DNA from: Clostridiaceae bacterium BRH_c20a
GTDB lineage: Bacteria > Bacillota > Peptococcia > Peptococcales > BICA1-8
Direction: 5' to 3'
Assembly: GCA_000961765.1 (NCBI GenBank)
Contig: LADT01000061.1
Location: forward strand, 1 to 45,148
DNA length: 45,148 nt
Both the position numbers and the translations under genes were made by a program. Below, one piece after another: positions 1 through 45,148 of this stretch. Numbering within the stretch: the first letter of the stretch is position 1; each line of letters opens with the position of its first letter. The notes beneath the pieces are model-generated. The model worked only from the letters and a program-made list of their open reading frames with translations. It did not search any database and was not told where the DNA came from.

Positions 1-301
1 AGACCCAAGAGATTGCCACGCCCTCACGGGCTCGCAATGACGATTTGGGGTGACAAGTCCAGCAAATAATAGTTCTATCTCTTGATGTTGTGTAAGACCC
101 ATAAGTTACCCCCTTCAAAAAGTGTCAGACGCAACATCTCAACCCTTAAGAATATCGGATTCTACCCTCCTAGCGAACGAAGTGAGTGAAATCTTAATCT
201 AGCGACGCGAAACCTAAATAATGGGATTATTTAACTGTAATATAAGTTAAATAATCCCATTATTTATATCTATAAAGCAAATTTTAAAGGGGCTAAATAT
301 T
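1..301. other. gene-free repeat-filled region at window start
   Basis: No gene is seen here. Positions 9-41 are half of a GAGATTGCCACG...CGCAATGAC repeat, the same family as 33983-34057 and 39041-39220. Around 60-145 there are degenerate copies of the GTCAGACGCAA unit found in arrays at 20616, 33730 and 44222. Around 165-215 lies a CTAGCGAACGAAGTGAG linker of the AAGGTT repeat family. A perfect 20-bp inverted repeat (216-265) and an AAGGGG ribosome binding site lead into the antiporter gene. Confidence 0.7.
216..265. repeat. perfect 20-bp inverted repeat
   Basis: The arms 216-235 and 246-265 are exact reverse complements around a 10-base AT-rich loop. The stem is AT-rich and has no following T-run typical of an intrinsic terminator. 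It lies 36 bases before the antiporter start, so it would sit in that gene's leader or end an upstream transcript. Confidence 0.8.
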
Positions 302-1504
302 TTGGCATATACCACCTTTGCTTTTTTATATGAGCTAGGTCATGCTCTAGTTATCCTTCTGCATAAAAATAGTTTATTGAAGGATCTAGTTGTTATTTTT
401 TTTGCTGCTAAAGCAGTTGGCCATTTCTCCGTTATGGTTGGTCAGCCTTCAATATTTGGCCAGCTTTTGGTCGGAATTATTTTAGGCCCCGCAGTATTAG
501 ATATCCTTCATCCAAATACCCTGCTCAAAGAGTTGGCCCAATTAGGTGTACTTATGTTGATGTTTTTAGCGGGTTTAGAAACAAATCTCCGGGAATTCAA
601 GAAAGGTATAGTGCCTTCTTTTCTTACAGCTGCTGGTGGGGTTATTCTGCCTTTTGTAGGAGGGGTTTTTTTCTCTATATTGAATGGCTACTCCCTTAAC
701 ATCTCTCTTTTTATAGGTGTTGTCTTAGTTTCGACTAGTGTCAGCATCTCGGTTCAAACCTTACGGGAGCTAAATCGTCAAAATTCCCGTGAAGGGGTTA
801 CCATCCTAGGAGCAGCAGTAATTGACGATATCTTGGGATTAATAATATTAAGTATGGTTTTAGCCTTAGTAACAGGTGGTGAAGAAATAACTATACTTGG
901 TATAGTTATGGTTAAAGTTCTAGCGTTTTTTTTACTAGCGATTCTTGCAGGTTTGTTTGTAGTCCCGTTGATAATGTTATTAGCCTCCAAATTACAGGTG
1001 AGGGAGGGAAGACTAACCTTTGCCTTAATTATTGTTTTTATCCTAGCACTAACTGCTGAATATCTGGGTTTAGCAGGGATAATAGGTGCCTACTTTGCAG
1101 GGATGATGGTCAGCCGGACGGGGCTTAAACATGAGCTGATTGGCAAGGTAGAAGCGTTGGGTTATTCATTTTTTTTCCCTGTTTTTTTTGTCAGTATTGG
1201 CTTAGCAGCTGATATCACAAGTTTAAAGGGCAGCATTTTAATATTTGCAGTAATTACTACGTTTATTGCTGTTTTTACAAAGCTAGTCGGAGCTGGAATG
1301 GGAGCCTTAATGGGAGGCTTTAGCCCTCGAAGCTCACTGGTCATTGGGGCAGGCATGGTTTCCCGAGGTGAGGTTGCTTTAATAATTGCAAATATTGGAA
1401 TCGGCTGCGGCCTGCTAACTACCGATTTATATACTGCCATGATAGTTGTGACTATTGTCACTACAGTTATCACACCTGTTTTGATTAAGGTATTGTTTAA
1501 ATGA
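302..1504 (+). CDS. Kef-type cation/proton antiporter (CPA2 family)
   Basis: This is a 400-residue polytopic membrane protein made almost entirely of hydrophobic helices. It carries the monovalent cation:proton antiporter-2 hallmarks: GQPSIFGQLLVGIILGP near residues 48-63, TSVSISVQTLREL around 145-157, and an Asp-Asp pair (D175, D176) in the helix AAVIDDILGL that usually carries the transported ion. It ends after the membrane domain, so the C-terminal TrkA-N (RCK) domain of KefB/KefC is absent; it resembles the shorter NapA/GerN-type exchangers for Na+ or K+ against H+. The start is TTG, with AAGGGG upstream. The gene is monocistronic and converges on the histidine kinase gene with a shared terminator. 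Ion specificity cannot be read from the sequence. Confidence 0.9.
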   Translation: MAYTTFAFLYELGHALVILLHKNSLLKDLVVIFFAAKAVGHFSVMVGQPSIFGQLLVGIILGPAVLDILHPNTLLKELAQLGVLMLMFLAGLETNLREFKKGIVPSFLTAAGGVILPFVGGVFFSILNGYSLNISLFIGVVLVSTSVSISVQTLRELNRQNSREGVTILGAAVIDDILGLIILSMVLALVTGGEEITILGIVMVKVLAFFLLAILAGLFVVPLIMLLASKLQVREGRLTFALIIVFILALTAEYLGLAGIIGAYFAGMMVSRTGLKHELIGKVEALGYSFFFPVFFVSIGLAADITSLKGSILIFAVITTFIAVFTKLVGAGMGALMGGFSPRSSLVIGAGMVSRGEVALIIANIGIGCGLLTTDLYTAMIVVTIVTTVITPVLIKVLFK

Positions 1505-1528
1505 ATTATTTAATCCACGAATAAGCGT

Positions 1529-1560
1529 AAAAACGGGCATCGTCAACATCGCCCGTTTTT
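1529..1560. terminator. bidirectional intrinsic terminator
   Basis: The stem AAAAACGGGC / GCCCGTTTTT encloses a 12-base loop and has A and T runs on both sides, so it can end transcription from both convergent genes. The kinase stop codon (1559-1561) overlaps its right edge. Confidence 0.85.
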
Positions 1561-2998
1561 AACACATTTCTATCCAAAATAAAGTTCCTTCATTTTCTTT
1601 GCTCTCAACCCCATATTTAAATCCATGGGCTTCTAGGATATTTTTTACTATAGCCAAGCCTAATCCGGTACTGTTGTTGTATCTTTTCCGGGATTTGTCA
1701 ACTTTGTAGAATCTATCCCAAATATATGGCAAATCCTTTTGGGGAATGCCTATACCGTAGTCAACTACTTCAACCCTTGCGTTTTGATACACCTTAATAA
1801 TAACCCTTTTATTTTTTGGGGAATAGCTTATGGCATTGTTTATAATATTAAAAAATACTTGATAAAGCTTTTCCTGATCGCCAAAAGCCTTAATAGCTTC
1901 ATTTTCTACATCTAAAATAAGTTCAATGTTTCTTCTGGTGGCCAAAAACTGCAGTTTTTCCAGGGTGCTTCTCAAAAGATCCACCAGCAGGAAATCTTTT
2001 GAGTTCAGTTTTATACTATCTGGCTCTATTTGGGATAAGTAGAGAATATCTTCCACAATATGATTTAGTCTTCGGGACTCATCGATAATTACCTGGAGAT
2101 GCTGGTCCCGGGATTTTTTATCCTCCCCTTCTAAATCTCTAATAAGCTCAGCATAAGCCTGAATAAGGCTAATGGGTGTTTTGAGTTCATGGGTGGTATT
2201 AGCGATGAAATCCTTTCGAAAATTATCTAATTTCTGAAGTTCTTTAGGTAAATTATTAATTATTCTGCCCAAGGTACCAATCTCATCATTACTATAAATG
2301 TTAACAGAGGTATCAAAATCCCCCTTGGCTATTTTTTCTGCCGCCGATGAGATATTGAGGATTGGCTTTGTTAGATGCCGAGAGAGTAGGATTGAAATTA
2401 TAGTACCTAATAGAAGAGAAAAAAGGCTAATAATTGTTAATTGTTTTCTTAGAATAAATATGGATTCTTCAATTGGCGCTAAAGGTGATTCCAGAATTAA
2501 AGTCCCTAAGACTGTGTTGCTATTTTTTATGGGAATTCCAACAATTATTGAGGGCCTTGGAAAATTTCCACTTGTCACAGCAAAAACCTTTTCTTCATTT
2601 ATTTTTGTATTTATTTCTGTATCCTTATTTAACCAATTCATAAAGCGGGTTCTCATACTAATTTCTATTCGGGGTGATTGCCTAGATTCAAAATTATTTA
2701 AAAAGACATAGTCAATCAAATCTTTCTTATTATCAATTAGAATAATTGACCCGTGAATCGAATCAGAAAAGGAGAAATGTTCACTTCTAATAGCCGAAGC
2801 AATTTCTAAGGTGTTGGTTTCAGCAAGGACAGATGCAATTTTTATGCCTTCATTAATTAATGTATTTTCCCTCTCACTAATATAAAAGCTTTTCAAAAAA
2901 AATATTTGAAAAAACCAGGCCGTTAACAGGATGGTTATGACAAGAATCATCATCCCCAGCCAAAGCTTTCCTTTTATCCCACTACCAATAAACCTCAA
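1559..2998 (-). CDS. sensor histidine kinase (two-component system)
   Basis: A 479-residue membrane sensor kinase that would autophosphorylate on His and pass the phosphate to the regulator encoded just upstream. A first membrane helix lies at about 13-35, an extracytoplasmic sensor at about 36-185, and a second helix at about 187-206. HAMP follows (about 207-255), then HisKA with H270 in ANTTHELKTP, and a HATPase domain with N-box FFNIINNAISYSP, G1 box DYGIGIP and G2 box STGLGLAIVK. It begins at TTG one base after the regulator's stop codon, so the two genes are translationally coupled. The signal is unknown; the neighbouring efflux operon suggests an envelope stress or toxic compound. Confidence 0.93.
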   Translation of the reverse strand: MRFIGSGIKGKLWLGMMILVITILLTAWFFQIFFLKSFYISERENTLINEGIKIASVLAETNTLEIASAIRSEHFSFSDSIHGSIILIDNKKDLIDYVFLNNFESRQSPRIEISMRTRFMNWLNKDTEINTKINEEKVFAVTSGNFPRPSIIVGIPIKNSNTVLGTLILESPLAPIEESIFILRKQLTIISLFSLLLGTIISILLSRHLTKPILNISSAAEKIAKGDFDTSVNIYSNDEIGTLGRIINNLPKELQKLDNFRKDFIANTTHELKTPISLIQAYAELIRDLEGEDKKSRDQHLQVIIDESRRLNHIVEDILYLSQIEPDSIKLNSKDFLLVDLLRSTLEKLQFLATRRNIELILDVENEAIKAFGDQEKLYQVFFNIINNAISYSPKNKRVIIKVYQNARVEVVDYGIGIPQKDLPYIWDRFYKVDKSRKRYNNSTGLGLAIVKNILEAHGFKYGVESKENEGTLFWIEMC

Positions 2999-2999
2999 G

Positions 3000-3680
3000 C
3001 TAATCTCCTGCCTTTAGCATATATCCTGAACCCCAGACAGTATGCAGGTAATTTTTATAAAGTCCTAATTTTGACCGTAATTGTTTTATATGGGTATCCA
3101 CTGTTCGTAAATCCCCTAAAAAATCATAGTCCCAAACTAAGTTTAATAACCGTTCCCGGGAATAGACCTTATTTGGATTACGGACCAAAAAGTAGAGCAG
3201 ATCGTATTCCTTGGGAGTCAGGAGAATTTCTGTGTTATTAATAAAGACTTGTTTGGAATCAGGATTTATCTTTAAATTTTTAATAATTAGGTAATCGGTG
3301 TTTAATGTATTGTTCTGACTTCTTCTAATAAGAGCATTAACTCTGGCTACTAATTCTTTAGGGCTAAAAGGTTTTGTAACATAATCATCTGCACCTAACT
3401 CAAAACCTAGAAGCTTATCAAACTCCTCAGATCTAGCAGTCAAAAAAATTATGGGAGTTTGACAGCTTTTCCGAATTTCCTTACAGATTGTCCAGCCGTC
3501 TGATTCTGGCAGCATAATATCTAGCATGATTAGGTCAAAGGTTTTTTTAATAATAATATCCAGAGCCTTTTTCCCGTCAACTGCTTCCTCCACTAGGTAG
3601 CCTTCGTTTTCCAAGTACTTTTTTAGAACATTACGCATCTTATCTTCATCTTCTACAAGAAGGATTGTTAAGGGGGACAT
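3000..3680 (-). CDS. OmpR/PhoB-family response regulator
   Basis: A 226-residue regulator with an N-terminal receiver (about 4-116) whose acidic pocket (VEDED), phospho-acceptor D54 in LIMLDIMLP and conserved lysine (TKPFSP) are intact. A C-terminal winged-helix domain (about 128-224) follows, with the typical LTPKEYDLLYFL and TVDTHIKQLRSKLG segments. ATG start with GAGGTGA eight bases upstream. It is the first gene of a two-gene operon with the kinase and is divergent from the efflux operon. Two ATCAC-N6-ATCAC direct repeats in the shared gap are plausible binding sites. Confidence 0.94.
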   Translation of the reverse strand: MSPLTILLVEDEDKMRNVLKKYLENEGYLVEEAVDGKKALDIIIKKTFDLIMLDIMLPESDGWTICKEIRKSCQTPIIFLTARSEEFDKLLGFELGADDYVTKPFSPKELVARVNALIRRSQNNTLNTDYLIIKNLKINPDSKQVFINNTEILLTPKEYDLLYFLVRNPNKVYSRERLLNLVWDYDFLGDLRTVDTHIKQLRSKLGLYKNYLHTVWGSGYMLKAGD

Positions 3681-3792
3681 CTATAGATCACCTCAATAAG
3701 ACTAAAAATTTTACTGTCATCGGATAAATTATATCACAGGAAAATATGGAATGAGCTTATTCGGTAAACATTCACTTTTCCCTCATCAGTCA

Positions 3793-3883
3793 ATCACAAA
3801 GCCATCACTATTATAACTTTTTAAATAAAATCATAAATAAATTAGTTAGGCATCACGAAAGTATCACAACTTCTTTATATAAT
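3793..3883 (+). promoter_or_regulatory. candidate regulator boxes and promoter of efflux operon
   Basis: Two pairs of direct repeats ATCAC-N6-ATCAC are visible (3793-3808 and 3852-3867), each with an 11-base period, the spacing used by OmpR/PhoB-type dimers. A TATAAT -10 box lies at 3878-3883. The matching -35 position (about 3855-3860) has no consensus and is covered by the second repeat pair, as in activator-dependent promoters. The assignment to the adjacent regulator is inferred. Confidence 0.55.
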
Positions 3884-3947
3884 AAAAAGGGAAAAGGTGT
3901 AAGGCATAGACTATAGTCCATAATCTAAAGAAACAAAGGTGAATTAT

Positions 3948-4496
3948 ATGAAATTAAAAGTATTATCTATTTTGGTACTCATCTGTATTATTGCATTGAC
4001 AGCAGGATGCAGCAGTAAAGAAAACGTTAATGGTCAAAAAAATACTGCAAGTTCAGAAGCTGAAGTATTTACAGTTCCCGAGCGGGTACCTGATTTAATG
4101 GGGCGAGTAGTAGAGATAATAGGCAACGAGGTCACTATTTATAGGATAGAGGGTAGTTTTACTCAGCGGCAATCCTCTCAAGGAACTCCTGGACAAAGCC
4201 CTGAGAATAGAATACCACAGATAACAGTCTCTGAAGAAAAGGAAGCAATCATTATCCCGGTGGGTACCCCTATTGTTACTATACAGAGAGGTAGTACCCA
4301 AGTAAATTCCGTGGGCTTAACAGAAATTAAAAAAGATCAAATCCTCAGGGTTTGGAAGAATGGAGATATAGTGGAATTTGTACAATTAATGGCAGTTGCC
4401 GGAGGCAGAGGAGGAACCGGGGGCGGGCAAAACCCAGGTCAAGGAGGCTTTCCGGGGGGAGGGGGCTTCCCAGGTATGGGGGGCGGACCCCGCTGA
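3948..4496 (+). CDS. putative lipoprotein with glycine-rich tail, first gene of efflux operon
   Basis: I do not recognise the family. The 182-residue product starts with a lipoprotein signal peptide and lipobox LTAGC (C21), so it should be anchored on the outer face of the cytoplasmic membrane. A segment at about 46-150 looks beta-rich (GRVVEIIGNEVTIYRIEG, then IIIPVGTPIVTI), and the last 35 residues are almost only Gly, Pro and Phe (GGFPGGGGFPGMGG). The ATG at 3948 is preferred over an in-frame GTG at 3939 because AAAGGTG sits six bases before it. Its stop overlaps the ATPase start by one base (TGATG), so it belongs to the transporter operon and may be an accessory or sensing component. Confidence 0.75.
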   Translation: MKLKVLSILVLICIIALTAGCSSKENVNGQKNTASSEAEVFTVPERVPDLMGRVVEIIGNEVTIYRIEGSFTQRQSSQGTPGQSPENRIPQITVSEEKEAIIIPVGTPIVTIQRGSTQVNSVGLTEIKKDQILRVWKNGDIVEFVQLMAVAGGRGGTGGGQNPGQGGFPGGGGFPGMGGGPR

Positions 4497-5185
4497 TGAA
4501 TAACAATGGCCGTTGTATTATCGATGCTAGAAATATCGTAAAAATCTACCAGACCCCTTATGAAGAATTAAAGGTATTGGATGATATCAGTATTAAAGTC
4601 ATGGAAAATGATTTTACTGCAATTTTGGGCCCTTCAGGTTCTGGAAAATCAACGTTAATGAATGTATTGGGCTGTCTGGATCTGCCGACAATGGGAGAGT
4701 ACTTTTTAGATGGTGTAGACATCTTAAAAGCGAAGGATGACCAACTGGCCGATATTAGGAATAACAAGATAGGCTTCGTTTTTCAAAAGTTTAATCTGCT
4801 GCCAAGGCTTAGTGCTCTACAAAATGTAATGCTTCCTTTACTATATCGGGGAGTAGAGGAAGATGAGGCTAGGGAAATTGCTAAAGAAAAGTTAAGTTTA
4901 TTGGGCTTAGGTGATAGATTAACCCATCGTCCTAATGAACTTTCAGGTGGACAGCAGCAAAGAGTCTCTATTGCCCGAGCCATAGTAGGCAATCCGCCTT
5001 TACTATTAGCTGATGAGCCTACAGGTAACTTAGACAGTAAGTCCAGCAAGGATGCTATCGAAATTTTAAAAGAACTTAATAAAGAAGGAAATACCATAAT
5101 TGTCATAACCCATGATAATGAAGTTGCAGAGCAAACGAAGAAGGTTGTTTTTATCCGAGACGGCAGACTTAGCCAGGAAGGTTAA
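4496..5185 (+). CDS. ABC transporter ATP-binding protein, MacB/LolD type
   Basis: A 229-residue ATPase that would power the permease encoded at 6496. Walker A GPSGSGKS (about 45-52), Q-loop FVFQKFNLLPRLSA, signature LSGGQQQR and Walker B LLLADEPTGNLD are intact, and the D-loop LD follows. The Q-loop context and the TGNLDS sequence are typical of the MacB/LolD/FtsE group. The open frame runs further upstream, but the start at 4496 overlaps the lipoprotein stop and gives the usual family length. A separate ATPase and permease is the usual Gram-positive split of the fused MacB of Proteobacteria. Confidence 0.93.
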   Translation: MNNNGRCIIDARNIVKIYQTPYEELKVLDDISIKVMENDFTAILGPSGSGKSTLMNVLGCLDLPTMGEYFLDGVDILKAKDDQLADIRNNKIGFVFQKFNLLPRLSALQNVMLPLLYRGVEEDEAREIAKEKLSLLGLGDRLTHRPNELSGGQQQRVSIARAIVGNPPLLLADEPTGNLDSKSSKDAIEILKELNKEGNTIIVITHDNEVAEQTKKVVFIRDGRLSQEG

Positions 5186-5250
5186 TGTCAGTAGAGAGGT
5201 TGTTATCGCGAGCGGATCGTGGCGATCCCCTTTTTGGGAATTTCCTTTAC

Positions 5251-5276
5251 CTCAACCTCAACCTCAACCTCAACCT
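5251..5276. repeat. CTCAAC tandem hexamers
   Basis: About four copies of CTCAAC lie in the 136-base gap between the ATPase and fusion-protein genes, followed by CTTAACCT. They belong to the AACCTT/AACCTC hexamer family dispersed through the window. Confidence 0.8.
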
Positions 5277-5321
5277 TGGCCTTTAATCTTAACCTAATTC
5301 AAGCTAGGAGGGGACAGACAT

Positions 5322-6491
5322 TTGAAAAGGTTCTTTGCAAAAAAGAAATTACTTATATTATTACTGATAGCTATCCTGGCTATTGGGACTGGATTTTGGT
5401 TTAAAAACAATAATGGCAGTAAAATTGTGGAAATCCAATATGAAAAATCCTCCATAACAAGGGGGGACATTGTTGTTGGACTTGACTCCGATGGGACTAT
5501 TGAGTTCCCAAAGGTTAATCTGCGCTTTGGAGTGAAAGGGGCTATTGCAGAAATTTTGGTAGACAGAGGTGATCAGGTAGAAAAAGGTGATATTATTGCT
5601 AAACTTGATGACCGGGATTATCAAGATCAGTATCAGTTAGCTTTGGTCAGGTTAAAAGATGCCGAAGAACAAGAGTTGACAAATCTTTTGGATGATGAGC
5701 TTAAAATAGGAAAGTTAAAGTCCGAGCTAGAAAATACCAAAACTACATATCAGGAAATGGTGGAAATACCTGATGCTTACTCGGCCAACGATATTAAATT
5801 AAAAAAGCAGGAGCTGGATAATAAAGAAATAGAATACCAAAATGCTTTAAAAAAGCATGATATTTTGGTCACCAATTTTAATAATAAAGGTACCCAGTTG
5901 AACCAAAATGAGCTGACTGCAAAAATGGCGGAAGAAGATTTGGAGGATACTATCCTATACGCACCAGTTGCTGGAACTATTCTCGATTTAACCAAGAAAG
6001 CGGGTGAGAGCGTTTCTGATGAACAGGATTTAGTGGTGCTGCATGAAAATAATGATGTTAAAGCCATAACAAAAGTAATTGAGTACGATATCGGAGGCAT
6101 TAAGCTTGGTCAAAAGGTCAATGTCACCGTAGAGGCTTTACCGGATCAGACCTTTGTGGGTGAAGTAAGCAATATCGATTCACTACCCACTTCAGATAAT
6201 TCAGGCTTGGTTAGCTACAATGTGGAAATTAATATCATAAATCCCGATGAGGGAATTAAGGATGGTATGACAAGTACGTTGACCTTTATATTAAAGGAAG
6301 TCCAGGATTGTTTAATTGTACCCTATAAAGCGGTAAAGATCGTTAATAGAAAACAAATGGTAACAGTTATTGATGAAAAGGGTGAAGAAGTTGAAAGGGA
6401 AATTAAGACAGGCTTTACCGATGGCACTAGTGTGGAAGTACTCGAGGGGCTAGAACAAAATGAAACCGTTGTCTATGCCAAAAGCAGGTGA
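5322..6491 (+). CDS. periplasmic adaptor / membrane fusion protein, MacA/HlyD type
   Basis: A 389-residue protein with one N-terminal membrane helix (about 8-26) and the adaptor fold. The first half of a lipoyl domain (about 65-95, GDQVEKGDIIAKLDD) is followed by a long charged coiled-coil hairpin (about 96-200). The second lipoyl half comes next (about 205-235, ILYAPVAGTILDL), then beta-barrel and membrane-proximal domains. It would bridge the permease and the TolC-like protein of the same operon. TTG start with AGGAGGGG eight bases upstream. The permease begins four bases after its stop codon. Confidence 0.9.
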   Translation: MKRFFAKKKLLILLLIAILAIGTGFWFKNNNGSKIVEIQYEKSSITRGDIVVGLDSDGTIEFPKVNLRFGVKGAIAEILVDRGDQVEKGDIIAKLDDRDYQDQYQLALVRLKDAEEQELTNLLDDELKIGKLKSELENTKTTYQEMVEIPDAYSANDIKLKKQELDNKEIEYQNALKKHDILVTNFNNKGTQLNQNELTAKMAEEDLEDTILYAPVAGTILDLTKKAGESVSDEQDLVVLHENNDVKAITKVIEYDIGGIKLGQKVNVTVEALPDQTFVGEVSNIDSLPTSDNSGLVSYNVEINIINPDEGIKDGMTSTLTFILKEVQDCLIVPYKAVKIVNRKQMVTVIDEKGEEVEREIKTGFTDGTSVEVLEGLEQNETVVYAKSR

Positions 6492-6495
6492 TTAG

Positions 6496-7680
6496 ATGAA
6501 ACTAAAACAGCTTTTAAAAATAGTATTAATCAATATCTATCACAACAAAATGAGGACCTTTCTGACTACCCTTGGAGTTATTGTTGGAACTGCAACTATT
6601 TTCTTAGTTGTTGCCATTGGTCGGGGGGGAGAGGCCCAGGTTAATGAACAATACTCCCGCCTCAATGTGGGGACAATAATGGTTATGCCTGCCCAAAGGG
6701 GCCGGGTATTGGATCCCCTTACCAAAGAGGATGCTGAGTTATTTCAAGCAAGCCAAAATATTAAAATGGCATTTCCCATATTAAATGGTTCCGGCTCTAT
6801 GAAATACGGCAACTATTCTAGTAATGCTTCCTATTATGGCATTTTACCTGCTTATCTGGAAGCTAATAATTTAACCATAAATCAGGGTCGCTTCTTAGAT
6901 GATACCGATGAAAGCAAGCGAGAAAGGGTTGCCGTCATCGGAGCTGGACTAGCCGAACTTCTAACCGATGGCAATCCCACGGAAATCTTAGATAAGACCC
7001 TTGATTTAAACAGACGTAAGTTTGTAGTAGTAGGTATTTTAAATCGAATGGGGGATTCGGGTTCCCCCCAGGGTTTTGATGATACAGCCTTTATTCCCTA
7101 TTCGGCTGCAGAGCGGTATTTATTAGGTACTAGAGCCAACCCCACCATAAATGCTATCGCAGAGGTCAATACGGTTCAGGCTGCTATCCAGGATATTACT
7201 ACTATTCTTAATGCAAATCACCTTCGGGGTGGGTCGGAGCAGTTTAGAATACTGGATGCTGGAAGTAGGTTAGTAGCAGCCCAGGAAACCGCCAGAACCA
7301 TGTCCTTGCTTTTATTATCGGTAGCTGTGGTTGTTTTAATTGTCAGCGGGATAGGTATTATGAATGTTATGTTCGTAACTGTTAAAGAAAGGACCAAGGA
7401 AATAGGGACTCTAAAGGCTATTGGGGCAAAAAAACGGGAGATTTTAGGACAATTTTTAATAGAGGCTGTTGTCATAAGCCTGGCGGGGGGTATTCTGGGG
7501 GTAATGATTGGCGGCGGTATGGTGCCGCTCTTGAAATATTTTGAAATCTTAGCTATCCCTTCTCTAAGTGGAGTATTAATAGGTTTGTTGTTTTCCGTAA
7601 CAACAGGGGTGTTCTTCGGGTTCTACCCAGCCTGGCAGGCCGCAGATTTAAATCCCATCGATGCTTTGCGATATGAATAG
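6496..7680 (+). CDS. ABC transporter permease, MacB/FtsX family
   Basis: A 394-residue permease with the four-helix MacB plan: one N-terminal helix (about 20-42), a large extracytoplasmic MacB_PCD domain (about 45-265) and three C-terminal helices in an FtsX domain. The FtsX domain carries the typical coupling-helix sequence VKERTKEIGTLKAIGAKKR. Together with the ATPase at 4496 and the adaptor at 5322 it forms a MacAB-type exporter; substrates of such pumps include macrolides, peptides and lipids, and the substrate here is unknown. Confidence 0.93.
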   Translation: MKLKQLLKIVLINIYHNKMRTFLTTLGVIVGTATIFLVVAIGRGGEAQVNEQYSRLNVGTIMVMPAQRGRVLDPLTKEDAELFQASQNIKMAFPILNGSGSMKYGNYSSNASYYGILPAYLEANNLTINQGRFLDDTDESKRERVAVIGAGLAELLTDGNPTEILDKTLDLNRRKFVVVGILNRMGDSGSPQGFDDTAFIPYSAAERYLLGTRANPTINAIAEVNTVQAAIQDITTILNANHLRGGSEQFRILDAGSRLVAAQETARTMSLLLLSVAVVVLIVSGIGIMNVMFVTVKERTKEIGTLKAIGAKKREILGQFLIEAVVISLAGGILGVMIGGGMVPLLKYFEILAIPSLSGVLIGLLFSVTTGVFFGFYPAWQAADLNPIDALRYE

Positions 7681-7690
7681 GGGTTAAATA

Positions 7691-7757
7691 ATGTAGAATG
7701 TAGAATGTAGAATGGAAAATGTAGAATTGAAAGTTGAAAATTAAAAGTTGGGAATTG
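7691..7757. repeat. TAGAATG/GAAAGTTG heptamer-like words before the TolC-like gene
   Basis: Tandem TAGAATG words followed by related GTTGAAAATT words fill the gap between the permease and the TolC-like gene. Similar words, on the opposite strand, recur at 41675-41730. The low complexity argues against the longer N-terminus that the reading frame would allow from 7734. Confidence 0.75.
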
Positions 7758-7781
7758 ATGGACCTTGATGGAGTGAAAGGA

Positions 7782-8993
7782 ATGATAGTTTTGTTGAAAT
7801 TGCAGAGGTTATTGACTTTTTTCTTGAGTTTTATACTGGTATTTTTAATGCTGGCAAGCGCGGCTTTTTCCGCTGAAGAAGTACTTACTTTAGAGGAGGC
7901 TAAAGAGATGGCCCGAGGTAGCAGAGGCCTTATGCAGTCAGAGCTTGATGCGGAAAAGGCAAAATTTGAATATTACCAGGCTCAAAAAAATTATGATGAT
8001 GTGAAAACACCGTCTTATTATAACCTTTTGCCCTATTATTTTTATCTTAATGAACAAAAAGATCAGGGAATAAATGTTGATGAACAGTTGAAAAATGTAG
8101 AAAAACAAATCAGCGATGCTAAAGGAAAGCTTGATGCAGAGGCTGATAAAGCCGCCTCTGCGAGAGACACCATGGAAAGCAGGGAAATCGCCTATGAAGA
8201 TAGCAAAGCCTCCAAGGAAAAAAGTGAGAAACAGCTAGATTATCAAGTGGAGCAAATGTATACATCAATTTTAGTCCAGGAAGATAAAATGATATCAATG
8301 CATAAAGAACTAGACTATAAATACAATTTGTTAAATATCGAAAGAAAAAAGCTGAAGCTAGGCAACAGTACTCAGGAAAAAGTTGATAAGCTGGCTGTAG
8401 ATACCTCTAATTTTAATAAATCTATTGTCGAGGCCAACAATTCTTTAAAAAACTTAAAAGGTAAGCTTAATGACCTCTTAGGTCGAGATTATGATGTTGG
8501 GCTTAAATTAGTCCCTTTTTCTGTTAATGAAGTTGTTGTCATACCCGTGTACAATAATCTCTTACCGCTAGCTACCCAAAACTATGACAAACTATCTCAA
8601 CTGGAAAAGAATATTGAGGAAAGAAAAAAAGACTTAGATGATGATGCTGTTAAAGATACAGCCTATCAGTCTGATCTGATTAAAATTGAAATAAAAAAAC
8701 TGGAGCTTCAGATTGAAGATGAGAAAATTAAATTAAAAGAGACTATCAATAACCTCATTACAGATATGAATATAAAGCAGAAAAATTATCAACTAGCCAA
8801 AATAGATTGGGAAAATACCCAGAAAAACTATGAACGATCTCAGAAGAGATTTGGACTTGGACTAATTTCCAAGCTGGAATTACTTCAAAGTGAGCTTGAT
8901 TACTTAGCAGGCAAGAATAAATACATGTCTATTGGCTATGATTTTTCCCTTGCCCAAAATAATCTAGAATTAGTTAAGCAAGGAATATTATAA
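7782..8993 (+). CDS. TolC-like coiled-coil outer component of efflux operon
   Basis: The product has a signal peptide (LLTFFLSFILVFLMLASAAFS) with likely cleavage before AEEVLTLEEA, and the mature protein is almost wholly charged coiled coil, as in the outer membrane efflux protein family. The C-terminal part (KRFGLGLISKLELLQSELD) strongly resembles the second TolC repeat motif. The start is uncertain: ATG 7782 touches the AAAGGA sequence, while TTG 7791 has better spacing; both retain the signal peptide. It ends the MacAB operon, so a tripartite pump is implied. A TolC partner in a spore-former with no other outer-membrane gene in view is notable. Confidence 0.8.
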   Translation: MIVLLKLQRLLTFFLSFILVFLMLASAAFSAEEVLTLEEAKEMARGSRGLMQSELDAEKAKFEYYQAQKNYDDVKTPSYYNLLPYYFYLNEQKDQGINVDEQLKNVEKQISDAKGKLDAEADKAASARDTMESREIAYEDSKASKEKSEKQLDYQVEQMYTSILVQEDKMISMHKELDYKYNLLNIERKKLKLGNSTQEKVDKLAVDTSNFNKSIVEANNSLKNLKGKLNDLLGRDYDVGLKLVPFSVNEVVVIPVYNNLLPLATQNYDKLSQLEKNIEERKKDLDDDAVKDTAYQSDLIKIEIKKLELQIEDEKIKLKETINNLITDMNIKQKNYQLAKIDWENTQKNYERSQKRFGLGLISKLELLQSELDYLAGKNKYMSIGYDFSLAQNNLELVKQGIL

Positions 8994-9380
8994 GACGATA
9001 GTCCATAGACGATAGACTATAATCCATCGACAATAGACGATAGACTTACATCTAGCCACCAGTCATCAGTAACTATTTTCTCACACCCCCCCCTCTATAC
9101 AATAAAGCAAAAAGCCAAAGACAAAAGTCTTTAGGCTTTTTTGCTTTCAAATGCGATATAATAAGATATCTGGATTCTATTACTTGCAACTAATCCAAAT
9201 TACTAAGCCACTAAACCCCTCCCAGCACCGATCCCCGGTCCCTGAGCACTAGTCCCTGATCCCAGATCCCTGGTCCCTGGTCCCTGTTCCCTGAGCACTG
9301 AGCACTGAGCACCTGGTGTGCTATTGATTAAAAAAAAATTGGAAGATAAAAAAAGTCGTTAATGACTTGAAACTAAATTC
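8994..9380. other. repeat-rich gap between TolC-like gene and sdh promoter
   Basis: No gene is visible. From 8996 to 9045 there are words such as ATAGTCCATAGACGATAGAC. A terminator lies at 9104-9147. From about 9217 to 9317 a GC-rich tract repeats 7-bp words of the CCCTGGT / CCCTGAG / GCACTGA type, which recur at 34235-34285, 35850-35885, 36216-36245 and 37457-37482. Confidence 0.75.
9104..9147 (+). terminator. intrinsic terminator after the efflux operon
   Basis: AAAGCAAAAAGCC pairs with GGCTTTTTTGCTTT, with the inner pair AAAGAC/GTCTTT enclosing a short loop. The T-rich right arm fits a rho-independent terminator for the efflux operon. Confidence 0.8.
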
Positions 9381-9387
9381 CGAATAT

Positions 9388-9571
9388 TTTACAATATACA
9401 TAATTGACAAAATAATTTGAAGTATTTTTGCTAGGAGGGATACCGTTGGGGCCACCATAGCTGGCAGCAGTTTTTGATGGATTAACAAAAAACTGTTGCC
9501 ATTATTATTTGTGCTATTATTTGCAAGCATTTTTATAATAATATAATTAAACATATAAAGGAGTGTACTAA
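9388..9571 (+). promoter_or_regulatory. sdh promoter and structured leader
   Basis: TTTACA (9388-9393) and AATAAT (9411-9416) are separated by 17 bases, a good sigma-A type promoter. The ~150-base leader contains an AGGAGGG motif at 9434 followed by GATACCGTTGGGGCC. It also has a 13-bp stem (9463-9475 with 9488-9500, one G-U pair, 12-base loop). No T-run follows, so it is not a plain terminator. I do not recognise a known riboswitch. Translation starts after AAAGGAG at 9572. Confidence 0.5.
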
Positions 9572-10183
9572 ATGAATCAAACGGTTAACTATAATCAATT
9601 TATTTTGCGCAAAATTCATTCTTTATTAGGGATTATTCCCTTGGGTATGTTTTTAGCTGTCCATTTTATAGCGAATTCCAGGGTCATTTATGGCGAAGGG
9701 GCCTTTGACCAGGCTGTCCATTTTCTGGAGTTGCTGCCTGGTGTAAGACTAATGGAGATTTTTGTGATTGCGATTCCTCTGCTTTTCCATGGTCTTATGG
9801 GGTTGTATATTGCTTATGAGGCTCGCAATAACCCCAAATCTTACTCTTACTTTAGAAACTGGATGTTTTATTTGCAGAGAATATCGGGAATAATTCTTTT
9901 TGCCTTTATTCTATATCACGTTTGGACAGTAAAGTATGGTGACCCTAATCTTTCCTTTTATCAAATATTACAAGCTCAGATGAGCAATCCCTTTATTTTA
10001 GTTTTTTACATTCTTTCTGTTACCGCAGCAGCATTTCATTTATGTAATGGACTCTGGGGCTTTGCTATTAACTGGGGCATTATTAGTGGAGCGAGGGCCC
10101 AAGCGGTATTTAGCAAAATTACAATAGTCCTGTTCGTTATTTTTAATATTTTCTGGTTTAGAATAACGTTTGCTTTTATTTAA
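9572..10183 (+). CDS. sdhC: succinate dehydrogenase / fumarate reductase cytochrome b558 subunit
   Basis: A 203-residue membrane anchor with five predicted helices, matching the ~202-residue B. subtilis-type SdhC. Histidines at 16, 31, 73, 116 and 156 line up closely with the His pattern of the di-heme B. subtilis protein (13, 28, 70, 113, 155), so two b hemes are expected. It would anchor SdhAB and exchange electrons with menaquinone. First gene of sdhCAB. Whether the enzyme runs as succinate oxidase or fumarate reductase cannot be decided from sequence; the fumarase and malic enzyme genes downstream allow either. Confidence 0.95.
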   Translation: MNQTVNYNQFILRKIHSLLGIIPLGMFLAVHFIANSRVIYGEGAFDQAVHFLELLPGVRLMEIFVIAIPLLFHGLMGLYIAYEARNNPKSYSYFRNWMFYLQRISGIILFAFILYHVWTVKYGDPNLSFYQILQAQMSNPFILVFYILSVTAAAFHLCNGLWGFAINWGIISGARAQAVFSKITIVLFVIFNIFWFRITFAFI

Positions 10184-10216
10184 GGCATATATTTGTCTAG
10201 AAAAGGAGGAAAAGAC

Positions 10217-11959
10217 ATGTCGAATAAAGTTGTTGTAGTAGGCGGAGGTTTAGCCGGACTCTCAGCGGTAATAAAGGCTGTAGAAAGCGGTTTAACGGTA
10301 GATTTGGTTTCCTTGGTTCCGGTTAAAAGGTCTCATTCAGTATGTGCTCAGGGCGGCATTAATGCTGCTATTGATAATAAAAAGGAGGGTGACTCAACCT
10401 GGCAGCATTTTTATGACACAATTTATGGGGGAGACTTTTTAGCCAACCAACCACCTGTTAAAGCCATGTGTGAGGCGGCTCCCCATATTGTCTATCTTTT
10501 TGACCGGATGGGGGTACCCTTTAATAGAACGCCGGAAGGCAATCTTGATTTTAGGCGTTTTGGCGGAACAAAGTTTGCAAGAACGGCATTTGCGGGTGCC
10601 ACTACCGGCCAGCAGTTAATTTATGCTTTAGATGAACAGGTCAGGCGTTATGAAGACGAAGGAAAGGTAAAAATGTACATCGGCTGGGATTTCTTATCGG
10701 CGGTTTTAGACGATGAAGGTAAATGTGTCGGCATGGTGGCCCAGGAGCTGCAAACTATGGAAATCAAGCATTTCCCTGCTGATGCAGTAATTCTTGCCAC
10801 CGGTGGCAATGGCATGGTCTTTGGCAGAAGCACAAATTCAAATATCTGTACCGGAAGTGCTCAAAGTAGTGTCTACCGCCAGGGGGCTATTTATGCAAAT
10901 GGTGAATTTATTCAAGTACATCCTACTGCTATTCCCGGGGAGGATAAGCTGCGGCTTATGTCTGAGTCAGCTAGAGGCGAAGGCGGTAGGGTTTGGACCT
11001 ATAAAGACGGAAAACCTTGGTATTTCCTTGAGGAAATGTACCCCGCCTATGGTAACCTTGTGCCCAGGGATATAGCTACTAGAGCTATCTTTGATGTTTG
11101 TGTTAATCAGAAGTTAGGTATCAACGGAGAAAACATGGTTTATCTGGATGTATCCCATATTCCAAAAGAAGAGCTGGACAGGAAACTTTTTGGTATCCTG
11201 GAAATTTACGAGAAATTTATCGGTGATGACCCTCGGAAAGTGCCTATGAAGATATTCCCCGGCATGCACTATACCATGGGCGGCCTTTGGGTTGATTATA
11301 AGCAAATGACCAATATACCTGGTCTTTTTGCCATTGGGGAATGTGATTATGAGTTTCATGGAGGCAACAGGCTAGGTGCCAATTCCCTTCTTTCTACGGT
11401 TTATTCCGGTATGGTGGCAGGACCGGCTGCAGCCGAGTACATTAGGGACGTAGATAAGAGCAGAGAAATATCTTCAGAGGTCTACGAAAAGGAAGTAAAA
11501 AGACAGACAGAGCTAGTTGAAAACATTTATAAAATGTCCGGTAAAGAAAACCCCTATGAGCTTCATGAAGAGTTAGGGAACTGGATGACAGATAATGTTA
11601 GTGTTGTTCGTTATAATAATAAGCTCGAAGAGACAGACAAAAAACTTCAGGAATTACTGGAAAGGTACAAAAACATCGGCATTTCTGATACCGGAAGATG
11701 GGGCAACCAAACTGTTCACTTTACCCGCAGGCTCTATGATATGCTGGAAATGGCCCGAGTGATTACTATCGGTGCTCTAAATCGTAACGAAAGCCGTGGA
11801 GCCCATTATAAGCCTGATTATCCCGAGCGGGATGATGAAAACTGGATGAAAACTACCCAGGCTATGTATACTCCTCAAGGCCCTAAATTCACTTATGTGC
11901 CGGTTGATGCCCAGGAATTAAAGCCCGTTAAACGGGCATATGACGTAGAAAAACAGTAA
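10217..11959 (+). CDS. sdhA: succinate dehydrogenase / fumarate reductase flavoprotein subunit
   Basis: A 580-residue catalytic subunit interconverting succinate and fumarate. The FAD Rossmann motif GGGLAG is at 9-14, the covalent-flavin histidine is H40 in RSHSVCAQGG, and the active-site segments VHPTAIPG and SARGEGGR are present, as are HYTMGGLWVD and NRLGANSLL. The ATG at 10217 is chosen over an in-frame TTG at 10193 because AAAGGAGG lies directly before it. It lies between sdhC and sdhB in one operon. Confidence 0.97.
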   Translation: MSNKVVVVGGGLAGLSAVIKAVESGLTVDLVSLVPVKRSHSVCAQGGINAAIDNKKEGDSTWQHFYDTIYGGDFLANQPPVKAMCEAAPHIVYLFDRMGVPFNRTPEGNLDFRRFGGTKFARTAFAGATTGQQLIYALDEQVRRYEDEGKVKMYIGWDFLSAVLDDEGKCVGMVAQELQTMEIKHFPADAVILATGGNGMVFGRSTNSNICTGSAQSSVYRQGAIYANGEFIQVHPTAIPGEDKLRLMSESARGEGGRVWTYKDGKPWYFLEEMYPAYGNLVPRDIATRAIFDVCVNQKLGINGENMVYLDVSHIPKEELDRKLFGILEIYEKFIGDDPRKVPMKIFPGMHYTMGGLWVDYKQMTNIPGLFAIGECDYEFHGGNRLGANSLLSTVYSGMVAGPAAAEYIRDVDKSREISSEVYEKEVKRQTELVENIYKMSGKENPYELHEELGNWMTDNVSVVRYNNKLEETDKKLQELLERYKNIGISDTGRWGNQTVHFTRRLYDMLEMARVITIGALNRNESRGAHYKPDYPERDDENWMKTTQAMYTPQGPKFTYVPVDAQELKPVKRAYDVEKQ

Positions 11960-11973
11960 AGGGGGAATAATTG

Positions 11974-12717
11974 ATGCAAACAATTCAAGTAAAAGTTAAA
12001 AGGCAAAACGGTCCTCAGGAAAAACCTTTCTGGGAAGAGTTTAAAATACCTTACAAATCAAATTTGAATGTAATCTCGCTTTTGATGTATATAGCTAAAA
12101 ATCCTGTTAATAGCAAGGGAGAAAAGACAACACCCGTTGTTTATGAGAGTAACTGCTTAGAAGAAGTATGTGGAGCTTGTTCTATGGTAATTAATGGAAA
12201 GGCTAGGCAGGCCTGTACAGCCTTAGTGGATAGCTTAGCCCAGCCCATTACTTTAGAGCCCCTCGATAAATTCCCATTAGTCCGTGATTTATTTGTGGAC
12301 AGGACAGCATTATTTGATGCCCTAAGGAAAGTAAAGGCCTGGGTTGATATTGACGGTACCTTTAATTTAGGGCCAGGGCCCAAGACTACACCCAAGGTGC
12401 AGGAGAAACGCTATGATCTTTCCCGCTGCATGACCTGTGGTGTTTGTTCCCAGGTTTGCCCAAACTACAATACCAAGACAAGCTTCATTGGTCCCCATGC
12501 TGTAGCTCAAGCAGATCTATTTAACTTGCATCCGGTAGGGGGAAATATCAAGGAAGAACGTTTCAAGGCCTTAATGGATAAAGGAGGTATTATGGAATGC
12601 GGGAACTCCCAAAACTGTGTTCGCGCCTGTCCCAAGGAGATTCCTCTAACCCAATCCTTAGCAGAGTTAAAAAGGCAGGCAACCTGGCATTCCATTAAGT
12701 CTCTCTTCACCAAGTAA
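11974..12717 (+). CDS. sdhB: succinate dehydrogenase / fumarate reductase iron-sulfur subunit
   Basis: A 247-residue electron-transfer subunit with all three cluster motifs: plant-type [2Fe-2S] cysteines C61, C66, C69 and C81, a [4Fe-4S] motif CMTCGVCSQVCP, and the [3Fe-4S] set CGNSQNCVRACPKEIP. It links flavin electrons to the heme-containing SdhC. The start at ATG 11974 follows AAAGGGGG; an in-frame TTG precedes it by one codon. Confidence 0.97.
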   Translation: MQTIQVKVKRQNGPQEKPFWEEFKIPYKSNLNVISLLMYIAKNPVNSKGEKTTPVVYESNCLEEVCGACSMVINGKARQACTALVDSLAQPITLEPLDKFPLVRDLFVDRTALFDALRKVKAWVDIDGTFNLGPGPKTTPKVQEKRYDLSRCMTCGVCSQVCPNYNTKTSFIGPHAVAQADLFNLHPVGGNIKEERFKALMDKGGIMECGNSQNCVRACPKEIPLTQSLAELKRQATWHSIKSLFTK

Positions 12718-12755
12718 AAATTATGTTCTGTAGTTAATTTAGGAGGTGGTTATTG

Positions 12756-13601
12756 ATGAGAGAAATTCCTGTAGCCAAAATAGTGGAAACAGTTAAAGGA
12801 CTGTGTATTGAGGCTGCCTGCAACCTTCCCGAAGATGTGGAAGAACTGATTAAGAACAATCAGGTCAAAGAAGAGTCGGAATTCGGCAAGTATATCTTTG
12901 AGCAAATAATTGAAAATGTTAAGCTGGCTCGGGAAGAAAAACAGGCAATGTGTCAGGATACAGGCATAACGGTGGTGTATCTTGAGCTTGGTCAGGATGT
13001 TCACATTACCGGGGGAAGTCTGACAGACGCTATCCACGAAGGTGTTCGTCAGGGCTATCAAGAAGGCTTTTTAAGGAAGTCAGTAGTAGATGATCCGGTT
13101 TTCTTAAGAAAAAATACCGGAGACAACACTCCGGCAGTAATTCATACTGAGGTTGTTTCCGGAGATCATTTGAAAATTATGATAGTTCCCAAAGGGGCCG
13201 GCAGTGAAAATATGGGTGCCTTAAAAATGCTTAAGCCTTCTGATGGTATCGAAGGGATTAAAGACTTTATCCTAAAAACTGTCCGGGAAGCAGGGGGTAA
13301 CCCCTGTCCGCCCATTATTGTAGGGGTTGGGATTGGTGGTACTATGGAAAAGGCTACCATGCTTGCTAAAAGATCTTTAACCCGAAAAGCGAGGGAGCAT
13401 AATCCTGATCAAAACTATAAGGCCTTAGAAGAAGAACTGCTGGAGAAAATTAATCTTTCGGGTATTGGGCCTCAGGGCTTAGGTGGACGGGTCACAGCCT
13501 TGGCCGTTAATATCGAGGCCTTCCCAACACATATTGCCACCTTGCCTGTGGCTGTAAATTTAAACTGTCATGCTTCTAGACATAGTGAAGCAATATTATA
13601 G
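12756..13601 (+). CDS. class I fumarate hydratase, alpha (N-terminal) subunit
   Basis: A 281-residue Fe-S hydro-lyase subunit of the two-part fumarase found in anaerobes, converting fumarate and malate. QAMCQDTGI, GNPCPPIIVGVGIGG and NCHASRHSEA match the cysteine-bearing conserved segments of the fumarase/tartrate dehydratase alpha family. AGGAGGTGG lies seven bases before the ATG. It sits between sdhB and the beta subunit, so succinate, fumarate and malate steps appear co-transcribed. The oxygen-labile cluster agrees with an anaerobe. L(+)-tartrate dehydratase is the alternative, but context favours fumarase. Confidence 0.92.
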   Translation: MREIPVAKIVETVKGLCIEAACNLPEDVEELIKNNQVKEESEFGKYIFEQIIENVKLAREEKQAMCQDTGITVVYLELGQDVHITGGSLTDAIHEGVRQGYQEGFLRKSVVDDPVFLRKNTGDNTPAVIHTEVVSGDHLKIMIVPKGAGSENMGALKMLKPSDGIEGIKDFILKTVREAGGNPCPPIIVGVGIGGTMEKATMLAKRSLTRKAREHNPDQNYKALEEELLEKINLSGIGPQGLGGRVTALAVNIEAFPTHIATLPVAVNLNCHASRHSEAIL

Positions 13602-13618
13602 TAAAGGGAGTGAAACAA

Positions 13619-14176
13619 ATGGCCGGCATAAAGAAGGTAACTACTCCTATAAGCGCGGAGCAAATCAGGGATTTAAAGGCCGGTGACCGAGTAGCCATCA
13701 CGGGTGTTATTTATACAGGAAGGGATGCAGCCCATAAAAATTTGGTAAATCTACTTGCGGAGGGTCAACCGCTGCCTGTTGAACTGGAAAATCAAATTAT
13801 TTATTATGTAGGGCCGACTCCCGCTAAACCAGGACAGGCGATCGGCTCCTGTGGACCGACAACTAGCGGGAGAATGGATGCATATGCCCCCTTATTGATA
13901 AAATTGGGTTTGAAGGGTATGATTGGTAAAGGACCCCGTAATGCAAAGGTAATTTCAGCTATGAAAGAACATGGTGCCGTATACTTTGCAGCAATAGGAG
14001 GAGCTGCTGCAGTTATTGCTCAATCGGTGAAAAAGGCGGAGGTTATTGCCTTCCCTGAGTTGGGACCAGAGGCTATCCACCGCTTAGAGGTTGAGGATTT
14101 CCCCTGCATAGTTGCCATTGATTCAGCGGGTAATGATCTATATGAGAGTGGTTTAGAGCAATACCGCTTATCCTAA
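13619..14176 (+). CDS. class I fumarate hydratase, beta (C-terminal) subunit
   Basis: A 185-residue partner of the preceding alpha subunit. The family segments LKAGDRVAITGVIYTGRDAA, GPTPAKPG, IGSCGPTTSGRMD and IGKGPR are clear. ATG 13619 is preferred over GTG 13610, since AAGGGAG lies eight bases before the ATG and overlaps the GTG. It begins 17 bases after the alpha stop codon. Confidence 0.93.
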   Translation: MAGIKKVTTPISAEQIRDLKAGDRVAITGVIYTGRDAAHKNLVNLLAEGQPLPVELENQIIYYVGPTPAKPGQAIGSCGPTTSGRMDAYAPLLIKLGLKGMIGKGPRNAKVISAMKEHGAVYFAAIGGAAAVIAQSVKKAEVIAFPELGPEAIHRLEVEDFPCIVAIDSAGNDLYESGLEQYRLS

Positions 14177-14218
14177 TTCTGCTTAACCAAAAATAATAGA
14201 TATAGGGAGTGACTATTT

Positions 14219-15448
14219 ATGAATTTAAAAGAACAGGCTCTCAAGCTCCATTTAGACAATAAAGGGAAAATAGAGGTAGTTAGTAAAGTGCCGGTTAAAA
14301 CCCCTTTGGATTTAACTCTTGCCTACACCCCGGGCGTAGCCGAGGCCTGTAAGGAAATAGAAAAAGATGTTGTAAAGGCTTATGATTATACCTCAAAATG
14401 GAATTTGGTAGCAGTTGTATCTGATGGTACTGCCGTCTTAGGTCTCGGAGACATTGGACCGGAAGCAGCTATGCCGGTCATGGAAGGCAAGGCAGTATTA
14501 TTTAAAACCTTTGCTGGTGTAGATGCATTTCCCCTTTGTGTAGCCACAAAAGATGTGGATAAAATTGTTGAAACAGTAAAAATGGTGGAACCGACTTTTG
14601 GTGGGGTTAACCTAGAGGATATATCAGCTCCCCGGTGCTTCGAAATAGAAGAAAGATTAAAAAAGGAAACAAATATTCCGATTTTTCACGATGATCAGCA
14701 CGGTACAGCCATCGTGACAATGGCTGCCATCGTCAATGCCTGTAAAATTGTCAACAAAAAACTAGAGAACATAAAGGTCGTTGTCAACGGAGCAGGGGCT
14801 GCGGCCATTGCAGTCGTGAAACTTTTACTTAGTATGGGTATAAATAATGTAATTCTTTGCGATCGGACCGGCGCTATTTATGAGGGCAGACCTGAAGGAA
14901 TGAATAAGGCTAAGGAAGCTATGGCTAAAGTAACCAATAAGGAACTGGTTAAAGGCAGCTTAGCTGATGCTATGGTAGGCTCTGATGTAATTATCGGTCT
15001 TTCGGGGCCTGGATTGGTTTCTAAAGAAATGGTTGAAACTATGAACGCGGGTCAGATTGTTATGGCTATGTCCAATCCCGTACCGGAAATCATGCCTGAA
15101 GACGCAATAGCAGCGGGAGCTAAGGTAATATGTACCGGTAGATCGGATTTCCCCAATCAGGTAAACAACGTCAGCGCTTTCCCAGGGGTATTTAGAGGCG
15201 CTCTTGATGTTCGAGCAACTGATATCAATGAGGAAATGAAAATTGCAGCAGTTCATGCTATTGCTGGCTTTGTGGGAGATAAGCTGGCAGCTGATTATGT
15301 TATTCCAAGTGCTTTAGATGAGAGAGTTGCTCCTGCAGTAGCTGCCGCAGTTGCTGAAGCTGCCATCAAAAGCGGCGTTGCCCGAATTAAACTTGACCCT
15401 CAGGAAGTAGCTGAAAATTGCCGGAGAATGATGACCCTAGATAAATAG
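14219..15448 (+). CDS. NAD(P)-dependent malic enzyme (short bacterial type)
   Basis: A 409-residue oxidative decarboxylase converting malate to pyruvate and CO2. The malic N-terminal domain (LAYTPGVAEACKEIE, VSDGTAVLGLGDIGPEA), the metal and catalytic stretch PIFHDDQHGTAIV and a dinucleotide fold (VVNGAGAAAIAVVKLL) are all present. The length fits the short NAD-type bacterial enzymes. It is the last gene of the sdhCAB-fumarase block and is followed by a strong terminator, giving a route between succinate and pyruvate. Confidence 0.95.
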   Translation: MNLKEQALKLHLDNKGKIEVVSKVPVKTPLDLTLAYTPGVAEACKEIEKDVVKAYDYTSKWNLVAVVSDGTAVLGLGDIGPEAAMPVMEGKAVLFKTFAGVDAFPLCVATKDVDKIVETVKMVEPTFGGVNLEDISAPRCFEIEERLKKETNIPIFHDDQHGTAIVTMAAIVNACKIVNKKLENIKVVVNGAGAAAIAVVKLLLSMGINNVILCDRTGAIYEGRPEGMNKAKEAMAKVTNKELVKGSLADAMVGSDVIIGLSGPGLVSKEMVETMNAGQIVMAMSNPVPEIMPEDAIAAGAKVICTGRSDFPNQVNNVSAFPGVFRGALDVRATDINEEMKIAAVHAIAGFVGDKLAADYVIPSALDERVAPAVAAAVAEAAIKSGVARIKLDPQEVAENCRRMMTLDK

Positions 15449-15455
15449 TATCCTC

Positions 15456-15496
15456 CAAAACCCTCTGTTGAAAAAATATTTCAACAGAGGGTTTTG
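15456..15496 (+). terminator. intrinsic terminator of the sdh-fumarase-malic enzyme operon
   Basis: A perfect 17-bp stem (15456-15472 with 15480-15496) starting CAAAACCCTCTG and ending in GGGTTTTG, with a short AT-rich loop, seven bases after the malic enzyme stop codon. Confidence 0.92.
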
Positions 15497-15748
15497 TTAG
15501 GTTAAGGTTAAGGTTAAGGCTAAGGTTAAGGTTAAGGTTAAGGTTAAGGTGGAGAATTTAAGATTAAGATTCCGCTTCGCTAGAATATACTGCAAACTTA
15601 ATCACTTAGCCTTATCCGTGGCAATGTATTATTACCACTTAACCTTAACCTAGCGAACGGAGTGAGCGGAACCTTAACCTAGCGAACGGAGTGAGCGGAA
15701 CCTTAACCTTGTTAATGCTTATGCATTAACACTTCTTTAAAAGTCCAC

Positions 15749-15777
15749 TTGTTTCCCTATCAACAAATACGTATAAT
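15749..15777 (+). promoter_or_regulatory. candidate promoter of the GntR-RCK_C regulator gene
   Basis: TTGTTT and a consensus TATAAT are 17 bases apart, about 160 bases before the start codon. The leader would include the AGTCCAT heptamer tract. Confidence 0.45.
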
Positions 15778-15846
15778 AAAGTTATTGTATAATTTACCTT
15801 GAAAATGCCACAATATTGGGGACACTCTTGACGATGATCATAGACA

Positions 15847-15878
<32 letters not shown>

Positions 15879-15937
15879 ACTATAGACTTATTCTAGCCAC
15901 TAAATTGTTGTCCCCGAGCAATAAAAGGGAGGATATC

Positions 15938-16564
15938 ATGGGTCAGTATAAGGATTTAACTGAGATAGCCAGATATGAACAGATCGCTGTGGATTTAGCT
16001 GGTAAGATAGCACATAATGAATACAAAGCGGGTACTAAATTATACGGTCGTTCCACTTTAGCGGGGCAGTATAATGTTTCTCCCGAAACTATCCGCCGGG
16101 CTGTTGCTTTATTGCAAAGCATGAACATTGTTGAAGTTGTAGCAGGCAGAGGGATAATGGTAATCAATAAAGATGCTGCGCGACAGTATTTGGAAAACTT
16201 TAATCAAAGAAAAGGTTTGGCTCAGGCCCAACATGAGTTTACTGAATTATTAGAAAAACGCAGAGAGCTGGATTTGGCCATTGAGCACCAGATTAAAAAA
16301 ATAATGACCTTTAGCTCTAGGCTTATAAATATATTGCCTAAGGTTGAGGAGGCCGAAATATCTAAGAGTTCCCCATTAATTAATAAGAGTTTAAAGGAAG
16401 TAAGCTTCCGAGCTCATACTGGTGCTACGGTATTGGCTGTAGAAAGAAGGGGTGAGGAATACCTTTCCCCTGATTCGGAAATGGTCATCAACGAAGGGGA
16501 TATTTTAGTATACATAGGAGCGGAAGGCTGTAAAGAAAAAGTAGACTCACTCATTAGAGGCTGA
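15938..16564 (+). CDS. GntR-type regulator with RCK_C (TrkA-C) domain, BusR-like
   Basis: A 208-residue protein with a GntR winged helix at about 10-75 (YGRSTLAGQYNVSPETIRRA), a coiled-coil linker at about 85-130, and a C-terminal RCK_C domain at about 132-206 (GATVLAVERRGEEYL, INEGDILVYIG). This order and length match BusR of lactic acid bacteria and streptococci, a c-di-AMP-binding repressor of osmolyte or potassium transport genes. Binding of c-di-AMP is inferred from the architecture only. No transporter gene is adjacent, so its targets are elsewhere or it acts at a distance. ATG with AAAGGGAGG upstream; the gene is alone between terminators. Confidence 0.85.
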   Translation: MGQYKDLTEIARYEQIAVDLAGKIAHNEYKAGTKLYGRSTLAGQYNVSPETIRRAVALLQSMNIVEVVAGRGIMVINKDAARQYLENFNQRKGLAQAQHEFTELLEKRRELDLAIEHQIKKIMTFSSRLINILPKVEEAEISKSSPLINKSLKEVSFRAHTGATVLAVERRGEEYLSPDSEMVINEGDILVYIGAEGCKEKVDSLIRG

Positions 16565-16690
16565 GTAGTAATGCTGAAGCATTACTAAGGTTAAGGCTTC
16601 GCTCACTTCCTTTCGCTAGGTTAAGGTTGATGTTGAGGAAAGATAAGATTAGGATTTCGCTTCGCTAGATTAAGACGGATTAAGCTAGAT
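16565..16690. repeat. AAGGTT-family composite repeat with TAGTAATGC hairpin
   Basis: A TAGTAATGC-TGAA-GCATTACTA hairpin begins one base after the regulator stop codon. It is followed by AAGGTT hexamers, a TTCGCTCAC...TTCGCTAG linker and GATTAAGATTTCGCTTCGCT. Confidence 0.8.
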
Positions 16691-16718
16691 AAAAAATCGC
16701 TGAACGGCGATTTTTTTT
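16691..16718 (+). terminator. intrinsic terminator before sua5
   Basis: AAAAAATCGC pairs with GCGATTTTTT around a 6-base loop and ends in eight T residues: a typical rho-independent terminator for the regulator gene. Confidence 0.9.
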
Positions 16719-16776
16719 CTTTAAAGTGATATAATATTTTAAGATTAAATGAAATATATAGTTTGTGAGTGATTAT

Positions 16777-17823
16777 ATGGAAACAAGAATTTGGAAGATG
16801 CCGGGAGACAAGCCTAATCTTGCAATGCTAAAAGAAGCGGCACAGCTTTTAAACCAAGGTGAAATAATCGGTTTTCCTACCGAGACGGTATATGGTTTAG
16901 GGGCAAATGCTTTAAATGAGGAAGCAGTAAAAAAAATATATAAAGCTAAAGGCAGACCTGATGATAATCCTCTGATTGTTCATATTTGTAAGATTGAGCA
17001 TGCAAAAGAATTGGTAAAGGAAATAACGCCCTCAGCTTTAAAACTAATGGAAAATTTCTGGCCGGGTCCTTTGACTCTAGTGCTGCCTAAGTCAGAGCTA
17101 GTACCTGATATTATTACTGCGGGCCTAGATACCGTTGCTATTCGACTCCCCGCCCATCCGGTAGCTCTAAAATTAATTGAATTGGCTCAAGTACCGGTGG
17201 CAGCTCCTAGTGCCAATATCTCAGGCAAACCCAGCCCCACTACAGCAGAACATGTCTGGCAGGATCTAAAGGGTAAGATTGCCGGAATTGTTGATGGTGG
17301 AAAGGCCGGGGTCGGTGTGGAGTCAACAGTTTTGGATATGACTGGGCAAATACCTATTATATTGCGTCCCGGTGGCACTACCCGGGAACAGCTCATGGAG
17401 GTTATTGGAGAAGTAAGATTAGATGCTTCCCTTCATGACTCCCAGGCAGCACCTCGCTCGCCTGGGATGAAATATACCCATTATTCACCAGAAGCAGAAG
17501 TCATAATCCTTAAGGGTACAAGCCATGAACAAGCTGGAAAGATAAAAAAAATTATAAAAGAAAATAGAGCAGCCAGGGTAGGGTTTATGATTTCTCAAGA
17601 ACTAGCTGCAGTACTACCTAAAAATTTATCCCAAAATATAGTTTTGGAGATATTAGGAAGACAAGGAGATCTCGAGACTATAACAGCAAATCTTTTTGAT
17701 GCTTTACGCAAGTTTGATCAAAAAAACATATCAGTAATTTATGCGGAGAGCTTTCCAGAGATAAACATAGGAGCCGCATTGATGAATCGATTGTTAAAAG
17801 CAGCTGGCGGAAAAAAGGTTTAA
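16777..17823 (+). CDS. ywlC: L-threonylcarbamoyladenylate synthase (Sua5/YwlC)
   Basis: A 348-residue enzyme making threonylcarbamoyl-AMP from threonine, bicarbonate and ATP for the tRNA t6A37 modification. The YrdC domain (about 15-205) carries the KxR and SxN signatures in KAKGRPDDNPL and APSANISGKPSPT; a C-terminal Sua5 domain (about 225-345) makes it the long form. GTG at 16765 is a possible alternative start. The order sua5-mntP-ywlE-rpiB-ywlG-glyA-upp matches B. subtilis. Confidence 0.95.
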   Translation: METRIWKMPGDKPNLAMLKEAAQLLNQGEIIGFPTETVYGLGANALNEEAVKKIYKAKGRPDDNPLIVHICKIEHAKELVKEITPSALKLMENFWPGPLTLVLPKSELVPDIITAGLDTVAIRLPAHPVALKLIELAQVPVAAPSANISGKPSPTTAEHVWQDLKGKIAGIVDGGKAGVGVESTVLDMTGQIPIILRPGGTTREQLMEVIGEVRLDASLHDSQAAPRSPGMKYTHYSPEAEVIILKGTSHEQAGKIKKIIKENRAARVGFMISQELAAVLPKNLSQNIVLEILGRQGDLETITANLFDALRKFDQKNISVIYAESFPEINIGAALMNRLLKAAGGKKV

Positions 17824-18205
17824 AGAAATAAATAAATAAATAAATAGGATAGGGGACACACCTGCTAAAGCTGGGGATATTTAGGTAGTCAGGAATGTCC
17901 CCAACGAATGGGACACACCTGCTAAAGCTTAATTAATTAGCCAGAGATATTCCCAAAGAATGGTACACACTGAATGTGTGAAAGTTTTGAGCCTAAGTTA
18001 CATAGACTTAGTAGTAATGCGAAAGCATTACTAAGGTTAAGGTTAAGGTTAAGGTTAAGGTTAAGGTTAAGGTGTCGCTTATAGCTTCTTTAATAACGCA
18101 AGTCAAGAACCGTCCCCAAAGCGCGCATTGCGCGTCAGTTTTAAGGTTAAGGTTTCGCTTAGCCTCAACCTTAACCTCGGCCTTAATTACAATTAGGGGG
18201 TAAAA
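17824..18205. other. gene-free repeat block between sua5 and mntP
   Basis: No gene is seen. It begins with AAATAAATAAATAAATA, then two copies of GGGACACACCTGCTAAAGCT or close variants (about 17854 and 17900) and a decayed third one. A hairpin TAGTAATGC-GAAA-GCATTACTA (18012-18033) runs into seven AAGGTT hexamers (18032-18073). A GCGCGCATTGCGCGTC palindrome fragment (about 18119) and inverted AACCTT hexamers end near the mntP ribosome binding site. Confidence 0.75.
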
Positions 18206-18772
18206 ATGAGTATTCCTACTATTTTTGCAGTGGCCTTTGCACTAGGAATTGATGCTTTTTCTCTTTCGATTGGAATAGGTTTAAGCGGGGTCAAAAGGCA
18301 GCAGATGTATCTTGTTTCTGCTGTTGTGGCCATTTTTCACGTATTGATGCCCTTGATTGGGCTGTATTTAGGGCAAATATTAGGCAGCTATGTTGGCCCT
18401 ATTGCCAGTAGCTTCGGTGCCGTTGTCCTGATATTTATCGGAGGACATACACTATGGGAAAGTATTAAAGAGAGCAGGAGCTCCTTTGGGCCATCGCCAG
18501 GACGTTTTGATGCCGTATCAATCAGTCATCCTGTAAGTCTTTTATTATTGGCGGTAAGTGTATCTTTAGATGCCCTTACAGTGGGTTTAGGTCTGGGTGC
18601 TCTGAAGGTAGATTTAACATTAACCATCCTTATTATGGGTATAGTGGCAGGAATTATGACCTTTGGCGGACTTATCTTCGGAAAAAGGCTAAGCCGCACA
18701 GTAGGTGAAAAGGCTGAACTACTCAGTGGCTTAATCTTAATAGGTATTGGCATCAAGCTTCTGTTTATTTAA
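18206..18772 (+). CDS. mntP: manganese efflux pump MntP
   Basis: A 188-residue inner-membrane protein with six predicted helices in two homologous halves. The aspartates of the family are visible in ALGIDAFSLSIG (near residue 16) and SVSLDALTVGLG (near 118). It would export Mn2+. No yybP-ykoY type Mn riboswitch could be recognised upstream, where the DNA is repeats up to the AGGGGG ribosome binding site. Confidence 0.92.
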   Translation: MSIPTIFAVAFALGIDAFSLSIGIGLSGVKRQQMYLVSAVVAIFHVLMPLIGLYLGQILGSYVGPIASSFGAVVLIFIGGHTLWESIKESRSSFGPSPGRFDAVSISHPVSLLLLAVSVSLDALTVGLGLGALKVDLTLTILIMGIVAGIMTFGGLIFGKRLSRTVGEKAELLSGLILIGIGIKLLFI

Positions 18773-18987
18773 ACTCATAGGCTATACAGCGTGTCAGTGC
18801 TACAGTGCTACAGAAAAAAATTACACTTTACAGCGTTTCACTTGATTAAGATTTCGCTCCGCTAGACTAAAAAAATGTAATAGATGCCTCGAAGTCTATT
18901 GACTATCGACTTAATTATTAAGTGCTTATCCGTGTATATCCGTGTGCCCCGGAGGGGCCCGTGGTTAAATAAAGAGGGAGGGATAAA
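18773..18987. repeat. CAGTGCTA octamers and AAGATT-type repeats
   Basis: TGTCAGTGCTACAGTGCTAC at about 18791 is a two-copy run of the 8-bp word seen also at 22187-22228 and 33091-33113. It is followed by GATTAAGATTTCGCTCCGCTAG of the hexamer family and a GTCTATTGACTATCGAC tract. Confidence 0.7.
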
Positions 18988-19470
18988 ATGGCTAAAAAAG
19001 TCCTTTTTATATGTACTGGCAATACCTGTCGAAGCAGCATGGCTGAAGCTATTGCTGCCAAAATAATTGCAGAAAACCAGGACAAGTTTGCCGATTTTAC
19101 TGTAACATCAGCAGGTACTTATGCCTTAGATGGTGTTCAAGCAGCAAGTCAAGCTGTTAAAGTAGCTGAGGAGCAAGGGCTGAGCTTGCATGACTTTAGA
19201 TCAAAATCCATAAATCCCCGCTTAATAAGTGAGGCTGATATTATCTTAACTATGACCCGCGGTCATAAACAGCAGCTATTAAATATAGCCCCGGAAGCCA
19301 AGGATAAAATATTTCTCTTGAAGGAATTCGCAGAGATCTTAGAGAAGCAACTTGAAAAAGAGATAACTAGCCTCGAAGTAAGGGATCCTTTTGGACAATC
19401 TATAGAGGTCTATCGTGCCTGTTATTATGAAATGTACGAGGCAATTGAAAAAGCACTGGATAAAATTTAA
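18988..19470 (+). CDS. ywlE: low-molecular-weight phosphatase, probable protein-arginine phosphatase YwlE
   Basis: A 160-residue enzyme with the P-loop ICTGNTCRSSMAEA (nucleophile C9, R15) and the general-acid loop RDPFGQS. In B. subtilis YwlE a threonine in the P-loop, rather than the isoleucine of tyrosine phosphatases, gives phosphoarginine specificity; here the same place is Thr (T13). This and the ywl gene order favour a protein-arginine phosphatase opposing McsB. The usual P-loop ending RSP is RSS here. ATG with GAGGGAGG upstream. Confidence 0.88.
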   Translation: MAKKVLFICTGNTCRSSMAEAIAAKIIAENQDKFADFTVTSAGTYALDGVQAASQAVKVAEEQGLSLHDFRSKSINPRLISEADIILTMTRGHKQQLLNIAPEAKDKIFLLKEFAEILEKQLEKEITSLEVRDPFGQSIEVYRACYYEMYEAIEKALDKI

Positions 19471-19489
19471 AGAGTCAACGAAAAGACGG

Positions 19490-19509
19490 AATCGCCATTG
19501 GCGATTCAA
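19490..19509. repeat. short inverted repeat before rpiB
   Basis: GAATCGCC-ATT-GGCGATTC, an 8-bp perfect stem ending directly before the AGGAG ribosome binding site of rpiB. Confidence 0.6.
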
Positions 19510-19523
19510 AAGGAGATGAATAT

Positions 19524-19964
19524 GTGCGAATTGCATTAGGATCAGACCATGGCGGTCTAATATTAAAAGAAGAAATAAAAAAATATTTAGTGGAAAAAGG
19601 TCTAGAATACAAAGATTTCGGCACCCATTCTACCGATTCCTGCGACTATCCTGATATTGCTCTTCCTGCGGCTAAAGCTGTAGCTGCTGGAGAATTTGAC
19701 CGTGGCATTTTGATTTGTGGAACAGGAATAGGTATTGGTATCGCAGCTAATAAAGTTAATGGGATCAGAGCTGCTTTATGTCATGATACTTTTTCAGCAC
19801 GAGCCAGCCGGGAACATAATAATGCTAATATCCTGACCATGGGAGAAAGGGTTATTGGCAGAGGCCTGGCGCTAGATATAGTTGACATCTGGATAAAAAC
19901 CGAGTTCTCTGGAGGTCGTCACCAAAATCGGGTAGATAAAATTCATCAGATAGAAAATAAATAA
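19524..19964 (+). CDS. rpiB: ribose-5-phosphate isomerase B
   Basis: A 146-residue RpiB/LacAB family enzyme interconverting ribose-5-phosphate and ribulose-5-phosphate. ALGSDHGG at the N-terminus, the catalytic-cysteine loop ILICGTGIGIGIAANK and the CHDTFSARASREHNNANIL segment are all conserved. The GTG start has AGGAG eight bases upstream; an out-of-frame ATG overlaps it by one base. Confidence 0.95.
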   Translation: MRIALGSDHGGLILKEEIKKYLVEKGLEYKDFGTHSTDSCDYPDIALPAAKAVAAGEFDRGILICGTGIGIGIAANKVNGIRAALCHDTFSARASREHNNANILTMGERVIGRGLALDIVDIWIKTEFSGGRHQNRVDKIHQIENK

Positions 19965-19979
19965 ATTATTTATTTTCCT

Positions 19980-20050
19980 GTAGGGGCGCGCATTGCGCGT
20001 CCGCCCTGATCGATAATTAATAACCACGGACGCCCAGTGGGCGCCCCTAC
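19980..20050. repeat. paired inverted GTAGGGGCGC palindromes
   Basis: 19980-20004 (GTAGGGGCGCGCATTGCGCG then TCCGC) and 20028-20050 (GGACGCCCAGTGGGCGCCCC then TAC) are opposed copies of one palindrome family, 23 bases apart, ending 16 bases before the ywlG start. This head-to-head pair format is typical of REP/BIME-like elements. Confidence 0.85.
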
Positions 20051-20066
20051 AAAGAGAGGTGTTACC

Positions 20067-20615
20067 ATGATTGATCTAGAACAAATAAAAGCAGATACGA
20101 AAAAGGCTCTAGCAGGCTTATTAGAAGCTGCTAACCTTAAAGCAGGGCAGGTTTTGGTAGTGGGCTGTAGTACCAGCGAAGTAGCAGGTGAAAGGATAGG
20201 TTCCGCCGGCAGCCTGGAAGTTGCAGAGGCGATTATCTCAGCGCTGTTACCGCCCCTTAAGGAACGAAATATTTATTTAGCTGTCCAGTGCTGTGAACAT
20301 TTAAATAGAGCCTTAGTCGTTGAAAGAGAAGCACAGGAAAAATACTGGTGGGAAGAGGTTACTGTAGTTCCTCACCAGAAAGCAGGGGGTTCCTTAGCAA
20401 CAATTACCTATGGAAAGATGGAAAAACCCGTCTTGGTAGAAGAAATAAAGGCCCATGCTGGTATGGATATCGGTGATACATTTATCGGTATGCATTTAAA
20501 AAAAGTGGCTATACCTATCCGCCTAGAAATTAAATTTATCGGCAATGCCCATTTAACAGTAGCAAGAACCCGCCCTAAGCTGATCGGCGGAGAAAGAGCG
20601 AAATATTGCTTATAG
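20067..20615 (+). CDS. ywlG: UPF0340/DUF436 family protein YwlG
   Basis: A 182-residue conserved protein of unknown function, always found near glyA in Firmicutes. Family segments seen are VVGCSTSEVAGERIG, AVQCCEHLNRALVVERE and TIGDTFIGMHLK-like DIGDTFIGMHLK. The reading frame stays open to 20037, but that part is translated palindrome sequence, so the ATG at 20067 after AGAGAGGTG is the likely start. Confidence 0.88.
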   Translation: MIDLEQIKADTKKALAGLLEAANLKAGQVLVVGCSTSEVAGERIGSAGSLEVAEAIISALLPPLKERNIYLAVQCCEHLNRALVVEREAQEKYWWEEVTVVPHQKAGGSLATITYGKMEKPVLVEEIKAHAGMDIGDTFIGMHLKKVAIPIRLEIKFIGNAHLTVARTRPKLIGGERAKYCL

Positions 20616-20933
20616 CTTAAGGGTGAACATAACGCGTCTGACACTACTCTTGGGTAAAGATATTGCGTCTGACAATACTTCTGGGTGAAAATATTGCGTC
20701 CGATACTATCCCGGGAGAAATAACACGCCTCTTACATATTTTTTGTACTTATGCCCGTGTCAGACGCAAAAGTCTGCCCCCATAGTATTGTCAGACCAAA
20801 AAGCTAGACCATTGAGTACTGTCAGACGCAATAATCTGCCTCCCAAGTAGATGTCAAACGCAAAAGTATATCCCGTAAGTAACTGTCAGACGCAATAAAA
20901 TGTCCCCAAAGCAAAAAACAAGGAGGAAAAACA
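20616..20933. repeat. convergent array of ~30-bp GCGTCTGAC units
   Basis: No gene is seen. From 20632 the core GCGTCTGACA recurs at roughly 30-base steps (about 20632, 20665 and 20696), joined by variable ACTTCTGGGTGAAAATATT-like sequence. After about 20750 the same unit continues on the other strand as TGTCAGACGCAA (about 20757, 20786, 20818, 20850 and 20886). The array thus mirrors itself around its middle and fills the whole gap from the ywlG stop to the glyA ribosome binding site. Confidence 0.85.
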
Positions 20934-22172
20934 ATGGATTATATTAAAGAATATTTACTGCCCGTAGACCCTGAATTGACTGAAGCCATTTATAATGAAG
21001 AAAAAAGACAGCTCAATAAAATTGAACTAATTGCCTCGGAGAACTTCGTTAGCAAGGCGGTTATGGCTGCTCAAGGCTGTGTGATGACAAATAAGTATGC
21101 TGAAGGATACCCGGAGAAAAGATACTATGGCGGCTGTGAGTATGTGGATGTAGCAGAAAACTTAGCTCGGGATAGGGCGAAAAAGCTTTTCGGTGCAGAC
21201 CACGCTAATGTCCAGCCCCATTCTGGAGCCCAAGCTAATACGGCTGTATATTTTGCTATTCTCAAGCCAGGAGATACAGTTTTGGGTATGAACTTAAGCC
21301 ATGGGGGTCATTTAACCCACGGCAGTCCTGTTAATATTTCAGGTAAATATTTTAACTTTGTTGCCTATGGGGTTGACAAAGAAACAGAAGCCATTGATTA
21401 TGATCAGGTTTTTGCTGCGGCCCAGGAAAACAAGCCTAAGCTAATAGTAGCAGGTGCTAGTGCCTACCCTAGAAAATTAGACTTTGCCAAATTTAGGGAA
21501 ATAGCTGATGCGGTAGGTGCCTATCTTATGGTAGATATGGCTCACATTGCCGGTCTTGTGGTAGCGGGACTTCATCCGAATCCGATTCCCCATGCCCATT
21601 TTGTAACAACTACAACCCATAAAACCCTCAGAGGCCCAAGGGGTGGGATGATTCTTTGCCAGGAGGAGTTTGCTAAGGATATCGATAAAGCAATTTTCCC
21701 CGGAATTCAAGGTGGTCCATTAATGCATGTTATTGCAGCTAAAGCAGTGTCCTTCCATGAGGCATTAAAACCTGAATTTAAAGAATATCAGGAGAGAATA
21801 CTTAGTAATGCTCAAGCTTTGGCTCAATCCTTGCAGAGCAAGGGGTTCCGCCTAGTGTCAGGCGGTACTGATAATCATTTAATGCTTGTTGACCTCAGGA
21901 CAAAGGGTCTAACAGGTAAAGAGGCCGAACACCTCTTAGATGAAGCGGGTATTACCGTGAACAAAAACACTATTCCCTTTGAAACTGAAAGCCCATTTGT
22001 GACTAGCGGGATACGTGTTGGCACACCGGCTGTCACAACCCGTGGCATGGGAGCAAACGAGATGGCGGAAATAGCCAATTTAATCAATATGATTCTCGTT
22101 GATAAAAAAATGGAAGAGGCTCGGACCGGTGTAAAAGCCTTAACAGAAAAATTCCCACTGTTTAATTATTAA
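20934..22172 (+). CDS. glyA: serine hydroxymethyltransferase
   Basis: A 412-residue PLP enzyme converting serine and tetrahydrofolate to glycine and 5,10-methylene-THF. [10 protein letters not shown] at the N-terminus, the PLP-lysine motif [14 protein letters not shown], and [12 protein letters not shown]-like [13 protein letters not shown] are intact, and the length is usual for bacteria. AAGGAGG lies before the ATG. Confidence 0.98.
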
Positions 22173-22524
<352 letters not shown>

Positions 22525-23154
22525 ATGTCTCAGGTATTTGTACTAAATCATCCTATGATTCAGCATAAATTAACATACATTCGTTCTGAGGAAACAGGCT
22601 CTAAGGAATTCAGAGAATTAGTTGAAGAGGTCGCTATGCTCATGACCTATGAAGTAACCAGAGATTTACCGTTAGAGGAGGTTACTGTCCAGACACCTGT
22701 AGCAGAAGCAAAATGCAATGTGATTGCTGGCAGAAAGGTAGCCTTTGTCCCAATTTTACGGGCAGGTCTTGGTATGGTGGGAGGAATGCTTAGGCTTATT
22801 CCTGCTGCTAAAGTCGGCCATATCGGTTTATATCGAGATCCAGATACTTTAGAACCGGTAGAATATTATTGTAAGCTGCCTCCCGACTTGACAGAGAGGG
22901 ATTTAATTGTCATTGACCCTATGCTGGCTACCGGGGGTTCTGCTGCTGCGGGCATCAAGTTTTTAAAAGACCGGGGAGTAAAGAATATTAAACTGATGTG
23001 TCTAATAGCTGCTCCCGAAGGTATCGAAAGAGTCCAGGACGAACATCCTGATGTTGATATTTATGTAGCTGGTGTAGACGAAAAGCTTAATGACCATGGC
23101 TACATAGTCCCCGGCTTAGGTGATGCAGGAGATAGGCTGTATGGGACTAAATAA
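22525..23154 (+). CDS. upp: uracil phosphoribosyltransferase
   Basis: A 209-residue type I phosphoribosyltransferase that salvages uracil to UMP using PRPP. The PRPP-binding motif [15 protein letters not shown] and the uracil-binding C-terminal [18 protein letters not shown] are conserved. AAGGAGGT lies before the ATG. The last codons and stop form one arm of a perfect 18-bp inverted repeat. Confidence 0.97.
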
Positions 23155-23183
23155 TATAGCTTGAGGCTATATTATTTAGTCCC
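23143..23183. repeat. perfect 18-bp inverted repeat across the upp stop codon
   Basis: The arms 23143-23160 and 23166-23183 are exact reverse complements around a 5-base loop TTGAG. The left arm contains the last three codons and TAA stop of upp. No T-run follows, so it is more likely an mRNA 3' hairpin or an inverted duplication of the gene end than a standard terminator. Confidence 0.85.
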
Positions 23184-23332
23184 AGGTTAAGGCTGAGGTT
23201 AAGGTTAAGTAGGTTTTAAAGAATTTTCTCAACCTCAACCTAGCGGAGCGAAACCTTAACCTTAGTAATGCTAAAGCATTACTACCCAACCTTAACCTAG
23301 CGAAATGCAATGTAGCGAAACCTCAGCCTTAA
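23184..23332. repeat. hexamer-armed inverted composite repeat (upp/dCMP deaminase gap)
   Basis: GGTTAAGG-type hexamers (23184-23210) are followed by an AT-rich core (TTTTAAAGAATTTTCTC) and the inverse CCTCAACC/CCTTAACC hexamers, a CTAGCGGAGCGAAACC linker, a TAGTAATGC-TAAA-GCATTACTA hairpin (23263-23284) and more inverse hexamers. Confidence 0.8.
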
Positions 23333-23354
23333 TTAAGAGTATGGAGGAGAAAAA

Positions 23355-23798
23355 ATGCGTCCTAATTGGGATCAATATTTTATGGAGATTACTCAAGTGG
23401 TTGCAAAAAGATCTACCTGCTTAAGAAGGCATGTTGGGGCCGTTATTATAAAGGACAGGCATATTCTTTCTACTGGTTATAATGGTGCACCTTCTGGGCT
23501 TTTGCACTGCTTGGAAACAGGTTGCATTAGGGAGAAGCTGGACGTGCCCAGAGGAGAGCGACATGAGCTATGCCGGGGTCTCCATGCTGAGCAGAATGCA
23601 ATAATCCAGGCTGCAGTTCACGGAGTCCAGATCAAAGGCGGTACCCTTTACAGCACGACCTTCCCTTGTGTATTATGCGCCAAAATGCTTATTAATGCAG
23701 GAATAGTTAAAATAGTGTACCACGGTAGCTACCCTGACCAGCTTTCCCTGGAAATTTTACAGGAAGCAAACATAATAGTGGAAGAGTGGAACTATTAA
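23355..23798 (+). CDS. deoxycytidylate (dCMP) deaminase, ComEB family
   Basis: A 147-residue zinc deaminase converting dCMP to dUMP for thymidylate synthesis. The zinc ligands and catalytic glutamate are in LHAEQNAI and [12 protein letters not shown], and the GYNGAPSG segment is typical of dCMP deaminases. The other ComEB domain features are absent, consistent with the short form. ATG with GGAGGAG upstream. Confidence 0.93.
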
Positions 23799-23801
23799 TA
23801 A

Positions 23802-23877
23802 TTAAGGTTGAGGCTAAGGTTTAGGAAAATCTTAACCTTAACCTAGCGAAACGAAGTGAGCGAAACCTCAACCTTAT
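23802..23877. repeat. hexamer-armed inverted repeat (dCMP deaminase/MazG gap)
   Basis: AAGGTTGAGGCTAAGG on the left and CTTAACCTTAACC with a CTAGCGAAACGAAGTGAGCG linker and CCTCAACCTTA on the right, around a short AAAAT core. It fills nearly the whole gap. Confidence 0.78.
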
Positions 23878-23893
23878 TACTGGAGGTAATACA

Positions 23894-24205
23894 ATGGAGC
23901 ATAAGGTTATAGCCCTGCCCAAACTGAATAATCTTTCTCCTACAATGGAATCAACCGCTTTAAAACTGATGGAGGAGGCCGGAGAATTGGCTCAGGCCAT
24001 AGGGAAGTTTCGGGGATTAAGTGGGGAAAAAACAACTTTAATAGAAGAAGAAGAAGTAATGCGCATGATAACCAGAGAGCTTTTAGATGTAGCTCAGACG
24101 GCGGTATCCATGATGTACGTCCTAGAAGAATATTATCATATAGATATTGGTATTATGTTAGAAGAACATATCCAAAAGCTCATGGATAAAGGCTACCTGA
24201 AGTGA
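23894..24205 (+). CDS. MazG-like nucleotide pyrophosphohydrolase family protein
   Basis: A 103-residue all-alpha protein with the MazG/dUTPase-2 metal motif: EEAGELAQAIG (EExxE type) in helix 2 and ELLDVAQ (ExxD) later. It probably hydrolyses a nucleoside triphosphate; lying beside dCMP deaminase it may clean up dUTP, dCTP or a damaged dNTP. Its stop TGA falls inside a degenerate GTGATGC-TAAA-GCATTAC hairpin of the dispersed repeat family. Confidence 0.85.
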   Translation: MEHKVIALPKLNNLSPTMESTALKLMEEAGELAQAIGKFRGLSGEKTTLIEEEEVMRMITRELLDVAQTAVSMMYVLEEYYHIDIGIMLEEHIQKLMDKGYLK

Positions 24206-24316
24206 TGCTAAAGCATTACAAGGTTAAGGTTGCGCTAACTTTGTTTCGCTAGGTTAAGGTTAAGAAGATACCTTAAAAATTTACTTAATCTCAACCTCAA
24301 CCTTAGCCTCAACCTA
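24200..24316. repeat. hexamer-armed inverted composite repeat (MazG/wecB gap)
   Basis: A hairpin GTGATGC-TAAA-GCATTAC at the MazG stop leads into AAGGTT hexamers with a TTCGCTAG linker, an AT-rich core around 24265-24288, then inverse CTCAACC/CCTTAGCC hexamers ending 15 bases before the wecB ribosome binding site. Confidence 0.8.
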
Positions 24317-24345
24317 CCCGTTAGGGTCGAGAAGGAATGATAAAT

Positions 24346-25479
24346 ATGTCCCAAGTTAAAGTAATGAGTATATTCGGAACAAGGCCGGAAGCAATAAAAA
24401 TGGCACCCTTGGTTAATGCCTTGGAAAAAGAAAAGGGTTTTAAAAGCAGTGTTGTTGTCACAGCTCAGCATAGGGAGATGCTGGACCAGGTTTTGAGTTT
24501 GTTTAATATTGAACCTCAGTATGATTTAAATATTATGCAGTCCGGTCAATCCCTCTATGATATTACCTGTCGGGCCTTAAAGGGCCTAGAAGAAATTTTA
24601 GAGCAGGAAAAGCCTCAGATGGTATTAGTCCATGGCGATACAACAACGACTTTAGCGGCCAGCTTGGCTGCCTATTATAAAAAGATACCTGTTGGCCATG
24701 TGGAGGCTGGTCTTCGCTCCGGTGATATCTATTCACCCTTTCCGGAGGAAATGAACAGAAAGCTCACCGGTGGTTTAGCTGCCTTACATTTTGCTCCTAC
24801 TCAAACAGCAAAAAATAACCTGCTACGAGAAGGGGTAAGTGAAAATAGAATCTATGTTACTGGAAATACGGTAATTGATGCCTTATTAGCTACTGTCAAA
24901 TCTGATTTTGAATTTACGGATCCTCAGTTGAAGGCTATAGATTTTAATCAGAAGCGGGTGCTGTTAGTTACTACACATCGTAGGGAAAATCTAGGCCAAC
25001 CCATGGAAAACATATTCAAAGCCTTAGCACTTTTACATGAACAGTTTGAAGATATTGAAATTATTTTCCCAGTCCATAAAAATCCTGCTGTCCGTGAGAT
25101 AGCCTATAAAATATTGACCGGTCATGAGCGTATTCACCTTATTGAGCCTCTAGACTATGAACCCTTTGCTAACCTAATGGCTCGCTCCTATCTAATCCTT
25201 ACTGATTCGGGAGGGCTGCAGGAAGAAGCTCCTGCCTTAGGAAAGCCGGTGCTGGTTCTTAGGGAAAACACAGAGCGCCCGGAAGCGGTAGTAGCGGGGA
25301 CCGTTGCCATAGTAGGAACAAAATTTGAAAGCATTTTCGAAACTTCAAAGGGCTTACTTGTAAAAAAGGAGTTATATGATAAAATGGCACAAGCAGTAAA
25401 TCCTTATGGTGATGGCAAAGCTTGTCTCAGGATTATTGATTCCTTAAAGGGCTATTCCCCCTGTCATCCTGAGCGATAG
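24346..25479 (+). CDS. wecB: UDP-N-acetylglucosamine 2-epimerase (non-hydrolysing)
   Basis: A 377-residue enzyme making UDP-ManNAc for cell-wall polymers. IFGTRPEAIKMAPL, HGDTTTTLAAS, EAGLRSGD, the FPEEMNRK segment, THRRENLG and LTDSGGLQEEAPALGKP are family signatures. GAAGGA lies nine bases before ATG 24346, which is preferred over ATG 24337. The final residues (CHPER) and the stop are encoded by a GTCATCCTGAGCGATAG repeat copy, so the natural C-terminus has probably been replaced. Confidence 0.95.
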   Translation: MSQVKVMSIFGTRPEAIKMAPLVNALEKEKGFKSSVVVTAQHREMLDQVLSLFNIEPQYDLNIMQSGQSLYDITCRALKGLEEILEQEKPQMVLVHGDTTTTLAASLAAYYKKIPVGHVEAGLRSGDIYSPFPEEMNRKLTGGLAALHFAPTQTAKNNLLREGVSENRIYVTGNTVIDALLATVKSDFEFTDPQLKAIDFNQKRVLLVTTHRRENLGQPMENIFKALALLHEQFEDIEIIFPVHKNPAVREIAYKILTGHERIHLIEPLDYEPFANLMARSYLILTDSGGLQEEAPALGKPVLVLRENTERPEAVVAGTVAIVGTKFESIFETSKGLLVKKELYDKMAQAVNPYGDGKACLRIIDSLKGYSPCHPER

Positions 25480-25490
25480 CGAAGGATCTT
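25463..25490. repeat. GTCATCCTGAGCG half element overlapping wecB end
   Basis: This matches the left half of the element at 22253 base for base over GTCATCCTGAGCGATAGCG and GAAGGATCTT. The wecB stop TAG (25477-25479) lies within it. Confidence 0.88.
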
Positions 25491-25612
25491 AGTAGCTTTT
25501 ATAGCAATGACAAATTGCTAATTTGTATAAAAGATTTTTAATCTTTAAATAAAAAAAGGAATTTATTTAGATGAAGCGAATATAATATCTCTATTGGCAA
25601 AAATTAATACGT

Positions 25613-25703
25613 GTAGGGGCGCCCATTGGGCGTCAGGTTATTCGATATTGGTATCAGGGGATATTGATTGGTATCAGGGCAGACGCGCAATGCGCGCCCC
25701 TAC
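25613..25703. repeat. paired inverted GTAGGGGCGC palindromes before atpZ
   Basis: 25613-25634 (GTAGGGGCGCCCATTGGGCG then TC) and 25681-25703 (AGACGCGCAATGCGCGCCCC then TAC) are opposed copies separated by 46 bases that include GGTATCAGGG twice. The second is followed by seven T residues, so the element could also act as the terminator of wecB. Confidence 0.85.
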
Positions 25704-25723
25704 TTTTTTTGAGGGTGGATTAA

Positions 25724-25945
25724 ATGGATAGAAATAATAATGCCCTTAAATATGTCCATTTCGGTATTTCCTTTGGCACAACTATGGCAGTCAGTATTTA
25801 TCTGGGATTCAAAGGTGGTACCTGGCTGGATAATCGCTTTAATACTTATCCTTTGTTTTTGATAGTGGGTATACTATTAGGAGTAGGTGTAACTTTTAAA
25901 AACCTATTGGACAACCTAAAGAGGATAGAAAAAAAACAAGGCTGA
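25724..25945 (+). CDS. atpZ: AtpZ/AtpI-family small membrane protein
   Basis: A 73-residue protein with two membrane helices (about 10-27 and 41-60) and glycine motifs (SIYLGFKGGTWLD) typical of the AtpZ family found before atpI. AtpZ/AtpI proteins are proposed to assist Fo ring assembly or supply Mg2+. Its TGA stop lies in a GGCTGAGG variant of the hexamer repeat. Confidence 0.85.
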   Translation: MDRNNNALKYVHFGISFGTTMAVSIYLGFKGGTWLDNRFNTYPLFLIVGILLGVGVTFKNLLDNLKRIEKKQG

Positions 25946-26036
25946 GGTTAAGGCTGAGGCTAAGGTTCAGTCAGTTTTAAAGTTATTTTCTTAACCTTAA
26001 CCTAGCGAAACGAAGTGAGCGAAACCTTAACCTTAC
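25940..26036. repeat. hexamer-armed inverted repeat (atpZ/atpI gap)
   Basis: GGCTGAGGTTAAGG hexamers, an AT-rich core around 25973-25990, then CTTAACCTTAACC, a CTAGCGAAACGAAGTGAGCG linker and CCTTAACCTTA. It starts at the atpZ stop codon and ends just before the atpI ribosome binding site. Confidence 0.82.
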
Positions 26037-26050
26037 GAAGGATGAGTACT

Positions 26051-26332
26051 ATGCTAATATCTATAATAATCGGTTTTAGCTTGGGTTTGATTGTTAGCAT
26101 TATTAATCACTTTCTAACTACCCGAGCGTACAAAAAATTTGAGGCTGAGCCTGATACTGAGCATAAAAAGAAGCTTACAAATTGGTTCTTCATCAGACAA
26201 ATTTTAATTATTGTTGTTTTATTTTTGGTTTATAGGGACATGTGGATGCTAATTTCCGCTGCTGTTGGCTTAACAATGGTTAAAAATTATATATTACTTC
26301 AATACACTTTAGGTAAGAAAGGGGTGAGCTGA
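26051..26332 (+). CDS. atpI: ATP synthase protein I
   Basis: A roughly 93-residue hydrophobic protein with helices near the N-terminus, middle and C-terminus, matching the ATP synthase I family (UncI) in size and position. GAAGGA lies nine bases before ATG 26051; ATG 26042 touches it and is less likely. The frame remains open upstream to 26015 but only through repeat DNA. It is thought to help c-ring assembly. atpB begins directly after its stop. Confidence 0.8.
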   Translation: MLISIIIGFSLGLIVSIINHFLTTRAYKKFEAEPDTEHKKKLTNWFFIRQILIIVVLFLVYRDMWMLISAAVGLTMVKNYILLQYTLGKKGVS

Positions 26333-27052
26333 TTGTTTTGGACAAAGGCTGCCTATGCTGCCGAGTCAGGTGGGACTGACCATGGGCCCCAGATTTTATT
26401 TAGTTTATTTGGCTTAGATGTTACAAGTGAAACAACTACTATGTGGGGGATCATGCTTTTATTAGCTATTGCTTCCTACCTGGCTACCCGGAATATGAAA
26501 CGAATCCCGTCAGGCATACAGAATGTTATGGAATTTGCAGTTGAAGGGATTATTAACCTATTATCGGGGATAATGGGGGAAGAAAGGGCTAAAAAATATC
26601 TTCCTCTATTGGGAAGCTTATTTCTATTTATTTTAATTTCCAATTATTCGGGTGTTCTGCCTGGAGCCGGTCATACTCCTGGTCTAAAGGCACCGACTAG
26701 TAATTGGAGTGTGACCTTGGGATTAGCCTTAGTAGTTTTTATGTCAACCCAATATTATGGTGTGAAAGAACGGGGATTAAAGTATTTTAAACACTTTTTT
26801 GAACCCCTGCCTTTTATGTTTCCGCTAAATATTATTGAACAGATGGTTAGACCACTATCTCTTTCTTTGCGTCTTTACGGTAACGTTTTTGGAGAAGAAA
26901 TGGTTGTAGCCGGGCTTTTTGCCTTAGTACCTTTAATTGTACCTTTACCAATGATGATTTTAGGGCTTCTTTTCGGTTTTATTCAAGCTTTTGTTTTTAC
27001 ACTTTTAGCATCAATATACATTGCTGAAGCCACTGAAGTGCACCATCATTAA
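26333..27052 (+). CDS. atpB: F1Fo ATP synthase subunit a
   Basis: A 239-residue membrane subunit forming the ion half-channels. The essential arginine is R180 in SLSLRLYGNVFGEE, and the C-terminal helices (FGFIQAFVFTLLASIYIAEATE) are conserved. TTG start directly abutting the atpI stop, with AAAGGGG about ten bases upstream. Confidence 0.96.
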   Translation: MFWTKAAYAAESGGTDHGPQILFSLFGLDVTSETTTMWGIMLLLAIASYLATRNMKRIPSGIQNVMEFAVEGIINLLSGIMGEERAKKYLPLLGSLFLFILISNYSGVLPGAGHTPGLKAPTSNWSVTLGLALVVFMSTQYYGVKERGLKYFKHFFEPLPFMFPLNIIEQMVRPLSLSLRLYGNVFGEEMVVAGLFALVPLIVPLPMMILGLLFGFIQAFVFTLLASIYIAEATEVHHH

Positions 27053-27118
27053 TTATTGGGGTCCTAAAAAATTTATTTAAATCACATTTTCTGATTAGGG
27101 AGAAAGGAGGGAATATAA

Positions 27119-27355
27119 ATGGATATCGGAACAGGTTTAATTGGTTTAGCTGCTGCATTTTCTGTTGGAATAGCTACAATAGCTCCTGCTTTAGGGCAAG
27201 GTAATACAGCAGGAAAAGCTATGGAAGCAATTGCTCGTCAGCCTGAGGCTGCAAATGAAATTCGTACTTCTTTAATCATTTCCTTAGCATTTATGGAGGC
27301 TTTGACCATTTACGGTTTACTAATTGCCTTCTTACTATTAGGTAAGATAGCTTAG
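27119..27355 (+). CDS. atpE: F1Fo ATP synthase subunit c
   Basis: A 78-residue two-helix hairpin; the polar loop is ARQPEA and the ion carboxylate is E60. Q27 and Y65 of the Na+-site pattern are present, but the Ser/Thr neighbours of the glutamate found in Na+ synthases (ESTGIY) are Ala and Leu here (EALTIY), which favours proton coupling. It has a very strong ribosome binding site (GAAAGGAGGG), as expected for a multicopy subunit. Confidence 0.97.
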
Positions 27356-27367
27356 TAAGGCCTAGGC

Positions 27368-27393
27368 AGGCGATTGGTTTTATCCAATCGCCT
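27368..27393 (+). promoter_or_regulatory. mRNA hairpin between atpE and atpF
   Basis: A 10-bp stem AGGCGATTGG / CCAATCGCCT with a 6-base loop, lacking a T-run. Its place just after atpE suggests mRNA stabilisation or partial termination that raises c-subunit yield. Confidence 0.55.
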
Positions 27394-27435
27394 CCATGAT
27401 ATTTTCAAGCCCGTTTACGAGAGGGGGATTCATGT

Positions 27436-27921
27436 ATGGAAATTCATATTCCTGATATAGTATGGGCTATCATCAACTTTTTGATTTTGGTAGCCATTTT
27501 AAATAAATTCTTGCATAAACCAGTGACCAAAATGTTGAATGAGAGACGAAATGAAGTTATTAATAACCTGGATAAAGCAGAAAAGGCTAAAATTGATTCT
27601 GAAAAAATGAAAGATGAATACGCCAGCCAGCTGCAAAATGCCAAATCAGAGGCCCAGGAAATTATAGCTAAAGCAAGTAAAATGGGCGAAGAAACAAAAA
27701 ACGAAATCGTTACTCAAGCTAGAGTGGAAGCCGAGAAAGTTAGTGCTAAGGCTCAGGACGAGATTCGCCTGGAAAAAACCAAGGCCTTGGCAGAATTAAG
27801 GGATGAAGTAGCAACCCTGGCTGTTTTAGCAGCGGAAAAAATAATTTCCAAGAGTATTGACAGCAAAGACCATGAAAAAATGGTGCAGGACTTTGTTAAA
27901 GAGGTAGGGGAAGCTCAGTGA
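27436..27921 (+). CDS. atpF: F1Fo ATP synthase subunit b
   Basis: A 161-residue stator subunit with one N-terminal membrane helix (about 8-27) and a long charged helix (about 35-155). IINFLILVAILNKFLHKP and the LNERR segment are typical. Its stop overlaps the GTG start of atpH by two bases. Confidence 0.95.
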   Translation: MEIHIPDIVWAIINFLILVAILNKFLHKPVTKMLNERRNEVINNLDKAEKAKIDSEKMKDEYASQLQNAKSEAQEIIAKASKMGEETKNEIVTQARVEAEKVSAKAQDEIRLEKTKALAELRDEVATLAVLAAEKIISKSIDSKDHEKMVQDFVKEVGEAQ

Positions 27922-28484
27922 ATAACAAAACCGTAGCCAAGCGTTATGCCCAGGCTCTCCTCCAAATAGCCCAAGAAAAAAACACCATAGACCTTAACGA
28001 AAAGGAAATTAATGATTGCCTTGCTAGTATCAATGCCTATGAACATCTAAACCGTATCTGGTTTAGTGAAAAAATCATGGCAGCCGATAAGAAACAGGCA
28101 ATCCGACAATTATTTAAAGGCAAGGTTTCCGATATTATTATCAATTTCCTTATGGTATTAATTGATAAAAACAGGGAGGCATTTCTCCCCGATATCTTTA
28201 CCGAGTATAAAAAGCTGGCAGATATCACCAAAAATATCACTAATGCTGAAGTCCGGTCAGCGGTAGCGCTCACTGATAAAGATTTTAATGAATTGGTGAC
28301 TAAGCTTTCTTTAATGAGTGGGAAAAATGTCCGATTGCGGGTGACTGTTGATCCTAGTATTATCGGTGGCTTAGTGGTAAAAATGGGTGATAAAGTTATT
28401 GATGGTAGTGTTGTAAAACGCTTATCTATTATGAAGAAAAGCCTAAAGAATATACAGTTTTCCAAGATTGGGGTGAGGGACTAA
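27918..28484 (+). CDS. atpH: F1Fo ATP synthase subunit delta
   Basis: A 188-residue OSCP/delta subunit connecting the b stalk to the F1 head. KRYAQALLQIA at the N-terminus and the VDPSIIGGLVVKMGDKVIDGSV C-terminal signature are clear. GTG start in a GTGA overlap with atpF; atpA follows its stop immediately. Confidence 0.95.
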   Translation: MNNKTVAKRYAQALLQIAQEKNTIDLNEKEINDCLASINAYEHLNRIWFSEKIMAADKKQAIRQLFKGKVSDIIINFLMVLIDKNREAFLPDIFTEYKKLADITKNITNAEVRSAVALTDKDFNELVTKLSLMSGKNVRLRVTVDPSIIGGLVVKMGDKVIDGSVVKRLSIMKKSLKNIQFSKIGVRD

Positions 28485-29987
<1,503 letters not shown>

Positions 29988-30160
29988 CTAGTCGTCCTAA
30001 CCTCCCACCTAAGGACATTGTGGGAGCTAAGGACGTCACGCTCCTGGATAAGCACACTAAAATTCAGCCGGAGAAAAACACTCCACCTGAATCAAGTTTT
30101 ACTTTAAAGATACCTTCCAGGCGTAACCTAAAAAGCCCCCAAGAGAAGGTGGTGAAATGA
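29988..30160. other. gap between atpA and atpG with a short hairpin
   Basis: A 7-bp hairpin CTCCCAC...GTGGGAG (30002-30026) is visible; the rest has no recognised feature until the AGAAGGTGG ribosome binding site of atpG. It is unusually long for an atp operon gap. Confidence 0.55.
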
Positions 30161-31018
30161 TTGGCTAGTGTTAGTGATATAAAAAGAAGAATACGCAGTG
30201 TCAAAAATACTCAGCAGATAACTAAGGCTATGGAGATGGTGGCTGCTGCAAAGCTTAGAAGAACCCAAGGCGCAGTAGTTTCCGCTCGCCCTTATTCAAA
30301 CAAATTAGAAGAGGTATTATCCCGTTTGGTTGCCTCCTCACCGGATTTAAAAGATGCCCTTTTGGAGGTCCGTGAGCCCAAAAAGATTGGTTTTATTATA
30401 GTTGCAGCAAATAAGGGTTTATCCGGCGGCTATAATGCCAACATAATCAGAAGTGCTGTAGTGTCTATGGCTCACCATCGAGATCAAGAAATAGGTATCC
30501 TAGCGGTAGGCAAAAAGGCTAGAGACTTTTTTAGGAAAAGAAACTATAAGGTTGAAGGCGAGTTCATTGGTATTTCTGATATACCTAAGCTTAGTGAAGC
30601 TAAAGAACTGGCAGACGCGGTTAAAGCCTTTTATACAGAAGGAATTTATGATGAGGTCTATATAGTCTATACCCAATTCATTACTGCTATGCAGCATAAG
30701 CCAAAAACCAAAAAGCTTTTACCCATAGAAACACCCCAAGAGGAAACAGGTGGGGAATTGGATTATATCTTTGACCCCTCACCTCAAACAGTTTTAAATC
30801 AATTACTTCCACTATATCTCACCAACCAGGTCTTTAGTGCATTCACGGAAGCCAAAGCTAGTGAGCATGGTGCTACCATGACCGCTATGGGCTCAGCCAC
30901 CGATAACGCTGGCGAAATGATCGATAAACTGACCCTAAAATACAACAGGGCTCGCCAAGCTGCTATCACCCGGGAAATATCCGAAATAGTCGGCGGCGCC
31001 AATGCACAGCAGGGGTAG
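30161..31018 (+). CDS. atpG: F1Fo ATP synthase subunit gamma
   Basis: A 285-residue central-stalk subunit with the conserved N-terminal helix (IKRRIRSVKNTQQITKAMEM) and C-terminal signature (MGSATDNAGEMI, YNRARQAAITREISEIVGGA). TTG start with AAGGTGG upstream. Confidence 0.97.
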   Translation: MASVSDIKRRIRSVKNTQQITKAMEMVAAAKLRRTQGAVVSARPYSNKLEEVLSRLVASSPDLKDALLEVREPKKIGFIIVAANKGLSGGYNANIIRSAVVSMAHHRDQEIGILAVGKKARDFFRKRNYKVEGEFIGISDIPKLSEAKELADAVKAFYTEGIYDEVYIVYTQFITAMQHKPKTKKLLPIETPQEETGGELDYIFDPSPQTVLNQLLPLYLTNQVFSAFTEAKASEHGATMTAMGSATDNAGEMIDKLTLKYNRARQAAITREISEIVGGANAQQG

Positions 31019-31082
31019 CGATGCTACCGGACCAAAAGGTGAAATTTTGGGTGAAGTTACTGGTGACTAGTCACTATTGTAA

Positions 31083-32504
<1,422 letters not shown>

Positions 32505-32515
32505 GGGGTAGACAC

Positions 32516-32926
32516 ATGCCTGATAAAACCCTCACGCTGGAGGTAGTTACTCCAGAGCGCAAAGTCTTATCTGAAGAAATTACATCCATAATTGTACCTG
32601 CTATAGAGGGGTATATGGGTATTTTACCTAACCATGCCCCTATGATTTCAGGTCTAGAACCAGGTATAATTAAATATAAAGTAGCTGGTAAGTATAAAAA
32701 AATGGCAATAAGCGGCGGTTTTTTAGAGGTATCAGATAATAAAGCCAGCATTTTAGCAAATACTGCAGAACTGGCTGAAGAAGTTGATCCGAAAAGAGCC
32801 CAAGCGGCAAAAGAGCGAGCAGAACAACGTCTCCACAACAAGTCAGGTGTTGATCTATTACGGGCAGAAACGGCCTTAAAGAGAGCTATTGCCAGATTAC
32901 GAGTGGCAGGCGGAGATCAGCATTAA
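32516..32926 (+). CDS. atpC: F1Fo ATP synthase subunit epsilon
   Basis: A 136-residue subunit with an N-terminal beta domain (LEVVTPERKVLSEEI, GYMGILPNHAPMIS) and a two-helix C-terminal domain that can regulate ATPase activity. Last gene of the atp operon. Confidence 0.96.
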   Translation: MPDKTLTLEVVTPERKVLSEEITSIIVPAIEGYMGILPNHAPMISGLEPGIIKYKVAGKYKKMAISGGFLEVSDNKASILANTAELAEEVDPKRAQAAKERAEQRLHNKSGVDLLRAETALKRAIARLRVAGGDQH

Positions 32927-33351
32927 TTTTTAGTGGGGCAAAAATTACCTTGCGAAAAAAGAAGGAATTTCAAAAAACGAGTAGAATAAATAATATGATT
33001 GCTTGATACTTAAGCAATTAACCTAAAACAGATGCACCGCAGTCACTAAAAGACTGCGGTGTATCTGTTTTAGGCAAGTGGGATATACTGAATGTCAGTG
33101 CTACAGTGCTACAGAATAAAGATTACACTCCACTCCGCTTCGTTAGATTAAGATTCCGCTAGCACTAGATTGAGGAAATTTTAAATTGCTATATGCTATG
33201 TTACCCAAAACCGTAGGGAACGGTGTCCTCACCGTTCCGCTGGTCTCTGGTCTCTGAACACTGTTCACTAATCCCTTAACTCTGGCTACCGGTCACACAG
33301 TACTGATCCCGGTCACGAGACATTCAGATTATAATTGGAGGGTTAAGAAAG
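32927..33351. other. gene-free repeat block after atpC
   Basis: Besides the terminator, it contains a two-copy CAGTGCTA run (33091-33113), GATTAAGATTCCGCT hexamer-family sequence, a palindrome GTAGGGAACGGTGTCC...CCGTTCC (33213-33238), and GTCTCTGGTCTCTG and GGTCACA words up to the next ribosome binding site. No gene is seen. Confidence 0.75.
33022..33074 (+). terminator. strong hairpin ending the atp operon
   Basis: A 23-bp stem (33022-33044 with 33052-33074, one G-U pair) around a 7-base loop; arms begin CCTAAAACAGAT. There is no T-run after it but T residues lie within the right arm. It is the only termination signal seen after atpC. Confidence 0.75.
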
Positions 33352-33729
33352 ATGAGTAAATCCGAGCTGGAAAAAGCCTTAGAAAGAGGAATCTACGGTG
33401 CTCCCGAGTTGAGGAGAGAAGAAATAAAAAAAAACCTGGGGTGTTTTCGCGAAAGGGTATTAAAAGCCCTTACGAAAAAACAAATTCTTGAGCCCGGAAC
33501 ATATAAAGAAATACTAGATGCTATTCTTGATCCTAGAGCCAAAAGGCTAGTTATCACCAATGATGTCCAGCTTTCCTTCGCCATGGATTATATAAATCTA
33601 GCTCATAAAAACAAGGTAGAATTCACCCTAGTTGACGGCCACGACTACTCAGGCGACATTGGCCTAGTAGTAGTCAGCGATACTGCAGTAGATATCGAGA
33701 ATATCTTTGTTACTCAAGGGTCGAGCTAA
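33352..33729 (+). CDS. YueI-like (DUF1694) protein
   Basis: A 125-residue cytoplasmic protein of unknown function. The pattern GIYGAPELRREEIKKNLGCFRERV, TYKEILDAIL, and FTLVDGHDYSGDIGLVVVSDTAV resembles the Firmicutes DUF1694/YueI family from memory. A GGAGGG ribosome binding site precedes the ATG. It stands alone between repeat blocks. Confidence 0.75.
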   Translation: MSKSELEKALERGIYGAPELRREEIKKNLGCFRERVLKALTKKQILEPGTYKEILDAILDPRAKRLVITNDVQLSFAMDYINLAHKNKVEFTLVDGHDYSGDIGLVVVSDTAVDIENIFVTQGSS

Positions 33730-34287
33730 CGCGTCTGATGTACTTTAGGGTCACATTATTGCGTCTGACATCTACTTCTAGGTCGAAGCTTGAGCGTCTG
33801 ACAATTACTTTGAGGACAAATTATTGCGTCTGATGTACTCAAGGGTTAAAATTTTGCGTCTGACATCTACTTATGGGTCGAAGCTTGAGCGTCTGACAAT
33901 TACTTTGAGGACAAATTATTGCGTCCAATGTACTCAAGGGTTAAGATATTGCGTCTGACACTTTCCTTGGGGTAGGGGTCTTGTCATTGCGAAGGCGTTA
34001 GCCTGTGGCAATCTATGGCCTTCCGGGTGGAGATCGCCACGCTACGCTCGCGATGACATTCTATGGTCCACGCAAAGGTTTTTTATCAGACGCAAAATAT
34101 CCACCCAGTAGTACTGTCAGACGCAACAGCTAGACCCCTGAGTATTGTCAGACGCATAATATTCACCCAGCAGCATTGTCAGACGCAATAGCTAGACCTG
34201 TGAGCATTGTCAGACGAAATAGCTAGACCCCTAAGCACCGGTCACCGGTCCCTGGTCCCTGGTCCCTATTCCCTGAGCACGCTTCCC
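33730..34287. repeat. mirrored GCGTCTGAC array around a GTCATTGCGA element
   Basis: No gene is seen. Left half: GCGTCTGAC cores near 33731, 33764, 33795, 33826, 33857, 33888 and 33950, with joining words ATCTACTT and GGTCGAAGCTTGAGC repeated almost exactly about 93 bases apart. Centre: a GTCATTGCGA...TCGCGATGAC element (33983-34057). Right half: the reverse unit GTCAGACGCAA near 34087, 34124, 34147, 34178 and 34208. The block ends in CCGGTCCCTGGTCCCTGG words beside the DUF4127 stop. Confidence 0.85.
33983..34057. repeat. GTCATTGCGA...CGATGAC REP-like element
   Basis: Inverted ends GTCATTGCGA and TCGCGATGAC (imperfect), with TGTGGCAATCT and GGAGATCGCCAC inside, the same family as 9-41 and 39041-39220. 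Confidence 0.8.
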
Positions 34288-35820
34288 TCAATGAATCCCA
34301 ATAGAAAAATCCGCAGTCACTTTCGCCTCAAATGTCCTGCTCCACGGTAGCACCATCTGTGAGGAAATACTTTCCACAGTAAAGCTTATCCCACCTATCT
34401 TAAATTGCTCCCCTATAAAAGCATTTGCTAATTTCTCCTCATAGGGGGCATATAATTCAGCCAGGATATCATTAGCCTCAGCATGCCTCTCACCGATATT
34501 ATGGGGATCAATATTCAGCTTTTTTAAGCGTGTATTTAATTCTTCCCTCAAAATCCCTTGGTAAACCAAATCCTCTGCAATTCGAATAAATCTAAATTCT
34601 AGATAAGCTCGCAAGGCTTTCGCCTGAGCGGCCTTATTGTATTTTTTAAAATTATCAGCTAAAGAGTGATAAAAAACAGCATGGGACAGTTCAGTTCCGA
34701 TTGTATTGCCTGCCGTATTCCAGCCAGCATAGCCTGTCACCTTAGCAAAGGTATCAGTACTTAAAAGATAATCCAATAGACTAATATCACCTTTATTAGT
34801 GTGAGCAATGTCCATTATTCCCAGGTAAGGACTAGTGTTCTCTTGGATTATAGCTTTTAAAGAAGCTGGCAGCTCTGCATCATTATGGATAATAACCTTT
34901 TTGGCGGAATCAGCAGCTTCCACTATATTTAAATAATTTAGCTTAGTTTTAACAACATTCTCCAGGCTGGCTGCTTCAAAGGGAAAATAAGCTTCCTTTA
35001 GGCCCTCATTAGTATATTGAATATTTAAACCTAAGTTCTCTTTTAGAGGTAGCTGTCGGGCTAAAACCATCATCGTCAGCTCATCGGCACCATGTACGAA
35101 TTGAACCCTATCGTTAAGTTTTGGTGCTAATGCCCGTACTATTTTATTACTTAAGCCGTACTCCTCAGCATCATCCTGACCTATAAGGTATTGATCAATT
35201 AACCCCTCATTAGCTAAAATAATTAAACTTTTAACTAAGAGCTGAGTATTTTCATAAATACTTAAATATTCATTTAAGATATCCTTCGGTATGTTTTTTG
35301 GAGGCTCAGGAGGTTTTTTCCCTTCCCGGTCAGCCAGATCTATCTTTTGGGCATATTCAGCGAGAGTCTCATTATAAGGCCACAGCTGGGTAAATTGACT
35401 GGGCAAAAGCCGGGGCAGTACTGTGATTACTGTAATGTCCTTCTTTTGGTTTTCCTGAGAGAAGCTTCTAAAGCGAGCTATTTGAGCTTCAAGGTCTTGG
35501 TAGGACTGAGGATCCCGGGAGGCAATTAAGCCACCATTAAAAAGCTCAGTGGTATTTATAATAATCCTATTAAAACCTTTGCTATTGGCTTCCAGCCAAG
35601 ACCAAAGGTTTTCAGTTTGAGCTGGCTCAAGAAAATTATCCAGGTATGCATATGGTATATCCAGCTGCATATTCCCCATTTTCCCTAATATTTCTGGATA
35701 TTGAGTATTACAAGGTCGGCTGTCCAAAGGAATTAAACCTACCCTTTCAGGAACTCTAGTAAAAAAGCTGCACCCCGAAAGTAAAGACATAATTACCGCT
35801 ATTATAATTAATTTTTTCAT
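34288..35820 (-). CDS. DUF4127 family lipoprotein
   Basis: A 510-residue protein with a lipoprotein signal (MSLLSGC, Cys near 17) followed by the characteristic DUF4127 opening VGLIPLDSRPCNTQYP. Other conserved stretches are INTTELFNGGLIASRDP, IGQDDAEEYGL, and YAGWNTAGNTIGTELSHA. The family is found in Firmicutes and its function is unknown. It is expected on the outer face of the membrane. It is the only minus-strand gene in the right two thirds of the window and is isolated by repeats on both sides. Confidence 0.88.
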   Translation of the reverse strand: MKKLIIIAVIMSLLSGCSFFTRVPERVGLIPLDSRPCNTQYPEILGKMGNMQLDIPYAYLDNFLEPAQTENLWSWLEANSKGFNRIIINTTELFNGGLIASRDPQSYQDLEAQIARFRSFSQENQKKDITVITVLPRLLPSQFTQLWPYNETLAEYAQKIDLADREGKKPPEPPKNIPKDILNEYLSIYENTQLLVKSLIILANEGLIDQYLIGQDDAEEYGLSNKIVRALAPKLNDRVQFVHGADELTMMVLARQLPLKENLGLNIQYTNEGLKEAYFPFEAASLENVVKTKLNYLNIVEAADSAKKVIIHNDAELPASLKAIIQENTSPYLGIMDIAHTNKGDISLLDYLLSTDTFAKVTGYAGWNTAGNTIGTELSHAVFYHSLADNFKKYNKAAQAKALRAYLEFRFIRIAEDLVYQGILREELNTRLKKLNIDPHNIGERHAEANDILAELYAPYEEKLANAFIGEQFKIGGISFTVESISSQMVLPWSRTFEAKVTADFSIGIH

Positions 35821-36292
35821 ATAATCAACCTTTCGTGCTAGTGAATATTAGAGTGACCAGTGCCCAGTGCCCGGTGACCAGTGAAAAGAATAAGGACTTT
35901 TGTCATTGTGAGATTCCCATTCAGTTATTATTTATCCTGGTTTGATAATAAATAATCGTAGGGAACGACGCCCTCGTCGTTCCTCTCCAGCGCCTATACA
36001 TCCAAATGAAAAAAATACGTAGGGGCGCGCATTGCGCGTCCGTCTTTGCACTGCCCCCTTGTCATCTTAACATAATCTAATAATTCTGCCTATTAATCAT
36101 CCGTATACGCCCATAATAAAATCGCATTAGCGATTTTATTATTAAATTACGAATAATATACCAATTTATGGTGAATACTAAACTCATAACATTAATCCAA
36201 AATTTCACTGTACTTCGATCCCTGATCACTGGTCCCTGGGCACGATTTCCCCAAAAGAATTGCCACAAATTCCAAAAAGGATGTGTTTCACC
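35821..36292. other. gene-free repeat block between DUF4127 and ywmB genes
   Basis: It contains GTGACCAGTGCCCAGTGCCC words (about 35852), a GTAGGGAACGACGCCC...TCGTTCC palindrome (35958-35983), a single GTAGGGGCGCGCATTGCGCG palindrome (36019-36042), a short AAAATCGC...GCGATTTT hairpin (about 36118-36138), and CCCTGATCACTGGTCCCTGG words (about 36219). No credible gene. Confidence 0.72.
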
Positions 36293-37036
36293 TTGAAAAA
36301 CCACTCCTCCATAATAGCTTTCCTAGGAATTTTAACATTTATAATTATTCCTATTTATCAGATTAATGCTGCCAATCAGGATTATTTAGACATTGTTACT
36401 AAAAGTTTTCAAGTTACAAATGGGGAATTTAGCGAATTAAATATAGAAGCCTGGGCACAAATAAATAAAAAGGGACTTCCAGCTGGTGAACTCCAAGCTA
36501 TCTACCAGGATATAGCAAAAGAATTATCTCTAAGCGCTAACCCTTCATATGAGAAATATGTTGATTCTATTAGTATCTACTATGGGCAAATACTTGAGGA
36601 GGGAGTATATCTGCAGCTGTCATTACAAAGCTTTCAGTCCGAGGGATTAGAGTCAGGAACATTTTTAGGGATGCAAATTAGCTGCATTAATTTGGAAAAG
36701 GGCAGAAAGTATTTTGACCTGTTTACCAAAATCTTTGATTCCCTTAATGCCCAGAACGAGATAGGTGTAACTATAGTGGGTACTTTCCCCGGCCAACTAA
36801 GCCAGGAAGAGCGTTTTAGAAAGTCGGATTTAGCCTTTGCATCGGTTAGCGCCCAAGTAGTAGAAGGAATTGAGACCGAAGAACTTGTAAGTTTGAGTGG
36901 CTATACACCTCTATGTACTAGCTATCTTGATGTAGCTGATAAAAAAATCAATCTGAATGCAGCCATACGCTACCATGCTATCGACAATAAAACATATATC
37001 CACATAGGTGCACCCTTAATATTCCAAGAATATTAA
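36293..37036 (+). CDS. ywmB: YwmB family protein
   Basis: A roughly 247-residue exported protein with a signal peptide (IIAFLGILTFIIIPIYQINAA) and a body matching the YwmB/DUF1779 family of Firmicutes, which always precedes murA in this locus. The function is unknown. The start is uncertain: TTG 36293 follows AAAAAGGA by about 11 bases, while ATG 36281 overlaps that site; both keep the signal peptide. Its last codons and stop are part of a perfect 15-bp inverted repeat. Confidence 0.78.
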   Translation: MKNHSSIIAFLGILTFIIIPIYQINAANQDYLDIVTKSFQVTNGEFSELNIEAWAQINKKGLPAGELQAIYQDIAKELSLSANPSYEKYVDSISIYYGQILEEGVYLQLSLQSFQSEGLESGTFLGMQISCINLEKGRKYFDLFTKIFDSLNAQNEIGVTIVGTFPGQLSQEERFRKSDLAFASVSAQVVEGIETEELVSLSGYTPLCTSYLDVADKKINLNAAIRYHAIDNKTYIHIGAPLIFQEY

Positions 37037-37042
37037 GGGTGC
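37010..37042. repeat. perfect 15-bp inverted repeat across the ywmB stop codon
   Basis: Arms 37010-37024 (GCACCCTTAATATTC) and 37028-37042 are exact reverse complements around a 3-base loop. The TAA stop (37034-37036) lies in the right arm. Confidence 0.88.
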
Positions 37043-37610
37043 AGGCTGAGGTTAAGGTTAAGGCTAAGGCTGAGGTTGAGGATAAAGCTAAAGGATAAAA
37101 GAAGAGAAGAGAAGATTAAGATTTCGCTTCGCTAGATTAAGATTAATTCTTAAAATGACAATACACTGTATAGACAAAGACATTTTCCTAGCCACTAATA
37201 ACTTAGTAAGGCAGGCTAAAGTTACTAAAAAATGTTTAAGATAAATTTCTCAACCTTAACCTCAACCTCAACCTTAGTAATGCGAAAGCATTACTACTAG
37301 GTAATTTGTCCCAAATTGCATTTTAAGGCAGGAATTGGATACATTTTAGCGAATATCTATCTTGACACTAAGCTATAAATATCACATACTTATCAAGAAT
37401 ATGCATTTATTTATATTATCTATGCAAGAACGATAGATATTTTCTTATCTTTTCCTGGTCACTGGGCACTGATCAACCGGGCACGTTACCCAAAAGATTG
37501 TCCTAAAATACCTAGTCACCAGTCACTAACAATTAAACTACGGAAGGAGGTGCACCCTGTAACAAAACTCTTTGGTATTAATTTTGAAGGTTTTGTAAAC
37601 AGGAATAGTA
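37043..37610. other. gene-free repeat block between ywmB and murA
   Basis: GGTTAAGG-type hexamers (37049-37080), a GATTAAGATTTCGCTTCGCTAG segment (about 37112), AT-rich core, then inverse CTCAACC/CCTTAACC hexamers (37249-37274) and a TAGTAATGC-GAAA-GCATTACTA hairpin (37275-37296). GGTCACTGGGCACTGATC words occur around 37457. An AAGGAGGTG sequence at 37544-37552 has no start codon at the right distance. Confidence 0.72.
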
Positions 37611-38858
37611 TTGGATAAAATTATCGTAACTGGTGGTGCCAGATTAGAAGGAAATATTACTATAAGCGGCGCCAAAAATGCAGTATTACCTATTATTGTG
37701 GCCTCATTATTATCATCTAGTAAGTGTAGAATACAAGATGTTCCCAGATTAGCTGATGTAAGTACTATAAGCGAAGTATTAGAAATGTTAGGGGCAAAGG
37801 TTAATTTCGAGGGGAACACTTTGGATATAGATAGTAGCAATGTTAATGGTTTTGAAGCCCCTTATGAGTATGTTCGGAAAATGCGCGCCAGTGTTCTTGT
37901 GATGGGACCACTACTGGCCCGACTGGGCAGGGTTAAGATATCCATGCCTGGTGGTTGTGCTATTGGAACACGGCCCATTGATCTACACCTAAAAGGAATG
38001 GAAGCTTTAGGTGCGAGAATTTCTCTGGACCACGGCAATATTGAAGCTCGAGCTGAAAAGCTTAAGGGAGCAAAAATATACCTTGATTTTCCCAGTGTGG
38101 GAGCAACAGAAAATATTATGATGGCTGCTACCTTAGCTGAAGGTACAACAGTTATTGAAAATGCCGCTGAGGAACCGGAAATAGTTGACTTGGCAAACTT
38201 TTTAAATAGCATGGGTGCAATAGTCAAAGGTGCCGGCACAAATGTAATCAGAATAGAAGGTGTAAAAAGTTTAGGTGCAACTACCCATACGGTTATCCCA
38301 GACCGGATAGAAGCGGGCAGTTATTTAGTTGCCGGAGCAATTACCGGAGGTAATTTATTACTAGAAAATGTAATAGTTGACCATTTAAAGCCCATCATTT
38401 CCAAGCTGCAGGAATGTGGAACAGAAATATATGAGGAAAATAATGCTTTGCGGGTTATTGGTAAAGACATTCTTAAATCAGTGGATATTAAAACATTACC
38501 ATATCCCGGCTTTCCCACTGATATGCAGGCTCAGTTTATGGCCTTAATGACGAAATCAGCTGGGACGAGCCTTATTACAGAAACGGTATTTGAAAATCGT
38601 TTTATGCACGCCGATGAATTCAAGAGAATGGGTGCGGATATTAAAATTGAAGGCAGAAGTGTTGTAATAGAAGGTGTTAAAAATATCTACGGCTGTCCTG
38701 TTAAGGCCACTGACCTCCGAGCAGGGGCAGCTCTTGTTATCGCAGCCTTAGTAGCTGAGGGTGATACTGAAATAAGCTGTGTTCACCACATTGACCGTGG
38801 TTATGAGAATATAGTAAGCAAGCTTCAATCAGTAGGCGCGAAAATACGACGAGTTTAG
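37611..38858 (+). CDS. murA: UDP-N-acetylglucosamine 1-carboxyvinyltransferase
   Basis: A 415-residue enzyme for the first committed step of peptidoglycan synthesis. K22-N23 in SGAKNAVLP and the PEP-binding C116 in [11 protein letters not shown] are present, so the enzyme should be fosfomycin-sensitive. TTG start with AGGAA six bases upstream; a stronger AAGGAGG 60 bases upstream is not linked to this frame. The stop TAG is the first three bases of a TAGTAATGC hairpin. Confidence 0.96.
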
Positions 38859-38999
38859 TAATGCTAACGCATTACTAAAGGTTTTGCTACGCTAGGTTAA
38901 GGTTGAGATAAAGTAAGATTAAGATTTCGCTTCGCTAGATTAAGATTCCGCTACGCTAGGCTGAGGTTAAGGTAAAGTTAAATAAAGGTTAATAATTGG

Positions 39000-39022
39000 A
39001 GCCGGGCGTAAGCTCGGCTTTT
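39000..39022 (+). terminator. intrinsic terminator after murA
   Basis: AGCCGGGC-GTAA-GCTCGGCT, an 8-bp stem with one G-U pair followed by TTT. It lies about 140 bases after the murA stop codon. Confidence 0.75.
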
Positions 39023-39040
39023 GTTCGTTTGTTCGTCCCT

Positions 39041-39220
39041 GTCATTGCGAGGGGAGCGAAGCAATCTCAGACCGGGGTTTACGAACATAAAGAGAAAAAC
39101 AAATCAAAGCTGGTTCAAGGCAGAAAAAAATTGAATTAATAAATATTTCAAATGCTACATGGGATGATTTGTATATTGATTTATGAGATTGCCACGCTCC
39201 TTACACTCACTCGCAATGAC
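39041..39220. mobile_element. 180-bp inverted GTCATTGCGA element (MITE-like)
   Basis: The ends GTCATTGCGAGGGGAGCGAA (39041) and ACTCACTCGCAATGAC (to 39220) are inverted, with inner GCAATCTC and GAGATTGCC also inverted. About 115 bases of AT-rich non-coding DNA lie between. No transposase or clear target duplication is seen, so non-autonomous mobility is inferred only. Confidence 0.55.
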
Positions 39221-39270
39221 AGTGAAAAAGGTTGCGACGAAGCAAGCTCTTTTTTAATTCAAATTTCCCT

Positions 39271-39490
39271 TCCACCTCATAAGATTAATAGACAACCTTC
39301 GTCCCCTGATTTTCCTTAACCTCAACCTTAACCTTAGTAATGCTTTGCATTACTACTTAACCTAGTGAGCGTAGGTGAACGCAACCTAAACCTAGCGAAG
39401 CGAAACCTAACCAAATTTGCTTTAACAAATTTGGTTATTCTATTTTCCCTCCCCACCTCATAAGATTAATAGACAACCTTCGTCTCCTGT
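39271..39490. repeat. direct duplication of a ~40-bp tract, 180 bp apart
   Basis: CCACCTCATAAGATTAATAG followed by ACAACCTTCGTC occurs at 39273 and 39453 with only a few base differences, each copy leading into CCTAACCTCAACC-type hexamers. Confidence 0.82.
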
Positions 39491-39593
39491 TTCTTCCCTA
39501 ACCTCAACCTTAACCTCAACCTAGTGCAGTGAAACGAAGCGAAACCTAACAAAACTGCTAACAAGCAATTTTGTTCACTGAGGTGAAATCAGA

Positions 39594-40577
39594 ATGCGTA
39601 AATACATTTTAGGGGGAATAATACTTATTTTATTAATGATAATTATTATTCCCCTCTGTACTTTGCTGCTTCTAGAATTAGATTACGGTAAGGTGGAGAT
39701 AACACCCATGGGTAGAGCAATAAATGTATTTAATTACCAGACGGGTAAGCTAATGACTATGGATTTCGAAGAATATATAGTCGGGGTAGTTGCAGCCGAA
39801 ATGCCGGCATCCTTTGAAAAGGAGGCTTTAAAAGTTCAAGCTGTAGCGGCTAGAACCTACGCATATAAACGTTTGATAGAGCCCGATGCTCTAATAAAGG
39901 AATATCATCCTCAAGCAGATGTCATAACAAGTCCTTCAATTTGTCAGGCATGGGTAAGTGATGCTGAGCTCAAAGAAAAATGGGGTCGTCTGGACTATCT
40001 AAAATTCAAAAAAAGGATAGTTGATGCCGTGGAGGAAACAAGGGGGGAGATTTTAGTTTATCAGAATAAGCTCATTGATCCAGTTTATCACGCCAGCTGT
40101 GGAGGGAAAAGAACAGAGGATTCAGGTGATGTATGGAAATACAGTTTTCCCTACTTACAGAGCGTAGAGTGTTCCGGCCATGAGGATAAACACCTGCAGG
40201 ATACAAAAACTATTCCCATCAGGAATATTGATGTGGCGTTAGCTTCTAACCTAGAAGCTGTTCCTGCCGCTAAGCTTCAGAGCAGTATCAATAATTACCT
40301 TCAAGTCGTGGAAAAGACCAAAACAGGCAGGATAAAAACCTTAAGTATAAATGGCAAAAAGCTGCCTGGCACTGAAGTCAGAACTAAACTAGGCTTAAAA
40401 TCCACCTGGTTTACCTGGCAGATTAACAATAACAATATAACCTTTACCACCCGGGGCTATGGCCACGGTGTAGGCATGTGCCAATATGGAGCAGATGGTT
40501 TTGCCAAACAAGGCAAAAAATATGACACAATACTGAAACACTACTATCAGGGTGTGGAGATTGTTAAGATAAAATAA
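39594..40577 (+). CDS. spoIID: stage II sporulation protein D (lytic transglycosylase)
   Basis: A 327-residue membrane-anchored enzyme (helix about 5-28) that degrades peptidoglycan during engulfment with SpoIIM and SpoIIP. The catalytic-glutamate segment VVAAEMPASFEKEALKVQAV, the VYHASCGGKRTED loop and the GYGHGVGMCQYGA motif are conserved. The stop TAA runs directly into GGTTAAGG repeats. Confidence 0.96.
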   Translation: MRKYILGGIILILLMIIIIPLCTLLLLELDYGKVEITPMGRAINVFNYQTGKLMTMDFEEYIVGVVAAEMPASFEKEALKVQAVAARTYAYKRLIEPDALIKEYHPQADVITSPSICQAWVSDAELKEKWGRLDYLKFKKRIVDAVEETRGEILVYQNKLIDPVYHASCGGKRTEDSGDVWKYSFPYLQSVECSGHEDKHLQDTKTIPIRNIDVALASNLEAVPAAKLQSSINNYLQVVEKTKTGRIKTLSINGKKLPGTEVRTKLGLKSTWFTWQINNNNITFTTRGYGHGVGMCQYGADGFAKQGKKYDTILKHYYQGVEIVKIK

Positions 40578-40688
40578 GGTTAAGGTTTCGCTCATTTCAA
40601 TTCGCTAGGTTAAGGTTAAGAAAATAATCTTAAGAACTTACTCAACCTCAACCTTAGCCTTAACCTAGCGTAGCGAAACCTTAACCTT
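40575..40688. repeat. hexamer-armed inverted repeat (spoIID/spoIIQ gap)
   Basis: AAGGTTAAGG with TTTCGCTCATTTC...TTCGCTAG linker, an AT-rich core near 40620-40640, then CTCAACCTCAACC, CCTTAGCCTTAACC and a CTAGCGTAGCGAAACC linker. It begins at the spoIID stop codon. Confidence 0.82.
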
Positions 40689-40741
40689 AAAAATAGACGT
40701 AAGAAACGGCTCTCAATAAGCCGTTTCTTACGTCTATTTTT
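40689..40741 (+). terminator. strong intrinsic terminator after spoIID
   Basis: A perfect 23-bp stem (40689-40711 with 40719-40741), beginning AAAAATAGACG and ending CGTCTATTTTT, with a 7-base loop. Confidence 0.92.
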
Positions 40742-40782
40742 ACCCAATCCTGGCAATCATATTGCTAAGGAGCGTGATTAAT

Positions 40783-41559
40783 ATGAATAAAGAAAAATAT
40801 AGTAAAATATTAGACAAATACAGTGACAGCCTAAAGAAATACGGCGTTTATCTGTTGATTATTTTATTTTTTCTGACCTTTAGTCTAAACTACTTGCTAG
40901 GTAGAATGAAAGACAACAGTATGGTGATTAATTCTGATTCGTTTTCTGAACCAGAAATATTAATCGAGGAAGTTGGTAATAATGGCAGTGAGGAAAAATT
41001 GGCTGTAGAAATTGATAGCGAACAGCAAAAAACCGAAACAGCTGTAACAACAGTAGCAAATACACCACAAAAGCCTGAACCTCAACAAGCAGAAAAACCA
41101 GCAGAGAATATTACGCAAAAACCAGCAGAAGATACAAGCCCCATAATTAACACCGAAACGCGCCCACTAGACCTTATTTGGCCTGTTAAGGGTGATATAA
41201 TAAATAATTTTGGTATTAGCTACTCTAAAAAATACGATGACTATCGCTTGCACCCTGGTTTAAACATCAGAACAAATCCAGGGGTGGATATCAATGCGGC
41301 CTTTGAAGGTAAAATTACTATGGTGGAAAATACTGAGGCGGAAAAGTTTATAATCGAAATAGATCACGGAAAGGGATGGCTGAGCCGCTATTCCCAATTA
41401 GCTCAAGCAGTTGTTAAAGAAGGACAAACTGTTAAAGCCGGAGAAAAAATTGGCCAAGCAGGAGCACCAGGCACAGAAGGAGTCGAAGAATCCCATCTCC
41501 ATTTCAGAATCAAACAAAATGACCAATGGAGCGACCCACTAGAGTACCTAAAGAAATGA
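40783..41559 (+). CDS. spoIIQ: SpoIIQ-like M23 (LytM) domain protein
   Basis: A 258-residue protein with one membrane helix (about 22-39), a Glu/Gln/Pro-rich linker and a C-terminal LytM domain (about 130-258). The position between spoIID and spoIIID identifies it as SpoIIQ, the forespore partner of SpoIIIAH. In the zinc motif HxxxD the histidine is H157 but the aspartate is replaced by N161 (HPGLN); the later HxH (H238, H240) remains. It may therefore be a non-catalytic scaffold. ATG 40783 follows AAGGAGCG; TTG 40762 is less likely. Confidence 0.88.
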   Translation: MNKEKYSKILDKYSDSLKKYGVYLLIILFFLTFSLNYLLGRMKDNSMVINSDSFSEPEILIEEVGNNGSEEKLAVEIDSEQQKTETAVTTVANTPQKPEPQQAEKPAENITQKPAEDTSPIINTETRPLDLIWPVKGDIINNFGISYSKKYDDYRLHPGLNIRTNPGVDINAAFEGKITMVENTEAEKFIIEIDHGKGWLSRYSQLAQAVVKEGQTVKAGEKIGQAGAPGTEGVEESHLHFRIKQNDQWSDPLEYLKK

Positions 41560-41907
41560 GCATGACGGCTAAAGAGTTAAGTTTTTAGGTCAGCGTGACG
41601 TCTATGGGGATAAATATAATGTCGGCGTGACGGCTAATTGGTTAAGTTTTAGGTCGGCATGTTGCCTCAAAATAAATTCTACATTCTAAATTCTACATTC
41701 TACATTTTCACTTCTCCATTCTACATTTCTCAATTAAATCCTTAGCCTTATTCCTTGATTTTACATGCCGACCTACAGGCTGGCTCATAAGCCGTCACGC
41801 CGACTCACAAATTATCCCAATAGTAAAAGAAAATTAAGGAATTAATCATTTTTTCACCCAACCTCCCATATATATTAGTTGAAAAGATGTAACGGGGAGG
41901 TCAAGTA
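41560..41907. other. gene-free repeat block between spoIIQ and spoIIID
   Basis: Contains the nested inverted element at 41621-41804 plus an extra direct half copy at 41563-41610 (CATGACGGCT, GGTCAGCGTGACG). The last 100 bases are AT-rich with the CCCATATATATTAG sequence before the spoIIID ribosome binding site. No gene is seen. Confidence 0.75.
41621..41804. mobile_element. 184-bp nested inverted-repeat element (MITE-like)
   Basis: GTCGGCGTGACGGCT (41621) and AGGTCGGCATGT (41651) are matched exactly, in reverse order and complement, by ACATGCCGACCT (41763) and AGCCGTCACGCCGAC (to 41804). The centre is filled with ATTCTAC heptamers, the complement of the TAGAATG words at 7691. No open frame is inside. 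Confidence 0.65.
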
Positions 41908-42174
41908 ATGCAAGAATACATACGTAAACGGGTATTGGAAATTTGTGAGTATATATTAGAATCAGCCCATACTGTGCGGCAGACAGCAACTGTATTTGGG
42001 GTAAGTAAGAGTACTGTACATAAAGACATGACGGAAAGGCTGCCAATTATTAGTAAAGAATTGGCCAACCAGGTTCGGGAAGTATTAGAAAAAAATAAAG
42101 CAGAAAGGCATCTCCGGGGTGGAGAAGCCACAAAACGTAAATACATGAATGATCAAGATGAAGAAATAGCTTAA
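41908..42174 (+). CDS. spoIIID: sporulation transcriptional regulator SpoIIID
   Basis: An 88-residue mother-cell DNA-binding protein. The helix-turn-helix HTVRQTATVFGVSKSTVHKD is at about residues 20-40, and the basic C-terminus (RHLRGGEATKRKY) is typical. ATG with GGGGAGG upstream; terminator 38 bases after the stop codon, so it is transcribed alone. Confidence 0.95.
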   Translation: MQEYIRKRVLEICEYILESAHTVRQTATVFGVSKSTVHKDMTERLPIISKELANQVREVLEKNKAERHLRGGEATKRKYMNDQDEEIA

Positions 42175-42211
42175 AAGTACCAAATTTTCAGAACGTAAGC
42201 TACTAAACACT

Positions 42212-42238
42212 AAAAAATCTCCATATTGGAGATTTTTT
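42212..42238 (+). terminator. intrinsic terminator after spoIIID
   Basis: AAAAAATCTCCA paired with TGGAGATTTTTT around a 3-base loop, ending in T residues. Confidence 0.92.
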
Positions 42239-42356
42239 AAAAATTACAGAGAATAATAGAGGAAAAAAATAGGTCTTGTAGAATAATGTGTTAAGGCAAA
42301 TATAACCATATTTATTAATTAAGCTTAACCATTAATACTTCTAATAATGTTCTTTA

Positions 42357-42393
42357 ACCTGTAGAACTGTAGAACTGTAGCACTGTAGCACTT
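42357..42393. repeat. GAACTGTA octamer run
   Basis: CTGTAGAACTGTAGAACTGT followed by AGCACTGTAGCACT, four copies of an 8-bp word just before mbl. Confidence 0.8.
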
Positions 42394-42459
42394 TCGGTAC
42401 AAAGGGGATTTTAGCCCTTTTCTTCATATGTAGGACAAGCACATCAAGGGGGGATAAGA

Positions 42460-43488
42460 GTGTTTTTTGATTTCGGTGAAGACATCGGCATAGACTTAGG
42501 TACTGCAAGTGTACTTGTCTATGTCAAGAAAAAAGGAATCGTTTTAAATGAACCTTCCGTAGTAGCCTTGGATAAAAACAGCGGGCAAATTATTGCAGTA
42601 GGTGATGAGGCCAGAAAAATGCTAGGGAGAACCCCTGGCAATATTGTTGCCATCAGACCGCTAAGAGATGGGGTAATAGCTGACTATGAAGTAACTGAAA
42701 AAATGTTAAGGTATTTCATCGATAAGGCTGTTGGTAAAAGGCTTTTCTTTAAGCCCCGGGTTATGGTCTGCATACCATCCGGTGTAACAAGTGTGGAAGA
42801 GCGGGCTGTTCGGCAGGCAGCTATGGCAGCCGGTGCCAGACAGGCCTATCTCATAGAGGAGCCGGTAGCAGCTGCTCTAGGTGCAGGAATTGACATTTCC
42901 GAACCCAGCGGTAGCATGGTTGTCGATATCGGTGGTGGTACAACTGATGTAGCTGTACTATCCCTCGGAGGAGTAGTATGCAGTAAATCCATCCGCATCG
43001 GTGGCGATAAGTTTGATGAAGCTTTGGTTCGATATGTACGGCGGCAGTTTAATTTGATGATTGGTGAAAGAACCGCTGAGGAAGTAAAGAAAGAAATCGG
43101 TACAGCATATCCAGCCAAAAGGCAGGGTGACAAGATGGAAGTCCGTGGTCGGGATTTAGTAAGCGGTCTTCCCAAAACAATTGTTGTTACCGCTGAGCAG
43201 GCTTTTGACGCTTTAAGTGATACGGTGGATGCTGTAATAAGTGCTGTCAAAGAAGTACTGGAAAAAACCCCCCCTGAACTTGCTGGCGATATAATGAATA
43301 AAGGTATCGTAATGACCGGTGGTGGTGCTTTGCTAAATGGCCTCGAAACTTTGATCACTGAACGGACAGGCCTGCCCACCCATGTCCCCGATGATGCCAT
43401 TTCCTGTGTCGCAATAGGCACAGGCATTGCATTGCAAAACCTAGATCTTTTACAAGACAGCAAGATCTATACAAAAAAAGTTATATAA
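42460..43488 (+). CDS. mbl: MreB-family cell-shape protein Mbl
   Basis: A 342-residue bacterial actin that guides lateral wall synthesis. The phosphate-1 loop IGIDLGTASVLVYVK, VIADYEVTEKMLRYFI, phosphate-2 DIGGGTTDVAV and adenosine motif GGGALLNGL are conserved. Context (spoIIID-mbl-flhO) and the LNEPSVVALDKNSG segment favour Mbl over MreB. GTG start with AAGGGGGG upstream. Confidence 0.93.
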   Translation: MFFDFGEDIGIDLGTASVLVYVKKKGIVLNEPSVVALDKNSGQIIAVGDEARKMLGRTPGNIVAIRPLRDGVIADYEVTEKMLRYFIDKAVGKRLFFKPRVMVCIPSGVTSVEERAVRQAAMAAGARQAYLIEEPVAAALGAGIDISEPSGSMVVDIGGGTTDVAVLSLGGVVCSKSIRIGGDKFDEALVRYVRRQFNLMIGERTAEEVKKEIGTAYPAKRQGDKMEVRGRDLVSGLPKTIVVTAEQAFDALSDTVDAVISAVKEVLEKTPPELAGDIMNKGIVMTGGGALLNGLETLITERTGLPTHVPDDAISCVAIGTGIALQNLDLLQDSKIYTKKVI

Positions 43489-43495
43489 TCCACCC

Positions 43496-43517
43496 GGGGC
43501 GGTTCCCAAACCGCCCC
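43496..43517 (+). terminator. GC-rich hairpin after mbl
   Basis: GGGGCGGTT-CCCA-AACCGCCCC, a 9-bp perfect stem eight bases after the mbl stop; no immediate T-run but TTTATTTT follows. Confidence 0.65.
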
Positions 43518-43619
43518 ATTAATGTTTATTTTCCCCGAACGGGTGGTTAAACGCCCTCCGTTAATATTATTATCGTAGGGGGTATAACCGCCCCTTTCTA
43601 TGTTATAAATAATAACCCC

Positions 43620-43644
43620 GTAGGGGCGCCCAGTGGGCGTCCGC
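43620..43644. repeat. GTAGGGGCGC palindrome upstream of the transposase
   Basis: GTAGGGGCGCCCAGTGGGCG then TCCGC, 27 bases before the transposase ATG. It is the same family as 19980, 25613 and 36019 and as two sites inside the transposase frame. Confidence 0.88.
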
Positions 43645-43671
43645 AAATATTCTCAATAATAGGGTGATATA

Positions 43672-44156
43672 ATGAACGGTGAATACCAAGAAGAAAACCA
43701 AATCGTTTAAAGGATTATGATTATTCCCAAGCAGGAGCATATTTTATCACAATATGTGTAAAAGACCGAAAAAATATTTTATGGAATAACATTGTAGGGG
43801 CGTGCATTGCACGTCCGCAGCTATCCAATATAGGTAATATAGTGAATAATACGGTTCAAAATGTTCCACATATATATAAAAATGCAGTTTCCATAGAAAA
43901 GTATGTGATTATGCCTAATCATATTCACATGATAATTATTATACGAGGAAATGAGGATGGACGCGCAATGCGCGCCCCTACGATTTCTAATATTATAAAT
44001 CAGATGAAGGGTAATGTTACAAAACAAATTGGATACTCCATTTGGCAGAAATTATTCCATGACCGTATCATCAGAAACCAACAGGAATATGAAAAAATAT
44101 ACGAATACATAGAAACAAACCCATCAAAATGGCAAGAAGACAAATATTATATTTAA
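43672..44156 (+). pseudogene. REP-associated tyrosine transposase (IS200-like, RAYT), frameshifted
   Basis: Read in the frame from 43683, the product (about 157 residues) matches RAYT proteins throughout: RRKPNRLKDYDYSQAGAYF, FITICVKDRK, the HUH motif in YVIMPNHIHMIIII, and IIRNQQEYEKIYEYIETNP carrying the likely catalytic Tyr. The ATG at 43672 is in another frame that stops after 12 residues; one missing base near 43684 would restore the normal start. Two palindrome copies (43794-43818 and 43959-43982) are read through as VGACIARP and GRAMRAPT. The last 104 residues could still be made from GTG 43842. Confidence 0.85.
43794..43982. repeat. inverted pair of GTAGGGGCGC palindromes inside the transposase frame
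   Basis: 43794-43818 reads GTAGGGGCGTGCATTGCACG then TCCGC; 43959-43982 reads GGACGCGCAATGCGCGCCCC then TACG, the opposite orientation. Both keep the reading frame open. Confidence 0.88.
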
Positions 44157-44221
44157 TTGGTTCATTCCCCCTAAACAAATCCCAAATCCAACCGATATAA
44201 TACATAAGAGTTTCCAAAATG

Positions 44222-44345
44222 TTCGTGTCAGACGCAAGATGTTACCCAGAAGTACTGTCAGACGCAAAATGTTCACTCAGAAGTATCTCAGACGCTCAAA
44301 TTTAACCCATAAGAAATTGTCAGACGCAAAATATTAACCCCAAAG
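44222..44345. repeat. four-unit GTCAGACGCAA array before flhO
   Basis: TGTCAGACGCAA cores at about 44226, 44256 and 44318 and a variant CTCAGACGCTCAA at 44287 recur at a 30-31 base period, joined by ATGTTACCCAGAAGTAC-like sequence. Here all units have the same orientation, leading to the flhO ribosome binding site. Confidence 0.85.
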
Positions 44346-44368
44346 CAATAAAGTGTGGAGGTGCAAGA

Positions 44369-45112
44369 ATGCTTAGAGGTCTATATACAGCAGCTACCGG
44401 CCTAAGTGCTATTATGTTCAGAAATGAAATTGAGACAAATAATTTGACCAACTCTAAAACCGGTGGTTACAAAAAGGAAGAAGTTCTTTTTAAATCCTTT
44501 CAGGCCATACTGAATAATAGAATAAGCTATGAAAGGCCTTATACTGAAGGGGCACCAATTGGTACTTTGGGTCGAGGTGTCATGGTTGATGATGTAATAA
44601 CCTATTTCGATATCCAAGGTGAATTAGTCAACACAGGCAAAGATTTTGATTTAGCAGTAAACGGTAACGGCTACATGGTTATTGAAAACGCGGACGGTCA
44701 AAGGTTCTATACTAGAAACGGTTCCTTTGGTGTAGACTATAACGCTCGGCTGACTAATGACGATGGTTATATGGTAATGGGACAAAACGGTTCTTTAGAA
44801 ATCACAGGACTGCTTATAGATATCCACGATGATGGCAGAGTTTATGTAGATGGAGAATATGTTGACACCCTATTGATGGTAGACCTCATTGACCCCAAAA
44901 AAGTAGGAAGCAACCTATTTGATACAGATAATCCTCCAATAGAAGCAAAAGGCAAAATTCTCCAAGGATATCTAGAGCAATCCAATGCCAACCCTATCGA
45001 AGGGATGACAAAGTACCTGAAAAACCTAAGGGCCTATGAAGCTAACCAAAAAGTTGTCCAAGCCTATGATGCTACCTTAGAAAAAGTAATAAATGAAGTA
45101 GGACGTGTATAA
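44369..45112 (+). CDS. flhO: flagellar basal-body rod protein, FlhO/FlgF type
   Basis: A 247-residue rod or hook-basal-body protein. The N-terminal rod motif is NNLTNSKTGGYKKEE, the central segment DFDLAVNGNGYMVIENADG is typical of FlgF/FlgG/FlhO, and the C-terminus YLEQSNANPIEGM with a terminal helix is standard. In this locus B. subtilis has flhO-flhP after mbl; flhP is expected just beyond the window. GGAGG precedes the ATG. Confidence 0.93.
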   Translation: MLRGLYTAATGLSAIMFRNEIETNNLTNSKTGGYKKEEVLFKSFQAILNNRISYERPYTEGAPIGTLGRGVMVDDVITYFDIQGELVNTGKDFDLAVNGNGYMVIENADGQRFYTRNGSFGVDYNARLTNDDGYMVMGQNGSLEITGLLIDIHDDGRVYVDGEYVDTLLMVDLIDPKKVGSNLFDTDNPPIEAKGKILQGYLEQSNANPIEGMTKYLKNLRAYEANQKVVQAYDATLEKVINEVGRV

Positions 45113-45124
45113 AAGCCGCAGGCT

Positions 45125-45148
45125 TTTAGGTTGAGGCTAAGGCTAAGG
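45125..45148. repeat. hexamer repeat at window end
   Basis: TAGGTTGAGGCTAAGGCTAAGG begins shortly after the flhO stop codon and continues beyond the window; it is another member of the AAGGTT family. Confidence 0.75.

Follow-up and report, generated by a model that had tools for sequence, protein, structure and literature searches.

A MacAB-type export operon with a TolC-like protein predicted to lack its membrane barrel, from a spore-forming Firmicute of monoderm gene content

The window considered here, a stretch of 45,148 nucleotides from Clostridiaceae bacterium BRH_c20a (contig LADT01000061.1), features five co-directional genes at positions 3948-8993, which encode in turn a lipoprotein, an ABC ATPase, a MacA-like adaptor, a MacB-type permease and a TolC-like protein. 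The initial annotation had recognised a MacAB operon closed by a TolC-like protein, and this description holds, with all five genes in order on one strand (Table 1). The lipoprotein gene has an RBS-like AAAGGTGA, the start of the ATPase gene falls within the stop codon of the lipoprotein gene with a one-base overlap, and the ATG at 7782 is the likely start of the TolC-like gene. The adjoining kinase and response regulator are the probable regulator of the operon. The identical five-gene order, adjoined in each case by a two-component system, is found in two relatives (G003, loci L034/L053, and G033, locus L093), so that the operon is kept in three genera. Since these relatives retain the five genes with their order unchanged, the operon is no chance assembly.

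Table 1. Features of the MacAB-type locus and its surroundings (positions in the window)
Feature	Position	Strand	Remarks
Sensor histidine kinase (HAMP, HisKA, HATPase_c)	1559..2998	-	Pfam domains; divergent from operon
OmpR-type response regulator	3000..3680	-	divergent from operon
Lipoprotein, 182 aa	3948..4496	+	lipobox LTAGC; all-beta core (low model confidence); Gly/Pro/Phe-rich tail
ABC transporter ATPase, MacB/LolD type	4496..5185	+	profile searches (Pfam, NCBIfam)
MacA-like adaptor (membrane fusion protein)	5322..6491	+	HlyD_D23, TIGR01730; one N-terminal hydrophobic segment
MacB-type permease, ATPase separate	6496..7680	+	MacB_PCD 117 bits, FtsX 74.1 bits, four hydrophobic segments
TolC-like protein, 403 aa	7782..8993	+	OEP PF02321; signal peptide, without lipobox; both membrane beta-hairpins absent (all-helical model)
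Hairpin followed by T-run, probable terminator	9104..9147 (about)	+	-20.7 kcal/mol, z -6.44

The adaptor exceeds the cut-offs of HlyD_D23 (60.3 bits against 30) and of the RND_mfp subfamily model TIGR01730 (138.4 bits against 94.9), and stays below that of the NCBIfam MacA equivalog (90.6 against 342). The permease shows the architecture of the MacB family (type VII ABC exporters), namely a MacB_PCD domain with an FtsX-like C-terminus and four membrane segments. The NCBIfam MacB equivalog describes a fused ATPase-permease with a cut-off of 966 bits, against which the two separate proteins score 250.1 and 175.9 bits. With MacAB-TolC of E. coli the window shares a MacB-type permease, a MacA-type adaptor and a partner with the TolC fold, but it differs in the separate ATPase and permease genes, an altered adaptor tip, the missing barrel of the TolC-like protein and, by gene content, the missing outer membrane. 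A MacB-like permease with an adaptor in a monoderm is likewise featured by YknWXYZ of Bacillus and SpMacAB of pneumococcus, pumps in which the adaptor is thought to form a channel in the wall-side zone (PMC5985334). No TolC-like partner is described for these pumps in the available part of that source, whereas the window operon encodes one and is additionally headed by a lipoprotein.

The initial annotation had described this lipoprotein as unrecognised, with a Gly/Pro/Phe-rich tail, and indeed no Pfam or NCBIfam family scores above its cut-off. A search for it in other MacAB operons found homologs only in G003 and G033 (three of the 46 genomes of the class, the host included); in all three genomes it heads the MacAB operon and combines a conserved core with a Gly/Pro tail. 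Its predicted structure is weak, with a mean pLDDT of 65.8 from an alignment of two sequences. In structural comparison it reached Z of at most 6.5, to a wide range of OB-like domains that are unrelated to one another (among them CusF and YobA), and no kinship is claimed. It had been suggested that the lipoprotein acts either in place of the TolC-like protein or beside it. Since the three operons that it heads all end in a TolC-like gene, action beside the TolC-like protein is more likely than action in its place. A functional analogy, and no more than that, is offered by YbjP, an E. coli lipoprotein binding TolC in MacAB and AcrAB pumps as described in the accessible part of PMC13082787, to which no sequence kinship was found. 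The window lipoprotein is likely a rare membrane-anchored accessory of the exporter.

The TolC-like protein passes the OEP family model PF02321 (38.6 bits, cut-off 22). Two OEP stretches are present, the second of which, at 21.5 bits, is slightly below the cut-off, and a half-repeat model finds two internal repeats (4e-12 and 8e-23). The AlphaFold2 model, based on an alignment of four sequences, has a mean pLDDT of 88.3 and a pTM of 0.74, and it is all helix except for two three-residue strands. Its long helices span residues 117-192, 198-232, 294-358 and 364-399; counting 1.5 Angstrom for each residue, the first and third of these (76 and 65 residues) would reach about 114 and 98 Angstrom. 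Foldseek returned 43 matches at E<=0.001, every one listed as a TolC-type channel. VIA-align superposed the model on TolC (9tg4_A) with Z 22.2 and an rmsd of 4.8 over 322 residues, and TolC and 28 further channel rows extend down to Z 12.2, the next row standing at Z 10.0. A sequence search against solved structures reached TolC only at E of at least 0.45, below coiled-coil chance matches. As modelled, the protein has the TolC protomer fold of long helices; a structure without any TolC fold, which the initial annotation had named as the outcome that would speak against its reading, did not appear.

The shared outer-membrane barrel of TolC is built from two beta-hairpins of each chain, with a hairpin in either repeat. 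Two such hairpins per protomer characterise an outer-membrane factor, and the model of the window protein has no strands at either site. In the first repeat, helices 78-94 and 100-115 stand where TolC has hairpin strands, and in the second a few residues (286-294) lie between helices 269-286 and 294-358; an extra helix and a short turn would thus take the places of the outer-membrane hairpins. The beta barrel looked for in the predicted structure is missing from an all-helical model. Because the TolC fold is present and the membrane beta-hairpins are absent, the starting premise, by which TolC proteins cross the outer membrane, does not hold in this case, and with both barrel hairpins gone neither BAM nor an outer membrane should be needed. 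The suggestion of a different role in a single-membrane cell gains support from the same combination. Barrel loss can resemble decay, and the gene might accordingly be a functionless relic, but such a view is scarcely credible for an open frame with an intact signal peptide, a product 59% identical to its G003 counterpart, a conserved operon, and a short form that is widespread with near-constant repeat spacing.

The genome to which the window belongs (4.51 Mb, listed as 100% complete with 3.9% contamination) yields 0 BamA candidates and no LpxC match. Its sporulation genes, already reported in the initial annotation, include SpoIID within the window (39594-40577) and Spo0A elsewhere, and 19 SLH matches were obtained. 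Since BamA and LpxC are missing and Spo0A and SLH domains are present, the host is by gene content a monoderm spore-former, and the same gene content gives the TolC-like protein no outer membrane to reside in. Among 80 relatives, BamA and LpxC occur in exactly the same 8 genomes, and an OEP/TolC match in 59. A diderm host had been put forward as an option, in which case the outer membrane might be an unusual one that takes up the TolC-like protein by an unfamiliar route; diderm Firmicutes do exist, and a pump operon that encodes a protein of TolC fold would fit one. This hypothesis is rejected on the absence of BamA and LpxC from a genome listed as complete, and it is rendered very improbable also by a modelled protein without strands for a barrel and by the absence of the second hairpin from all 51 measurable proteins of BamA-less relatives (among the matches listed). 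LpxB gave a single match in the window, at 24337-25476; its 22.5 bits fall short of the cut-off, and the protein is clearly a UDP-GlcNAc 2-epimerase.

The presence of Spo0A and SpoIID might also suggest that the TolC-like protein acts between the two forespore membranes during sporulation. This is hardly to be expected, as the operon adjoins a two-component system and no sporulation genes, and as PMC8809574, in the text available, reports that monoderms possessing TolC-like proteins vary in their ability to form spores, and favours the S-layer. According to the accessible part of PMC11448272, many deep Bacillota that lack the genes for an outer membrane are nevertheless Gram-negative on staining and probably thin-walled, an inheritance from diderm ancestors; thin walls would suit a duct of about the length of the TolC tunnel. 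SLH matches are lacking in five of the 80 relatives, all of which also lack an OEP match (chance about 0.0008, uncorrected for kinship and completeness), and the presence of both may track genome size and completeness.

Across the 80 relatives, hairpin loss was gauged from the number of residues that separate the helical half of the first repeat from that of the second; both halves were located by the half-repeat model (built from 30 short-form segments and 0 long-form ones) in 92 mapped OEP proteins among the matches listed. Outside this set fall weaker matches, the listed OEP genes G018:C188, G020:C214, G020:C156, G045:C150 and G060:C83, and G043:C7, which is unmapped to an ORF. Classes were assigned to 77 of the 92 proteins; the 15 excluded comprise 12 in which a single repeat was located and three odd cases (spacings of 41 and -12, and a contig-end fragment). 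With class limits chosen after the distribution was known, and among the matches listed, the 49 classed proteins of BamA-less genomes have spacings of 60-80 residues (median 63), and those of BamA-positive genomes divide into 18 long ones (92-180, median 103) and 10 short ones (59-64, median 63). The window protein, at 63 residues, contrasts with the long diderm relatives, and the step from short to long, roughly 40 residues, corresponds to about one hairpin. A spacing of at least 90, indicative of the second hairpin, was observed in 0 of 51 BamA-less proteins with both repeats found (among the matches listed).

The second sample consisted of 199 genomes of the phylum, partly overlapping the first, and an OEP match starting at profile position 20 or below was taken to include the hairpin part. 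This holds for 101 of the 150 listed OEP matches, 99 of which lie in BamA-positive genomes; counted per genome, 37 of 38 with a hairpin-bearing OEP are BamA-positive (among the matches listed). Both exceptions lie on contig G124:C160 (8.8 kb), and since its genes are Bacteroidota-like by eye and the MAG is fragmented into about 450 contigs, this contig is probably contamination. Fisher and hypergeometric values for such counts ignore kinship. Judged from these sequences, hairpin loss appears systematic among BamA-less relatives and tracks BamA, which is apparently new.

With moderate confidence, the operon is considered to encode a regulated ABC exporter of the MacAB type in a spore-forming monoderm, with a secreted, barrel-less TolC-fold protein serving as a helical duct through the wall zone. 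Driven by ATP, MacB would push its substrate from the membrane or the wall zone into the MacA-like funnel. The TolC-like ring, most likely a trimer, would dock tip-to-tip on this funnel and extend the channel across the wall zone to the peptidoglycan or S-layer, a direction of transport and a position in the wall that we infer. The TolC-docking tip motif of adaptors is R...L......S. Among eight RND-type adaptors of BamA-less relatives, the tip R and L are found in seven and the S in five, much like in diderm adaptors. The MacA-like protein of the window and those of its two close relatives keep the serine and have other residues in place of arginine and leucine; docking in the window's system could therefore differ, and the altered tip argues, at the level of sequence, against an unchanged docking mode.

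The genomic partners of TolC-like genes bear on how widely such a duct may apply. Among 63 listed OEP genes of BamA-less genomes, nine, the window's included, stand in a run with MacA and MacB, six with an adaptor and an RND-size protein, eight with an adaptor only and five with an RND-size protein only. For the other 35, no adaptor or pump was found nearby with the models used, adaptors being detected only by models derived from the window adaptor and some contigs being short; the duct role may therefore not be general. Moreover, an ORF of Cu_amine_oxidN1 type lies directly upstream of 12 of the 63 genes as against 0 of 29 in BamA-positive genomes, and within three ORFs of seven more of the 63, a count that is partly circular as its model was built from 12 such neighbours. 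These upstream neighbours are mostly large and secreted, with frequent Ig-like domains; Pfam confirmed Cu_amine_oxidN1 in all 10 large neighbours tested, seven of which also have the Ig-like Big_1. Additionally, two of the 92 mapped TolC-like proteins themselves carry a domain of this type (among the matches listed), C-terminal and Pfam-confirmed in L043, N-terminal and read from the sequence in L074. The association may represent a link to the wall or S-layer, with the domain perhaps binding the wall, and the S-layer has been proposed on other grounds as the site of monoderm TolC-like proteins in the available text of PMC8809574.

The upstream neighbours, the two domain-carrying proteins and the 35 genes without a nearby pump would all agree with a barrel-less TolC that is mainly an S-layer or cell-wall protein, acting as a helical spacer or assembly factor, with a secondary place in pump operons and no continuous duct with MacA. 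This is rather unlikely, as the window and 14 other BamA-less loci stand in a run with MacA and MacB or with an adaptor and an RND-size protein, and the window's operon persists in three genera. An export duct through the wall zone is thus still preferred for the window.

Stubenrauch et al. 2022 (PMC8809574, in the part available) have already reported TolC-like proteins of monoderm Firmicutes, 12 in number, and modelled a barrel "omission" for a single protein of C. difficile. The window protein resembles them as the product of a TolC-like gene in a pump operon of a single-membrane Firmicute with no BAM, the S-layer being the location proposed there. The accessible text describes the barrel domain of one protein as still present and hydrophilic, whereas both hairpins are absent from the model of the window protein; furthermore, the present analysis quantifies hairpin loss across many proteins and relates it to missing BamA, and the window's operon begins with a lipoprotein gene. 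Going by the same text, TolC-like proteins in monoderm pump operons and one modelled barrel defect are already known. Apparently new are the complete hairpin loss that tracks BamA, the pairing of short and long genes in diderms, the association with wall-type domains and a MacAB operon headed by a lipoprotein. How monoderm Firmicutes without BAM assemble TolC-like proteins is a question raised in that source, and a simple answer is proposed here, i.e. that these proteins have no barrel to assemble. A barrel-less TolC also offers a test of whether single-membrane bacteria build wall ducts.

The short form is not confined to monoderms. In the first sample, 10 short proteins (among the matches listed) come from seven of the eight BamA-positive genomes, and each of the 10 is encoded in an operon that also contains another TolC-like gene, in eight instances as the direct neighbour; at L111 the partner is truncated by the contig end. 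At 11 further BamA-positive loci, mostly chosen for listing a short match, eight of nine short genes adjoin a long gene, and at L131 the short gene stands alone with MacAB, with no long neighbour. Because the short form occurs beside the long one in diderm Firmicutes, it is not a mere leftover of outer-membrane loss. A supporting-figure legend in the available part of PMC8809574 refers to a single operon that encodes a pair of TolC-like proteins, and a search of the open-licence PubMed Central literature for tandem or barrel-less TolCs showed no account of this pattern. Tentatively, the barrel-less TolC might be a distinct and old pump subunit of Firmicutes that partners the barrel TolC in diderms, either stacked between the adaptor and the outer membrane channel or mixed into the ring, and that was kept as a wall or S-layer duct after outer-membrane loss; the window operon would in that case survive as a living remnant from the transition of diderm to monoderm cells. 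The short form beside barrel TolCs in diderms could serve as a marker for the change of pumps upon outer-membrane loss. In a helical-core tree of the 77 classed proteins, the two spacing classes are much more strongly grouped than under shuffled labels, with 6 changes compared with a mean of 25.5; numerous branches of this tree are unresolved, and in places long branches join one another. Six of the 10 short proteins from diderms form a separate fork next to short proteins of monoderms, and the other four lie close to long proteins that evolve fast, a placement that may reflect local duplication or an artefact.

In genomes without BamA, the barrel-less TolC-like gene lies at 12 loci directly 3' of an ORF carrying a Cu_amine_oxidN1-type domain, the domain read earlier as a link to the wall or S-layer. 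These upstream ORFs mostly encode large secreted Ig-type proteins. Two TolC-like proteins carry such a domain of their own, confirmed by Pfam at locus L043 and read from sequence at L074. Tripartite RND pumps are usually associated with diderms; an RND-size pump (~1040 aa) with adaptor and barrel-less TolC was seen at eight loci of BamA-less genomes. At a number of loci in BamA-positive Firmicutes, a short barrel-less TolC gene adjoins a long barrel-bearing one.

Features of the relatives' loci (L-numbers) and of the window
Feature	Location	Strand
TolC-like protein, C-terminal Cu_amine_oxidN1-type domain	L043:5916-7538	+
TolC-like protein, N-terminal Cu_amine_oxidN1-type domain	L074:4217-6178	-
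Cu_amine_oxidN1-type ORF immediately before barrel-less TolC-like gene	L042, L055, L057, L077, L079, L082, L084, L087 and others	
RND-size pump, adaptor and barrel-less TolC	L037, L038, L039, L040, L049, L050, L067, L123	
Adjoining short and long TolC genes	L099, L105, L107, L110, L112, L113, L115, L125, L127-L130, L132-L134	
Intergenic arrays, ~31-base units	window 20634-20909, 33731-34237, 41563-41658, 44226-44336	
Intergenic diverged 7-base repeats	window 7690-7758, 8993-9045, 9230-9312, 15839-15887, 22452-22506, 34247-34275, 35852-35884, 41676-41735	

Two loci are odd. Locus L122 (G124:C160), a contig of a Firmicute MAG, holds MacAB-TolC together with Bacteroidota-like genes and is probably contamination. 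At L061 (G023:C71), the TolC-like frame runs open into an ABC-permease-like frame upstream (866 aa), possibly a fusion or a missing stop.

Many intergenic stretches of the window consist of diverged 7-base units with periods of 7, 14 or 21, the unit differing from place to place (for example, AATGTAG, AGACGAT, TCCCTGG, and CATAGTC). Several intergenic arrays with units of ~31 bases also occur within the 45 kb; TGTCAGACGC or its reverse complement is present in those at 20634-20909, 33731-34237, and 44226-44336, and both orientations occur.
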